Position numbers and translations under genes: made by a program
Assembly: GCA_902608795.1 (NCBI GenBank)
Contig: CACLPI010000003.1
Coordinates: 1-64,000 of the forward strand
DNA: 64,000 nucleotides
Origin: an uncultured Bacteroidota bacterium
GTDB lineage: Bacteria; Bacteroidota; Bacteroidia; Flavobacteriales; Flavobacteriaceae
Direction: 5' to 3'
Notes under the pieces: generated by a model
What the model saw: only the letters and a program-made list of their open reading frames with translations
Told to the model about the DNA's origin: nothing
The model's database searches: none
Part shown: in pieces, positions 1 to 64,000 of the stretch
Layout: each line of letters opens with the position of its first letter
Position numbering within the stretch: position 1 is the stretch's first letter

Positions 1-1
1 A

Positions 2-73
2 TTTAAAGGCTCATCCTTGAAAGGAAAAGTTTACGGAACCATTTCAAACGGAAAAATGACCTCAAGTGAATAG
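2..73 (+). CDS. C-terminal fragment of a CDS cut by the window edge, possibly dihydroorotase/amidohydrolase family
   Basis: Open frame from window start reads FKGSSLKGKVYGTISNGKMTSSE*; the LKGKV..T..NGK tail resembles amidohydrolase C-termini. Overlaps the GTG start of the next CDS by 8 nt. Confidence 0.35.
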   Translation, partial: FKGSSLKGKVYGTISNGKMTSSE

Positions 74-716
74 TAGTTCTTTTGACTATGACTTAAAAGA
101 GTCTTTATCTTTTGATAAAAACGACAAAGTGATTATCATGTTTCATGGATATGGAAGTAACAAAGATGATTTGTTTTCATTTGCAAAATTCATGAATCCA
201 AATTTTTTAATTATTTCAGTTCAGGCTCCTATACAGATGAACTATAATTCTTATTGTTGGTGGTCTCTTAATTTAAATAATGGTATGCAATTACAAATGA
301 ATGACAAAGAAGCTAAAAATTCTCTGAATGAACTAAATAGATTCATTGGTGAAGATTTATCTATTAAGTATAATTTTGGCTTAAATCAAGTCTATTTGCT
401 GGGCTTTAGTCAAGGCTGCATGATATCTTATGCATTATCAATTAACTTCCCAGAAAATTATAAAAAAGTGGTTGGATTAAGTGGTAAAATTCCACACGAG
501 ATAATAAATTTTAATGAAAAATTTGATTATAGTAATCATAATTTCTTTTGCTCACACGGCATCAATGACCAAGTTATTCCAATTGAGGTTGGTAGAGAAT
601 CTGACAGATGGTTTTCAGAAAAAAACATAAAGCACAATTACTTAGAGTTTGAATCAGCACATGGGATTAATTCTGAAAATTTTGAACAAATGAATCTATG
701 GTTATTAAAAAATTAA
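66..716 (+). CDS. alpha/beta hydrolase, phospholipase/carboxylesterase family
   Basis: FHGYGSNKDDL oxyanion region, GFSQGCMIS nucleophile elbow, GINDQVIP (Asp) and SAHGI (His). GTG start. Confidence 0.85.
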   Translation: MNSSSFDYDLKESLSFDKNDKVIIMFHGYGSNKDDLFSFAKFMNPNFLIISVQAPIQMNYNSYCWWSLNLNNGMQLQMNDKEAKNSLNELNRFIGEDLSIKYNFGLNQVYLLGFSQGCMISYALSINFPENYKKVVGLSGKIPHEIINFNEKFDYSNHNFFCSHGINDQVIPIEVGRESDRWFSEKNIKHNYLEFESAHGINSENFEQMNLWLLKN

Positions 717-1489
717 TTGCATTCTACCTCTAAACCATCATAGGCTATAAATACATTTTCAGGCAACTTTTTTTGGACTTCATCATGAAATCCTAATTTA
801 TGGCTTATATGAGTTAAATATGCTCTCTTTGGTTGTATTCGAGTAATAAGGTCTAGTGCGTCATTTAAATTTAAATGAGAATAATGCTCTTCTTTTCTCA
901 AAGCATTTATTACCAACAAATCTAAATTATTCAATTTTTTAAATTCGCTTTCAGGAATTGTTTTTACGTCTGTAAAATAAGCAGTATTTCCAATTCTAAA
1001 ACCATAAATAGGTAATTTTCCATGAAAAGCATTTAATAATATTATCTCATTTTCAAAGAACATAAAATTATCATGAATTTGGATTATTTTTACGTTGGGT
1101 GTTCCTGGAATATTACCTTCGGATTTAAAGATATATTCAAACCTTTTTTTTAAAGCATCTATTACACGAATTCCAGCATATATAGGGATACTACCTTGAC
1201 GAAAATAAAAAGGTCTAATATCATCTAAGCCAGAGACATGATCATTATGCTCATGGGTAAAAAATATTGCATCCACCCTACCACAAGCTGAGTTGAGCAT
1301 TTGAGCTCTAAAATCAGGTCCACAGTCTATAACAATATTTTTATTATCAAATTGAATTAAAGCAGATGTTCTTAATCTTTTGTCTTTTGGATTATCGCTG
1401 AGACAAACCGGATGCTTGCTTCCAATAACTGGAATACCTTGTGAAGTACCTGTGCCTAAAAAAGTTATTTTCATATATATAACAATCAA
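713..1489 (-). CDS. MBL-fold metallo-hydrolase (PhnP/RNase Z-like)
   Basis: FLGTGTSQGIPVIG N-terminus, THEHNDHVSGLDD metal motif, AYLTHISH. Confidence 0.88.
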   Translation of the reverse strand: MIVIYMKITFLGTGTSQGIPVIGSKHPVCLSDNPKDKRLRTSALIQFDNKNIVIDCGPDFRAQMLNSACGRVDAIFFTHEHNDHVSGLDDIRPFYFRQGSIPIYAGIRVIDALKKRFEYIFKSEGNIPGTPNVKIIQIHDNFMFFENEIILLNAFHGKLPIYGFRIGNTAYFTDVKTIPESEFKKLNNLDLLVINALRKEEHYSHLNLNDALDLITRIQPKRAYLTHISHKLGFHDEVQKKLPENVFIAYDGLEVECN

Positions 1490-1557
1490 AAATACACTAT
1501 TTTTTCTTCTTATAGTTAGACTTATTTAATACATTTGTGATAGTAAAAACCTACCTA

Positions 1558-2991
1558 ATGAATGAGGTGTCTTTAAATGGTGATTCACACTTAGAAGCCA
1601 TTCCTACAATAAAGCAAAAAGCTTTAAGAATTAACCTGAACGAAAATATTTACGGAACTTTTGCTGAAATTGGTGCTGGTCAGGAGACTGTGAGGCAATT
1701 TTTTAGGGTTGGTGGTGCATCAGGTACTATTGCAAAAGCAATGTCAGCTTATGATAAAAGTTTTAGCGATGATATTTATGGGATTGAAAATGATGAAAGA
1801 TATGTAACTCAAAATCGGCTAAAAAAAATGCTAAAGCATGAAACTTCCCTAATTGAAAGAAGAATTAAAAGAAAAAATCAACCAAACAAAATGTTTTTTT
1901 GTTATGCTAACACGGTTGCTACTGTTGATTTTGCAAAAAAATATAATGGACATGGTTGGGTTGGAATCAGGTTTCAGATTGATCCTAAGCAAAAATACAA
2001 TGAAATAATCCTTCATGTTAGGTTTAAAGAAAACACGGCTAGTCAACAACAAGAAACTCTAGGTATTTTAGGAACTAATCTTATTCACAGTGCATTTTAT
2101 CATTTTAACACACCGAAAAAAATAATTAAATATTTACATGATCATTTAAATAGTGATCAAATTGAAATTGATACTGTTAATCTATCGGGTCCAATATTTA
2201 AAGATGTAGATAACAGAATATTAAGCCTTGAGTTGGTTAAAAACGGAATGACTGATGCTGTTTTATTTGGACCTGACGGAAATAATTTATTACCTGCGGC
2301 TGCACTGTACAAAAAAAATATATTAGCTCTAAGAGGTAGATTCAGACCTGTTACAAAAGTTAATGAAGAAATGTATTTAAACTCTCTTGAAATGTTTTTA
2401 AATGAAAGACATGTTGATAAAAAAGATACCATTGTAATTTTTGAAATTACTATGGTGGACTTGACAAGAGATGGTGAAATAGACGAAAAAGACTTTATGG
2501 ACAGGGCTAAACTTTTGGGCTCTTTAGGTGAAACAGTCTTGATAACTAATTTTAAGGAATATTATAGGCTTGTCGAATATTTTTCTCTTTACACCAAGAA
2601 GAAAATTGGTTTAACGATGGGGGTAAATAATTTGGTTAGAATATTTGACCCAAAATACTACATTCATCTTAGCGGTGGTATTTTAGAAGCCTTCGGAAAA
2701 TTGTTTTTCAAAAATATGAAGATTTATCTTTATCCTGAGCTTAATGATAAAGAAGAAATAGTTAACAGCGACAACTTAAAAGTTCACCCAAGAATGAAGG
2801 AGCTTTATAAGTTTCTAAAATTTAATGGTAAAGTTGTTGATCTAGATAAATATAATTTAAATTCACTCAAAATATATTCACACGAAGTACTAGCTAAAAT
2901 CAAAGAAAATTCAAAAGGATGGGAATCTCTTCTCCCGAAAGAAGTAGCTTCAAAAATTAAGAAATTTAATTTTTTCGGTTATAAAAAATAA
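1558..2991 (+). CDS. conserved Bacteroidetes protein of unknown function
   Basis: Long ORF (track start 1537). ATG at 1558 gives MNEVSLNGDSHLEAIPTIKQKALRINLNENIYGTFAEIGAGQETVRQFF. No catalytic motif recognised with certainty. Confidence 0.75.
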   Translation: MNEVSLNGDSHLEAIPTIKQKALRINLNENIYGTFAEIGAGQETVRQFFRVGGASGTIAKAMSAYDKSFSDDIYGIENDERYVTQNRLKKMLKHETSLIERRIKRKNQPNKMFFCYANTVATVDFAKKYNGHGWVGIRFQIDPKQKYNEIILHVRFKENTASQQQETLGILGTNLIHSAFYHFNTPKKIIKYLHDHLNSDQIEIDTVNLSGPIFKDVDNRILSLELVKNGMTDAVLFGPDGNNLLPAAALYKKNILALRGRFRPVTKVNEEMYLNSLEMFLNERHVDKKDTIVIFEITMVDLTRDGEIDEKDFMDRAKLLGSLGETVLITNFKEYYRLVEYFSLYTKKKIGLTMGVNNLVRIFDPKYYIHLSGGILEAFGKLFFKNMKIYLYPELNDKEEIVNSDNLKVHPRMKELYKFLKFNGKVVDLDKYNLNSLKIYSHEVLAKIKENSKGWESLLPKEVASKIKKFNFFGYKK

Positions 2992-2996
2992 CTTTA

Positions 2997-3449
2997 TTAA
3001 TCTAGGATCTGAGATGTGTGCTCTTTGGTTTTAACCTTTTCAATTATTTGCTTAATTTTTCCGGATTCATCAATTATAAATGTTTTTCTAATAATTCCCA
3101 TATATTCCTTTCCATACATTTTTTTTTGCCCCCATGCCCCATAGGATGAGATTATTTTTTTATCCTCATCGCAAAGTAAACTATAGTTAAAATTAAACTT
3201 ATCACTAAAATTTTTCTGAGCTTTTTCGCTATCTGAAGAAACCCCTATAATTTCATAACCTTCAGATTTGAATCTATTATAGTTATCGTTTAAATTACAT
3301 GCTTCCATAGTACATCCGGGTGTGTTTGCTTTTGGATAGAAAAAAAGTACAACTTTTTTTCCAATCATTCCAGATAAACTAATTATCTCGCCATGTTGGT
3401 TTTTACAACTAAAATCTGGGGCATTATTACCTACTTTCAATATATTCAT
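2997..3449 (-). CDS. bcp: thioredoxin-dependent thiol peroxidase (Bcp/PrxQ peroxiredoxin)
   Basis: APDFSCKNQHGE, FFYPKANTPGCTMEACNLND with peroxidatic and nearby resolving Cys. Confidence 0.93.
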   Translation of the reverse strand: MNILKVGNNAPDFSCKNQHGEIISLSGMIGKKVVLFFYPKANTPGCTMEACNLNDNYNRFKSEGYEIIGVSSDSEKAQKNFSDKFNFNYSLLCDEDKKIISSYGAWGQKKMYGKEYMGIIRKTFIIDESGKIKQIIEKVKTKEHTSQILD

Positions 3450-3482
3450 AATTACTATATTTGATTGTAAAAATAATATAAT

Positions 3483-4127
3483 TTGGATAAAAAAAATAAG
3501 GTTAAATACTTAATAAAGGAACTTGAAAATTTATTTCCTGAAGTTCCTGTACCATTAAAACACAAGGACCCTTATACTTTGCTTATTGCTGTTTTATTGT
3601 CTGCGCAATGCACAGATGAAAGAGTAAATCAAATAACACCTAATTTATTTAAAAAAGCAGACAATCCTTATGATATGATTAATCTAAAAATCGAAGAAAT
3701 TAAAGAAATAATTAGACCTTGTGGCCTTTCTCCAATGAAGAGTAAAGGAATTTATGGACTAAGCAAAATTATTATTGAAAAACATAACGGCCTTGTACCA
3801 AAAACCTTTAAAGATTTAGAAGATTTACCAGCTGTTGGACACAAAACTGCTAGTGTTGTAATGTCTCAGGCTTTTGGATTTTCTGCATTTCCAGTCGATA
3901 CACATATTCACAGATTAATGTATAGATGGGGATTAAGTAATGGATCCAATGTAAAACAAACAGAAAAAGATGCAAAAAGAATATTTCCGCAAGAAAAATG
4001 GAATAAACTTCATTTGCAGATTATTTTTTATGCAAGAAAATATTCGCCTGCAAGAGGATGGGACATTAATAAGGATATTATTACCAAAAAGATAGGAAGA
4101 AAATCTATTTTAAATAAATTAGTTTAA
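3483..4127 (+). CDS. nth: endonuclease III-type DNA glycosylase/AP lyase lacking the 4Fe-4S cysteine motif
   Basis: LLSAQCTDERVN, HhH with catalytic Lys (LPAVGHKTASVV), catalytic Asp (FPVDTHIHRLMYRW). TTG start. Confidence 0.9.
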   Translation: MDKKNKVKYLIKELENLFPEVPVPLKHKDPYTLLIAVLLSAQCTDERVNQITPNLFKKADNPYDMINLKIEEIKEIIRPCGLSPMKSKGIYGLSKIIIEKHNGLVPKTFKDLEDLPAVGHKTASVVMSQAFGFSAFPVDTHIHRLMYRWGLSNGSNVKQTEKDAKRIFPQEKWNKLHLQIIFYARKYSPARGWDINKDIITKKIGRKSILNKLV

Positions 4128-4300
4128 ATCAAAGATAAACTTACTTAAAGCTGTTTTTTTAACTTTTATTGACTTTGAATAATTTAAAATAAAATTAATA
4201 GTTTTTCTTTTTGGCTCAAGAGAAGTTTTCTCTTGAAAAAAGTAGTTTTTTTCCATTCATTATTTTTTTGAAATAACGAAAAAAAAAATAGAATATTATA

Positions 4301-4885
4301 TCAGGTGGTTAAAATTATATTTTTCTTCTTAATTATATTTCTAAGATTAATCAAAGCATATCTCATTCTACCTAGGGAGGTATTAATACTCACTCCAGTT
4401 TTCTCTGATATTTCTCTAAAGCTTAGATCGTTGTAATACCTGTAAATCAACACTTCTTTTTGATCGTCAGGTAAAAATTCAATAATTTTTTTTACCTCTC
4501 CCAATATTTGATCCTTAATCATTTTATTTTCAATATCAATATCGGTATTTTTCAGAACCGAAAAAATATCGAAATCATGAGAATTTTCAAACTTTGGTAA
4601 TCTTGAATTTTTTCTAAAGTGATCTATGACCAAATTATGTGCAATTCGCATTACCCAAGAAATAAATTTACCCTCTTCATTATAATTACCTAATCTTAAT
4701 GTTCTTATTACTTTAATGAAAGTATCTTGAAAAATATCTTCTGTTAAATCCCTGTCATAAACTTTAGAATAAATAAAAGAATAAATCCTTTGTTTGTGAC
4801 GATTTATAAGAATCTCTAACGATTTTTCGTGTCCTGAAATATATCTTGACACTAGTATAGAATCTGCAATTAATGGTTTTTTCAT
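4301..4885 (-). CDS. ECF-type RNA polymerase sigma-70 factor
   Basis: Region 2 (DLTEDIFQDTFIKVIRTL..FISWVMRIAHNLVIDHFRK) and region 4 (LPDDQKEVLIYRYYNDLSFREISEKTGVSINTSLGRMRYAL). Confidence 0.92.
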   Translation of the reverse strand: MKKPLIADSILVSRYISGHEKSLEILINRHKQRIYSFIYSKVYDRDLTEDIFQDTFIKVIRTLRLGNYNEEGKFISWVMRIAHNLVIDHFRKNSRLPKFENSHDFDIFSVLKNTDIDIENKMIKDQILGEVKKIIEFLPDDQKEVLIYRYYNDLSFREISEKTGVSINTSLGRMRYALINLRNIIKKKNIILTT

Positions 4886-5059
4886 AACATTACTTATTAA
4901 TTAAAACTGAGTTTTATTAAAATTTTTAGAGTAATGTTATTTCTATAGGCAATAAATTTATATCTCAAATATACATTTTAATTTAATATTATTCAAAAGT
5001 GTTAAATTTTCATCTTATCAATAGTAGACTTTAGCATTATATTTGTTGTTAAATTATAT

Positions 5060-7819
5060 ATGAGTTTATCAAAGGTCAAAAAGGATTATATAAAACTAAG
5101 GGGTGCTAAAATGCACAACCTCAAAAACATTGATTTAGAAATACCAAAAAAAGAATTTATTGTTATAACTGGTATCTCTGGTAGTGGTAAATCCTCACTT
5201 GCATTTGACACAATCTATGCTGAGGGTCAAAGAAGATATGTAGAAAGCCTCTCAAGTTATGCTCGACAATTTTTGGATAGAATCGAAAAACCTAAGCTAG
5301 ACAAGATTACAGGTTTATGCCCAGCTATTGCTTTAGAACAAAAAATTTCTTCCTCGAATCCCAGATCAACTGTTGGAACAAAAACGGAGATATATGATTA
5401 TTTAAAGTTGTTATTTTCTAGATTTGGGAAAATCTTCTCGCCAATTTCGGGAAAAGAGGTAAAAAAAGATTCAATTTCTAATATAATTGATGAAATAAAA
5501 AAACACTCTAAAGGAGATAAAATTTTAATTCTTACAGAGCTAAAAAATATTAATAAAAAAAATTTTCAGCCAAAAATAAAATCTTTAATTAATCAAAGCT
5601 ATAACAGGATATTTCACAATAATGAAATAATTAAACTAAATGAAATAAAATTTGATGAAATCATAAATTTCAATGACTTATTTCTTGTTATTGATCGAAT
5701 TATATGTAATGATTCAGAGGAATTTTTAAACAGAGTTGCAGATTCTCTTGAAACGGCGATTTTTGAGGGTAAAGGTAAATGTATTATCAATAATATCACA
5801 AAATCTGTAATTAAGCGATATAACACAATCTTAGAGGCAGATGGTTTAAGATTTAAAAATCCGGATACTAATTTTTTTAGTTTTAATAATCCTCATGGAG
5901 CTTGTAAAAAATGTGAAGGATACGGAGATATTATCGGTATTGACGAAAAACTTGTTGTACCAGATACTTCACTTTCTGTATTTGATGATGCAATTTACCC
6001 ATGGAGAGGAAAAAAATTAAAAAAATATAAATCCTTATTTATTAAAAACTCCATTGATTATAATTTTCCTATACACAAACCATATTACAAATTATCTGAT
6101 GCACAAAAAAAATTATTATGGGATGGTGATAAAAATATAATCGGAATAAATAAATTTTTTCAAAAACTAGAAGCCAAACTATATAAAATTCAAAATAGGG
6201 TATTACTTTCAAGATACAGAGGTAAAACCATTTGTAATGCATGTAAAGGAAATAGACTAAATAAAGAAGCAGGTTATGTGAAAATAAACAACAAAAACAT
6301 ATTTGATTTGATAAATATGCCCATGGAAGATCTTGAGCAATTTTTTAAAACAATAAATATCAATAACCGAATTACAAATGAGATAAAAGATAGATTAGAG
6401 TGTCTAAATAATTTGGGTTTAGGATACTTAAACTTAAATAGAAAATCAAGTACTCTTTCAGGTGGAGAAAGTCAGAGAATAAATTTAGCCACATGTATTG
6501 GAAGTAATTTAACTGGGTCTTTATATGTATTAGACGAGCCTAGTATAGGCCTGCACTCGTATGATACGAAAAAACTGATTGATATTATTAGGAAACTAAA
6601 AAGTTTAGGAAATACCGTTTTAGTTGTTGAACATGATGATGAAATTATAAAATCTGCGGATCATATTATCGATATTGGCCCTAATGCAGGAACAAATGGT
6701 GGTGAAATTGTAGCACAAGGAGATTTTAAGAATATTATTAAATCTAATTCGCTGACAGCTAAATATTTAAATGGGAAGCTAGAGATTACAAAAAATAAAA
6801 AAAAACGTAGCTCAAAATTTAAGATTAATATCATTGGATGCAGAGAAAACAACCTTCAAAATATTAATGTAGAAATTCCTTTGAATAAGCTAGTTACTAT
6901 CTCTGGTGTTTCTGGTTCTGGTAAAAGTACTTTAATTAATAAAATTTTATACCCATGTATATTAAATCATCTTAATGATTATTCAGTCAAGCCAGGTGAA
7001 TTTGAAAAGATTTCTGGTGACATAGATCAAATAGATTATGTTGAATATGTTAGTCAAAAGGCTATAGGAAAATCATCTAGATCCAATCCGGTGACATACA
7101 TAAAAGCATATGATGAAATAAGAAAGCTTTTTTCATCACATAGAGAAAGTAAAATAAGAGGATATAAACCAAAACATTTTTCATTTAATGTAGAAGGCGG
7201 ACGATGTGAAGCTTGTAAAGGTGAGGGTGTTAAAACAATTGAAATGCAATTCATGCCTGATGTTAGACTAACGTGCGAGAGTTGTAATGGAACCAGATTT
7301 AAAAAGGAAATCCTAGAAATAAATATAAATGGTAAAAATATTTCAGATATTTTAAATCTAACCGTTGATGATGCAATTATTTTTTTTAATGAATTAGAGG
7401 AAATAAAAATATCTGAAAAGTTAAGTGTTTTACAAAAAGTTGGTCTTGGCTACATTAAATTAGGGCAAAGCTCCTCTACTCTTTCAGGCGGTGAAGCACA
7501 AAGGGTTAAGCTAGCGTATTTTTTAAGTGTTAAAACCACCTCAAAAAACGGCCTTTTCTTATTTGATGAACCAACAACCGGGCTACACTTCGATGATATC
7601 AATAAGCTTTTAAAGTCTATGAATCAACTAATTGACAAAGGTAATTCTGTTGTAATTATTGAACATAATCTAGAAATCATTAAAGCTTCTGATTATATTA
7701 TTGACTTAGGCCCCTATGGCGGCAACAAAGGTGGTGAAATTGTTTTTCAAGGAGATTTTGATAAGTTTATAAAATCAGAAACATTGACGGCTACTTTTCT
7801 GAAAAAAGTGATGAATTAA
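5060..7819 (+). CDS. uvrA: excinuclease ABC subunit A
   Basis: Two ABC ATPase halves (ITGISGSGKSSLAFDT, ISGVSGSGKSTLINKI), two signature motifs (LSGGESQRI, LSGGEAQRV), zinc-finger CxxC pairs. Confidence 0.98.
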   Translation: MSLSKVKKDYIKLRGAKMHNLKNIDLEIPKKEFIVITGISGSGKSSLAFDTIYAEGQRRYVESLSSYARQFLDRIEKPKLDKITGLCPAIALEQKISSSNPRSTVGTKTEIYDYLKLLFSRFGKIFSPISGKEVKKDSISNIIDEIKKHSKGDKILILTELKNINKKNFQPKIKSLINQSYNRIFHNNEIIKLNEIKFDEIINFNDLFLVIDRIICNDSEEFLNRVADSLETAIFEGKGKCIINNITKSVIKRYNTILEADGLRFKNPDTNFFSFNNPHGACKKCEGYGDIIGIDEKLVVPDTSLSVFDDAIYPWRGKKLKKYKSLFIKNSIDYNFPIHKPYYKLSDAQKKLLWDGDKNIIGINKFFQKLEAKLYKIQNRVLLSRYRGKTICNACKGNRLNKEAGYVKINNKNIFDLINMPMEDLEQFFKTININNRITNEIKDRLECLNNLGLGYLNLNRKSSTLSGGESQRINLATCIGSNLTGSLYVLDEPSIGLHSYDTKKLIDIIRKLKSLGNTVLVVEHDDEIIKSADHIIDIGPNAGTNGGEIVAQGDFKNIIKSNSLTAKYLNGKLEITKNKKKRSSKFKINIIGCRENNLQNINVEIPLNKLVTISGVSGSGKSTLINKILYPCILNHLNDYSVKPGEFEKISGDIDQIDYVEYVSQKAIGKSSRSNPVTYIKAYDEIRKLFSSHRESKIRGYKPKHFSFNVEGGRCEACKGEGVKTIEMQFMPDVRLTCESCNGTRFKKEILEININGKNISDILNLTVDDAIIFFNELEEIKISEKLSVLQKVGLGYIKLGQSSSTLSGGEAQRVKLAYFLSVKTTSKNGLFLFDEPTTGLHFDDINKLLKSMNQLIDKGNSVVIIEHNLEIIKASDYIIDLGPYGGNKGGEIVFQGDFDKFIKSETLTATFLKKVMN

Positions 7820-7882
7820 AAGTTTGGCACGCAGTTTGTTTTTAAGCTTAGTGGTTAGTTTAATTTATTGAATAGTTAGTTT

Positions 7883-7914
7883 AAGCCCTGTATCTTTCCT
7901 AAATTACAGGGCTT
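7883..7914. terminator. bidirectional intrinsic terminator-like hairpin between convergent uvrA and the glycosyltransferase
   Basis: AAGCCCTGTA - 12-nt loop - TACAGGGCTT, followed by a T-rich tract; overlaps the stop region of the minus-strand CDS. Confidence 0.6.
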
Positions 7915-9202
7915 TTCTTTTTTTTATAATCTCCTCAATTATTCTGGAAAGTTCTGAAGTTAGGCTTCTTCTATGGTAAATATCAATGTTTTTGTTTCTC
8001 TTGTTGTTGTTTCTGTTATCAAGAAAATCGTTATATAGTTTTTCAATATAAATTTTTAATGAATTATAATCTTTATAACTAAAAAACTTTCCTGAACCAG
8101 TATTTGATAAAATCTCTCTTACTTCAGATGGTTCAGGACCAATTGAAATTATTGGACGATTTGAATTCAAATAATCAAATAATTTTCCAGGAATAGCATA
8201 CGATGATTCTTCATCATCAACTTCCAACATTAAAAGCACCTGACTGGAACACATAAATTCAATAGCTTTTTTGTGTTCAACATAATCATAAAAAACAATA
8301 CAATTATTAAATTCTCTTTTACTTAATTCTTGCTTTATTTTTTTATTACTATTGCCGATAATATTTATTTGTAAATCTTTCTTAAAACCATGTATATTTT
8401 CTGATAATTCGTCTATTATGTCCCATAAAAACTCAGGGTTTCTTTCATTATAAAGTGAGCCAACATGTGAAATTGAGAACTTTTTGTCTAATTTGATTGC
8501 TGGTTTATTATAATCATATCCGTTGGTAACTTGAAAGATATTTGTATTAATTTCAGAATATAATTCTTTTAATCTTTTTGAAGTTACGATTACCGCATCA
8601 GAATTATTTATTACTTTATCTCTTAGCTTTTTATGATATTTTTTGACAAACGGCAAAAGATGAAATCTATTTAAATAATTTAAATTTACCCATGGATCTC
8701 TGAAATCTGAAATCCATTTAACGTTGAGTTTTCTCTTAAGTTCTAATCCAATCAAATGTAGACTGTGAGGAGGACCAGTTGTAACTATGGTTTCAATATT
8801 ATTTTCTGATATATAATTCTCTAAAAAATCAACAGAATTTCTTTTCCAAAATATTTTCATGTCAGGAATAAATAAATTACCCCTTATAAAAAAAATAATT
8901 TTTTGGAATATTGACTGATTTTTATTTTTTGAAATATTACCAGATCTAATGGAATTCAAGGATTTTAGCCAAGGAAAAAAATTTGAAAGCTCAAATATAG
9001 GAAGCTTAATTATCTCTAAATCATTACTAACCTCACTTTTAAGAGAATTATCATTAATAGGATAATTGGCATTTTTAGGAACAAATAAGACTGGAGACAG
9101 GTTAAATTCAGGTAAATATTTTACAAATTTTAACCACCGCTGCACTCCTGGACCACCTGCAGGTGGCCAATGATAAGAAATTATTAAGATCTTCTTTTTC
9201 AA
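7904..9202 (-). CDS. glycosyltransferase (GT4-like)
   Basis: ILIISYHWPPAGGPGVQRWLKFVKYLPEF N-terminus; C-terminal SYAIPGKLFDYLNSNRPIISIGP donor-binding region. Confidence 0.88.
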   Translation of the reverse strand: MKKKILIISYHWPPAGGPGVQRWLKFVKYLPEFNLSPVLFVPKNANYPINDNSLKSEVSNDLEIIKLPIFELSNFFPWLKSLNSIRSGNISKNKNQSIFQKIIFFIRGNLFIPDMKIFWKRNSVDFLENYISENNIETIVTTGPPHSLHLIGLELKRKLNVKWISDFRDPWVNLNYLNRFHLLPFVKKYHKKLRDKVINNSDAVIVTSKRLKELYSEINTNIFQVTNGYDYNKPAIKLDKKFSISHVGSLYNERNPEFLWDIIDELSENIHGFKKDLQINIIGNSNKKIKQELSKREFNNCIVFYDYVEHKKAIEFMCSSQVLLMLEVDDEESSYAIPGKLFDYLNSNRPIISIGPEPSEVREILSNTGSGKFFSYKDYNSLKIYIEKLYNDFLDNRNNNKRNKNIDIYHRRSLTSELSRIIEEIIKKRKAL

Positions 9203-11580
9203 TTTTTTCTTCTTAAGGCTAGTATAAAAACCAATAAAATAAATCCTAAACTACTAAATAAGCTTATTCTTGAGCTTAACTTAACGATATTAGGGTCAAA
9301 TATAAATTCTATTTTGTGATTACCACTCGGCACTTCTAAACCCCTTAGTGTATAATTAAATCTATGATTTTTTACCTGTTTACCATTAATATAAGATTTC
9401 CATCCTTTAGGATAGAAAATTTCAGAAAATATTATAAGACTCAGATTATCTGTTGAAACATTATAACTGATGTAATCTGAACTTTTTTCTAATAGGACCA
9501 CACTTGATTTAGAATTTTTATAAGTTTTATTTAAAAATGATTGTGAAACGGAGACATCTCTAAAATTTAATGAATCAAGACGTTTTATTTCCTGATCATC
9601 ATTTAAAACTTTTATATTTTCCTTTACAAACCAAGCACTACCAGATGCATTATCATTTTGGTAAATTTCTTTTACCCCCTCCTTCTCAAAAATTATATAC
9701 TTAGTGTTTAGCATGCTTAGGGTGTTTAAATGAGTTTTATTTAAGTAAAACTCCATCAAATCGTTGTATCTCCTAAGTTTGGCTGCATGATATCCATTAA
9801 CAGAATTAAAGTAATAATTTGGCTTGGTTGAGTTATCTGTTAAGTCAAGAATTCTAAAATCTGACTCATCCTGGGTGAGTGATTGATAAACATCATCTTT
9901 GTTAAATGGATTTTCTACAAAAACTGGATCAACAAAATTTTCGTCATTTACATAATTTTTTGAAAAAGAAATAAGATCATAACAAATAATAATACCAAAA
10001 GATATAATCAATAGTTGCTTGCTTAATTTAGATTTCAAATACAAGAAAATAATTAAATAAGCAGTTGAAATAAAAAATAAAGTTCTTTGTAGTTGATCAA
10101 TGAAAATATTTTTTCTGTCTGAAATTAAAGCTTCGACAATAGTATCATCCATGTACTGATCAGAAACTCCTGAATATGAAAGATAACCTTTGAAAAAAAA
10201 CAAAATTGACAAAATTGAAAAGAACAAAATTGCAGTGTAATTTAGTGCTCTAAATTTTGATTTATATTCAACTTCTTGACTAATAAGTTTAGATAAACCT
10301 AAAACAGCAAATATTGGGATACACAATTCAAGGATAACTTGAATTGAAGAAACAGCTCTAAACTTATCATAAATAGGAAAATAATCGATAAATAAATCTG
10401 TAAGTAAACCAAAGTTTTTTCCGAATGATAACAGAAGAGAAATAATTATTGATGCTAATAACCAACCCCTATGATTTCCTCTATACAGGAAAACAGAAAA
10501 GACAAATAAAAAGAATACAACTATTCCTAGATATGCTGGAGCTTCAACAAATGGTTGATTACCCCAATATGTAGGGCTATTTTTAATAATTTGATTTGAT
10601 TCAATTGGGCTATATCCATTACTCCTTAAAAGCGTATAAAATGAAGAATTTTGATCTAGCTTCTCTGAAGATCCTCCGCCCATAATTTTTGGAATAAATA
10701 AATTCAAGCTTTCAAAAATACCATAACTCCATTGAGTGATATACTCACGATCCAATCCCGTAGAATCATCATCTTTATAAGAACCATCAGGATTAATGGT
10801 TAAAGATGATGAATTTCCTCTTGTTGACTCAGCTGAATATTCAATTGTAGCGAGAAGATTTGAAGAATTCAATAATAAAGAAAAAATTAGGGCTGCAAAC
10901 AAGGTAAAACTCGTACTTTTTAAATGATTAAAATCTTTTTCCTTAATGCAGTTAATTATAAACCATATCGCCATAATAATAACTATAAACATCAAGTAAT
11001 AGGTCATTTGGAAATGATTTGATGTTAATTGTAAACCTAAAAATATTGTTGTCAGAATAAATCCTAGTAAATACTTCTTTCTAACAACATAAACTATTGA
11101 TCCTAAAACAAATGGTATATAAGAAATTGCATGAGCTTTTGCATTATGACCAGCACCTATAATTATTATTAAATAAGTTGATAAGCCAAATGACAAAGCG
11201 CCTAGTACAGCTAGTCTGTATTCAACTTTAAGGCTTAACATTAAAAAATAAAATCCTAAAAAATATAAAAAGAGGTAATCTGCGGGACGTGGAAGAAATC
11301 TAATTAACAAATCTAGTTGTTTGATATAATTATGTGGGTATTTTGCTCCCAATTGGTAAGTAGGCATACCCGAAAATGCATTATTAACCCAGTAGGTCTC
11401 TTCATCATTTTTATCCCTAAAATCCTTAAGCTCCTTTGACATTCCAGAATATTGAACAATGTCATTTTGTAAAATCTTTTTACCTTTTAATACTGGGGAA
11501 AAAAATAAGAGTGAAGTAATTATAAAAAATATAATTACCGAAAGGTGTTTAACAATATCTATATTAGTCAATCTCCTCAT
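9199..11580 (-). CDS. YfhO-like multipass membrane protein (GT-C type)
   Basis: Many TM segments; QNDIVQYSGMSKELKDFRDK and C-terminal PKGWKSYINGKQV..HRFNYTLRGLEVPSGNHKIEFIFDP typical of YfhO family proteins in Bacteroidetes. Start trimmed from 11649 to MRRLTN at 11580. Confidence 0.82.
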   Translation of the reverse strand: MRRLTNIDIVKHLSVIIFFIITSLLFFSPVLKGKKILQNDIVQYSGMSKELKDFRDKNDEETYWVNNAFSGMPTYQLGAKYPHNYIKQLDLLIRFLPRPADYLFLYFLGFYFLMLSLKVEYRLAVLGALSFGLSTYLIIIIGAGHNAKAHAISYIPFVLGSIVYVVRKKYLLGFILTTIFLGLQLTSNHFQMTYYLMFIVIIMAIWFIINCIKEKDFNHLKSTSFTLFAALIFSLLLNSSNLLATIEYSAESTRGNSSSLTINPDGSYKDDDSTGLDREYITQWSYGIFESLNLFIPKIMGGGSSEKLDQNSSFYTLLRSNGYSPIESNQIIKNSPTYWGNQPFVEAPAYLGIVVFFLFVFSVFLYRGNHRGWLLASIIISLLLSFGKNFGLLTDLFIDYFPIYDKFRAVSSIQVILELCIPIFAVLGLSKLISQEVEYKSKFRALNYTAILFFSILSILFFFKGYLSYSGVSDQYMDDTIVEALISDRKNIFIDQLQRTLFFISTAYLIIFLYLKSKLSKQLLIISFGIIICYDLISFSKNYVNDENFVDPVFVENPFNKDDVYQSLTQDESDFRILDLTDNSTKPNYYFNSVNGYHAAKLRRYNDLMEFYLNKTHLNTLSMLNTKYIIFEKEGVKEIYQNDNASGSAWFVKENIKVLNDDQEIKRLDSLNFRDVSVSQSFLNKTYKNSKSSVVLLEKSSDYISYNVSTDNLSLIIFSEIFYPKGWKSYINGKQVKNHRFNYTLRGLEVPSGNHKIEFIFDPNIVKLSSRISLFSSLGFILLVFILALRRKN

Positions 11581-11791
11581 AGTCAACATAATCGCCAAGC
11601 TTATCAGATTTGGATTCATTTTTTTTTGGCATTTTGTCAATCGAAACATCGCCTTCTTTTTTATTTATATCTTCAGTTCCTCTGTATTTGTTGTTGTTTT
11701 TTGACACCTTATTGAATAAATAAAAATAGAATAATCTTGAAATTAGCTTAAATACCAAATAAAATATTATAAGAAAAAAAATAAATTTCAT
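11564..11791 (-). CDS. small membrane protein, DUF4834-like
   Basis: 75 aa with an N-terminal hydrophobic helix and charged tail ending GDYVDYEEID; overlaps the downstream CDS start. Confidence 0.65.
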   Translation of the reverse strand: MKFIFFLIIFYLVFKLISRLFYFYLFNKVSKNNNKYRGTEDINKKEGDVSIDKMPKKNESKSDKLGDYVDYEEID

Positions 11792-11888
11792 CTCTGTAAT
11801 TTAAGCACAAATTTACAACTATAAGATTTCAAAAAAAGTTAATATCTTATTAATTTATTAGATTTATCTTTGTTTTATATATTTTATT

Positions 11889-12761
11889 GTGAATAGACTT
11901 TTTGTTTCTTTTCTGTTTATTTTTATTTTAAAATTTAACTTCGGTTACTCACAGTATACTGAAATAATTAATTCAAATAGACCAGGCAGCTCATCTGGTG
12001 CTTTCTCTGTAGGTAAAAATATACTACAAATTGAAAACGGTTTTTATTACACTAATGAGGAGCATCAATTGTTAAACTTTAAGGTTAAAGGCTTTGGAGC
12101 AGACTTTAAAATTAGATACGGTTTTCTATTAGATAAATTAGAGCTAGTAATAGACGGAGTATTTCAGGCAGATAATTTTACAGATAATCGATATTCTCCC
12201 TCTAATAGTTTTGACAGAAAAAACTTTAAGAAATTTAAAATTGGAGCTAAATATCTAGTTTATGACCCAAAAAAAGGACAAGTTGATAAACCTAATCTTT
12301 ATAGCTACTGGGCTAATAAAAAATTTAAATGGAAAAACCTTATTCCAGCAGTTTCTACATACATCGGTATAAATTTCGATTCCGAGAACAACCCCTATAC
12401 AGACTCAAATTTAAGTGGTATCAGTCCATCAGCAGCAATTTTTACACAAAGTAATATCACAAATAGGTCAGTTATTACTACGAATTTAATCTTTGAGAGA
12501 ATTGGTTCATTACAAAATGATTTAGAATATATTATTTCACTAACCCACGCCTTTAATGAAAATATGATTGGATTTATTGAAACCCATGGAATAAAGAGTG
12601 ATTTTTATGCTGAAAACAAAATGAATTTAGGAGTCGCATATCTATTTAGTAATAATCTTCAAATTGATATAAGTGCTACTGTAAACTTTAAAGATACTCC
12701 ACAAATATTTAATGGTGGCTTAGGCTTGAGCTATAGACGTAACTTAAATAAAACTAAATGA
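11889..12761 (+). CDS. outer-membrane beta-barrel protein (MetA-pathway of phenol degradation/transporter-like)
   Basis: Signal peptide, NSNRPGSSSGAFSVGKNILQIENGFYY, alternating amphipathic strands to the C-terminus GLGLSYRRN. GTG start. Confidence 0.7.
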   Translation: MNRLFVSFLFIFILKFNFGYSQYTEIINSNRPGSSSGAFSVGKNILQIENGFYYTNEEHQLLNFKVKGFGADFKIRYGFLLDKLELVIDGVFQADNFTDNRYSPSNSFDRKNFKKFKIGAKYLVYDPKKGQVDKPNLYSYWANKKFKWKNLIPAVSTYIGINFDSENNPYTDSNLSGISPSAAIFTQSNITNRSVITTNLIFERIGSLQNDLEYIISLTHAFNENMIGFIETHGIKSDFYAENKMNLGVAYLFSNNLQIDISATVNFKDTPQIFNGGLGLSYRRNLNKTK

Positions 12762-13879
12762 TTGATATTATAAAGGTTTCTAACAATTCGGAGTTAAGAG
12801 AATTTGTTATGTTTCCATTTGAATTATATAAAGGCTCAAAATATTGGGTCCCCCCTATTATTGAACAGGAAATAAATAGTTTCAATAAAGATCTAAATCC
12901 AAATCTTAAAAATGCTGACGTTGAATTATATTTGGCATCAAAAAATGATGAAATTGTTGGAAGAATAGCAGTCATTATTAACTGGTATGAGGTAAAAGAA
13001 CAAAAAACCAGTAAAATTAGATTTGGCTGGTTTGATTTTATTGATGATTTTGAAGTAAGTAAAGTGCTATTAGATAAAGTTGTAGAGTCTGGTAGCAAAA
13101 ATAAACTTAAATACATTGAGGGTCCAATGGGCTTTAGCAACTTGGACAAAGTTGGTGTGCTTACAAGTGGATTTGATATAATCGGAACGATGATAACAGC
13201 ATATAATCACAGTTATTATGTAAATCACTATGAAAAATATGGATTAACCTCTGAAAAAAACTTTCATGAAAAAACATTTATGTTCAAGGAAATTGACACA
13301 GATTACTACGAAAAGATGAGTAGAGTTGTAAAAACTAGAAATAAATTAAATGAAGTCCATTTTACTTCTACAAGAGAGGTAATGAAAAGAACAAATGACA
13401 TGTTTGACCTATTTAACAAATCATATGCAAAACTATCTTCATTTGTCAAGATAAATCAGGAGCAAAAAGAATTTATGAAAGAAAAATACATAAAGTTTAT
13501 AAACCCTGAATATATAAAGTTTGTTGAAAATGAAAATAAAGAAATTGTTGCTTTTGCCATTATAATGCCCTCTTTTGCCAAGGCTTTGCAAAAAATGAAT
13601 GGAAAATTATTTCCCTTTGGGTTTTTAAATCTATTATGGGCTAAGAAATTTAATAAAGATGTCACTTTATATCTAATTGGTATTGATCCAAATTATCAGA
13701 AACTTGGAGTTACTGCAATAATATTTAATTCATTTATTCAGACGCTTAAAGGAAAGGGGATACAAATTTGTAGGCGAACACCTGAGTTGACTGATAATAT
13801 ATCAATTGATAAAATATGGAAAAATTTCAATCCAAAACTAATTAAAACTAGATCAACTTATAAGCTTGACCTCAATTAG
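12758..13879 (+). CDS. GNAT-like acyltransferase family protein (conserved in Bacteroidetes)
   Basis: ELYKGSKYWVPPIIEQE N-terminus, NDEIVGRIAVIINW and YLIGIDPNYQKLGVTAIIF resemble GNAT elements. ATG overlaps the upstream TGA (ATGA). Confidence 0.7.
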   Translation: MIDIIKVSNNSELREFVMFPFELYKGSKYWVPPIIEQEINSFNKDLNPNLKNADVELYLASKNDEIVGRIAVIINWYEVKEQKTSKIRFGWFDFIDDFEVSKVLLDKVVESGSKNKLKYIEGPMGFSNLDKVGVLTSGFDIIGTMITAYNHSYYVNHYEKYGLTSEKNFHEKTFMFKEIDTDYYEKMSRVVKTRNKLNEVHFTSTREVMKRTNDMFDLFNKSYAKLSSFVKINQEQKEFMKEKYIKFINPEYIKFVENENKEIVAFAIIMPSFAKALQKMNGKLFPFGFLNLLWAKKFNKDVTLYLIGIDPNYQKLGVTAIIFNSFIQTLKGKGIQICRRTPELTDNISIDKIWKNFNPKLIKTRSTYKLDLN

Positions 13880-15120
13880 CCTAGGCTTTCAGATAGTTTT
13901 TTATAAACCCCTGTGACTAATCTTTCCCTTATTGAAGAGAAAGCTTCTAAAGTTTCCTGAATATCATCAAAGTTGTGTGAAGCAGTCGGGATAAGCCTAA
14001 GTAAAATTAAACCCTTTGGAATTACTGGATAAACTACTATGGAGCAAAATATCCTATAGTTTTCCCTTAAATCTTTAACTAATGCCATAGCTTCTGGAAC
14101 AGATCCTTTTAAATAAACAGGAGTAACACAACTTTGTGTTGTACCAATATCAAAACCTCTTTCCTTTAATCCAGATTGGAGTTTATTTACGTTATCCCAA
14201 AGCTTTTGTTTAAATTCAGGTCTATTTCTTAACATTTCAAGTCTCTTTAGAATGCCTTCAACTAATTGCATTTGTAAAGATTTTGCAAAAACTTGAGATC
14301 TCATATTATATTTTAGAAAATCTATAATCTCTTTTTCAGACGCTATAAATGCTCCTGTGCTAGCTAAAGATTTAGCAAATGTGGCAAAATACACATCAAT
14401 TTCATCTTGTACTCCTTGCTCCTCACCAGCTCCAGCTCCTGTCTTACCTAGAGTACCAAAACCATGAGCATCATCTACAAGTAATCGGAATTTAAACTTT
14501 TTCTTTAGCTCAACAATTTCCTTTAATTTACCTTGTTCACCTCTCATTCCAAAAACACCCTCTGAAATAACTAAAATCCCTCCGTTAGTTTCTTCAACTA
14601 TTTTGGTTGCTCTATTTAAATTTTTCTCAAGGCTACCCATATCATTGTGTTGATAAGTAAACCTTTTTCCAAGATGAAGTCGAACTCCATCGACAATACA
14701 AGCATGAGAATCAATATCATAAACAATAACATCGTTTTTACTAACCAAAGAGTCAATAGTTGATAATATACCCTGATATCCAAAATTTAATACATATGCT
14801 GATTCTTTATTAACAAACTCAGCCAACTGATTTTGAAGTTTTTCATGCAAATCTGTATGACCTGACATTAATCTAGCACCCATTGGATAGGCTGAACCAT
14901 ACTTATCAGCTGCTTCTGCGTCAACTCTTCTTACTTCTGGATCATTTGCTAATCCCAAATAGTCATTAACACTCCAAGTAATTACTTCTTTTCCGTTAAA
15001 GTTCATTCTATTTGAAATTGGACCTTGAAGTTTAGGAAAAGCAAAATATCCTTCAGCAATATCAGCCCATTTTCCTAGCGGCCCTTTGTCCTTACGCATT
15101 CTATCAAATAAGTCTCCCAT
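13876..15120 (-). CDS. PLP-dependent alpha-oxoamine synthase family (KBL/AONS/SPT-like; candidate cysteate acyltransferase for capnine)
   Basis: SVNDYLGLANDPEVR, GSAYPMGARLMSGHT, VDDAHGFGTLGKTGAG, FATFAKSLASTGAF (PLP Lys). Confidence 0.9.
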   Translation of the reverse strand: MGDLFDRMRKDKGPLGKWADIAEGYFAFPKLQGPISNRMNFNGKEVITWSVNDYLGLANDPEVRRVDAEAADKYGSAYPMGARLMSGHTDLHEKLQNQLAEFVNKESAYVLNFGYQGILSTIDSLVSKNDVIVYDIDSHACIVDGVRLHLGKRFTYQHNDMGSLEKNLNRATKIVEETNGGILVISEGVFGMRGEQGKLKEIVELKKKFKFRLLVDDAHGFGTLGKTGAGAGEEQGVQDEIDVYFATFAKSLASTGAFIASEKEIIDFLKYNMRSQVFAKSLQMQLVEGILKRLEMLRNRPEFKQKLWDNVNKLQSGLKERGFDIGTTQSCVTPVYLKGSVPEAMALVKDLRENYRIFCSIVVYPVIPKGLILLRLIPTASHNFDDIQETLEAFSSIRERLVTGVYKKLSESLG

Positions 15121-16163
15121 TATTTTCTTATGTATTGTATGTCGTTACTATTAATTTCATGTTTTGAATCAAAAAATCCTTGATTTTCCATCCATTTATC
15201 ACTATAAATTTTACTTAAATACCTTGAGCCATGATCAGGAAAAATTACAACAACAACATCTAACTTATTAAATTCTTTTTCATCATTAAGTTGCTTAACC
15301 GCTTGAAAGGCTGCACCACTAGTATAACCCACGAAAATACCTTCATATTTAACAAGTTGTCTTGCGGAGTGTGCACTATCTTGATCAGTAACCTTTACAT
15401 ATCTATCTATTATTTTAAAATCAGTTACAGATGGTATTAGATTTTTTCCAAGGCCTTCTATTCTGTATGGGTATATTTCATTTTCATCAAACTCTCCAGT
15501 TTCATGATATTTCTTAAGAACTGACCCATACGCATCAACCCCAATAACTTTAATATTTGGATTTTTTTCTTTTAAATACCTAGCTGTTCCTGATATTGTT
15601 CCGCCGGTGCCACTGCATACTATTAAATGGGTAATATTACCATCCGTTTGATTCCAAATCTCAGGTCCTGTTGACGTGTAATGTGCGTCAGCGTTTAAAT
15701 CATTAAAATATTGATTGATGTAAATTGACCCTTTAATTTCATTGTGAAGCCTTTTTGCAACCTCATAATATGACCTCGGATCATCAGCAGGTACATTTGC
15801 AGGACACACATACACTTTTGCACCCATTGCCTTTAGCATATCAATCTTATCAGTTGATGATTTAGAAGATACAGCTAAAATACATTTGTACCCTTTGATT
15901 AATGAGACCATAGAAAGGCTAAATCCAGTATTTCCTGATGTGGTTTCAATAATAGTATCACCTGGTTTTAAAAGACCTTTTTTTTCAGCACTCTCAACAA
16001 TATGTAAAGCAATTCTATCCTTTGAAGAATGACCTGGATTAGCCGATTCAAGCTTAGCAAGGTAAATACCCGGATAACCTTTGGTTAAATTATCTATTTT
16101 TACCATAGGTGTATTCCCCACAAGCTCCAGTAAATTATTGACAACATTTTTATTTTTTTTCAT
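15120..16163 (-). CDS. PLP-dependent cysteine synthase/cystathionine beta-synthase-like enzyme (candidate cysteate synthase)
   Basis: [25 protein letters not shown] (PLP Lys), [25 protein letters not shown]. Stop overlaps the next start by 1 nt (TAATG). Confidence 0.9.
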
Positions 16164-16232
16164 AAATGAAAAAACAATTGTTTAAGAGCATTACAAAAAT
16201 AAGTGTTTTTGAGATTATTTTTAAATTATCTG

Positions 16233-17255
16233 CTATAAGTTTTGGATAACTTTAAGCAAATATTTATGATCATGTTCGCTATAGTTCAGATGTGTTACGA
16301 TTCTTATCTTTTTGAATCCCATAGAATTCCAATCAAATAATATTTCTTTTTCAGAAAAATAGTCTATAATTGTTTGCTTTTCTATAGAATCATCAAGCTC
16401 TAATATTATGATATTTGTTTCTATATCATTAACACTCTTAATATAATCCTTTGATGAGAAACCTGATGCAATCTCTTCAGCTCTTTGGTGATCAACAGAT
16501 AATCTTTGTAAATTGTTTTCAAGAGCATATAGCCCTGCAGCTGCTAAATAGCCTGCCTGACGCATTCCTCCACCAAAGATTTTTCTAACCCTGAGTGCCT
16601 TGTCTATAAATTTTTTTCTACCCACTAACAAAGAACCTACCGGACAACCTAAACCTTTACTTAAACAAACAGAAATGGTATCAAAATAATCTCCATACAA
16701 CTTAGGATTATCATCTTGAGCAACTATTGAATTCCACACCCTTGCACCATCCATGTGTAATCCAAGTTCATTTTCATCACATATTTTTTTTATTTCCTCA
16801 AAATGTTTGATATCCCAACAATGACCTCCACCTTTATTTGTTGTATTTTCCAATGAAACTAGTTTTGTTAATGGTGAGTGATAAAAATTCTTTGGGTTTA
16901 TTGCATGTTTTAACTGATCTGAATTAAACATACCTTTATTTCCAGAAAGAAGTTTAAAGGACACCCCACTATTAAAAGAAGCTCCACCCCCTTCATAGTT
17001 ATAAACATGGGAATATTCATGAGCAACAACCTGATCACCTGGGTTTGTGTGAATTTTCACAGCAGTTTGATTAGCCATTGTTCCAGACGGAAAAAACATT
17101 GCACTTTCCATTCCAAAAAAATTAGCAATTTTATTTTCTAGCTCAAATACCGTTGGATCCTCACCATACACATCATCCCCAACTTTAGCATGGAGCATAA
17201 AGTCAAGCATTTTATCACATGGTTTCGTTATCGTATCGCTTCTTAAATCTATCAT
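16233..17255 (-). CDS. ltaE: low-specificity L-threonine aldolase
   Basis: MIDLRSDTITKPCDKMLDFM, VGDDVYGEDPTV, MDGARVWN, SVCLSKGLGCPVGSLLVG. Start trimmed from 17288 to MIDLRSD because the track start overlaps the upstream CDS. Confidence 0.93.
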   Translation of the reverse strand: MIDLRSDTITKPCDKMLDFMLHAKVGDDVYGEDPTVFELENKIANFFGMESAMFFPSGTMANQTAVKIHTNPGDQVVAHEYSHVYNYEGGGASFNSGVSFKLLSGNKGMFNSDQLKHAINPKNFYHSPLTKLVSLENTTNKGGGHCWDIKHFEEIKKICDENELGLHMDGARVWNSIVAQDDNPKLYGDYFDTISVCLSKGLGCPVGSLLVGRKKFIDKALRVRKIFGGGMRQAGYLAAAGLYALENNLQRLSVDHQRAEEIASGFSSKDYIKSVNDIETNIIILELDDSIEKQTIIDYFSEKEILFDWNSMGFKKIRIVTHLNYSEHDHKYLLKVIQNL

Positions 17256-17256
17256 T

Positions 17257-19686
17257 TTATCGGGAATGGCTGCAATTTTCTGTTCCAATCGGGGAACCGT
17301 CAGGTATTTTTAACGAATCAATAATCTCGTATTCTTTAGGATCTTTATGAAAATTACTTATCATCTCAAGATAATAATTATAATATTTGGAAAGTTTATC
17401 ATCCTTTCTACTTTTTGATGATAATTCTGATGAAATTTTTCTGATAAATTCATTACTTATACTTTTTAAACGAGAATAGCTACTTGAACTATTAACAACA
17501 TTAAAAATATTCTTTAAAAAAGTAGTATTGACTATATGTTGAATTTCCTCTTGATAGGAATCATTCAATTCAGTTATGTCAGAAGAGTTCTGAAAAATTG
17601 TTTTCTTTGAAATCAAATCATATAGTTCATCAAGACTAAGATTTGAATTATCTAATGAATGCTGTAATATTAATCGATTTAGTCTTTTGGGTCTTAAAAT
17701 TAAACTTAAAGTCATCTCAGCTGATGTTTCTGCAACTGAAAAAGGATCAAATGCAACTCCTAGGTTAGACTTAAATGATTCTCTGGTTCTTGGAAATCCA
17801 AATGCCCTGGGGGGGAACAATTGTAATTTTTCCTTAGGAATTGCTAAGAAATCAGGATCTAATGTTCTCAATAATGAATTTAAAGCTTTTAATTGATTGA
17901 CTCTTTCAATGTAGAAGAAGTCCTGCTGATTATCTCCAACCAAAGAGTAATTGTAATCCATACCTCCAATTAACTTTACAGTAGCTTCAGTCTGATATCT
18001 GTGAAAAAAGTACAACGGAACAAAAACGTCCTCCAAAACTGAGTTTGGTGTACCCTCTGGAACATTATACTCTGAAAAATTTTCAATTGCCTTTTTTCTA
18101 ATTTCTATCACTTTATCTAGTCCAGAATATGCGGTTTCTCCATTATCCCACAAGTGAGCATATGCATGGGAACCGTCAATTGATCTTGCATCGTAATCAC
18201 TAATAAACCTTAAACCATCACTGGTTGAATTTTCTAATATTTTATTTAATTCAAAATCCTCATTTTGATTCGGTCTAAAATCACTGTAGCTATAAGCAAC
18301 AGTAACTTTATCCCAATCTCCAATTCCAGTATCATAAGCATCGTCAAAAACAATTTTATCATCAATTAAATTTACCAACGGATGAGGATAATCCATTACA
18401 GAAGCTCTGTCATTTGTACTTGCTGCAAAATTATGAGCGAACCCAATTGTATGGCCTATCTCATGAGCACTCAACTGTCTTATTCTCGCCACAGCTAATT
18501 CCATCATTTTATTATTATTATTTTCAGAAGCGAATGGTTCTTTTGTTAATGCCTGAGCTATCATATAATCCTGCCTAATTCGAAGACTACCTAAACTTAC
18601 GTGGCCTTTAATAATCTCACCAGTTCTTGGATCAACTACACTAGCACCATAACTCCAACCTCTTGTAGAGCGATGAACCCATTGAATAACATTATACCTG
18701 CAATCTAATGGATCTGCGCCTTCAGGAAGCATTTTAACCTGGAAAGCATCTTTAAAGCCAATAGATTCATATGCCTGATTCCACCATCTTCCTCCCTCTA
18801 ATAAAGCACTCTTAACTGGCTCAGGTGTACCAGGATCTAAATAATAAATAATTGGTTCAACTGCTTCAGAAATTTCTAGTTCTGGATTTTTCTTTTCTAA
18901 TCTATGTCTAATGACAAATTTTTTTGTGATTGGCTTGTCAATCGGAGTTGAATAGTCCATAAATGAAATTGATATAGCACCACTTCTAGGATCAAATTTT
19001 CTTGGTTTATAATTGTCGTCAGGAAGTTTTATAAAAGAGTGATGTTGAACAACTGATATATTGTCAGGGTCCGGAGCAACACTTCTTATCATGCTTCCCT
19101 TTGCCTCCCCTGAAAAAGTTAACATAGCTTCAAATTCGACATTTTCAGGAAAAGCTTTTGTATTAAAAATTTCAATAGCACTTTTGGATTTATCAACTTT
19201 GTATGAGCCTTGTTTTAAATCTCTAAGTCTTTTTGACACCCCATGTCTATCATACAACAAAAAAGGGGTAAAGTCTATCAGATAATAGTGTTTCTTTGAT
19301 TCGATTATTTCAAATCCAAATATGACGCTTTTAGCAAAAGCTTGTTCGACACTCTTTTTCTCACTGGAATTTTCAGTTTGAGCTCTGTAGTTTAAGTTAG
19401 GCTCAATGAGTAATAATTTATTACCCTTTTTTACAAATTTTACCAACTTTTCTAATCCTAGTTGACCTCTATCTAAACCTATATCATTTGAACCAACACC
19501 TGAGGCAAGTGATCCAATATAAAGAAACTCATAATCTAGCTTATCAACTTCAAGGAAGATTTTATCCTTAGATTCATCATAGGAAAAATTAAAAAATCCT
19601 TTGAATTTATCTAATCCATTTGGCTTTGAAAATGAAAAAGTAATAGCAAGGATAAAAAAAGCGAATGTGAGTTTTACTTTATACAT
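17257..19686 (-). CDS. secreted zinc-dependent metalloprotease (metzincin-type, DUF5117/DUF4953-like)
   Basis: Signal peptide; HEIGHTIGFAH (HExxHxxGxxH) followed by VMDYPHP Met-turn-like segment. Confidence 0.9.
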   Translation of the reverse strand: MYKVKLTFAFFILAITFSFSKPNGLDKFKGFFNFSYDESKDKIFLEVDKLDYEFLYIGSLASGVGSNDIGLDRGQLGLEKLVKFVKKGNKLLLIEPNLNYRAQTENSSEKKSVEQAFAKSVIFGFEIIESKKHYYLIDFTPFLLYDRHGVSKRLRDLKQGSYKVDKSKSAIEIFNTKAFPENVEFEAMLTFSGEAKGSMIRSVAPDPDNISVVQHHSFIKLPDDNYKPRKFDPRSGAISISFMDYSTPIDKPITKKFVIRHRLEKKNPELEISEAVEPIIYYLDPGTPEPVKSALLEGGRWWNQAYESIGFKDAFQVKMLPEGADPLDCRYNVIQWVHRSTRGWSYGASVVDPRTGEIIKGHVSLGSLRIRQDYMIAQALTKEPFASENNNNKMMELAVARIRQLSAHEIGHTIGFAHNFAASTNDRASVMDYPHPLVNLIDDKIVFDDAYDTGIGDWDKVTVAYSYSDFRPNQNEDFELNKILENSTSDGLRFISDYDARSIDGSHAYAHLWDNGETAYSGLDKVIEIRKKAIENFSEYNVPEGTPNSVLEDVFVPLYFFHRYQTEATVKLIGGMDYNYSLVGDNQQDFFYIERVNQLKALNSLLRTLDPDFLAIPKEKLQLFPPRAFGFPRTRESFKSNLGVAFDPFSVAETSAEMTLSLILRPKRLNRLILQHSLDNSNLSLDELYDLISKKTIFQNSSDITELNDSYQEEIQHIVNTTFLKNIFNVVNSSSSYSRLKSISNEFIRKISSELSSKSRKDDKLSKYYNYYLEMISNFHKDPKEYEIIDSLKIPDGSPIGTENCSHSR

Positions 19687-19771
19687 CTTTTTAAATTTTT
19701 ACTAAATCTACACAATATAAATTTTTAATAAAAATATTCTAATCTTGTTTAATTAGTATTAATTTTACCAC

Positions 19772-20867
19772 GTGATAACCCAAGAACAAATACAATCACT
19801 TAGAAATCGCCTGGATGCGTTAAGGGGGTATCTTTGACTTTGATAATAAAAAATCATCTCTGAAAATTGAAGAAAACAAAACACTCAAACCTGATTTTTG
19901 GGATGATTCTTCAAAAGCTCAAATAGTTCTTAAAAAAATTAAATTCCTAAAAAACTGGATTGATAACATTACTAAATCAAGTGAAAATATTTCTGATTTA
20001 GAGATTTTATTTGACTTTAATAAAAATGATGAGTGTAGCGATGAAGAATTATTGAATCAATTTAATTCGGCAGAAGAATTCTTAAAAGAACTTGAGTTTA
20101 AAACCATGTTATCAGATGAATCAGATAACATGGATGCTGTACTACAGGTTACCGCAGGTGCTGGTGGCACAGAAAGTTGTGATTGGGCTCAGATGTTAAT
20201 GAGAATGTATGTAATGTTTGGAGAAAAAAATGATTTTAAAGTATCAAAACTAAATGAACAAGATGGTGAATCTGCTGGAATCAAAACAGTTACTCTAAAA
20301 TTTGAAGGAGAATATGCATTTGGATGGTTAAGAGGTGAAAATGGTGTCCATAGACTAGTTAGAATATCCCCATTTGATTCTAATGCAAAAAGACACACCA
20401 GTTTTGCATCGGTCTATGTCTACCCATTAGTTGATGATTCTATTAATATAGAAATCAATCAATCTGATATTGAAATAAATACTTCACGATCTAGTGGAGC
20501 TGGAGGACAAAGTGTTAACAAGATAGAAACCAAAGTTCAGCTGACCCACAAACCTACCGGAATTCAGATAACATGTTCTGAAACTAGATCTCAATTAGAT
20601 AATAAGATTAGGGCAATGCAAATGCTAAAATCACAGCTTTATGAAATAGAATTAAAGAAGAAAAATGAAAAAAGATCAGAGATAGAGTCTGAAAAAAAGA
20701 AAATTGAGTGGGGAAGTCAAATAAGGAATTATGTTCTTCACCCTTATAAGCTTATAAAAGATTTGAGAACTGGAACTGAGACAGGAAATATTGAATCTGT
20801 CTTAGACGGAAATCTTAATGAATTTTTAAAATCATTTTTAATGTTTAATTCCAATCATAACAATTAA
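19772..20867 (+). CDS. prfB: peptide chain release factor 2, expressed by programmed +1 frameshift
   Basis: GTG at 19772: [21 protein letters not shown] then in-frame TGA at 19835-19837 inside AGGGGGTATCTTTGAC; the +1 frame continues [29 protein letters not shown] and joins the track ORF at 20052 ([19 protein letters not shown]). Confidence 0.96.
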
Positions 20868-20871
20868 TAAA

Positions 20872-21210
20872 ATGAAAATTTATCATAATCCAAGATGCAG
20901 AAAATCAAGAGAAGGAGTTCAGTATTTAATTGAAAAAGGAGTTTTATTTGAAATTGTCGAATATTTAAAAGAAGAAATTTCTGAAACTAAAATGAAATTA
21001 TTACTAAATAAATTAAATATTACAGCTATACAATTAATCAGGAAAAACGAAAAAATATGGAAAGAAAAATTTAAAAATAAAGAACTTACCGAAAGTCAAA
21101 TTATCAATTTACTTTGCACTGAACCAAAATTGATGGAAAGACCAATTATTGAATCAAAAAATAGAGCTGTAATTGGTAGACCCAAAGAAAATATAGATAA
21201 ATTGATTTGA
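20872..21210 (+). CDS. ArsC/Spx-family arsenate reductase-like protein
   Basis: KIYHNPRCRKSREGVQYLIEKG and C-terminal MERPIIESKNRAVIGRPKENI. Confidence 0.88.
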   Translation: MKIYHNPRCRKSREGVQYLIEKGVLFEIVEYLKEEISETKMKLLLNKLNITAIQLIRKNEKIWKEKFKNKELTESQIINLLCTEPKLMERPIIESKNRAVIGRPKENIDKLI

Positions 21211-21289
21211 GCTTTAACTTTTAATTAACTTTTAATTAAGAAGATGCTGGCATAAGTTTTGATTGTTTTGTAGACGAAACTAACAAACT

Positions 21290-23728
21290 ATGATAAAGCA
21301 CCTACTAATTTCAATAACTTTTCTAACTTTTAACTTTAACTTTTCCCAATCATATAACTCTAGTCAACCAAAAGAATTTATCATCTCTGGTGTTATCTCC
21401 AGTATTGACAACGATGAACTTTTGGAATATGCTACAATTACATTATTAAATACTGAAAACAATGATATTGTTACAGGAGGGATCAGCGATGGTTTTGGTA
21501 AATTTTCTATTCCTGCTCAAGCTGGAAAATACAATATTTTAATCGAATACATTTCATTTAAAAATTTAATCTTGAATGAGGTTGAGCTTGATAACAATTT
21601 AAACCTAGGTAAAATAAAACTAGAACTAGATTATGAGTCACTAGATGAAGTTGAAATTATTGCTGAGGAAACAACTGTTGAGATTCGATTAGATAAAAAA
21701 ATATACACAGTCGGTAAGGATTTAACAGTGAGAGGCGGCACAGGAACCGATGTGTTAGACAATATCCCGTCTGTTTCAACTGATATTGACGGAAATATAC
21801 TTCTAAGAGGTAATGATGCGGCTAGAATCCTTATAAATGGAAAACCGTCTAGATTAGTAGGTATAAATTCATCATTTATAAAAGAATTACCTGCTGATGC
21901 CATAGAAAAAGTAGAAGTTATTACATCTCCTTCAGCAAGATATGAGGCTGAAGGAAGCGGTGGTATTATTAATATAATACTTAGAAAGTCAAAAAAACTT
22001 GGATTAAATGGTTCACTAAGCGCAAATATTGGTGAACCTAAATCAAGTTCTATATCATCTAACATAAATTATAGAAATGGCAAAATCAATTTCTTTAATT
22101 CTTCAAGTCTATATGATAGAATCAGACCTGGTAGCTCTAGTGGTATTACGGAATATTTCAACGGCTCAGAGCCTAGTACTTTTTTCAGTGAAGATAGAAT
22201 TAGAGAAAGGGTAAGTAATGGTTATTTTATAAATAATGGTTTTGAATGGTATATTGATGATAATACATCACTTTTAGGTTCTTTCTTTTACAACAATTAC
22301 GGTTCAGATAATTTAGAATCAAATACCATCAGAGAATTGGACTCCAATTCTAACATTCTAAATACAATAACCCAAAATGATTTTGAGGATGATATCGATA
22401 ATAATCGTGAATACAATTTAAATTTTGAAAAAAAATTAGACGACAAAGGTCAATTAATCACTATTGATTTGCAATATGAAAATTCAAAAGAATGGGAGAA
22501 TTCATTAATTGATGAAAACGGTGTTGCAAGTGAAAGTGTAGATGAAAATATTCAATCTGAATCATTTTTCATTCGCTCTGATTATGTGTTACCTATTGGA
22601 GAAAACCGTCAATTTGAAGCTGGAATAAGAATAGAAAGTGAAGATGATATAACTGATTACAAAGTTTTTGATAATGTTGGCAATATTCTTGTCGAGGATC
22701 TTGACCAAAGTAACATATTTCAATACAAAGAAAGAATCAGTGCCGCATATACTCAGTATGGGGTTAAAGTTGAAGACAAATATTCTTTTCTTCTGGGATT
22801 AAGGGTTGAGAATACACTTAAAAATGTGAATCAGCTTACCATTCAAGATTACACTGAAATTAATGATACTGGCTTATTTCCTACATTTAACTTTGGTTTA
22901 GAGATAACTGAGGAAGAAACTTTAACTTTTGGATATAATAGAAGAATTCGAAGACCTTGGTCAAGATTTGTTAATCCTTTTCCTACTAAAATAAGTCCAA
23001 TACTAATTTGGCAGGGTAATCCGTATTTAGATCCAACATACTCAAATAATATTGATTTTGGATACATAAAAAAATATAAATCTTCATTTACCGTTAATAC
23101 ATCAGCTTATTTTCAAAAATCAACCAATTCAATAAACACAATTATTGAAGAAACGGGTGAATATGCAGAGATTAATGGAGTTAATGTGCCTATCGTTGTA
23201 AGAATGCCAATTAATTTGTCTACGAATGAAAGATTCGGATTTGAATTAAACCTTTCATACAGAAAGGGAAGAAATTGGAACATTAATACGAACTTTAATT
23301 TGTTTCAGAACAAAGTAGAAGGCACTTACAATGATATCGTATATGATAATGAAAATGTTAGTTGGAGTTTTAGACTTAACAACAAACTTACTTTGCCTGG
23401 TAAAATTGATTGGCAGACAAGAATGAATCTTAGAGGGCCTAACGAAACAGCTGTCAGTAAAAGTGATGGTGATTTTTCAATTGACTTGGCATTCAGTAAA
23501 GAATTATTTAAAGAAAAGGCCACATTAACCTTAAATATTAAAGATTTATTGGACCAAAGAGGATGGAGAAACGAAACGTTCAATGAAAACTTTTACAATG
23601 ACTTTGAATTCAGATGGAGTCAAAGATCTGCAACACTAAATTTTACTTATAGGTTTAACCAAAAGAAAAATCAAAATAGAAGACAAATGAGAAATGCAGG
23701 ATTCGATGAGGGAGGTTTTGGCTCTTAA
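21290..23728 (+). CDS. TonB-dependent receptor/outer-membrane beta-barrel family protein with CarboxypepD_reg-like N-terminus
   Basis: Signal peptide, regulatory-like domain, plug (GGTGTDVLDNIPSVSTDIDGNILLRGNDAARILINGKPS..IEKVEVITSPSARYEAEGSGGIINI), long barrel. Confidence 0.92.
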   Translation: MIKHLLISITFLTFNFNFSQSYNSSQPKEFIISGVISSIDNDELLEYATITLLNTENNDIVTGGISDGFGKFSIPAQAGKYNILIEYISFKNLILNEVELDNNLNLGKIKLELDYESLDEVEIIAEETTVEIRLDKKIYTVGKDLTVRGGTGTDVLDNIPSVSTDIDGNILLRGNDAARILINGKPSRLVGINSSFIKELPADAIEKVEVITSPSARYEAEGSGGIINIILRKSKKLGLNGSLSANIGEPKSSSISSNINYRNGKINFFNSSSLYDRIRPGSSSGITEYFNGSEPSTFFSEDRIRERVSNGYFINNGFEWYIDDNTSLLGSFFYNNYGSDNLESNTIRELDSNSNILNTITQNDFEDDIDNNREYNLNFEKKLDDKGQLITIDLQYENSKEWENSLIDENGVASESVDENIQSESFFIRSDYVLPIGENRQFEAGIRIESEDDITDYKVFDNVGNILVEDLDQSNIFQYKERISAAYTQYGVKVEDKYSFLLGLRVENTLKNVNQLTIQDYTEINDTGLFPTFNFGLEITEEETLTFGYNRRIRRPWSRFVNPFPTKISPILIWQGNPYLDPTYSNNIDFGYIKKYKSSFTVNTSAYFQKSTNSINTIIEETGEYAEINGVNVPIVVRMPINLSTNERFGFELNLSYRKGRNWNINTNFNLFQNKVEGTYNDIVYDNENVSWSFRLNNKLTLPGKIDWQTRMNLRGPNETAVSKSDGDFSIDLAFSKELFKEKATLTLNIKDLLDQRGWRNETFNENFYNDFEFRWSQRSATLNFTYRFNQKKNQNRRQMRNAGFDEGGFGS

Positions 23729-23732
23729 ACTA

Positions 23733-23897
23733 TTATTTATTTTTTCTTTCTTGAATAAATTCTTCAATTCTCTCCTTTAAAGCACCAAAAACCCAATATG
23801 GAATAACAAAAAGCAGTAACACAAAAAATAACCAAAAACCTATTGTCAAAATAGTTAGAAAAGCTAAAAAACCTAAATATTGGTCAAACTCAAACAT
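23733..23897 (-). CDS. small membrane protein of unknown function
   Basis: MFEFDQYLGFLAFLTILTIGFWLFFVLLLFVIPYWVFGALKERIEEFIQERKNK: hydrophobic hairpin plus charged tail. Start trimmed from 23918. Confidence 0.5.
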   Translation of the reverse strand: MFEFDQYLGFLAFLTILTIGFWLFFVLLLFVIPYWVFGALKERIEEFIQERKNK

Positions 23898-24003
23898 AGT
23901 TAAATCATGTTGTAACAAATATAAAGCATAGAATCATTCTACGTAATATTTAATTAAAATAATTTTTAACATTCTTTCATGATAAAGTTCTATAATGACA
24001 CAA

Positions 24004-24036
24004 TTTGTGTTTAGTTGTATTTAATGTGTAAATTTG
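24004..24036 (+). promoter_or_regulatory. candidate Bacteroidetes-type promoter for fumC
   Basis: TTTG (24004-24007), 21-nt spacer, TAAATTTG (24029-24036), matching the TTTG / TAnnTTTG consensus 18 nt before ATG. Confidence 0.45.
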
Positions 24037-24053
24037 TATAATAATTGCTAACC

Positions 24054-25436
24054 ATGGAATACAGAATTGAAAAAGATACACTTGGTGAGGTTAAAGTTCC
24101 TGCTGATAAACTTTGGGGTGCTCAAACGGAAAGATCGAGAAATAACTTTAAAATTGGGCCTGAGGCATCAATGCCAATTGAAATAATTCACTCCTATGCC
24201 ATTATTAAAAAGGCAGCTGCCAAAACTAATCACTCATTAGGAGTACTATCCAAAGATAAAATGGAACTAATTTCAACTGTTTGTGATGAAATAATAGATG
24301 GAAAGCATAATGATCAATTTCCTTTAGTTGTATGGCAAACAGGTTCAGGCACTCAGACAAATATGAACGTCAATGAGGTTATTTCAAATAGATCTCAACA
24401 ACTGCTAAAAAAAGATTTAAATGACGAAAAATATGTTAAAGCAAATGATGATGTAAATAAATCTCAATCATCAAATGATACTTTTCCAACAGCTATGCAT
24501 TTGGCTGCCTACAAAATAGTTTTAACAAATACTTTACCCGCTCTCAGAAATTTAAAAATTTCTCTTGATAAAAAATCTGAAGAATTTAAAGATATTGTAA
24601 AAATTGGTAGAACTCATATGATGGATGCCACCCCTATCACATTAGGTCAAGAATTTTCAGCATTTTCCAAACAAATTGAAAATAGTATGATTAGTTTAGA
24701 AAACTCACTAAAATTTATTTTAGAAATCGCACTTGGTGGCACTGCAGTAGGAACAGGATTAAACACACCCGAAGGTTATTCACAAAAAGTAGCTGAAATA
24801 ATTTCTAAAGAAACAAATTACCCCTTTGTGTCAGCAGAAAATAAGTTTGAGGCATTGTCTTCGAATGATTCATTGGTTGATTGTCATGGATCATTAAAAA
24901 AAATCGCTGTTGCTCTAAATAAAATTTCTAATGATATCAGATTGCTTTCATCTGGACCCAGAAGCGGAATTAGTGAAATAATATTACCTACCAATGAGCC
25001 AGGAAGCTCAATAATGCCTGGAAAAGTTAATCCAACCCAATGTGAGGCAATGTCAATGGTTTGTAGTCAAGTTATCGGAAATGATACTACGATTACTTTT
25101 TCAGCTAGCCAAGGTCATTTTCAGCTTAATGTTTTTAAACCTGTTATTATTTATAATTTTATCAATTCATCAAAATTGATTGCTGATGCTGTTAATAGTT
25201 TTAATTCAAATTGCATTAAGGGAATTATTCCTAATTTGAAGTCAATTAAGGATAAATTAGATAATTCATTAATGCTAGTGACTGCATTGAATCCTAGAAT
25301 CGGGTATTATAAAGCTGCTGAGATTGCTAACAATGCATATAAAAATGATACAACTCTTAGGGAAGAAGCCATTAAATCGGGATACTTAACTGCTGAAGAA
25401 TACGATGAGCTAGTAGATCCAAAAAGTATGATATAG
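24054..25436 (+). CDS. fumC: class II fumarate hydratase
   Basis: [59 protein letters not shown]. Confidence 0.96.
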
Positions 25437-25446
25437 TATACACGTT

Positions 25447-26679
25447 ATGTCTAAGTTAATTATTAATATAAAACAACTTACACAGGTCAGAGGAAAAGAT
25501 ATTTCGTTTGTGAAAGCAGAGAGAATGAGTGAATTACCTTCAATTTCAGACGCATTCTTATTTATAAAAAATGGAGTTATTGCCGACTTTGGAAAAATGT
25601 CCGAAATACCAAATTTTGGGGATTTAGAAACAATAAATGCAAAAGACAAAATTGTTTTACCTGCTTGGTGTGATTCTCATTCACACTCTGTATTCACCGG
25701 AAATAGGTCTGATGAATATATGCAAAGAATAAAAGGTGCTACTTATGAATATATAGCAAAAAATGGCGGAGGAATCTTAAAATCATCTAATCAAATTAAT
25801 TCTATTTCATCAGATGATTTGTATGAAGAGTCAAAAAAAAGGATCAAATCATTAATTTGTCAAGGAACTGGAGCATTAGAAATAAAATCTGGATATGGAT
25901 TAAGTTACGATTCTGAATTAAAAATGCTTGAAGTTATTAGTAGACTTAAAAAATCTTTACCAATTGAGATAAAATCAACATTCCTTGGAGCTCATGCTGT
26001 TCCAAAAAATTATAAAAAAGAAGAATACTTTAATCTTGTAATTAATAAAATGCTTCCTGATTTTGTTGATAAAAAATTAGTTGACTATGTAGATATTTTT
26101 TGTGAAGAAAACTATTTTTCAGCTGATGATACAATGTCGCTTTGCAAAAGGGCAAACGAGCTAGATATCAGAGTAAAAATACATACAAATCAATTCAACT
26201 CTATTGGTGGAATTAAGGCTGGTGTTGAGTGTGGGGTTTTAAGTGTAGATCATCTAGAAGTTATGACTCGAGATGACATAAACTCTCTAAAAAATAGCAA
26301 TACGATGCCTGTATTATTACCAGGATGTTCGTTTTTTTTAGGAATTGATTATGCAAATGCAAAAGATTTATTATCAAGCGGTATTCCGTTTGCGTTGGCA
26401 AGTGATTTTAATCCAGGCTCATGTCCAACGGGAAATATGAATTTTATATTATCATTAGCTTGCAATAAATTAAAGTTGACCACACAGCAAGCAATTAATG
26501 CTGCAACAATTAACGGGGCTTATGCTATGGGTCTTTCAGATAAAACAGGATCGATTACTAAAGGCAAAATTGCTAACTTATTAATCACTGAAAAAATTGA
26601 TTCAATTGATGATTTGCCTTATTATTTTGGAGATAGTTTAATTGAAAAAGTCTTGATTAAAGGAGAGGAAATTAGCTAG
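25447..26679 (+). CDS. hutI: imidazolonepropionase
   Basis: LPAWCDSHSHSVFTGNRSDEYMQRIKGATYEYIAKNGGGI, KSGYGLSYDSELKML, ASDFNPGSCPTGNM. Confidence 0.95.
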   Translation: MSKLIINIKQLTQVRGKDISFVKAERMSELPSISDAFLFIKNGVIADFGKMSEIPNFGDLETINAKDKIVLPAWCDSHSHSVFTGNRSDEYMQRIKGATYEYIAKNGGGILKSSNQINSISSDDLYEESKKRIKSLICQGTGALEIKSGYGLSYDSELKMLEVISRLKKSLPIEIKSTFLGAHAVPKNYKKEEYFNLVINKMLPDFVDKKLVDYVDIFCEENYFSADDTMSLCKRANELDIRVKIHTNQFNSIGGIKAGVECGVLSVDHLEVMTRDDINSLKNSNTMPVLLPGCSFFLGIDYANAKDLLSSGIPFALASDFNPGSCPTGNMNFILSLACNKLKLTTQQAINAATINGAYAMGLSDKTGSITKGKIANLLITEKIDSIDDLPYYFGDSLIEKVLIKGEEIS

Positions 26680-28366
26680 ATAAAACTGCATCAACAATTG
26701 CTAAAATTTTAGTTTCTTCTAAATTAGTTTTCTCTATAATTTTATTCCCTTTGGATAAAATTTTCTTAACAAAACCCTTGTCATCAAGGTCGTTACAATT
26801 AATCCTAACATTTAAAAAACCACCATTAATTGCAGCTTTAGCACAGTGCATAGCAACTCCGACATCTGTAATTGAATTAGGATTTCCTTTCATAGCCATT
26901 TTTTTGATAATTTCTATTGATTTATAGGAAACCTCCATTATTTTAAAAGGAACTTCGATTGCATTTTTAGTTGCGTTTTGAATGTGCTTAAATCTTATTT
27001 GTTTTTCCTCATCAGTATCTTTTGGTAATGAATAGGCATGCATTATTGAATTAAAAGCTTCTGTATCTTCATCAACTAAATCAATAAGCTGAGATTGTAT
27101 TTTCATTCCTTTTTCACCAATCTTTGAAAAGAATTCCCATTTATCATCCCAACCTCTTTTATGGGCAGATAAATTTGCAACCATTACAGCTAAAGAAGCA
27201 GCAAGGGCTCCAGAATAAGCTGAAATCGAACCACCTCCAGGTGCAGGAGATTCACTAGAAGTAATATTAGCAAAATCAATTAATGATTTTTTTGATAAGT
27301 CCCTGTTTTTTTCATCAATCATATATTCTATAATTCTTGACTTTGGGTCAAAAGGTGCTAGCTCATCCAATCCTAGGGACTTTACAGCAATATGAATTAT
27401 TTCATTATCTGGTATTGCATTTGATCTTTTTTGCTTGGTCAAAAAATATTTACCAGCTTCAATTAGTACTTTTTTTGGAACTAAACCTATCAATTCAGAG
27501 CCAGTAACTCTCATTCCTCTGATTTGAGACCTTTCACATGTTTTATCAAAAACCTCATGTAAGGGTGTGGTGTTTATATTTGTAATGTTATAGGAAATTT
27601 GTGCAATTCTATATTCATCAATAAACCAACCGATTCCTTTCAAATTCTTAAAATAACCTGGAGTTCTTTTTGGGTTCCCTTTTTTGTCCTTAATTATTTT
27701 ACCAGTCAGCTTATCTCCTTCTCTTTTAATCCTTCCAGCTTCTCTTAAATCAAAAGCAACCGCATTAGCTCTTCTGGTAGAGGTTGTGTTTAAATTAACA
27801 TTGTAAGCAACTAAAAAGTCCCTAGCACTGACTGCTGTAGCCCCTGATTTTTTTACTTCATCATTAAATTTAGATGGACCATAGTCAGGTTTCCATAAAC
27901 TGTCTTTAAATTTATTTTCTAAGCCCTCATATTCTCCTGCTCTACATTTAGCTAAATTTTTTCTTTTATCCTCTTTCGCAGCATATTCATAGCAATAGAC
28001 AGGAATTGATAGCTCATTACCAATTCTTTCGGACAGATTGTGTGCTAAATCTACTGTTTCATCCATAGAAATCCCTGAAATTGGTATTAATGGACAAACA
28101 TCAACAGCACCCATTCTTGGGTGCTCGCCAAAGTGCTTTCTCATATCAATTAGCTCTTTGGATTTAGAAATTAATTTAAATGCTGCATCAACAATAATTT
28201 CTGCATCTCCAACAAATGTTATAACAGTTCTATTAGTAGCTTTTCCCGAATCGACGTTTAATAGTTTAATTCCTGGATATTTTTCTACGGTTTCAACTAT
28301 TTTATTTATGACAGATTGATCATTTCCTTCAGAGATATTCGGAACACATTCAACTATTTTTTTCAT
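26672..28366 (-). CDS. ftcD: glutamate formimidoyltransferase / formimidotetrahydrofolate cyclodeaminase, fused
   Basis: VECVPNISEGND..., MGAVDVCPLIPISG, and C-terminal cyclodeaminase ITSSESPAPGGGSISAYSGALAASL. Confidence 0.94.
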   Translation of the reverse strand: MKKIVECVPNISEGNDQSVINKIVETVEKYPGIKLLNVDSGKATNRTVITFVGDAEIIVDAAFKLISKSKELIDMRKHFGEHPRMGAVDVCPLIPISGISMDETVDLAHNLSERIGNELSIPVYCYEYAAKEDKRKNLAKCRAGEYEGLENKFKDSLWKPDYGPSKFNDEVKKSGATAVSARDFLVAYNVNLNTTSTRRANAVAFDLREAGRIKREGDKLTGKIIKDKKGNPKRTPGYFKNLKGIGWFIDEYRIAQISYNITNINTTPLHEVFDKTCERSQIRGMRVTGSELIGLVPKKVLIEAGKYFLTKQKRSNAIPDNEIIHIAVKSLGLDELAPFDPKSRIIEYMIDEKNRDLSKKSLIDFANITSSESPAPGGGSISAYSGALAASLAVMVANLSAHKRGWDDKWEFFSKIGEKGMKIQSQLIDLVDEDTEAFNSIMHAYSLPKDTDEEKQIRFKHIQNATKNAIEVPFKIMEVSYKSIEIIKKMAMKGNPNSITDVGVAMHCAKAAINGGFLNVRINCNDLDDKGFVKKILSKGNKIIEKTNLEETKILAIVDAVLSS

Positions 28367-28419
28367 TATAACTTTGTAATCTTTTCTAAAGATATTAATA
28401 TTAAGTAATATTAGAGAAG

Positions 28420-28887
28420 ATGGAAATAAATATTATAAATTTTCAAGATAATTTTGAAAAGGACTTTTTTGATTTGAATATTGAGTGGTTAGAATATTTT
28501 TTTCAAGTTGAAGAATATGATTACGAAGTTTTATCAAATTCAAAAAAATATATCATAAACAAAGGTGGTAAAATTTTTTTTGCAGAATCCGCAGGAAATA
28601 TAATTGGTACAGTAGCTCTTATGCCAACAAAAAACAAATTAGTTTTCGAATTAACCAAAATGGCTGTTAAGCCAGAATACAGAAATAGAGGGATAGGAAA
28701 AGAATTACTAAAAAAATGTATTGATTATTCTAAATCTAATAGCTATAGTTCAATTATACTTTACTCCAATAAAAAACTAAATAATGCAATCCACCTTTAC
28801 AGAAATTTTGGATTTAAGGAAATAAGAATGGAAAAAAAATCACCTTACTTGAGAGCAAATATAAAAATGATTTGGATTAATGATTAA
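28420..28887 (+). CDS. GNAT family N-acetyltransferase
   Basis: ELTKMAVKPEYRNRGIGKELLKKCIDY and LYRNFGFKEI. Confidence 0.9.
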   Translation: MEINIINFQDNFEKDFFDLNIEWLEYFFQVEEYDYEVLSNSKKYIINKGGKIFFAESAGNIIGTVALMPTKNKLVFELTKMAVKPEYRNRGIGKELLKKCIDYSKSNSYSSIILYSNKKLNNAIHLYRNFGFKEIRMEKKSPYLRANIKMIWIND

Positions 28888-29060
28888 ACCCTTCCTTTTA
28901 AAGCATTAAATACCCAAGCAATTGCAAAGAAACCAAGACCCACTGAAACGAATCCCCAGCCAGCTATTTCATTATACTTGAAAACACCTAAAGCGATTAA
29001 AACCAATCCAAAAAATATCATTATAAAGGTAGCCCAAGCTAAAACTGTATTTTTATTCAT
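28884..29060 (-). CDS. small two-TM membrane protein (CAL67264-like family)
   Basis: MNKNTVLAWATFIMIFFGLVLIALGVFKYNEIAGWGFVSVGLGFFAIAWVFNALKGRV; start trimmed from 29147. Confidence 0.6.
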   Translation of the reverse strand: MNKNTVLAWATFIMIFFGLVLIALGVFKYNEIAGWGFVSVGLGFFAIAWVFNALKGRV

Positions 29061-29505
29061 CATTTTTTTTCTTTCTTTTTTCTTTTCTTGTTTTCTTCTT
29101 TTCTTCTTTTCCAGAAAAATCCATATCAACAAAGGTTGTAATTTCATCCGGAGTTAAAATAACAGCTAATGATTTTACAAAATCAATTTCCAACTGTTTT
29201 AAAGCTTCCTGTCTTGCTTGCTTTGAAGAATCTGTATTCTCAACAATTCTATTATAATTTTCAAATTTTTCAAGTAATAGTCCCTTAAAAATTTCTTTTT
29301 CAAAATCATCAAGAGAAAAAACCTCTACAGATTTAGGTAGAATTTTTTCAAGTTCCTCGTAAGCATTTAATGTTGTAATATAAACAGATGCTTCATACTT
29401 AGGTGGAGGTATGTATCCTCTTTGGCCTCTTTGAACTCCATAAACTTGCTGAGCAAAAATATTTGAACTATAAAATAATAAAATAAACAGTGAAACTTTT
29501 TTCAT
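29053..29505 (-). CDS. exported protein of unknown function with lysine-rich C-terminus
   Basis: Signal peptide MKKVSLFILLFYSSNIFAQ; C-term GKEEKKKTRKEKRKKKNDE; overlaps the next start by 8 nt. Confidence 0.7.
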   Translation of the reverse strand: MKKVSLFILLFYSSNIFAQQVYGVQRGQRGYIPPPKYEASVYITTLNAYEELEKILPKSVEVFSLDDFEKEIFKGLLLEKFENYNRIVENTDSSKQARQEALKQLEIDFVKSLAVILTPDEITTFVDMDFSGKEEKKKTRKEKRKKKNDE

Positions 29506-29549
29506 CTTTAATAAGTGATTTGCAATTTATAAATTATTTAATTTATAAA

Positions 29550-30866
29550 CTATTTCGGGTTTACAATTTTAATTTTTGTTTGTCTACCATTAACATAAAT
29601 ATGGCCATTTTCGCCAAAAAAACCAGCCTCTTCTAACATTATTCTAATATCACGGTCCCATTCTTTTATGTATGATGTATTATTTAACTCAATAGCATAA
29701 ACAGTGTATAAATTCAAAGGATAATCACCCGTTCCTACCACTCCTCCTTGCGCATCCCACATACCTATAGTTGGTCCAGAAGAGTGTCCATAAGATCCAA
29801 GTGGATGGGTGTAAATAGAAGGTCTTAATCCTACTTTTTTTGCTTCTGAAAGGGAATTTAATAAAATTTGATTACCTGAATTCCCCTCTATAAAATTTGA
29901 AGTTAGTATGTCTTGGAGAAGATTAGCGTCATCAAAAGCCACCTTCAAATAAATGGGAACATCATTTTCATTATCCTCCAGAACATATGCCATTTGTTGA
30001 CAATCAGAATTAAGCCTTAAATATGTAATTCCAAAGTCACAATGTAACAAATCACCTTTCTGAATAATATTTTCCGATGGCCTATTAGAAAATGATCTTA
30101 AATGATCTCCATTAACCTCACTTTTTCTTTGAATATCTACCGAAGGGTGAAACCATGTGTTTAGACCCATATCTGTAACTTTTTGACGCATCCACCACTC
30201 TAAATCTGAAGTTGTTGTTTTACCTATTTGGATAACGTCAAGTGAAAATGCCTCATTTATGATTTCTTTAGTAATTGTAACTATTTGTCTGTAAATTTCC
30301 ATTTCTTCATTAGTCCTTGTCTCTATCCATGCTGTTGCTAATTTTTGAGCTGAAACAACCTTTGCCCTATTTTTTTCGGATATATTAGCCATAAACTCAT
30401 CATGATCTGTTTTGTCTAATCCGTCAGCTATATTGAAATACTTAGAATAATTTAAGCCTATTTTTTGTGGATTTCTCTCATCAATAATTTCATTTAATCT
30501 TTTCCATTGGTCTGGTTGTTTATCTTTATCCCAAGCAGAAATTATATTATCACCAAAATTATATCTTGCCACAGCCAGTTTGTCCAGTGAATCGTTTACT
30601 TTGTCTCTAAAAAAAACTATAATCGTTCTTCTACGTGCATTTAGCCACTCAGCAGGTAACATTGTTCTCAATACAGGATCCTCATTGTATTCTCTCGAAA
30701 TAAGAATCCACATGTCAATTTCAGTTTTATCCATTAATTCAGGAAGCACATTATCAAATCTATTCTTAAGAATTTGATTTATCTTATATGCACGTTCTTT
30801 TTCATTTAAAATTTGTGAATTCAATGAAAATGTTGTCATAAAAATTAAAATAATTATTTTCTTCAT
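29550..30866 (-). CDS. exported M24-family metallopeptidase (Xaa-Pro aminopeptidase-like)
   Basis: HCDFGITYLRLNSDCQQMAYV (two metal Asp), PLGSYGHSSGPTIG, YAIELN, IMLEEAGFF. Confidence 0.85.
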   Translation of the reverse strand: MKKIIILIFMTTFSLNSQILNEKERAYKINQILKNRFDNVLPELMDKTEIDMWILISREYNEDPVLRTMLPAEWLNARRRTIIVFFRDKVNDSLDKLAVARYNFGDNIISAWDKDKQPDQWKRLNEIIDERNPQKIGLNYSKYFNIADGLDKTDHDEFMANISEKNRAKVVSAQKLATAWIETRTNEEMEIYRQIVTITKEIINEAFSLDVIQIGKTTTSDLEWWMRQKVTDMGLNTWFHPSVDIQRKSEVNGDHLRSFSNRPSENIIQKGDLLHCDFGITYLRLNSDCQQMAYVLEDNENDVPIYLKVAFDDANLLQDILTSNFIEGNSGNQILLNSLSEAKKVGLRPSIYTHPLGSYGHSSGPTIGMWDAQGGVVGTGDYPLNLYTVYAIELNNTSYIKEWDRDIRIMLEEAGFFGENGHIYVNGRQTKIKIVNPK

Positions 30867-30938
30867 AATCTTTTATTAAAGTATATTTATAAGTCTAGTA
30901 AATTTAGTTAATATCAAACAAGTAATGTTGTTTCATCT

Positions 30939-32870
30939 ATGGAAAAAAAATTTTTGTTTCTAAGATTTTTGTTAATTGTCTTATCTGTTAATTCGTTTTC
31001 TCAAAGTTATTTAAATATAAATTGGGACGATAAAACCGGAGATCTCAAAACTTCTAAACATGATCTACTAGGAATATTTAGCAATCATTATGTTGAATAT
31101 TTTAATTCTAAATTTAGTGATGAGGTATATATTTATGAGACTCATCACATGAAAACAAAAATTAATAAAATAACAGATGATTCCAATAATGATATTTTTA
31201 TATCCAAAATAAATGTTTCTGAAATTGTAGATGTTAAATCAAAGATTATAAATGACGATACTACTGCAACTTATGGTTTTGAAGAGATGAAAAAGATGAT
31301 TGATAAATCTACATCTAGTGAGAACTATAATTATTATAAAATTCCTGGTATTAAAGAGAAGGACATTGTTGAGTTTATTTACACGGTTAAAAGGGATTTT
31401 AATTTTAACGGAAACAAAATTATTGAAGAGTCTTACCCGATTTTATCCTCAAAATTTATTTTAATTGAAAATGATTTTAAATCTAACATAAAAATTTACA
31501 ATTCTTTCAATTCATTTGTAGAAGATACTTTAATTGACGGTAAGAAGAGTAAAATAATCAATTTTAAAAACCTTGATGCTACCTCTAATGAACAATACTC
31601 AACTCCTATAGCAAACAAGATTAAAGTATCATATCAATGTTATGAAAATCGCGAAGACGTTTCACAAACAGAATACTGGAGCAATTTAGTTCAAAATTTA
31701 AGCGAACTGTTTTTCCCAAGCTCAATAAATCCAATAGCTATTGATTTATTTAAAGAAATCCAAAAAAATAATATCTCGATTCCCGAAAATGAAATATCAA
31801 TCTCTGATAAAATAGATGAGTACATAAAAAATAATTTTATAATATCTGATGATGATGATCCTAATTTAAATAAAATTAGTTACATATTTGATAATAAAAT
31901 TTCTAATGACTTTAGTATAATTCAAGTATACACTAATCTATTAAAAGCTGCAAAAATTGATTATGAAGTAGCTATAAGCTGTAATAGATATTTTTTAAAA
32001 TTTGATCCTGAATTATTTGATCCAAATCAATTAAGAGAATTTGTCATTTATTTGCCTAGCTCTGAAAAATATATAAGTCCTAACAGAATCGAATATAGAG
32101 TTTCAGAGGCACCTGATGACTTATTAGGTAACTATGGCGTATTTATAGATAATAATCTTGATTATTACTTCAGTGAAATCACGCAATCCGACAAAAATTT
32201 TAGTGAAATAAAAAAGAAGATTGAAATATCTATTCCAAAAAATCTAAAGAAATTAAAAATCAAAGAAAACAGGTCTTTTAGTGGTTATTGGGCAATTATG
32301 AATAGAAACTATGTTTCACTTTCTGAAAATGAAGAAACAGATTTTTTAATTGATTATTTTACGATTAGTGGTTTAAATAATAAGAAGGTTACTAATTATA
32401 ATATTAAAAATTTTGATAACTCTAATAATTCCTTTAATACTCCATTAAAAATAAACTCAACGATAACAACCACCGAACTGGTTGAAGAGGTAGATGGGTT
32501 GGTTTATGTAAAGGTTGGAAAAGTTATTGGATTACAAAGTAATTTGTTTGATGATAAAAAAAGGATAAATGAAATAGAAATAAATTTTCCAAACTCTTAT
32601 GAATATGAGATTGACATTGAAATTCCCAAAGGTTACAGGGTTTCAGATTATAAAGAATTAAATAAATCAAAAGAATTTATTTCAGTTGATGGTAGCATAT
32701 CAGCTAAATTCAATTCAAAAGCAAACTTAAACAACAATAAAATTTATATTGTAATAAAAGAATTTTATAAAAATCTTAGATACGATAAGGGACGATATCA
32801 AGAATTTAGAGAAGTTATAAATGCAGCAGCTAAATTTTATGAATCATCTTTCACTCTTGAAGAAATTTAG
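30939..32870 (+). CDS. DUF3857-domain exported protein with a degenerate transglutaminase-like region
   Basis: Signal peptide, beta-rich region with YYKIPGIKEKDIVEFIYTVKRDFNFNG typical of DUF3857; TG-like NDFSIIQVYTNLLKAAKIDYEVA. Confidence 0.65.
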   Translation: MEKKFLFLRFLLIVLSVNSFSQSYLNINWDDKTGDLKTSKHDLLGIFSNHYVEYFNSKFSDEVYIYETHHMKTKINKITDDSNNDIFISKINVSEIVDVKSKIINDDTTATYGFEEMKKMIDKSTSSENYNYYKIPGIKEKDIVEFIYTVKRDFNFNGNKIIEESYPILSSKFILIENDFKSNIKIYNSFNSFVEDTLIDGKKSKIINFKNLDATSNEQYSTPIANKIKVSYQCYENREDVSQTEYWSNLVQNLSELFFPSSINPIAIDLFKEIQKNNISIPENEISISDKIDEYIKNNFIISDDDDPNLNKISYIFDNKISNDFSIIQVYTNLLKAAKIDYEVAISCNRYFLKFDPELFDPNQLREFVIYLPSSEKYISPNRIEYRVSEAPDDLLGNYGVFIDNNLDYYFSEITQSDKNFSEIKKKIEISIPKNLKKLKIKENRSFSGYWAIMNRNYVSLSENEETDFLIDYFTISGLNNKKVTNYNIKNFDNSNNSFNTPLKINSTITTTELVEEVDGLVYVKVGKVIGLQSNLFDDKKRINEIEINFPNSYEYEIDIEIPKGYRVSDYKELNKSKEFISVDGSISAKFNSKANLNNNKIYIVIKEFYKNLRYDKGRYQEFREVINAAAKFYESSFTLEEI

Positions 32871-33802
32871 ATTTTTCCAAAAAGTTTTCCTTGCCAGTCT
32901 GTCCACTCATATTTTCTAGCAAAAATTAATAAAATAGCCGGAAAAAATATTAGAACAGGTATTAAAACTTCTCCCAATGGAATTGACTCAGGGTTTGATA
33001 TATCCTTTAACATAGAATGAGTTTGTAGTGCTGTCCAATCTGCGGTTACAAGTAAAGCTGCAACCATATTATTGGCAGCATGCCATCCCAAGGCTAATTC
33101 CATACCCTCATCCATCAATGTCATTATACCTGCAAAAAGACCTGAACCTATATAAAATACATAAACGATATTACCAAACTTAGCAATCTCAGGATTAGCA
33201 TAATGCATTAGACCAAAGGCTAGAGAAGTTAATATTAATGGTAACCATCTATTTCCGCTTATTACTCCTATTCCTTGCATTAAATAACCTCTAAATAAAT
33301 ACTCCTCAGCCGAGGTTTGAATAGGTAATAAAAGAATAACTATTGCACATAAAATTAAAAAAGGAACTAGATTAAGATTCCATTCATAATTTTCAGGAGA
33401 GAAAAAATTATAGTCTAAAAATATCATTATAGCACTTATAAAACCCCACAAACCAAAAGCAAAAAAAACTCTGCTCCAATCGATTTTTTCTCTTGATGTA
33501 GTTAGCTCTCTTATGCTGTTTTTATGGATAATCTTTGTAGAGAAAAAAACCGCTAGCAACATTCCTACAAAAGGTAATAACATAAGAAACAAATTTAAAT
33601 TTGGCTCCAAGACACTCATCATAGCAGCCATATCCCCAGAAGCTATTTTAGCCATCAATTCCTCATTACCAAATGCTTTTGATGTTAAAATAATACCGTG
33701 AGGAATTGAAAATAAAAATACTGCTGTTGGAACTATCAAAATAACTGTAAGGATATATCCCCACCATGATTCTCTATTTTCTATTACTTGCTTTATGTAC
33801 AT
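32867..33802 (-). CDS. CPBP-family intramembrane metalloprotease
   Basis: AEEYLFRGYLMQGIG (EExxxR), SLAFGLMHYANPE, ALGWHAANNMVAALL. Confidence 0.9.
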   Translation of the reverse strand: MYIKQVIENRESWWGYILTVILIVPTAVFLFSIPHGIILTSKAFGNEELMAKIASGDMAAMMSVLEPNLNLFLMLLPFVGMLLAVFFSTKIIHKNSIRELTTSREKIDWSRVFFAFGLWGFISAIMIFLDYNFFSPENYEWNLNLVPFLILCAIVILLLPIQTSAEEYLFRGYLMQGIGVISGNRWLPLILTSLAFGLMHYANPEIAKFGNIVYVFYIGSGLFAGIMTLMDEGMELALGWHAANNMVAALLVTADWTALQTHSMLKDISNPESIPLGEVLIPVLIFFPAILLIFARKYEWTDWQGKLFGKI

Positions 33803-33805
33803 AAT

Positions 33806-34222
33806 TTATTTTTTATTGATTGCTAATGTAGTTAGTTTTCCAAGTGAAATCAAATTTTCATCCTCATCGGTTACTCTTACCTCCCAAATTTGCATTGTTC
33901 TTCCAAGATGAACATTCGTAGCCTTGGCATAAACAAAACCTTCACTAACACTTCTAACATGATTGGTTGATATCTCGATTCCTCGTATGGATAAATCTTT
34001 ATCTTTTATAAAATATCTTGATGCAAAACTTCCAACCGTCTCAACAAGTGCAGCGGTTGCACCTCCATGTAAAATTCCTGCTGGTTGATGAACATCTGAT
34101 GTAACTGGCATTTTACAAACAACATAATTATCTCCGATTTCGGTAAAAGTGATTTTTAGAGTTTCCATTAATGTATTGGAGCTCATTCTATTTATCTCCT
34201 CTAAAATTTCAGATTGATACAA
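33806..34222 (-). CDS. hotdog-fold thioesterase, PaaI family
   Basis: VHQPAGILHGGATAALVETVGSFAS, GRTMQIWEVRVTDEDENLIS. Confidence 0.9.
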   Translation of the reverse strand: MYQSEILEEINRMSSNTLMETLKITFTEIGDNYVVCKMPVTSDVHQPAGILHGGATAALVETVGSFASRYFIKDKDLSIRGIEISTNHVRSVSEGFVYAKATNVHLGRTMQIWEVRVTDEDENLISLGKLTTLAINKK

Positions 34223-34246
34223 AATATTTTTTTTGCAAATTTACAC

Positions 34247-34280
34247 AAAAAAAGGGCGCTGTCAACAGCACCCTTTTTTT
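34247..34280 (-). terminator. intrinsic terminator downstream of dnaK
   Basis: AAAAAAAGGGCGCTG-TCAA-CAGCACCCTTTTTTT, stem with one mismatch flanked by A7/T7. Confidence 0.75.
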
Positions 34281-34299
34281 AGATTTTTTAGAACATAAT

Positions 34300-36201
34300 T
34301 TATTCTTTTACTTCTTCAAAATCTACATCTTCAACATTATCTGAACTTTCGTTAGAATTATTGTCTGCTGATTGCTCAGCCTGACCACCTTGTTGATTCT
34401 GTTGAGTTTTATACATCTCCTCACTAGCCGCTTTCCAAGCCTCATTGATCTTTTCAAGAGCCGGATCTATTTTTTCTAAATCTTTGCTCTCATATGATTT
34501 TTTTAATTCTTCTAAAGCTTCCTCTATTGGTTTTTTCTTATCATCTGATAATTTATCACCAAACTCTTTAAGTTGCTTTTCCGTTTGAAAAATCATTGCG
34601 TCAGCACTGTTTAACTTATCAACAGTTTCTTTCGCCTTTGCATCAGCTTCGGCATTTGCTTCGGCATCTTTCTTCATTTTTTCAATTTCTTGTTCAGTTA
34701 GACCTGAAGAAGCTTCAATTCTGATATTTTGCTCTTTTCCTGTGGCTTTATCTTTTGCAGTAACATTTAAAATACCATTTGCATCAATATCAAAGGTTAC
34801 TTCAATTTGAGGAACACCTCTTGGAGCTGGAGGAATATCAGCTAACTGAAATCTTCCTATCTCCTTATTATCAGGATACATTGGTCTTTCACCTTGTGCA
34901 ATTCTAATATCAACTGCAGGTTGGTTATCAGCTGCTGTGGAGAAAACCTGAGACTTCTTAGTTGGTATTGTTGTATTGGCTTCAATTAATTTTGTCATTA
35001 CATTACCCATAGTTTCAATACCTAAGGACAGAGGAGTAACATCCAATAATAAAACATCTTTTACGTCACCGGTGAAGACTCCACCCTGTATCGCTGCACC
35101 AACTGCAACAACTTCGTCAGGATTAACACCTTTGCTTGGTTTTTTACCAAAGAATTTCTCTACGGCGTCTTGAACCGCTGGAATTCTTGTTGATCCACCA
35201 ACTAAAATAATCTCATCAATATCTGATTTATTCAATCCTGCTGCCTTAAGGGCCGTTTTACACGGATTAATAGTTCTCTTAACTAAATCATCAATTAATT
35301 GATCAAATTTTGATTTAGTTAGTGTTCTAACCAAGTGCTTTGGACCACTATCAGTAGCCGTAATATAAGGCAAATTAATTTCGGTTTGAGCTGATGATGA
35401 TAATTCAATTTTAGCTTTTTCAGCCGCTTCTTTCAACCTTTGTAAAGACATAGGGTCTTTTCTTAAATCTATAGTTTCATCCTTCTTAAACTCATCAGCT
35501 AACCAATCAATAATTTTTTCATCAACATCATCACCACCCAAATGAGTATCACCATCTGTAGATAGAACTTCAAAAACTCCATCTCCGAGCTCAAGAATTG
35601 ATACATCGTGGGTTCCTCCACCGAAATCAAAAACAACAATCTTTTGATCCTGACCTTTTTTATCTAAACCATAAGCTAGAGCTGCAGATGTTGGTTCGTT
35701 AATAATTCTTTTAACCTTTAGTCCTGCAATCTCACCAGCTTCTTTCGTAGCTTGTCTCTGTGAATCATTAAAATAGGCAGGAACTGTTATGACAGCCTCC
35801 TCAACATTAGTACCTAAATAGTCTTCCGCAGTTTTTTTCATTTTTTGTAATATCATAGCTGATAATTCTTGTGGAGTGTATAATCTACCATCAATATCAA
35901 CTCTAGGAGTGTCATTATCCCCTTTTACAACTTTATATGGTACTCTACCTGTTTCTTTTTTAGACTCAGAAAACTTATTTCCCATAAATCTTTTAACAGA
36001 ATAAACAGTTTTGGTAGGATTTGTCACTGCTTGTCTTTTCGCAGGATCTCCAACTTTTATTTCACCACCTTCAACAAATGCTAAAACCGAGGGTGTTGTT
36101 CTCTTTCCCTCAGCATTAGGTATTACAACTGGCTCATTACCCTCCATTACTGAAACACAAGAATTTGTTGTACCTAAATCTATTCCGATTATTTTACTCA
36201 T
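34300..36201 (-). CDS. dnaK: molecular chaperone DnaK (Hsp70)
   Basis: [60 protein letters not shown]. Start trimmed from 36222. Confidence 0.98.
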
Positions 36202-36395
36202 AATTTTAATTTTTAAATTCAATTAACAAATGTCAATCATTATGCCATTTATTTTTTATGTCAATTTTGTCAGTTTTTAGTGACATAATGTCTTATTTAT
36301 TTATTTTTTCAGATTAGAATTAATTACTAGTTGAAAAAATATTTTGCACATGATATTATTTATTACATTTACAAACTACTTTTTTATTAGAATTA

Positions 36396-37208
36396 ATGAA
36401 CAAGAAAATATACAAAAGAGTAACCGTAAAATCCCTTCAAGAAATGAAGGACAATAACGAAAAGATTTCTATGTTAACATCCTATGACTTTACATCTGCA
36501 GGAATAGTTGATAAAGCAGGTATTGATGTTATTCTGGTTGGAGATTCAGCTAGTAATATTATGGCGGGTCACGAGACAACCCTTCCTATTACACTAGATC
36601 AAATGATATATCATGCATCATCGGTTATTAGAGGTGTTGAAAGAGCATTAGTTGTTGTTGATCTTCCTTTTGGAACATATCAAAGTGATTCACAGGCTGC
36701 CCTAGAATCAGCAATAAGAATCATGAAGGAAAGCGGGTCTCATGCTGTAAAACTAGAAGGTGGTAAGCAAATTAAAGATTCCATAAAAAGAATTATAAAA
36801 GCAGGCATTCCGGTAATGGGTCATCTAGGTCTAACTCCTCAGTCTATTTATAAATTTGGCACATATACTGTAAGAGCTAAAGAGGATAAAGAAGCTAACC
36901 AACTGATTGAGGATGCACATTTACTTGAAAAAATAGGATGTTTTGCAATTGTTTTAGAAAAAGTGCCAAGTAAGTTAGCAAAAAAAGTAGCAAAAGAAAT
37001 CAGTATTCCCATTATTGGAATTGGAGCAGGAAGTCATGTTGATGGCCAAGTACTTGTTCTTCATGATTTAGTTGGAATGACTAAAGAATTTAATCCAAGA
37101 TTCTTGAGAAGGTATATGAATCTACACGATGACATGATTAATGCTATTTCAAATTTTTCTGATGATATCAAGTCTGGCAGCTTTCCAAATGAAAATGAGC
37201 AATATTAG
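36396..37208 (+). CDS. panB: 3-methyl-2-oxobutanoate hydroxymethyltransferase
   Basis: MLTSYDFTSAGIVDKAGIDVILVGDSASNIMAGHETTLPIT, PVMGHLGLTPQS, GIGAGSHVDGQVLVLHDLVG. Confidence 0.96.
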   Translation: MNKKIYKRVTVKSLQEMKDNNEKISMLTSYDFTSAGIVDKAGIDVILVGDSASNIMAGHETTLPITLDQMIYHASSVIRGVERALVVVDLPFGTYQSDSQAALESAIRIMKESGSHAVKLEGGKQIKDSIKRIIKAGIPVMGHLGLTPQSIYKFGTYTVRAKEDKEANQLIEDAHLLEKIGCFAIVLEKVPSKLAKKVAKEISIPIIGIGAGSHVDGQVLVLHDLVGMTKEFNPRFLRRYMNLHDDMINAISNFSDDIKSGSFPNENEQY

Positions 37209-37210
37209 AT

Positions 37211-37906
37211 TTGAAAAAAATAATTTCTAATAAAAATAACCTACAAGTTCTTTTTGAGGATAATCACATTATAGCAATTAATAAAAGATGTGGCGACATT
37301 ATTCAAGGAGATAAAACAGGCGACAAACCTCTTTCAGAAATTGTAAAATCATTTCTCAAAGCCAAATATTCTAAACCAGGAAATGTTTACCTTGGAATAC
37401 CGCATAGATTGGATAGACCAACATCTGGAGTAGTGTTGTTTGCTAAAACTTCAAAATCTCTATCCAGGCTAAACAAAATATTTAAAGAGGGAGAAGTTCA
37501 AAAATATTATTGGGCTATTACAAAAAATAAACCTGAAAAACCAGAGGACACTTTAATACACTGGTTAAGGAAAAGTGAAAAAACTAATAAATCAACACAC
37601 TTCAAAAAAGAAACAATAAGAGCCAAGAAAGCAGTGCTTCACTATAAGGTTTTAAAAAAGCTTGAAAGATATTTTGTGATTGAGATTGAACTAGTAACTG
37701 GACGTCATCATCAGATACGTTGTCAGCTAAAAGCTATTGGATGTCCGATAAAAGGAGATTTAAAATACGGATATGACAGAAGTAATGATGACGGAGGGAT
37801 TGATTTACACGCAAAAAAAATTATTTTTGAACATCCAGTTAATGGAAAAAAAATAATAATCGATGCTCCTGTTAGAGATACTAAAATTTGGAATGCTACT
37901 AAATAA
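37211..37906 (+). CDS. RluA-family pseudouridine synthase
   Basis: VLFEDNHIIAINKRCGDI, PHRLDRPTSGVVLFAKT (catalytic Asp), VTGRHHQIRCQL. Confidence 0.94.
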   Translation: MKKIISNKNNLQVLFEDNHIIAINKRCGDIIQGDKTGDKPLSEIVKSFLKAKYSKPGNVYLGIPHRLDRPTSGVVLFAKTSKSLSRLNKIFKEGEVQKYYWAITKNKPEKPEDTLIHWLRKSEKTNKSTHFKKETIRAKKAVLHYKVLKKLERYFVIEIELVTGRHHQIRCQLKAIGCPIKGDLKYGYDRSNDDGGIDLHAKKIIFEHPVNGKKIIIDAPVRDTKIWNATK

Positions 37907-37912
37907 GAAATT

Positions 37913-39289
37913 ATGAACACTGATATGATAAATGAAAAACAATCAATGCCTGTAAATTCTCAATCTAAGATAAGCGTTGAAGATAGACTACGTCTATTGA
38001 AAAGTTTGAAAGATGAAATAAATCTAAATGAAGAAAATATTTATGAAGCTTTAGACCTAGACCTTAAAAAACCCAGGTTTGAAACCTATGCCACTGAAAT
38101 AGGTTTTTTATTAAATGAAATTGAACTATTTATAAAGAAGTTAAAGTCATGGTCAAAACCACAACGAATAAGACCTGCACTAATTAACTTCCCATCAAAG
38201 GATTACATAATATTTGAACCATATGGGAAAGTTTTAGTTATTTCTCCTTGGAATTATCCATTTCAGCTTGCGCTACTTCCAGCAATGTCTGCATTCGCAG
38301 CTGGTAACAGTGTTGTACTAAAACCTAGCGAACACACTCCAAATACCTCAAGACTAATTAAAAAAATAGTAGAAAAAGTTTTTTCCAAAGAACTTATGCG
38401 TGTTGTTGAAGGTGACTCTAAAACAGCATCAAAATTGTTAGAAAAAAAATGGGATTATATATTTTTTACCGGCAGCGTTAAGGTAGGAGAAATTGTTGCA
38501 ATGGCAGCCGCAAAGAAACTAACACCCTATACACTAGAATTGGGTGGCAAAAGCCCAGCAATTATAGATAGCGATACAGACCTAGAATTAGCAAGCAAAA
38601 GGATTGTATGGGGTAAATTCTTAAATTCTGGGCAAACTTGTGTCGCACCAGACTATCTAGTTGTTCACAAATCAATTAAAAGGACATTGATAGAAGAATT
38701 AATAAATAGAATAGAAAAAACATTTGGAAAAGAACTTGAAAAAACGGACGATTTCACTGCAATTGTAAATGAAAAAAACTTTAACAGACTCATTAATCTA
38801 ATTAATAAAAATAAGTTAATCTACGGAGGCAAATATGATCAGTTTAAAAGATATATATCACCAACAATAATTGATAGCCCAGAAATGAATGAAGAGATAA
38901 TGAAAGATGAAATCTTTGGACCAATACTACCTATTTTAAGCTTTGAAAAAATTGAAGATATTGATGAGATAATTATTAAAAACCCTAATCCACTTGCATT
39001 ATATGTGTTTTCTAAAAATAAAAAATTTAATGAACTAATAATTAACAGATACCCTTTTGGCGGTGGAGCTGTAAATGACACTATTGTACATTTAGCTAAT
39101 TCGAGATTACCTTTTGGCGGTATTGGGAGTAGCGGAATTGGATCTTATCACGGAAAAACTAGCTTTGAATTATTTTCTCACAAAAAATCTATAGTTAGAA
39201 GATCTATGTGGTTTGACAACAATCTTAGATATGCACCTTACAAGAACAAATTAAGTTTAGTTAGAAAAATAATGAAATATCTAGGATAG
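37913..39289 (+). CDS. NAD(P)-dependent aldehyde dehydrogenase family protein
   Basis: ISPWNYPFQLAL, FFTGSVKVGEIV, LELGGKSPAIID, LNSGQTCVAPDYLVV. Confidence 0.95.
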   Translation: MNTDMINEKQSMPVNSQSKISVEDRLRLLKSLKDEINLNEENIYEALDLDLKKPRFETYATEIGFLLNEIELFIKKLKSWSKPQRIRPALINFPSKDYIIFEPYGKVLVISPWNYPFQLALLPAMSAFAAGNSVVLKPSEHTPNTSRLIKKIVEKVFSKELMRVVEGDSKTASKLLEKKWDYIFFTGSVKVGEIVAMAAAKKLTPYTLELGGKSPAIIDSDTDLELASKRIVWGKFLNSGQTCVAPDYLVVHKSIKRTLIEELINRIEKTFGKELEKTDDFTAIVNEKNFNRLINLINKNKLIYGGKYDQFKRYISPTIIDSPEMNEEIMKDEIFGPILPILSFEKIEDIDEIIIKNPNPLALYVFSKNKKFNELIINRYPFGGGAVNDTIVHLANSRLPFGGIGSSGIGSYHGKTSFELFSHKKSIVRRSMWFDNNLRYAPYKNKLSLVRKIMKYLG

Positions 39290-40120
39290 ATTTATTAGCT
39301 TAAATCTGATCTTATCACCCTGTTTTTTTTGAGATAAAACACTTATTGAATTATAATTCATCTGTAATATTCTAGGATAACCTCCGCTTACTTGTCCATC
39401 CTTCATTAGGGCTATTATTTTTCCTGAAGGAGTTAATTGTATAGTTCCAGAAATTACTGGTGATGTTATAATTGAAAAACTATTAGCACTCAATCCATTT
39501 TCAAAAAAATAACCCATTCTATTATTACTTGAAACTGTAAAAAACTGCTCTTGCAATAACTTTATATCATCACTATTAATCAGATTGAACTCAGGCCCTT
39601 TTGAAACCTCGATAATATTTTCAAAAATAAGCTCAGGATAACTAATAAAATTACATGCTTTTGATTTATTTCTCAATAAATTAAATCTATCCCCTTTTTT
39701 TACCACAGAACTGGGTGTTATATTGTCAAAATAACTACAACTTTTAAGTATTAAATCTGATTTAAAACCACCTGAAATTGCTAAATATATTCTAAATCCT
39801 TTCAATGCTTTTCCAAAATTTAAAACATCTCTTTTTTGAACCCGAATTATGGTGTTATTAACGATTAAATTATTATTTAGTTTTACTTCGAAAATAGCAC
39901 CTGAAATACAAATATCCACTTCTTCTGTAAAAAGAAACTTTCCACCCATCATCGCTATTTCAAATACAGGTTCATTAATTGTATTACCAACTATGGAGTT
40001 AGCATTATTGGATGAGAGATAGTCCATACTTCCAGATAATGGCACACCAAACTTTGAGAAACCAAATCTTCCCCTGTCCTGTATGGTTATGTGATATCCT
40101 GAATCTAAAATCTCAATCAT
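39281..40120 (-). CDS. pxpC: 5-oxoprolinase subunit C
   Basis: IEILDSGYHITIQDRGRFGFSKFGVPLSGSMD, NNRMGYFFENG, DGQVSGGYPRILQM. Confidence 0.92.
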   Translation of the reverse strand: MIEILDSGYHITIQDRGRFGFSKFGVPLSGSMDYLSSNNANSIVGNTINEPVFEIAMMGGKFLFTEEVDICISGAIFEVKLNNNLIVNNTIIRVQKRDVLNFGKALKGFRIYLAISGGFKSDLILKSCSYFDNITPSSVVKKGDRFNLLRNKSKACNFISYPELIFENIIEVSKGPEFNLINSDDIKLLQEQFFTVSSNNRMGYFFENGLSANSFSIITSPVISGTIQLTPSGKIIALMKDGQVSGGYPRILQMNYNSISVLSQKKQGDKIRFKLINLS

Positions 40121-40856
40121 TGAATTCTCTTTTAATAAACTTATATTCAGATTTTTTCACTTCATCTTTTATCAATTTATATTCTTCAATTGAAACTGGT
40201 GTGAATTTCACATAATTTGAATCAGGAATAGCCACTGGTTGATTTAAATTTGATGCATCAAACAAATTAATAGGTGTATTTCCAATCACATACCAGCCTC
40301 CTGGTGAATCAGATGGATAAATTCCTGTTTGACTTCCCCCAACAGCAACAGAACCCTTAAGAACCCTTCTACTGGGAATAGTTTTTCTTGGTATTTGTAA
40401 TTTACTATCCAACCCCCCTAAATACATAAAACCAGGCAGAAAGCCATACATATGTAGATAGTAAATTTTTGAACTATGTAATCGAATAATTTCATCCTTG
40501 GATAAAGAAATTTTTTTTGAGAATTCTTTAATATCTGATGAAAATTTATCATCATAACATACAGGAACCTCCCACAATGAAGGTTTTACAATATTGATTT
40601 CTTTTAGGTTATCATAAATATTGATTAGATAGACACGAAAACGATTATAGCTGATATTTTTGGAGTTAAATTGAATTAACAAAGAACAATATCCTTTTCT
40701 AAATTCAATTATGTTTTCGTCATTGTAAATAGCTTTACAGAAACTGTTTATTTCAGAGGAAATATGAGGTGAAATCGATTGTGGCCAATTTACAAGAATC
40801 GAATTTTGGCTGTAATGAAAAAAGTTAATTTTATATTTTCCCATCACATAAATCAT
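40113..40856 (-). CDS. pxpB: 5-oxoprolinase subunit B
   Basis: VPVCYDDKFSSDIKEFSKKISLSKDEIIRLHSSKIYYLHMYGFLPGFMYLGGL, RKTIPSRRVLKGSVAVGGSQTGIYPSDSPGGWYVIGNTP. Confidence 0.92.
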   Translation of the reverse strand: MIYVMGKYKINFFHYSQNSILVNWPQSISPHISSEINSFCKAIYNDENIIEFRKGYCSLLIQFNSKNISYNRFRVYLINIYDNLKEINIVKPSLWEVPVCYDDKFSSDIKEFSKKISLSKDEIIRLHSSKIYYLHMYGFLPGFMYLGGLDSKLQIPRKTIPSRRVLKGSVAVGGSQTGIYPSDSPGGWYVIGNTPINLFDASNLNQPVAIPDSNYVKFTPVSIEEYKLIKDEVKKSEYKFIKREFND

Positions 40857-41553
40857 TTAATCCATTTAAATATTCAACAATATTTGGACTGTCTCCGTGT
40901 ATACAAAAAGTATCAGCTTGTAGATTAATTTTTTTGCCAGAAACAGAAAGCAAAAAACCATTTTTTGTTAAATTTTCAATTCTGTCAAACATTAGCTTTG
41001 ATGATTTAATTATTGCATTTTCATTATCCCTAGAAACCAAAGAATTATCATCATTATAGTTTCTATCTAAAAAAACCTCTTTTTTTGTTTTTACATTATT
41101 TTCTAAAGCTAACTTTTCAATCAAACTTCCTGATGGAACATACAAGTAAACCCCATCATAATTCTGGGTTATAACTTCTATTAAAAGCATTGCTAAATCA
41201 TAATTTTTTGCGCTTAAATTATAAAGTGCGCCATGAGGTTTGATATGATCTAAATTAATTTGAAAATCATTTAAAATTTGCTTCAAGGAATTAATTTGTG
41301 AGATTAAAGATTTTGTTAAATCCTTATTTGAAATACTAATTGGTATTCTTCCAAAACCATCTTTATCTGGGTAAGATGGGTGAGCTCCAATTTTTACATT
41401 ACTTTCAACTGCAATTTGAATAGCTTCACTCATAGAGTTAGCATCTCCGGTGTGCCCACCACAAGCAATACTGCAAGATGATAAAAATGGCATTATTAGC
41501 TTTTCAATATTAGCTCCCTCACCCAAATCGGCATTTAATTTGACATTTATCAT
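40831..41553 (-). CDS. pxpA: 5-oxoprolinase subunit A (LamB/YcsF family)
   Basis: LNADLGEGANIEKLIMPFLSSCSIACGGHTGDANSM, GAHPSYPDKDGFGR, HIKPHGALYN, FCIHGDSPN. Confidence 0.94.
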   Translation of the reverse strand: MINVKLNADLGEGANIEKLIMPFLSSCSIACGGHTGDANSMSEAIQIAVESNVKIGAHPSYPDKDGFGRIPISISNKDLTKSLISQINSLKQILNDFQINLDHIKPHGALYNLSAKNYDLAMLLIEVITQNYDGVYLYVPSGSLIEKLALENNVKTKKEVFLDRNYNDDNSLVSRDNENAIIKSSKLMFDRIENLTKNGFLLSVSGKKINLQADTFCIHGDSPNIVEYLNGLNDLCDGKI

Positions 41554-42779
41554 TATATAAAAACTTTAGCAATACTTCTGTAACAAAGTAATAGACAAAA
41601 TGCAATCGCAATTAATCCTAGTATGTTTTGAAAAGTATTATTCATTTTGTTTTTAAGTAATCTTGTATTATTGGCTAAAAACAATAAAAAGACAACAATT
41701 AATGGAAGAAGTATTCCATTGGTAACCTGTGCAAACTTGATAATTTCAATTGGACTGATTCCAATTGATGAAAAAATTACTCCAATTAGAAGAACAATAA
41801 CCGAAATTATCTTAAATAAATTAGATTTACGATTTGTCGAAAAACCAAAACAACCACAGACTACATATGCAGCTGCAATAGGGGCAGTAATCGAACTAGT
41901 CAAACCAGCTGACAGTAATCCTATAGCAATAACATATTTTGAAAAATTACCATATAGGGGTTGAAGGTTGTTAGCTAAATCAACAGCATTCAAAATATCT
42001 GTGTTATTTAAGCCTGCAGCTGTTAGGAGAATACACAATGAAATCAATCCTCCTATCGAAATTGATACAATTGTATCAAAATTTGCAAATTTCAAATCCC
42101 TGCTGCTTTTCCACTTGTTATTTACCAAAGCAACATGAAGAAAAATATTATATGGCACAACCGTCGTTCCGATTAACCCAGCAATGGTTAAAATACTATC
42201 GGGAGGAAAACTGAAAAAATTTGAAGATGAGAATAATAAGTTAAAATCAATGCCAACAATAAAAACAGTAAAAACAAAAGAAAAACTCATAATTAAAACA
42301 AGAATTATAAGTATTTTTTCTAGAACTTTATTATTACCAAAAATAATTAAAGGAAGCGCTAATAGTCCTGAAAGGATGCTAAATATATTAATCTGATTAA
42401 ATTGAAAACCACCTCCAAAAAGAAGCTCAAAACCCATAACAGCACCACTAATATTTCCTGCCTCATACGCGCTGTTTCCTATAAAAATTGCTGAAATAAT
42501 CAGCAAAATAGATATGTATTTTAATAAACCATTCTGAAACTGATCTTTAATTAAATTGGATAAAGTGTTTTTGGTTGTTAAACCAATTCTAATAGCCGTC
42601 AATTGAATAAACATAGTGAGAATTATAGACACTATCAATGCCCAGATTAATCCGTACTTGAACTGGGCCCCAGCTATTGAACACATAGTTATGGTTCCAG
42701 GTCCGATAAATGCTGCTGCCACTACAGATCCTGGACCTATATGTTTTAATCGATGAATAATATTACTTAAGATATTCAA
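41553..42779 (-). CDS. NRAMP-family transporter homologue lacking canonical metal-binding motifs
   Basis: GPGSVVAAAFIGPGTITMCSIAGAQFKYGL (TM1) and IGTTVVPYNIFLHVALVNNKWK (TM6) align to NRAMP but DPGN and MPHN are not conserved; about 11 TM segments. Confidence 0.85.
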   Translation of the reverse strand: MNILSNIIHRLKHIGPGSVVAAAFIGPGTITMCSIAGAQFKYGLIWALIVSIILTMFIQLTAIRIGLTTKNTLSNLIKDQFQNGLLKYISILLIISAIFIGNSAYEAGNISGAVMGFELLFGGGFQFNQINIFSILSGLLALPLIIFGNNKVLEKILIILVLIMSFSFVFTVFIVGIDFNLLFSSSNFFSFPPDSILTIAGLIGTTVVPYNIFLHVALVNNKWKSSRDLKFANFDTIVSISIGGLISLCILLTAAGLNNTDILNAVDLANNLQPLYGNFSKYVIAIGLLSAGLTSSITAPIAAAYVVCGCFGFSTNRKSNLFKIISVIVLLIGVIFSSIGISPIEIIKFAQVTNGILLPLIVVFLLFLANNTRLLKNKMNNTFQNILGLIAIAFCLLLCYRSIAKVFI

Positions 42780-44076
42780 TGTTCAATAATTTAATAGAAT
42801 CTTTTTTGACACTAAATCTTTTATCAAGCCTCAAACCTACAACCCAAATGATTTTATTATCTCCGTTAACAAGAATTAGTTTGGATGATCTATCTAATTC
42901 ATTTACACCATTATCTTTTAAAAACTTACCTACTTTTTTTGTCCCTTTCATTCCAAATGGACTGAAAGAATCCCCATGATTAAAATATCTTAATTTTAAA
43001 GGAAGTTTCAGTCTTCCCTTGTCAACTGTTATAATATCGAAATTATCTTTTTCGACTTCCTTAACATCCTTGAAAGACAAGCAAGCACCATTTTCTAATG
43101 GTAGTTTTGTGTCTAAATTATTAATCGTACAAGAAAAGTTTTTGATTAATTTAATTTCCCTTAAAATCAATTTTGACTTCTCCTTAAATAACACATGGGA
43201 TTTACTATATATTTTTTTTCCAGATTCTCCATCTAACAAATCTATAATTTTACTCCAATCAACAAATCCATAATCCCTTAAAAAATAATATAAAAACGCC
43301 TCCTTGTTAACCTCATCCAAACTTTTTATGTTTAAACTAATTTCTTCTTGTTCATTTTTCAATAAATCAGCTTTTATTTGATTAATTCTTTCATAAATTA
43401 AGGAATTGGACATCTTTAAATATTTGATGGTTTTCTTAAAATTTTTTAAAAAATTGCCTTCCAAATCTTCGAGCTCATTGATGATACTATTTCTTACTTT
43501 ATTTCTTAAATAAGAATTTAATTTATTTGAAGAATCTTCCCTCCATCTTAAATTTTTATCCTTGGCATAATCAATAATTTCTTTCTTTTCAAAATCAATC
43601 AATGGTCTTTTAATTTTACCGTTTACCACCGGAACCCCTGTCAAACCATCTAAACCAGAGCCACGGCTTATATTAATTATAAAACTCTCTAAAGAATCAT
43701 TTAAGTGGTGAGCTGTTAATATGTGATTAATTTTAAGTTCATTTGAGATTTTATCAAAAAATTGATACCTAAGATCTCTGGCAATCATTTGGATTGAATT
43801 ATTTGAATTTTCTTTAATTTTTTTTGTGTCGAATGATTTTGAATAAAATTTAATAGAATTTTCTTCACAAAGCCTCATTACAAATTCTTCATCTTTGTCA
43901 CTTTCAACCCCTCTTAATTTAAAATTACAATGGGCAACAATAATATTTTTGTTCACCGATAGCATCAAATGAAACAAAACAACACTATCAACTCCTCCAG
44001 AGCAACAAATAATACATCTTTCCTTTAATAAATAAGGAAAGTTATCTTTTAGATAAGATTCAAACTTAGATTGCAT
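42763..44076 (-). CDS. tilS: tRNA(Ile)-lysidine synthase
   Basis: CIICCSGGVDSVVLFHLM PP-loop, HCNFKLRGVESDKDE, HHLNDSLESFIINISRGSGLDGLTG. Confidence 0.95.
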   Translation of the reverse strand: MQSKFESYLKDNFPYLLKERCIICCSGGVDSVVLFHLMLSVNKNIIVAHCNFKLRGVESDKDEEFVMRLCEENSIKFYSKSFDTKKIKENSNNSIQMIARDLRYQFFDKISNELKINHILTAHHLNDSLESFIINISRGSGLDGLTGVPVVNGKIKRPLIDFEKKEIIDYAKDKNLRWREDSSNKLNSYLRNKVRNSIINELEDLEGNFLKNFKKTIKYLKMSNSLIYERINQIKADLLKNEQEEISLNIKSLDEVNKEAFLYYFLRDYGFVDWSKIIDLLDGESGKKIYSKSHVLFKEKSKLILREIKLIKNFSCTINNLDTKLPLENGACLSFKDVKEVEKDNFDIITVDKGRLKLPLKLRYFNHGDSFSPFGMKGTKKVGKFLKDNGVNELDRSSKLILVNGDNKIIWVVGLRLDKRFSVKKDSIKLLNIEYLK

Positions 44077-44122
44077 TTTATTTGTTTAAAACAAATATAT
44101 AGAAATGTATGTATTATAATGG

Positions 44123-45526
44123 CTATATATGAATTGCCCTATTTTCAGTTGCGGCTAAAGCAGCTTCTTTTATTGCCTCAGAAAAAGTTGGATGAGCATG
44201 GGATATTCTAGCTATATCCTCTGCTGAAGCTCTATACTCCATAGCAACGACTGCCTCAGAAATTAAATCGGCACATCTGGCTCCAATCATATGAATTCCC
44301 AAAATTTCATCTGATTCAGCATCAGCTAATATTTTAACAAACCCATCTAAATCAGAACTAGCCCTACTTCTTCCAAGAGCTCTCATTGGGAATTGTCCCA
44401 CTTTATAGTTTTTATTACTATTTTTCAAATCATCTTCTGTTTGACCAACAGAAGCAACCTCAGGCCAAGTATATACTACACCTGGAATTAAATTATAATT
44501 TATATGAGGTTTTTGTCCTTTTATGTATTCTGCAACATAAACACCTTCCTCCTCAGCTTTATGCGCAAGCATAGCACCTTTGACCACATCTCCTATAGCA
44601 AATATATTGTCAACACTAGTCTTTAAATTATTATCAACTTCTACCCTTCCATATTTATCAGTTGAAACTCCTATGGCTTCAAGATTAAGACCTTTAGTAT
44701 ATGCACTTCTTCCTATGGAAATTAAACAATAGTCACCTTCAAAGGTTTCACTTTCTCCCTTCTTATTTTCAGCAACTATAAAAACTGAATCTCCTTTTCG
44801 TTCTATGGATGAAACTTTATGAGATGTGTTAACTTTAACCCCACTTTTCTTAAATACTTTAGTTAACTCTTTTGATAAACTCGAATCCATATTAGGAATT
44901 ATTCTATCCTGATATTCAAGTACGGTTACCTTTGCGCCAAGCCTACTGTATACTTGACCTAATTCAAGACCAATAACTCCACCACCAACCACAATTAAGT
45001 GTTTGGGTACCTCTGAAAGTTTTAAAGCCTCTGTTGATGAAATAATTCTTTCACCATCAAAATCAGCAAAAGGTAATTTCGTAGGCTTACTACCTGTAGC
45101 AATAATTATATTATTTCCTTTTATTGTTTGAGTTTTACCGTCAGTGTTAATTTCAATTGTACTTTCATCTTTAAATGAACCTAAACCATGATAAACTCTT
45201 ACATCATTTTTATTCATTAAATATTCCAAACCTTTAGTAGTTTGCTCTACAACAGATGATTTTCTTGACATCATCTTACCCAAATCAAGTTTAATTTTAC
45301 CTTCAACTGAAATACCATGGTCCTCAAAATTATGAAGAGCATTTTCATAATGATGCGATGAGTCCAGCAACGATTTACTCGGGATACAGCCAACATTTAA
45401 ACAAGTGCCACCCATTGTTGAATATTTTTCAATAAGTGCCGTTTTCATTCCCAGCTGCGCTGCGCGGATAGCTGAAACATAACCCCCAGGACCGGAACCA
45501 ATTACTATAACATCATATGTACTCAT
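44123..45526 (-). CDS. lpdA: dihydrolipoyl dehydrogenase
   Basis: VIGSGPGGYVSAIRAAQLG, GGTCLNVGCIPSKSLL, HAHPTFSEAIKEAALAA. Confidence 0.95.
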   Translation of the reverse strand: MSTYDVIVIGSGPGGYVSAIRAAQLGMKTALIEKYSTMGGTCLNVGCIPSKSLLDSSHHYENALHNFEDHGISVEGKIKLDLGKMMSRKSSVVEQTTKGLEYLMNKNDVRVYHGLGSFKDESTIEINTDGKTQTIKGNNIIIATGSKPTKLPFADFDGERIISSTEALKLSEVPKHLIVVGGGVIGLELGQVYSRLGAKVTVLEYQDRIIPNMDSSLSKELTKVFKKSGVKVNTSHKVSSIERKGDSVFIVAENKKGESETFEGDYCLISIGRSAYTKGLNLEAIGVSTDKYGRVEVDNNLKTSVDNIFAIGDVVKGAMLAHKAEEEGVYVAEYIKGQKPHINYNLIPGVVYTWPEVASVGQTEDDLKNSNKNYKVGQFPMRALGRSRASSDLDGFVKILADAESDEILGIHMIGARCADLISEAVVAMEYRASAEDIARISHAHPTFSEAIKEAALAATENRAIHI

Positions 45527-45645
45527 ACCACTCGAATTTAGGTTTCAAAAATACAAATATTTAAATGTTAAAATAATTTTTAAAGTATTAAAATTGATTT
45601 TGGTAAATTAGTAATAAATACAAACTTAAATCACCAATTATTTTA

Positions 45646-46845
45646 ATGAAATCAAAGCCAGCAAATAAAATACAAGACTTACAATTTTTTGGAGAATTTG
45701 GAGGTGTAAATCCATCTATTTCCGATTCCTCTACCTATACATTTCTTTCTGCAAATTCCATGAGTGAAACATTTGAAGGAAATATGGAAGGTTGTTATTT
45801 ATATTCTCGCAATTCCTCACCAAGTAATCTCTATCTAGAGGAAGCTTGCGCAGCGATGGAGGGGACTGAAGCGGCTAATGTATTTTCCTCAGGAATGGGT
45901 GCGATCACATCATGTATTTTACAATTGTGTAAGTCTGGAGATCATATAATTTCAAGTAGAACAGTTTATGGTGGTACTTATGCATTTCTAAAAAATTTCA
46001 CACCACAACTTGGGATTGAAACTGATTTTGTTGACATAACCTCATTAAATGATATTAAAAAATTAATAAAGCCTAGTACAAAAATTATTTATTGTGAAGT
46101 ATCTTCAAATCCATTGCTAGAGATAGCCGATATAGAATCAATTTCTGAAATCGCAAAAAAAAATAATTTAAAATTAATTGTAGATAATACATTTACTCCT
46201 CTTTCAGTATCCCCAGCAAAAAACGGAGCTGATATTGTTATTCATAGCCTTACAAAGTTTATTAATGGAACAAGTGATACTATTGCCGGTGTCGTGTGTA
46301 GTGATAAAGATTTTATACATTCTTTAAGAGATGTAAATGATGGGGCTTTCATGTTAATGGGAGCGACTATGGATAGTCTAAGGGCTGCTTCAGTACTGAA
46401 AAATATGAGAACACTACATATTAGAATAAAAAAACACAGTGAAAATGCAATGTATCTAGCTAAATCCTTTGAAAAAGACGGAATTAAAGCTGTATACCCA
46501 GGCCTTGAATCTCATCCATCACATAAAGTTTTTTCAAAAATGATGAATCAAGAATATGGATATGGAGGTATGTTAACAATTGATGTAGGCACTTTAGAAA
46601 TTGCTAACAAGTTGATGGAAAAAATGCAAGATAAAAATCTTGGATATCTTGCCGTGAGTTTAGGTTTCTACAAAACATTATTTTGTACACCGGGGTCATC
46701 TACTTCATCTGAAATTTCAGAAGAAGAGCAAGAAAAAATGGGGCTAAGCGAAGGTTTGATAAGATTTTCAGTTGGATTAGATCAGGACATTTCAAGAACG
46801 TACAATGGAATCAAAGAATGTCTTAATGAATTTAATCTAATTTAA
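45646..46845 (+). CDS. Cys/Met-metabolism PLP-dependent enzyme (methionine gamma-lyase / cystathionine gamma-lyase-like)
   Basis: SRNSSPSNLYLEEACAAMEGTEAANVFSSGMGAI, VDNTFTPLSVSPAKNGADIVIHSLTKFINGTSDTIAG (PLP Lys). Confidence 0.88.
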   Translation: MKSKPANKIQDLQFFGEFGGVNPSISDSSTYTFLSANSMSETFEGNMEGCYLYSRNSSPSNLYLEEACAAMEGTEAANVFSSGMGAITSCILQLCKSGDHIISSRTVYGGTYAFLKNFTPQLGIETDFVDITSLNDIKKLIKPSTKIIYCEVSSNPLLEIADIESISEIAKKNNLKLIVDNTFTPLSVSPAKNGADIVIHSLTKFINGTSDTIAGVVCSDKDFIHSLRDVNDGAFMLMGATMDSLRAASVLKNMRTLHIRIKKHSENAMYLAKSFEKDGIKAVYPGLESHPSHKVFSKMMNQEYGYGGMLTIDVGTLEIANKLMEKMQDKNLGYLAVSLGFYKTLFCTPGSSTSSEISEEEQEKMGLSEGLIRFSVGLDQDISRTYNGIKECLNEFNLI

Positions 46846-48285
46846 ATGGAAATAGGACGTTCTGAAATTAGCCTAAGAAAATCAATAATTCCAATTGTCT
46901 TACTAATCTTATTATTATTCTACAATATTATTTTTTTTGAAAATAATGATTGGTTAGGAAACTATACATACCACTATATATTAGTCTTTACATCCATAGT
47001 AGCAATTGGCATAGGACTATCAGAAAAAATCAAAATTAGCCTTGTAATAAAAAAGATATTTTCAAGCATAAAGAGCATTGGTACTCCGATAATTATACTT
47101 TTGCTTGTTGGCGCTCTTGCAGGATCATGGAAAGTAAGCGGTATAATTCCTGCAATGGTTTATTATGGCTTAAATCTTGTTGATCCTGCTGTATTTCTTC
47201 CATTAACATTAGTTGTTTCTACACTAGTATCATTAACAACAGGAAGCTCTTACACAACTTCAGCTACTGTCGGTATTGCATTAGTTGCTGTTGGTGTAGC
47301 TTTTAACATTCCATCTGGCATGACTGCTGGTGCAGTTATTTCGGGTGCTTACTTTGGTGATAAAATGTCTCCTTTAAGTGATACTACTAACCTAGCACCA
47401 GCTATGGCTGGTACAGATCTTTATTCGCATATTAAATACATGACATACACTACTTTTCCAACCTATGCTATTACTTTGGTGGTGTTTATAATTTTAAGTT
47501 TTAATATGGAAATTGGAAGTGCTGGAGAAATGAGTGATATAAGAAGTCTTTCTGAAACAATTCTAGTAGATTTTCATATTTCCCCCTTACTTTTTTTAAT
47601 TCCAGCAATCGTGATAATTTTAGCTTTCTTAAAAGTAAGACCAGTTATTGCATTAAGTTTCGGAATATTAGGTGCAATAATATTTTCAATAATATTCCAA
47701 AATAATATATTAGAAAGCATTGATTCGTCTAGATCAACATCTATTTTGCTATCAATTTTTACAGATACTAGTATTCCAACTGAAAATGAGAGAATAATAA
47801 GGCTATATGACTCTGGAGGAATGAAAGGTATGTTATGGACAATATACCTTACAATCAGCGCAATGATATTTGGCGGTTCTATGGATGGAATTGGAGCACT
47901 AAAAAAAATAACAAGTTATTTACTTAATAATGCTAAAAGCATATTTGGACTTTTTGCAAGTACGGCGGCAAGTTGTCTTGGAATAAATATAGTTGCATCA
48001 GATCAATATCTTGCAATTGTTATCCCAGGTAAAATGTTTAAGGATGCCTATGAAGAAAAAAATCTATCAGCAGTAAATTTGAGTAGAACCCTAGAGGATA
48101 CAGGTACGGTCACATCTGCACTAATTCCGTGGAATACTTGTGGGGCATACCACCATGGGGTACTTGGGGTCTCTGTTGCGGATTATTTTATTTACGCAAT
48201 ATTTAATTGGCTAAGCCCTATAACTACATTGATTTATGCATCCCTTATGATAAAAATTAAGATGATTTCAAATCATAAATTTTAA
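46846..48285 (+). CDS. NhaC-family Na+/H+ antiporter-like carrier
   Basis: Multipass; VSTLVSLTTGSSYTTSATVGIALVAVG, GAYFGDKMSPLSDTTNLAPAMAGTDLYSHIKYM, ALIPWNTCGAYHHGVLGV. Starts immediately after the upstream stop (TAAATG). Confidence 0.9.
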   Translation: MEIGRSEISLRKSIIPIVLLILLLFYNIIFFENNDWLGNYTYHYILVFTSIVAIGIGLSEKIKISLVIKKIFSSIKSIGTPIIILLLVGALAGSWKVSGIIPAMVYYGLNLVDPAVFLPLTLVVSTLVSLTTGSSYTTSATVGIALVAVGVAFNIPSGMTAGAVISGAYFGDKMSPLSDTTNLAPAMAGTDLYSHIKYMTYTTFPTYAITLVVFIILSFNMEIGSAGEMSDIRSLSETILVDFHISPLLFLIPAIVIILAFLKVRPVIALSFGILGAIIFSIIFQNNILESIDSSRSTSILLSIFTDTSIPTENERIIRLYDSGGMKGMLWTIYLTISAMIFGGSMDGIGALKKITSYLLNNAKSIFGLFASTAASCLGINIVASDQYLAIVIPGKMFKDAYEEKNLSAVNLSRTLEDTGTVTSALIPWNTCGAYHHGVLGVSVADYFIYAIFNWLSPITTLIYASLMIKIKMISNHKF

Positions 48286-48348
48286 TTAAAAAATTCATTC
48301 TTGCAGAAATGATTATTAAATTGCAAACTATTATCCAACTAGCTATTA

Positions 48349-50673
48349 ATGAAGCATATTTTTTCGTTTTCAAAAAATAAAGAAAAGAAAGAGCTTTCCG
48401 GAGCAAAAAGGCTGTTCATTGGAAGCTCATTAATTATACTTTCACTGTTTCTTATAATTTCATTTATTTCTTATTTTTTCACTGGAGATATAGATCAAAG
48501 TAGTTTAAACAATTTCATTGATAATACAATTTCAACTTCAAACTCTCTAGGCAAAATAGGTGCAACTTTAAGTGATTTTTTTATTTACAGGGGTTTTGGT
48601 TTGGGCTCAATCATTTTTCCATTTCTTATTTTTATTAGTGCATTACATATTTTACTTGATTTTAAGAAAAGAAAGCTTTCCAATAACTGGCTTTGGGGTT
48701 TTTATTTGGTTTTTTTAGTTTCTATATTTTTTGGATTAGTAGATTATGGTAATATATATTCTGGAATTATAGGTTATGAAATAGTAAGCTTCCTTAATAT
48801 ATACATAAGTCAAATTGGAGTAACATTTCTTCTCATTTTCATGATACTTATCTATGTTACATTTAGATTAAAAGTTGGAACAAATGATGTTGTCAAAGTA
48901 GTAAATTTTCTAAAAAGCTTAAGTTTTAAAAAATCAGAAAAAATTAAGTCTGCAGAAGAGATTAAAAAAGAAATTTCAAACGACAATCAAATTGATGAAG
49001 AAATCATTAAGGAAGAAATCGAAGAAAAATTAGAAGAGTCTACTATAATTGAAAAACCTGTTAATGATATAAAAGAGAAAATAATTAATGATGTTGGTAT
49101 TGAAGTCGAGGAGATTTTTGAAGAAAAATCAGAGTCTGATAATTTAGCTGATAAATTAGTAGATAATTTTGGAAGATTTGACCCAAAACTTGAACTAAGT
49201 AAGTTTCAATTTCCCAAGTTAAGCCTTTTAAAACAATATGATTCAGAAAAAATCACAATTGATAAGGATGAGCTTGAGGAAAATAAAAATAGAATTGTAG
49301 AGACTCTCGGAAATTATAATATTTCTATTTCTAATATTAAAGCAACCATAGGCCCCACTGTTACTTTGTATGAGATTATTCCCGATGCCGGTGTTAGAAT
49401 TTCAAAAATAAAAAACCTTGAGGATGATATTGCCTTATCTCTTGCCGCTTTAGGAATAAGAATTATTGCTCCTATCCCAGGAAGGGGAACTATTGGTATT
49501 GAAGTACCAAACAAAAGACCAACTGTTGTTTCTATGCATTCTGTAATTTCCGCTGAGAAATTTCAGAAGTCTGAAATGGAACTTCCAGTCGCGATCGGTA
49601 AAACTATCAGTAATGAAACTCTTGTATTTGACCTTGCAAGGATGCCTCACCTACTTATGGCTGGTGCTACGGGACAAGGTAAATCTGTTGGGTTAAATGC
49701 GGTTTTGACTTCACTTTTATATAAAAAACACCCAGCTGAGGTAAAATTTGTTTTAGTTGACCCTAAAAAAGTGGAATTAACATTGTACAATAAAATTGAA
49801 AGACACTATCTGGCAAAACTTCCAGACTCAGAAGAAGCCATAATTACTGATAACAAAAAAGTAATTAATACACTCAACTCTTTGTGTATTGAAATGGATA
49901 ACAGGTATGAATTATTAAAAAATGCTGCATGTAGGAATATTGTTGAATACAATAAAAAGTTCAAAGACAGAAAATTAAATCCAAATGATGGTCATCAGTT
50001 TTTACCATATATAGTGCTTGTAGTAGATGAATTTGCTGATTTGATAATGACTACAGGAAAGGAAGTTGAAACGCCAATTGCAAGATTAGCACAATTGGCT
50101 AGAGCTATAGGTATTCATTTAATAATTGCAACTCAAAGACCATCTGTTAATGTAATCACAGGCGTTATCAAAGCAAATTTCCCTGCAAGAATAGCATTTA
50201 GAGTTACATCTAAAATTGATTCTAGAACCATTCTTGATGGATCTGGAGCAGATCAATTGATTGGAAGAGGTGATATGCTATTTACACAAGGTAACGAACT
50301 AATAAGAATACAATGTGCATTTGTTGATACACCAGAAATCGAGTTATTAACAGATTTTATCGGTTCACAAAAAGCCTATACTACTGCCCACAAATTACCA
50401 GAGTATATTGGTGAGGAAGGTGGCACAAATCTTGATATCGACATAGAAGATAGAGATAAGTTGTTCAGAGAAGCTGCTGAGGTTCTGGTTACTGCACAAC
50501 AAGGCTCTGCCTCATTACTACAAAGGAAACTCAAATTAGGCTATAATAGAGCTGGAAGATTAATAGATCAGTTGGAAGCTGCGGGAATAGTTGGGCCTTT
50601 TGAGGGAAGCAAAGCCAGACAAGTATTAATTCCAGATTTGCAATCTCTTGATAGACATTTAGAAAACGAATAA
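48349..50673 (+). CDS. ftsK: DNA translocase FtsK
   Basis: N-terminal TM segments, MPHLLMAGATGQGKSVGLNAVLTSLLY Walker A, IVLVVDEFADLIMTTGKEVE, C-terminal gamma domain QQGSASLLQRKLKLGYNRAGRLIDQLE. Confidence 0.97.
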   Translation: MKHIFSFSKNKEKKELSGAKRLFIGSSLIILSLFLIISFISYFFTGDIDQSSLNNFIDNTISTSNSLGKIGATLSDFFIYRGFGLGSIIFPFLIFISALHILLDFKKRKLSNNWLWGFYLVFLVSIFFGLVDYGNIYSGIIGYEIVSFLNIYISQIGVTFLLIFMILIYVTFRLKVGTNDVVKVVNFLKSLSFKKSEKIKSAEEIKKEISNDNQIDEEIIKEEIEEKLEESTIIEKPVNDIKEKIINDVGIEVEEIFEEKSESDNLADKLVDNFGRFDPKLELSKFQFPKLSLLKQYDSEKITIDKDELEENKNRIVETLGNYNISISNIKATIGPTVTLYEIIPDAGVRISKIKNLEDDIALSLAALGIRIIAPIPGRGTIGIEVPNKRPTVVSMHSVISAEKFQKSEMELPVAIGKTISNETLVFDLARMPHLLMAGATGQGKSVGLNAVLTSLLYKKHPAEVKFVLVDPKKVELTLYNKIERHYLAKLPDSEEAIITDNKKVINTLNSLCIEMDNRYELLKNAACRNIVEYNKKFKDRKLNPNDGHQFLPYIVLVVDEFADLIMTTGKEVETPIARLAQLARAIGIHLIIATQRPSVNVITGVIKANFPARIAFRVTSKIDSRTILDGSGADQLIGRGDMLFTQGNELIRIQCAFVDTPEIELLTDFIGSQKAYTTAHKLPEYIGEEGGTNLDIDIEDRDKLFREAAEVLVTAQQGSASLLQRKLKLGYNRAGRLIDQLEAAGIVGPFEGSKARQVLIPDLQSLDRHLENE

Positions 50674-50684
50674 ACTATATATTT

Positions 50685-51335
50685 ATGAAAAAGTTACTTT
50701 TATTAATTTTTGGATTTTGCACTTTAGGGTATTCTCAGGACAATTTAGATGCCGAGTTATTACTCAATAAAGTTTCAGAAAACATTAAGAGTTATGAAAA
50801 TATCTACATAAACTATGCCTACACTTTGCAGAATATGGAAGAGGATATAAGCCAAACAAATAATGGAAGCTTTGTTACTGAAAATGACAATTGGAGGTTT
50901 GAAATGCTAGGTGTAACTAGAATTTTTGATGGAGACAAACTATATTCAATTAGCCCTGATGATGAAGAAGTTACAATTTCTAGCCAAGATCCTGAGGATG
51001 AAACAACAATAACCCCTAATAAAATGCTTTATTTTTATGAGGACGGATACTATTTTGAAATGTATGAGTCTAGATTAATCGGAAATGGACAGTTTAGAAA
51101 AAAAATTCAATATGTAAAACTAATTCCTCAGGACTCGGAGGCTGAAATTAAGTATATTTTACTCGGTGTTGACACCGAATTTAATCAGATTTACGAGGTA
51201 ATTGAAACCGGTAAAAACGAAACTGTGACTACTATTTCTATTGTTGATTTTGAATTCAATTTACCACTTGACGCAAACTTATTCGTTTTTGACAAGGAGA
51301 AGTATAAAGACTATTACATGAATATTTTAGATTAA
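50685..51335 (+). CDS. LolA-like outer-membrane lipoprotein carrier protein
   Basis: Signal peptide; ENIYINYAYTLQNMEEDISQTNNGSFVTENDNWRFEMLGVTRIFDGDKLYSISPDDEEVTI, DANLFVFDKEKYKDYYMNILD. Confidence 0.82.
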   Translation: MKKLLLLIFGFCTLGYSQDNLDAELLLNKVSENIKSYENIYINYAYTLQNMEEDISQTNNGSFVTENDNWRFEMLGVTRIFDGDKLYSISPDDEEVTISSQDPEDETTITPNKMLYFYEDGYYFEMYESRLIGNGQFRKKIQYVKLIPQDSEAEIKYILLGVDTEFNQIYEVIETGKNETVTTISIVDFEFNLPLDANLFVFDKEKYKDYYMNILD

Positions 51336-51339
51336 ATTT

Positions 51340-52767
51340 TTGAAAATACTTGATCTCTACATATTTAAATCTTACTTAAAAACATTGGCTAGTACATTTT
51401 GCATTTTAATGTTGATTTTCTTATTACAATCAGTATGGCTATATATTTCAGAATTAGCGGGGAAAGACTTAGAATTAGATATAATACTTCAATTTTTAAT
51501 CAATGTTTCACCAAGACTAGTAATTCTTGTTTTACCATTGACAATATTATTGTCAAGTATAATGGTTTTTGGTAGTCTTTCTGAAAACTATGAATTTGCG
51601 GCAATGAAAGCAAGTGGTATTTCACTGCAGCGTTCAATGAAGAGTCTAATTTTCTTTACATTTTTACTTGGAATAGTTACTTTCTTTTTTTCTAATAATA
51701 TTGTACCAACAGCTGAATATAATTTTCATAATCTAAGGAAAAACATATCAAAAGTAAAACCATCGATGGCAATAGCTGAAGGCCAGTTTAGTCAAATAGG
51801 CGATTATAACATAAAGGTTGAAAATAAATATGGAAATGAAGGAAAACTTCTTGATAAGGTCATTATTCACCAAAAGAAAAATAAACCAGGCAATTATACT
51901 GTAATAAAATCTAAAACAGGGGAAATTATTTCAGAAGAAAACTCAGATATATTACAACTAAAGTTGTATAGCGGAAACTATTATGAGGAGATAATTTCTG
52001 AAGACTATTCAAAAAAAATAAAAAAACCTTTTGTTAAAAGCTATTTTGAAGAGTATTTAATCAATATTGATATCGCTTCAATAAATGAAGTTGATTTTAG
52101 TGAGGAAGAAGATGTTAGTAAACATTCGATGATGAGAGTTAATGAATTAAATGCCGCAATAGATTCTTTAACCGATAAAAGAGTTGAAGATATTGCAGTA
52201 ATAAGCTCAAAAATGTTTAATAGATCAAATTTTAAAACAATTGACTATAACATAAATTCAAATGAAAATTTGAATTATGAAAACGATAATTTTTTAAATT
52301 TATTTCAACCTAAAAAGCAAAAACAACTCTATGATTTAGCAATCAGCTCTGTAAAAAGTACAATTAGTATTGTTAAATCGAATAAAACTATTCAATCCTA
52401 CAGAGAACAAAATCTGAACAAGCATATAATGACAATGCATGATAAATTTTCATTAGGTTTTGCATGTATTATTTTATTTTTCATTGGTGCACCACTTGGC
52501 ACGATAATAAGAAAAGGCGGATATGGGTTACCTCTTGTAATATCGATATTACTTTTTTTAGCATATCATTTTTTGGGAATTTTTTCAAAAAATCTCGCTG
52601 AAGACAGCAGTATTAATCCTATTTTAGCCAGTTGGTTATCAACTTTAATTATGTTACCACTTAGTATTTATTTAACTTATCGAGCAACTAATGACAGAAG
52701 TATTTTTAATTTTGGAGATGGTATGATTTCATTTTACAAAAAAATTGATAAGTATGTCAAAGGATAA
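51340..52767 (+). CDS. LptF/LptG-family (YjgP/YjgQ) permease
   Basis: MKILDLYIFKSYLKTLASTFCILMLIFLLQSVWLYISELAGKDLE, PRLVILVLPLTILLSSIMVFGSLSENYEFAAMKASGISL, FIGAPLGTIIRKGGYGLPLV. TTG start. Confidence 0.93.
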   Translation: MKILDLYIFKSYLKTLASTFCILMLIFLLQSVWLYISELAGKDLELDIILQFLINVSPRLVILVLPLTILLSSIMVFGSLSENYEFAAMKASGISLQRSMKSLIFFTFLLGIVTFFFSNNIVPTAEYNFHNLRKNISKVKPSMAIAEGQFSQIGDYNIKVENKYGNEGKLLDKVIIHQKKNKPGNYTVIKSKTGEIISEENSDILQLKLYSGNYYEEIISEDYSKKIKKPFVKSYFEEYLINIDIASINEVDFSEEEDVSKHSMMRVNELNAAIDSLTDKRVEDIAVISSKMFNRSNFKTIDYNINSNENLNYENDNFLNLFQPKKQKQLYDLAISSVKSTISIVKSNKTIQSYREQNLNKHIMTMHDKFSLGFACIILFFIGAPLGTIIRKGGYGLPLVISILLFLAYHFLGIFSKNLAEDSSINPILASWLSTLIMLPLSIYLTYRATNDRSIFNFGDGMISFYKKIDKYVKG

Positions 52768-53890
52768 GTTTAAACTAAACTCAATTGAATCTGCCATAAA
52801 AGATATCAGAGACGGAAAAGTTGTAATAGTAGTTGACGATAAAAACAGAGAAAATGAAGGTGATTTCCTTGCATCAGCTGAATTAGTAACACCAGAAATA
52901 ATTAATTTTATGGCAACTCATGGTAGGGGTTTAATTTGTGCACCAATCACTGAAGATATTTCTAAAAGATTAGAATTGAATCTAATGGTTGGCACCAATA
53001 CTGACCCTCAAGATACGGCTTTTACGGTTTCTGTTGATTTGAGAGGAAATGGAGTTACAACAGGAATATCTGCATCAGATCGGGCTTCTACAATTAAAGC
53101 TCTTATAGACAGCAAAACAAAATCTAATCAGTTTTCTAAACCCGGACATGTATTTCCGCTTGTAGCAAAAAAAGGAGGTGTTCTTAGGAGAACAGGTCAT
53201 ACTGAAGCCGCAATTGACTTACCCAGACTTGCGGGACTGAAACCCGCTGGAGTAATTGTTGAGATAATGAATGAGGATGGTTCAATGGCAAGGTTACCTG
53301 ATTTAGTTAAAGTAGCTAAAAAATTTGAACTGAAAATAATTTCAATAGAAGATCTAGTTGCATATCGTATGGAACATGACTCATTAATCGTAAAACAGGA
53401 GGATTTTGAAATAAATACAAGATTTGGAAAATTCAGACTAAGAGCATACAAACAGACAACAAACAATAATATTCATATAGCATTAACTAAAGGAAGCTGG
53501 GAGAAGGGTGATGCTATATTATCAAGAATAAACTCAAAATCTGTTCATAATGATATTTTGGGAACTCTAACATCTAACACTAATGACTCATTGCTGAAAA
53601 TGTTTGAAATAATTAATAATCAACGTCAAGGGGCAATAATATTTATTAGTCCTGAATTAAAAGCAATCAACACTTTGAAAAGATTAAAAATACTTAAAAA
53701 AAGTCAGGTTAATAATAAAGTCATCAAGGCCCCTATCATAGATATGGACGAGCGAGATTTCGGAATAGGAGCACAAATTTTACATGATCTAGATATAACA
53801 AACCTAAAACTTATTACAAATACAGAAGGTACTAGAAGAGTTGGAATGATTGGTTATGGCCTCGAAATTTCTGAATATATTAATTTTTAG
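52754..53890 (+). CDS. ribB: 3,4-dihydroxy-2-butanone 4-phosphate synthase fused to a degenerate GTP cyclohydrolase II-like domain
   Basis: VVDDKNRENEGDFLASAELVTPE, MATHGRGLICAPI, GISASDRASTI, RRTGHTEAAIDLPRLAGL; the C-terminal half aligns with RibA but lacks its cysteines. Start trimmed from 52745. Confidence 0.93.
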   Translation: MSKDKFKLNSIESAIKDIRDGKVVIVVDDKNRENEGDFLASAELVTPEIINFMATHGRGLICAPITEDISKRLELNLMVGTNTDPQDTAFTVSVDLRGNGVTTGISASDRASTIKALIDSKTKSNQFSKPGHVFPLVAKKGGVLRRTGHTEAAIDLPRLAGLKPAGVIVEIMNEDGSMARLPDLVKVAKKFELKIISIEDLVAYRMEHDSLIVKQEDFEINTRFGKFRLRAYKQTTNNNIHIALTKGSWEKGDAILSRINSKSVHNDILGTLTSNTNDSLLKMFEIINNQRQGAIIFISPELKAINTLKRLKILKKSQVNNKVIKAPIIDMDERDFGIGAQILHDLDITNLKLITNTEGTRRVGMIGYGLEISEYINF

Positions 53891-53988
53891 ATTGAGAAAA
53901 CATCCAATTTTAAAAATAAGATAACATAAATAATTTAAAGACTTTTTTTGAAGCAAAGGAAAACAAGTCTATATTTGCATCCGATAAT

Positions 53989-54073
53989 GGAGGAATGGCA
54001 GAGTGGTCGAATGCGGCAGTCTTGAAAACTGTTGAGGGTCACACCTCCGGGGGTTCGAATCCCTCTTCCTCCG
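53989..54073 (+). tRNA. tRNA-Ser (anticodon TGA)
   Basis: Acceptor stem GGAGGAA/TTCCTCC, anticodon stem-loop GCAGT-CTTGAAA-ACTGT, long class II variable arm, T-loop GGTTCGAATCC; CCA not encoded. Confidence 0.96.
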
Positions 54074-54078
54074 CTTAA

Positions 54079-54114
54079 TAAATATAACCCACTTTTTTAA
54101 GTGGGTTATATTTA
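54079..54114. terminator. strong perfect-stem hairpin downstream of tRNA-Ser
   Basis: TAAATATAACCCACTT-TTTT-AAGTGGGTTATATTTA, 16-bp perfect stem with 4-nt loop. Confidence 0.65.
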
Positions 54115-54203
54115 AACTTAAATCTAAATTATTAAAAACCTTTAATTATTATAAATAAAGGGAGCTAAAAATATTGCCCTTTTTTTATTACTATATTTTA
54201 ATG

Positions 54204-54785
54204 ATGAATAAAATTTATATTCTTCTTTTCTATTTAATATCGTTTTTAAGCTTTTCACAAGACGAAGTTAGTGCAGATTGGAGCATTTCTGTTGAAGGCA
54301 CCACTGCTACCTTATCAATTGTTAATTTTTATAATTTCACTGTTGGGCTTGATGGTCACTGGCATTATATTTTAAACGATGATGAATATGTTGCTGTTCA
54401 TGATATAAATGATGTTATTATACCTAATTTAGCTGCAGGGAATCACTCGATTACTGTTTGGTTGGTAGATCATATGCATAATGCACTAGATCCGCCAGTG
54501 GAAGAAACCATCACGTTTGAAATTAATACAGGTCTATCTACTAGTGATAATGAAATACTTGATATGATTTTTTATCCTAACCCAGCAGATGGTAACTGCG
54601 TTACTATTCTTTCAACAGTAGAAGGGTTAAAAGAAATACAAGTATTTACTGTAACTGGTAAAAAAGTATTTGATACTGTTAATAATGAAAATACATTAGA
54701 TCTAATCTCATTCAATAGTGGTATCTATATGCTTAAAGTTACAATCAATGGACAAAGTAAAATATCTAAACTTGTTGTTAAATAA
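54204..54785 (+). CDS. small secreted protein with T9SS type A C-terminal sorting domain
   Basis: Signal peptide MNKIYILLFYLISFLSFSQ; C-terminus MIFYPNPADGNCVTI...KEIQVFTVTGKKVFD...LDLISFNSGIYMLKVTINGQSKISKLVVK. Start trimmed from 54174. Confidence 0.85.
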   Translation: MNKIYILLFYLISFLSFSQDEVSADWSISVEGTTATLSIVNFYNFTVGLDGHWHYILNDDEYVAVHDINDVIIPNLAAGNHSITVWLVDHMHNALDPPVEETITFEINTGLSTSDNEILDMIFYPNPADGNCVTILSTVEGLKEIQVFTVTGKKVFDTVNNENTLDLISFNSGIYMLKVTINGQSKISKLVVK

Positions 54786-54807
54786 TTTATTAAGCCAATA
54801 AAGAAAG

Positions 54808-54838
54808 AAAAGCACCTCAAAAATGAGGTGCTTTTTTT
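54808..54838 (+). terminator. intrinsic terminator
   Basis: AAAAGCACCTCA-AAAA-TGAGGTGCTTTT followed by further Ts. Confidence 0.8.
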
Positions 54839-54862
54839 AAAATTAACTTATAATTAGTAAAA

Positions 54863-57800
54863 CTAGTTAATTACTTTAGGTCTCCCTGGTGTATATGCAG
54901 CACCCAAATCCTTAAGTTGATTTTCCAGGTTGGTCATTTTTACCTTGAGTTCATCAATAATTAACTTAATCGGTTGAAATTCTTCGTTAGCAATTTCATA
55001 ACTATCCATATGTGTTTTGGTTGGAGCAGCAGTAGAATACTTTTGATAATAAGCAACCGATCCCAATCTTGAATATGGACTTAAATAGGATTGAATATCC
55101 AATCTACTCTTGACACTATCCCCATAAAATTTAAGGTTAACCTCTTTTATTGATTGCTTAACATCCCAAGCAATTTTTGAGATTTCATCAACTGGCTGTT
55201 CTACCTTCTTTATGGCTTCATCTATGTAAGGCATTTTGTTACTGATTTCAGAAAACTTTCTTGAATACTCACCCATCTCGGCTTGTAATTTTGAAACTTT
55301 CCTTTGGAAATTAACCTTTGCTTCTCTATCGGCAGCGGGCATTACTGTGTTATTTAAAGCAACAACATTAAAACTTTGATTGTCCACAACCTTGATTGTT
55401 TCACCAGCCTTTAAAATTGACATATCAATTGTGTAAGTGCCTGGATTAACCAGGGTGCCCTCAGAAACACCAGCAAAAGGATTATAGAACGAAGATGAAC
55501 TTAAATTAATTGGGCTATTATCTTCGTATCTTAAATCCCAGTGAAATCTACTTAAACCTTCTGAAAGATTTCTGTATATTTTTTTTACAACATTTTCCTT
55601 ATTATCTCTGATTGTAAAGACCAATTCGGGTTTTGCTTCGTTTACCTCATTGAAAAGTTCATTATATGTTGGGTAAGAAACATCTTTTCCATCCTTAATC
55701 AACTTTTTCTCCTCCTTCTGTCTCTTAGATTTAAGACTTTCAAATTTTTCATCAAAATTGTAAGTAAAAATAGCTACTGGATCAAGGTTTTCAGCTAGAT
55801 AAAAATTATCTCCTTGAAAGGCTTTTCCTGGAAGCCCTAGCGGATTTGCTTTTTCCCACATCAAAGCATCTCTTATATCAAATATTCGCGCGCCAAGATT
55901 CTCTTCTGAATTTTCAATACTTCTTAAAACAGAATAATCATCTAAAACATAAAATCCTCTACCGAAAGTTCCTAACACTAAATCATTTTCTCTTCTTTGT
56001 ATTGCAATATCACGAACTGCAATAGTTGGTAACCCAAATGCCAGCTCTTTCCAGCTTCCCCCTGAATCAGGTGAAAAGAAAACACCAAATTCAGTTCCAC
56101 AGAAAATTAAGTCTCTATCTATGTGATCCTCTTCAATTGAATATACACTACCTCTTTTAGGAAGATTGCCACTGATTGACACCCAAGAATTTCCCTTATC
56201 ACTAGATTTAAATATATAAGGCTTGAAATCCCCGTATTTATGGTGGTTAAAAGCAACATATATGACATTTACGTTGTGTTGAGATAAATAAACAGAGTTT
56301 ACATAGGATTGTATCGGAGCTTCAGGAATATTATCAACTTTCCTCCAGGTTTTACCTGAATTTTCAGTGATTTGGATTAATCCATCATCGGTTCCAATAA
56401 CTATAAAGTTTTCATCAATTGGAGATTCTGATAGTGCCACAATAGTTCCGTATGGTGATGTCGAGCCATTTTTTTCAACAGCATCAATACTTAAAACTCT
56501 GTCATAAACCTTTAATTTATTTCTGTCAATTTTTCTAGATAAATCATCGCTTATTACATTCCAGCTATTACCGTAATCATCAGATCTAAAAACCTTATTT
56601 GCAGCAAAATACAACCTACCCGATTTGTGATGACTTACAGTTAATGGAGCATCCCAATTCCATTTATAATTTAATTCACCTTTCCTAGCGATCGGCTTGA
56701 TTCCAACCTCTTCACCACTTAATTTATCATATCTTACCAACCATCCATATTGAGATTGTGCATACACAATATTGGGATTTTCAGGGTCAATTTGAGATTC
56801 AAATCCATCTCCACCATGAGTAATAAACCAATCTTGATTTGATATTCCGTGAGAATTATTTACTCTTGACGGGCCTCCGATACTAAAATTATCCTGAGTT
56901 CCTCCATAAATATTATAAAAGGGTTCAGCATTGTCAACTGCAACTTTATAGAACTGCGTAACAGGTAAGTTCTTTTTAAAATCCCATTTTTTCCCAGAAT
57001 CAAATGTTTCATATATACCTCCATCACAACCAACAAGCCAATGAGAATTGTTTTTAGGATTGATCCACATAGCATGGTTATCAACATGCTTGTAATCTTC
57101 CCCTACATTTTTAAAAGATTTTCCTCCATCATTAGTAACAGACATCCATGTATCCATTATATAAACAACATCTTCATCCATCGGATCAGCAAAAATCTCT
57201 TGATAATAATTACCACTAGTAACTTTTCCACTTTGCTTAACCCATGTCTCACCCCTATTTGTAGATTTATAAAATCCACCTTTCCTTTCAGCCGCTTCAA
57301 CAATTGCATAAATAATTTCTGGATTTGCGTCAGAAATATCCATTCCAATTCTACCAATTTCAACACTTGGAAGTCCATTGTTTATTTCTTTCCATGATTT
57401 ACCACCATCAATAGACTTATGTATACCTGATCCTGGCCCACCACCAACATAAGTGTAAACATGTCTTCTTCTTTGATGACTTGTAGCGTATAAGATATCA
57501 GGATTTCTGGGGTCCATATGTATTTCGTTGAAACCTGTATGCTCATCTATATTTAAAATATTATTCCAGGTCTTACCACCATCTTTAGTTTTATAAATAC
57601 CACGATCACCTCCTTTACTCCATAGTGGCCCATATGCAGAGACATAAACTACATCAGAATTATCAGGATGAACTAAAATGTTACCAATATGTTCTGAGTT
57701 TTTAAGTCCCATATTTTTCCATGAAACACCCCCATCTACAGATTTGTATACTCCATCACCATATGCAACAGATCTTTGATTATTATTCTCTCCTGTTCCG

Positions 57801-58132
57801 ACCCACACTACATTGGTATTGTTTGGGTCAATAGTGACACAACCAATAGAATATGAAGGTTGAGTATCAAATATTGGCTTGTAGTCTACACCCCAGTTTG
57901 ACGTTTTCCATACACCTCCAGAAGCGATAGCAACATAGTATTCAAAAGGGTTATTGGGATTAACGGCTAAATCGGAAACTCTACCAGATGTCAAAGCCGG
58001 ACCAACAGCTCTCCACTTTAAAGCACTAACTGAAGTTTCATCTAGTGGATTTTTTTTATTTTTTTTATTTTTTTGTGAATATGCAATAGAACTAAAAGTT
58101 ATTAATGCAATTAGGAATATATATCTTTTCAT
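54863..58132 (-). CDS. secreted BNR/Asp-box, VPS10/sortilin-like beta-propeller protein
   Basis: Signal peptide; repeated S/TxDGGxxW motifs (SVDGGVSWKN, TKDGGKTWNN, SIDGGKSWKE, TNDGGKSFKN, SSDKGNSWVS). Confidence 0.88.
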   Translation of the reverse strand: MKRYIFLIALITFSSIAYSQKNKKNKKNPLDETSVSALKWRAVGPALTSGRVSDLAVNPNNPFEYYVAIASGGVWKTSNWGVDYKPIFDTQPSYSIGCVTIDPNNTNVVWVGTGENNNQRSVAYGDGVYKSVDGGVSWKNMGLKNSEHIGNILVHPDNSDVVYVSAYGPLWSKGGDRGIYKTKDGGKTWNNILNIDEHTGFNEIHMDPRNPDILYATSHQRRRHVYTYVGGGPGSGIHKSIDGGKSWKEINNGLPSVEIGRIGMDISDANPEIIYAIVEAAERKGGFYKSTNRGETWVKQSGKVTSGNYYQEIFADPMDEDVVYIMDTWMSVTNDGGKSFKNVGEDYKHVDNHAMWINPKNNSHWLVGCDGGIYETFDSGKKWDFKKNLPVTQFYKVAVDNAEPFYNIYGGTQDNFSIGGPSRVNNSHGISNQDWFITHGGDGFESQIDPENPNIVYAQSQYGWLVRYDKLSGEEVGIKPIARKGELNYKWNWDAPLTVSHHKSGRLYFAANKVFRSDDYGNSWNVISDDLSRKIDRNKLKVYDRVLSIDAVEKNGSTSPYGTIVALSESPIDENFIVIGTDDGLIQITENSGKTWRKVDNIPEAPIQSYVNSVYLSQHNVNVIYVAFNHHKYGDFKPYIFKSSDKGNSWVSISGNLPKRGSVYSIEEDHIDRDLIFCGTEFGVFFSPDSGGSWKELAFGLPTIAVRDIAIQRRENDLVLGTFGRGFYVLDDYSVLRSIENSEENLGARIFDIRDALMWEKANPLGLPGKAFQGDNFYLAENLDPVAIFTYNFDEKFESLKSKRQKEEKKLIKDGKDVSYPTYNELFNEVNEAKPELVFTIRDNKENVVKKIYRNLSEGLSRFHWDLRYEDNSPINLSSSSFYNPFAGVSEGTLVNPGTYTIDMSILKAGETIKVVDNQSFNVVALNNTVMPAADREAKVNFQRKVSKLQAEMGEYSRKFSEISNKMPYIDEAIKKVEQPVDEISKIAWDVKQSIKEVNLKFYGDSVKSRLDIQSYLSPYSRLGSVAYYQKYSTAAPTKTHMDSYEIANEEFQPIKLIIDELKVKMTNLENQLKDLGAAYTPGRPKVIN

Positions 58133-58221
58133 AATTTAAATTTATTGAGTCTTCTAAAATACTAAAAAGTAATATTTAAATTGGTTAATTTTAGTGAGAT
58201 TTTAATTAAAAAGACCAAAAT

Positions 58222-59202
58222 TTGGAAGCAATTAAAAAATACAAACTTGTAAATAAAAATGGTATTTCAATTACCATACTTTCTTATGGTGGAATCATTA
58301 AGGAAATCAATACTCCCAACAAAAATGGAGATGTTGAAAATATTGTTCTTAATCATAAATCAAATCAGGAATATTTAACTGATTCGTTTTACATGGGTGC
58401 TGTAATCGGAAGATATGCAAATAGAATAGCTAAAAGCACCTTTAAGCTTGATGAAAGTATTTTTCATCTAGATAAAAACGAAGGAGTAAACCACTTACAT
58501 GGAGGGCACAATGGTTTTCACAAAAAATATTGGGAGTTAATAGAGTATGATAAAAAACAAAAATTTGTTATTCTATCCATAAACAGCTTGGATTTAGAAT
58601 CAGGATATCCAGGAAATTTAAATTGTAATGTAAAATATTCTCTCAATGATCAAAATGAGTTCAAAATTGAATTTTTTGCAAAATCAGACAAGGATACTAT
58701 ATTCAATCCAACCAGTCATTCGTATTTTAATTTAAACCCAACAAAAAATTCAATTTTCGAACATAAATTAAAAATCAATTCTAATAATTATATCCCAATC
58801 AATAATGAATGTTTACCCAATGGATCAATTAAAAGTGTATTAAATACACCCTTTGATTTTACTAAATTTAAAAAGATTGATGAAGAAATCAACAATGATT
58901 ATGAACAATTAAAAATAGGTAAGGGTTATGATCATTGTTTTGTTTTGAATAAAAATTCTTCAAAAGCAGCTGTATTATCTAGTGAAGCTAGTGGAAGGAA
59001 ATTAATAATTTCTACTAATCAACCTGGTATACAGTTTTATTCAGGCAATCATCTATCTGGATTTTTTAATAAAAACCAAGGACTCTGTCTAGAGACTCAA
59101 CATTTTCCTGATTCACCCAATAACGATAATTTTCCAACAACTAAACTGATAGCTAATGAAGAATATTATTCTGAAACAATTTATTTTTTTGATGTTATTT
59201 AA
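58222..59202 (+). CDS. galM: aldose 1-epimerase
   Basis: YGGIIKEINTPNKNG, IGRYANRIAKSTFKLD, HLHGGHNGFHKKYWEL, NPTSHSYFNL, LCLETQHFPDSPN. TTG start. Confidence 0.92.
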   Translation: MEAIKKYKLVNKNGISITILSYGGIIKEINTPNKNGDVENIVLNHKSNQEYLTDSFYMGAVIGRYANRIAKSTFKLDESIFHLDKNEGVNHLHGGHNGFHKKYWELIEYDKKQKFVILSINSLDLESGYPGNLNCNVKYSLNDQNEFKIEFFAKSDKDTIFNPTSHSYFNLNPTKNSIFEHKLKINSNNYIPINNECLPNGSIKSVLNTPFDFTKFKKIDEEINNDYEQLKIGKGYDHCFVLNKNSSKAAVLSSEASGRKLIISTNQPGIQFYSGNHLSGFFNKNQGLCLETQHFPDSPNNDNFPTTKLIANEEYYSETIYFFDVI

Positions 59203-60577
59203 CAATATCCTGAAACTCAATAGGAGTTTTAATGTGTGGCAAGTATTTTCTTAACTCCATTTCCTTTAAATTATCATCTGTAAAAGAAAGTTTTTCATCT
59301 GTATAAACCACTCTCCATATTTTACCTTTTTTAGAATCCGAAATATAAAGTGAGCCGTCTGGACCCTCTGCCAAGCCCATTGGTCTGTATTTAGCATCCT
59401 TCATTTCTTTTATTAATTCAACTTGAGCAAATCCGTCAGCAAAAATCTCTAGTTCACCTGAAAGCAATCCATCTTTAAAAGGTATAAAACCAACCACATA
59501 TCCAGCCTGTGGATAAGGTGATCTATTGGTTGAACCATGAAAAGCTATAAAAGCACCATTTTTATATCTTTCTGGAAATATGTCCCCCGAGTAAAACAAT
59601 AAGTCATTTGGAGCCCAATGCGCTGGTAACCCATAAACAGGGTCCTTATATTTATTGGATGCTAATTTTTTTCCATCTCCACCATATTCAGGTGCTACAA
59701 GTCTTTTTGATTTAAAATGGTCGTAATAAGTATATGGCCAACCAAAATTATCTCCTTCTGAAACCCTCATAAATTCATCTGAAGGCAATACAGTGTTATC
59801 CCACTCGCTATAGAATTTTGGGGCATGATTGTGAAGATAGTCTCTACCATGATTTACTGCAAAAAGTTCATTAGTATAATCATTCCAGCAAATACCAACC
59901 ACACTTCTCACACCAGTTGAAAATTTTTCTCCATCAGTTAATTTTTGGTTTAATTTATTTTTGTCATATTTCCATATTGCACCTAAAAGTTCTAGTTCAT
60001 CACATGGATATCTTCCAAGAACTGTAGCCATTGGATCATCATAACCTCTAGTCATGTCTTCACAAGAATTTGTAAAACCACTAAATGTAACATACATATT
60101 ATTCTCTTTATCAAAAGCAATTGATTTAGCATTATGCCATCTTATCGGAAAAGGATCTGTTAAAATCACTTCCACTGGGGAATCAGGGACTAACATTTTT
60201 GGATTTAACTTCTGTCTATAGACTACTCTTTCTGAGCTGTAGTATAGATATCCTTCGTTAATTTTCATTTCAGTTGCAAACCGCCCATCATTTGGATAAT
60301 TACCAAATCTTTGAATTATATCAGCTTTACCATCACCGTTTTTATCTCTCAATGCAACATTTCCTTTTCTACCATAATCTAATCTCAACTTAACATATAT
60401 ATCTCCATTTTCATTAACAGCCAAGTGTCTACTCTCCCCAACACCATCATGGACAACCAAAGCTTGAAAACCCTTAGGTAAAAATAAACCACCATTATCT
60501 TCATCAAATATTAATTCTACATTATTTGAGCATGATATCAATATAAACGTTATAAATAAATAATAGAATAATCTCAT
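59195..60577 (-). CDS. PQQ-dependent sugar dehydrogenase / sorbosone dehydrogenase-like beta-propeller protein
   Basis: Lipoprotein-type signal (ISCSNN); GDNFGWPYTYYDH, PAHWAPNDLLFYSGDIFPERYKNGAFIAFHGSTNRSP, MGLAEGPDGSLYISDSKKGKIWRV. Confidence 0.88.
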   Translation of the reverse strand: MRLFYYLFITFILISCSNNVELIFDEDNGGLFLPKGFQALVVHDGVGESRHLAVNENGDIYVKLRLDYGRKGNVALRDKNGDGKADIIQRFGNYPNDGRFATEMKINEGYLYYSSERVVYRQKLNPKMLVPDSPVEVILTDPFPIRWHNAKSIAFDKENNMYVTFSGFTNSCEDMTRGYDDPMATVLGRYPCDELELLGAIWKYDKNKLNQKLTDGEKFSTGVRSVVGICWNDYTNELFAVNHGRDYLHNHAPKFYSEWDNTVLPSDEFMRVSEGDNFGWPYTYYDHFKSKRLVAPEYGGDGKKLASNKYKDPVYGLPAHWAPNDLLFYSGDIFPERYKNGAFIAFHGSTNRSPYPQAGYVVGFIPFKDGLLSGELEIFADGFAQVELIKEMKDAKYRPMGLAEGPDGSLYISDSKKGKIWRVVYTDEKLSFTDDNLKEMELRKYLPHIKTPIEFQDIVK

Positions 60578-60622
60578 TCTTAATTATTAAATTGACAATT
60601 ATATTTTATTAAAGGTAATAAT

Positions 60623-62290
60623 ATGACATTAAGATTTATAATATTCTTTTTTATTGTATCTACTGCTGATTTTTTATCTCAAGGATTAATGGAGGATAAA
60701 TTATTACCCACAAGACAAGATAGTTTAAGGGGCAGTATCACACCTGAAAGAGAATGGTGGGATTTAACATATTATCATTTAGATATTAAAGTAGAACCTG
60801 AAAAAAAGTATATAAGTGGTTCTAATACAGTTGGTTACAAGGTTTTAAAATCATATGAAACTATGCAAATAGATCTTCAGGAACCAATGGAGATTACTTC
60901 GATTATAGCTAACGGAAAGCCTTTAAAATTTAATCGTGAAGGGAATGCCTACTTTATTGAAATGAATAAAAAACAAAAGATAAATGATGTGAATTATTTA
61001 GAAATATTTTACGAAGGATTTCCAAGGGAGGCTATAAGAGCTCCATGGGACGGAGGACTATCGTGGACAAAAGATAATAATGGTAATCACTTTATTGCAA
61101 CATCTTGTCAAGGATTAGGAGCTAGTGTTTGGTGGCCAAACAAAGATCATATGTATGATGAAGTTGATTCTATGTTAATAAGTGTTAATGTACCAAAACA
61201 TTTGACTAATGTTTCAAATGGAAGATTAAGAAAAGTGACAGAGTATAAAAATAACACTAAAACTTTTGATTGGTTCGTCACAAATCCAATTAATAATTAT
61301 GGGGTTAATATTAATATTGGTGATTATGTTAGTTTTTCAGAAGTATATAAAGGCGAAAAAGGAGATTTAAACATAGATAATTATGTGCTGAGTTATAATT
61401 TAGAAAAAGCTAAAGAGCAATTTAAACAAGTTCCCATGATGATAGAAGCTTTCGAACATTGGTTTGGACCCTACCCCTTTTATGAGGACAGTTTTAAAAT
61501 GGTAGAGGTCCCTTACCTTGGAATGGAGCACCAAAGCTCAATAACTTACGGAAATGGTTATCAAAATGGCTATAAAGGAACTAGTTACCCGTCTAACTCA
61601 AAATGGGGTCTTGAATTTGATTATATAATAATTCATGAGGGTGGACATGAATGGTTTGCAAATAACATTACTTATATTGATATTGCTGATATGTGGCTGC
61701 ATGAGGGCTTTACAACATACTCTGAAAACTTATATGTAGAGTATTTCTTTGGCAAAAATGCAGGATCAGAATATGTCATAAGCTCACGTTCTGGGATTTC
61801 TAATAAAAAACCCATGATTACTGGTGATTATGGAATTAATCGTGAAAGCTCAGGAGATATTTATGCAAAGGGAGCAAATGTTCTTCACACATTAAGACAA
61901 GTAGTTAATGATGATAAAATTTGGAGGAAGACATTGAGGGGGATAAATAAGGATTTTTATCATCAGACAGTATCCTCATATCAAATAGAAAATTATATGA
62001 GTAACATATTAAATATAAATTTAGAAAAATTCTTTAATCAATATCTTAGGGACGTCAGAATTCCAACCTTTGAATATGAAATTAAGGATGGTTTTTTAAA
62101 ATATAGATGGATTAATGTTGTCGAAGGATTCAATATGCCTTTGGAAGTGATTATTGATGATGAAAATAGAAAATTATATCCCACAACAAAATACAAAAAA
62201 ATACCTCTTAATAATCTATATATCAATGTAGATAATGATTATTATGTGCTGGAAAAGAATATATCATCAGTTAGTATGCAACCACAATAA
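60623..62290 (+). CDS. exported M1-family metallopeptidase
   Basis: YLGMEHQSSITYG, IIHEGGHEWFANNITYIDIADMWLHEGFTTYSE (HExxH-18-E). Confidence 0.94.
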   Translation: MTLRFIIFFFIVSTADFLSQGLMEDKLLPTRQDSLRGSITPEREWWDLTYYHLDIKVEPEKKYISGSNTVGYKVLKSYETMQIDLQEPMEITSIIANGKPLKFNREGNAYFIEMNKKQKINDVNYLEIFYEGFPREAIRAPWDGGLSWTKDNNGNHFIATSCQGLGASVWWPNKDHMYDEVDSMLISVNVPKHLTNVSNGRLRKVTEYKNNTKTFDWFVTNPINNYGVNINIGDYVSFSEVYKGEKGDLNIDNYVLSYNLEKAKEQFKQVPMMIEAFEHWFGPYPFYEDSFKMVEVPYLGMEHQSSITYGNGYQNGYKGTSYPSNSKWGLEFDYIIIHEGGHEWFANNITYIDIADMWLHEGFTTYSENLYVEYFFGKNAGSEYVISSRSGISNKKPMITGDYGINRESSGDIYAKGANVLHTLRQVVNDDKIWRKTLRGINKDFYHQTVSSYQIENYMSNILNINLEKFFNQYLRDVRIPTFEYEIKDGFLKYRWINVVEGFNMPLEVIIDDENRKLYPTTKYKKIPLNNLYINVDNDYYVLEKNISSVSMQPQ

Positions 62291-62292
62291 AA

Positions 62293-63822
62293 TTAAAATT
62301 TTGATTTTTCAAAAGAATAAATTCGTTCTGGTTCAAAATTTGGTTTAGAATTTCTTATTTGTCGACCCAATCCTTTTGGTTTTCTTTTTGCATCTAATAT
62401 CCGATTATCCAATACTATTTTTAAGGAATCGATCGTCTCAACATATTTTAGATCATCAATTAAATTTGTTTTTTCCTCACCATCAAAATCATGATCATAT
62501 AATTCATTATAATTATTATTACCATATGACCATTTGGTAAATCTGAACCTGTCAGTTCTAATTGAGTATCCCTGAGCAACCTTGCCATTTAAATTAATCC
62601 TGAGCTCAGATAAAGCACTTCTTTTTTCGGTTATAGAATCACTATTCATTAAAAGATTTTTTAGACTATTTCCCTGTACAAAATCAGGAGCTTTAATTCC
62701 CGTAAGATCCATTATTGTTTTATACAAATCGACTAACTCAACTGGAAGTTTTTTAATTTTTAGATTTGATTTTATTCCTGGTCCAGAAATTATTAATGGA
62801 ACTCTGGTTGATAAATCGTAAAGAGTTTGTTTTTGCCAATGTCCCTTTTCACCCAAATGATATCCATGATCAGAAGTAAATATGACAATGGTATTTTTAT
62901 CAAGTCCTGTTTCCTTTAATTTGTTCAATACTTTTCCGATCTGAGCATCAACAAAGCTTGTCGTAGCATAATATGCTTCTTTTACTGTTTTTATAGTTAA
63001 ATCATCTAAATTGATTTGCTCCTTTCTTGCCCTTAAAGATTTGGCAGCAGGAGGTGAAATAGTTCTTAAAAAATCCTCGTTACTTGATGGGGTTATCATT
63101 TCTTCCTTTTCATATAAATCAAAATATTTTTTGGGTGCGACAAATGGAATATGAGGTCTGTATAATCCAAATGCTAGAAAAAAATTTTCTTTATTATTAG
63201 CAAATTTTTCTATAAACTTTATGGTTTCATTCGCTCCAATACCATCTGTTTGTTCATCATCTAATCCGTCTGACTCATACCAGCTTAAAGTAGCTCCATC
63301 AAATTTTTCCTTTACTTTATTTAACTTGTATTCCTCAACCTTATCTCTGCCATATGGATTTACTGTCTGGTCCCAGGTGAAATGATCATCATGACCAGAG
63401 GTTCCGATATCTCTTGGATTGTGATAGTGATAAATTTTACCAACCCTCACAGAATTATATTTTTCCATTATAAATTTTTGTCCAATTGTAATCACATCGG
63501 GAACAGTTTGTCTTAGAAATAATCTCAATTCTTTTGATTGAGTTTGGTCTGGGTAAAGACCTGTCATTAAAGAAGCTCTAGATGGGCCACATAGTGGATA
63601 TTGGACATGTGCGTTTTCAAATAAAACCCCTTGTTGTGCCAACTTGTCAATATTAGGTGTGTACACATTCTCATTTCCATATGCACCTAAATCACAATTT
63701 AAGTCATCAGCAATTATAAATAAAACATTAAGTTTCTTTGAATTGTTTTCATTATTTGCTTTGGCTATATTGTTAAATAATATGCAAATAATAAATAAGA
63801 AATTGACTTTATTTTTAAGCAT
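62293..63822 (-). CDS. exported sulfatase (iduronate-2-sulfatase-like)
   Basis: NVLFIIADDLNCDLGAYGN, LCGPSRASLMTGLYPDQT (formylglycine CxPSR), FTSDHGYHLGEKGHWQK. Confidence 0.93.
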   Translation of the reverse strand: MLKNKVNFLFIICILFNNIAKANNENNSKKLNVLFIIADDLNCDLGAYGNENVYTPNIDKLAQQGVLFENAHVQYPLCGPSRASLMTGLYPDQTQSKELRLFLRQTVPDVITIGQKFIMEKYNSVRVGKIYHYHNPRDIGTSGHDDHFTWDQTVNPYGRDKVEEYKLNKVKEKFDGATLSWYESDGLDDEQTDGIGANETIKFIEKFANNKENFFLAFGLYRPHIPFVAPKKYFDLYEKEEMITPSSNEDFLRTISPPAAKSLRARKEQINLDDLTIKTVKEAYYATTSFVDAQIGKVLNKLKETGLDKNTIVIFTSDHGYHLGEKGHWQKQTLYDLSTRVPLIISGPGIKSNLKIKKLPVELVDLYKTIMDLTGIKAPDFVQGNSLKNLLMNSDSITEKRSALSELRINLNGKVAQGYSIRTDRFRFTKWSYGNNNYNELYDHDFDGEEKTNLIDDLKYVETIDSLKIVLDNRILDAKRKPKGLGRQIRNSKPNFEPERIYSFEKSKF

Positions 63823-63859
63823 TTAATAAATTTACATTTAAGAATTGTTTATTCAAAAT

Positions 63860-64000
63860 ATGAAAAATTATTTCTTTCTGATTTTAATCTATTTGACATC
63901 TTTAGGTTATGCTCAGCAATACCAATGGACAGGGGATTCTAATACCCAAGATTTCTTTGATGAGTTAAATTGGAAAAACATATTAACATCAGAAACACCT
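63860..64000 (+). CDS. N-terminal fragment of a secreted protein running off the window
   Basis: MKNYFFLILIYLTSLGYAQQYQWTGDSNTQDFFDELNWKNILTSETP: signal peptide followed by W-x-G-x-x-x-x-x-D-F-x-x-x-x-NW pattern; no stop before the window end. Confidence 0.7.
   Translation, partial: MKNYFFLILIYLTSLGYAQQYQWTGDSNTQDFFDELNWKNILTSETP

Follow-up and report, generated by a model that had tools for sequence, protein, structure and literature searches.

The window, that is, the whole stretch of 64,000 nucleotides that we analyzed, contains at 39281-42779 four overlapping minus-strand genes that encode an NRAMP-like protein and homologs of PxpA, PxpB, and PxpC, the three subunits of 5-oxoprolinase (Table 1). 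Open reading frame calls and Pfam matches both confirm this arrangement, which an earlier note had read from the DNA letters. The successive overlaps are of 1 nt (NRAMP/pxpA), 26 nt (pxpA/pxpB), and 8 nt (pxpB/pxpC), and the TTG start codon of the transporter gene falls inside the 3' end of the preceding gene, presumably tilS, a name that we assigned from reading its sequence. The order tilS-NRAMP-pxpABC is kept within the genus, with tilS adjoining the operon in loci L033-L039, and the tilS neighbor is not conserved in the loci of relatives from other genera that we compared. The aldehyde dehydrogenase family gene beside pxpC is also kept within the genus and is probably outside the operon. 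The source genome is a small assembly (65% complete, 45 contigs), and those of its relatives that carry a name belong to Bacteroidota, chiefly to Flavobacteriaceae or to entries labeled "uncultured Bacteroidetes."

Table 1. Genes of the putative 5-oxoproline operon and its neighbors, in window positions
Feature	Position	Strand	Remarks
NRAMP-fold transporter of type I, candidate importer of 5-oxoproline	41553..42779	-	408 aa, TTG start; PF01566, 4.9e-77
pxpA, 5-oxoprolinase subunit A (LamB/YcsF family)	40831..41553	-	PF03746 (LamB_YcsF), 1.4e-71
pxpB, 5-oxoprolinase subunit B (KipI family)	40113..40856	-	PF02682 (CT_C_D), 4.7e-58
pxpC, 5-oxoprolinase subunit C (KipA family)	39281..40120	-	PF02626 (CT_A_B), 4.7e-54
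Presumed tilS (tRNA-Ile lysidine synthase)	42763..44076	-	ORF; 17-nt overlap with transporter start
Aldehyde dehydrogenase family gene	37913..39289	+	Aldedh, 1.9e-85; convergent with pxpC, 9-nt overlap

Homologs of all three PxpABC subunits are present together, with Pfam matches well above the cutoffs. Against the NCBI curated models, PxpA (216 bits for a cutoff of 226) and PxpB (141.1 bits for a cutoff of 145.6, TIGR00370) score narrowly below the thresholds, and PxpC scores well below that of PxpC_5OPro (137.7 bits for a cutoff of 500) and also below that of TIGR00724 (183 bits). The transporter passes NF037982, a model named "divalent metal transporter," with 85.8 bits for a cutoff of 50.

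The residues of the would-be metal site do not match this name. The unwound segment of TM1, FIGPGT (residues 24 to 29), lies in the fuller motif FIGPGTITM, and the TM6 segment GTTVVPYN..LH (residues 204 to 215) contains TTVVPYNIFLH, both as described in the earlier note; the TM3 segment reads YEAGN (residues 105 to 109). In an alignment with characterized NRAMP and NRMT proteins, D56 and N59 of DraNramp correspond to G26 and T29, DPGN in TM1 thus reading GPGT, and M230 and H232 correspond to V208 and Y210, MPH in TM6 thus reading VPY. A227, which occupies a carbonyl position, is replaced by T205, E134 by N109, and D131 by E106, and the conserved TM6 histidine H237 is retained as H215. The claim that the Asp, Asn, and Met ligands are gone therefore holds for the side-chain ligands D56, N59 (the Asn of DPGN), and M230, and has to be qualified for VPYN, where an Asn, N211, is still present; many canonical MPHN motifs have Asn at this position too. 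The 19 pxp-linked proteins of the same lineage (hereafter type I) in the alignment all agree at the mapped sites, D131 excepted (17 Glu, 2 Gln), whereas D, N, M, and H are kept in 11/11 canonical proteins and the TM1 Asp in 8/8 NRMT-like proteins.

An AlphaFold2 model of the window protein (mean pLDDT, 83) shows TM1 breaking just before GPGT and TM6 breaking at VVP, breaks that are common to other LeuT-fold carriers. Its best PDB matches are DraNramp and EleNRMT (TM-score, 0.82 to 0.85), and amino acid transporters of the APC superfamily follow with lower scores. The protein is thus a member of the NRAMP superfamily (PF01566) with a LeuT/NRAMP fold, and it resembles MntH/Slc11 proteins such as DraNramp and BfraNramp in family, predicted fold (TM-score of about 0.8), and unwound TM1 and TM6. 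Unlike them, it has neither DPGN nor MPH, carries Asn109 in place of Glu134, and lies outside the canonical clade. With EleNRMT it shares membership of PF01566 outside Slc11 and a TM-score of 0.85, but EleNRMT belongs to another clade and keeps the TM1 Asp and the TM3 acid. On residues and tree, both canonical Mn/Fe transport and NRMT-type Mg transport were ruled out as default readings.

The tree places the window protein outside three well-supported clades, namely, the canonical proteins (100/100), the NRMT proteins (100/99), and a second group of pxp-linked carriers that we call type II (100/100), and within a type I clade supported at 90/85. Being encoded with pxpABC is a trait common to the window protein and to type II carriers, and in both types D56 is replaced by Gly, H232 by Tyr, and E134 by Asn. 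The window protein is 22 to 26% identical to type II proteins, the two types differ at at least 67% of aligned positions, and the type II motifs (SIGPGFLTQT in TM1 and GGTVGGYITF in TM6) are absent from it. Types I and II group together at only 93/80, a sequence-based support at which a common origin is neither established nor rejected. Type II carriers are pxp-linked in Klebsiella, Rhizobiaceae, Thioclava, Lactobacillaceae, Deinococcus, Moraxella, and Bacillus badius, as well as in two of the sampled Bacteroidota genomes. The B. badius locus has the order pxpA-NRAMP-D-glutamate cyclase, which is that of ycsF-ycsG-ycsI, and an Acinetobacter contig filed as phage (L233) has LysR-NRAMP-pxpA-cyclase-pxpBC-biotin carboxylase, the order of the mum operon; these two relatives likewise lack DPGN and MPH.

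Three known carriers of the NRAMP superfamily are encoded with pxpABC like the window protein, namely, PxpT of Corynebacterium glutamicum, YcsG of Bacillus subtilis, and PxpG of Clostridioides difficile. We place YcsG in type II because of the B. badius operon, its 19% identity to the window protein by structural alignment (model 9a52), and the published identities of 46 to 50% among PxpT, YcsG, and PxpG; for all three, we infer the assignment from the loci of relatives and these identities rather than from their own sequences. Judged by the same relatives, they have also lost DPGN and MPH (GPGF and GGY). PxpT/YcsG-type operons often include a D-glutamate cyclase (YcsI family) and a biotin carboxylase, which the window operon lacks. 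MumT, encoded beside pxpA-like and pxpBC-like genes in the mum operon of Acinetobacter baumannii, is a further superfamily member in a comparable setting and differs from the window protein in being, by the evidence of L233, of type II and in having been reported as a Mn importer in a urea operon. The parallel with ycsG drawn in the earlier note thus stands as shared synteny, whereas orthology of the window gene with ycsG is rejected given the separate lineages and the low identities; by sequence comparison, the window gene is a member of type I, and its likeness to ycsG lies in gene context and not in close ancestry.

The linkage of type I carriers to pxp genes is widespread. Among the 80 top-ranking relatives from species genomes, NRAMP, pxpA, pxpB, and pxpC lie on one strand in 75, one more locus is cut by a contig end, and four have no lactamase gene beside the transporter; this survey was seeded from motifs, which makes its motif counts partly built in and leaves its linkage counts unaffected. 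In 60 relatives, every complete type I locus has the four genes in this order on the same strand, NRAMPs of at least 42% identity all adjoin pxpABC, a contig end truncating one of these loci, and those of at most 31% never do. Within the genus, gene order and motifs are the same in every complete operon that combines pxp genes with a type I carrier, and conservation both across the genus and in 75/80 best relatives elsewhere argues that operon and motifs are not products of chance. We also surveyed 98 other Bacteroidota genomes, picked regardless of motif, of which 20 have pxpA. A GPG-type NRAMP is present in 19 of these 20 versus 7 of the 78 without pxpA (Fisher P = 1.4e-13, shared ancestry not corrected). 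It adjoins the pxp genes in 15 (13 type I, 2 type II), none of these 15 being canonical, and lies elsewhere in the genome, as a type I gene, in 4 more; in the lone exception (G105, locus L204), an MFS transporter gene sits between pxpC and pxpA. Type I transporters with no lactamase gene beside them were found in the sampled genomes G107, G122, G111, G134, and G088. Altogether, DPGN or MPH occurs in 0/106 pxp-linked NRAMPs, the reverse of the usual retention that would have spoken against the earlier proposal, and both motifs are kept in the canonical genomic rows and in the DraNramp and BfraNramp references. Our contig scans found no relatives of type I or type II proteins in viral contigs.

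Type I genes without pxp neighbors, from haloarchaea and other Bacteroidota, mostly lie directly upstream of genes for HyuA and HyuB. Of the seven pxpA-free Bacteroidota genomes with a type I gene, we examined five, leaving out G067 and G116, which are congeneric with G062 and G108; the carrier directly precedes HyuA and HyuB in four (G062, G108, G131, and G076), and the fifth, G088, has no HyuA/HyuB directly downstream. On haloarchaeal plasmids, NRAMP-hyuA(-hyuB) occurs in 6/7 loci (HyuB lying beyond the record end in one) with a CopG-type regulator upstream; the arrangement is absent from the Natrononativus locus, and in Halorussus a racemase/decarboxylase-type gene follows NRAMP-hyuAB. These carriers belong to the same clade as the window protein, at 31 to 44% identity, and have the same GPGT and YN motif, but their partner is a hydantoinase/oxoprolinase-type lactamase in place of PxpABC. 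TM6 varies by branch, with VPYN in pxp-linked proteins, VGYN in haloarchaea, and FLG instead of FLH in HyuAB-linked Bacteroidota. HyuA/HyuB are unrelated to PxpABC and have been described as ATP-dependent lactamases that act on cyclic amides (PMC8453981). The nearest NCBI models of the HyuAB neighbors are caprolactamase subunits, with scores well below the cutoffs, and caprolactamase does not act as a 5-oxoprolinase (PMC8453981); the HyuAB-linked branch may thus carry another cyclic amide. Since the carrier stays while two unrelated ring-opening enzymes are exchanged, a shared cyclic-amide substrate is the best explanation; a metal need common to both enzymes is possible and less direct.

Published genetics point in two directions. 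In C. glutamicum, a ΔpxpT mutant does not grow on 5-oxoproline, is complemented in trans, and grows like the wild type on glucose (PMC13274462), and deletion of ycsG in B. subtilis blocks 5-oxoproline use, as given in the same paper; PxpT and YcsG are thus genetically needed for 5-oxoproline use. YcsG has also been called a Mn importer and renamed MntG. Its overexpression raises cellular Mn, an mntH mntA ycsG triple mutant proved unobtainable, and MntR binds the pxpA promoter; the authors noted that polarity was not excluded in the earlier ycsG deletion (PMC10448178). MumT was likewise called a Mn importer, the ΔmumT mutant being low in Mn and Mn resistant (PMC5050338). A search of the open-access literature retrieved no study of type I carriers or of their pairing with HyuAB in haloarchaea, no transport assay of type I proteins, and no 5-oxoproline assay with purified PxpT or YcsG.

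Based on the loss of motifs in 106/106 proteins, the operon, the co-occurrence with pxpA, and the switch of lactamase family in relatives, we propose that the window transporter probably takes up 5-oxoproline in an operon with 5-oxoprolinase. This reading is strong by context and motif, 5-oxoproline being a predicted substrate. The four genes would make up an operon for taking up and recycling 5-oxoproline (pyroglutamate). In its predicted fold, the NRAMP-like protein keeps the LeuT-type architecture, in which TM1 and TM6 are unwound where the substrate binds. There, Gly, Thr, and Val replace the Mn- or Fe-binding Asp, Asn, and Met, and given this replacement, we propose that the site binds 5-oxo-L-proline, a small organic anion. 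Transport would probably be driven by H+ or Na+, and PxpABC would then open the ring with ATP, yielding glutamate for carbon and nitrogen. Substrate, direction, coupling ion, and binding residues are all predictions for this transporter.

One alternative is an importer of Mn2+, or of another transition metal, that feeds a metal-dependent step, the linkage arising because the lactamase, or nitrogen metabolism, requires a metal. The NRAMP fold and the Mn phenotypes of YcsG and MumT are in line with it. Both of these carriers are type II by our assignment, and the type II relatives examined have lost the motifs too, so that a carrier without the motifs may still show a Mn phenotype. Motif loss alone therefore cannot settle the substrate. 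But in type I all side-chain metal ligands are invariantly replaced, the transporter persists when its partner enzyme switches from one lactamase family to an unrelated one, an MFS carrier replaces it once, and the ΔpxpT mutant fails on 5-oxoproline and not on glucose, so that we regard metal import as unlikely. A Mg2+ transporter of the NRMT type is far less probable still: EleNRMT is among the closest solved sequences and structures, but type I has Gly and Asn where NRMT-like proteins keep the TM1 Asp and the TM3 acid, and the NRMT clade excludes the window protein. Different or broader organic solutes, such as hydantoins, other lactams, or glutamate-like acids, among which 5-oxoproline would be just one, would fit the range of hydantoins and lactams handled by the HyuA/HyuB family, the additional Halorussus gene, and the variation in TM6; we give this version little credence for the window protein, since 5-oxoprolinase is the activity described for PxpABC, to whose genes nearly all members of the window branch are linked. 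Uptake of 5-oxoproline remains our preferred reading, so that the inference drawn in the earlier note is probably right, with the qualifications given above, and the motif survey together with the enzyme switch favors an organic substrate. With a slight leaning rather than firm conviction, we further suggest that type I proteins are a distinct group of bacterial and archaeal cyclic-amide (lactam) carriers, paired with PxpABC or HyuAB, in which the NRAMP fold was turned from metal to organic-solute transport in a lineage separate, or deeply diverged, from that of YcsG and PxpT.

A 5-oxoproline role for pxp-linked NRAMPs is already published for YcsG and PxpT (PMC13274462 and work cited there); new here are the loss of motifs across 106 pxp-linked NRAMPs, the type I lineage, its pairing with HyuAB, and the co-occurrence with pxpA in 98 genomes. 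The published views of pxp-linked NRAMPs conflict, with Mn import claimed for YcsG/MntG and MumT and 5-oxoproline import for YcsG and PxpT, and this conflict makes the 5-oxoproline uptake that we propose directly testable. If our proposal is true, many proteins named "divalent metal transporter" would be misannotated, the mum operon would be worth reexamining for a role in 5-oxoproline use, and the NRAMP fold would offer an example from nature of a metal site that has become a site for organic solutes.

The product of the NRAMP-fold gene upstream of pxpABC scores 85.8 bits against NCBIfam NF037982, above the cut-off of 50, and since this model is an equivalog named "Nramp family divalent metal transporter," automatic annotation is expected to give the protein a metal-transporter label. 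An Acinetobacter contig carries the gene order published for the mum operon, described as a urea operon with MumT reported as its Mn importer. In this contig, the "allophanate hydrolase" is, by domain assignment, a PxpBC-like CT_C_D+CT_A_B fusion, the unknown gene of the mum order is a D-glutamate cyclase, and the preceding gene is LamB/YcsF (PxpA); on these assignments, the locus appears to be an operon for 5-oxoproline, not for urea catabolism.

Some type I NRAMPs, members of the lineage of the window protein, are linked to HyuAB. In the haloarchaeal loci L227 and L228, the last gene of the NRAMP-HyuA-HyuB operon carries an aspartate/glutamate racemase family annotation, and Pfam assigns the L228 gene to arylmalonate decarboxylase; this hints at hydantoin or racemising catabolism. 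TRAP transporter genes lie near two other HyuAB-type I clusters.

Among the 98 sampled Bacteroidota genomes, the only pxpA genome without a GPG-type NRAMP has an MFS transporter in its pxp operon. A further NRAMP-superfamily group in the window's genus and family (L058-L072; TM1 AIGVSHLVQ, TM6 GWMPAPLD) likewise lacks DPGN/MPH and is common in that genus. A GTGS-type NRAMP in L217 is flanked by glycoside hydrolase family 2 genes on one side and a xylose-isomerase-like gene on the other, a neighbourhood suggesting another non-metal NRAMP substrate.

Loci and genes compared (L, loci from other genomes or contigs)
Feature	Coordinates	Details
NRAMP-fold gene	window:41553-42779	minus strand
mum-like locus	L233:4143-11603	contig of Acinetobacter, listed under phage MD-2021a
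TRAP genes, HyuAB-type I cluster	L211:2386-8589	DctM
TRAP genes, HyuAB-type I cluster	L214:2593-11944	DctQ, DctP
Racemase-family gene	L228:9366-10058	
Racemase-family gene	L227:9388-10113	
pxpB-pxpC-MFS-pxpA	L204:1993-5646	
GTGS-type NRAMP	L217:6627-7877	NIGTGSVT / GTTMGAVIYVVR
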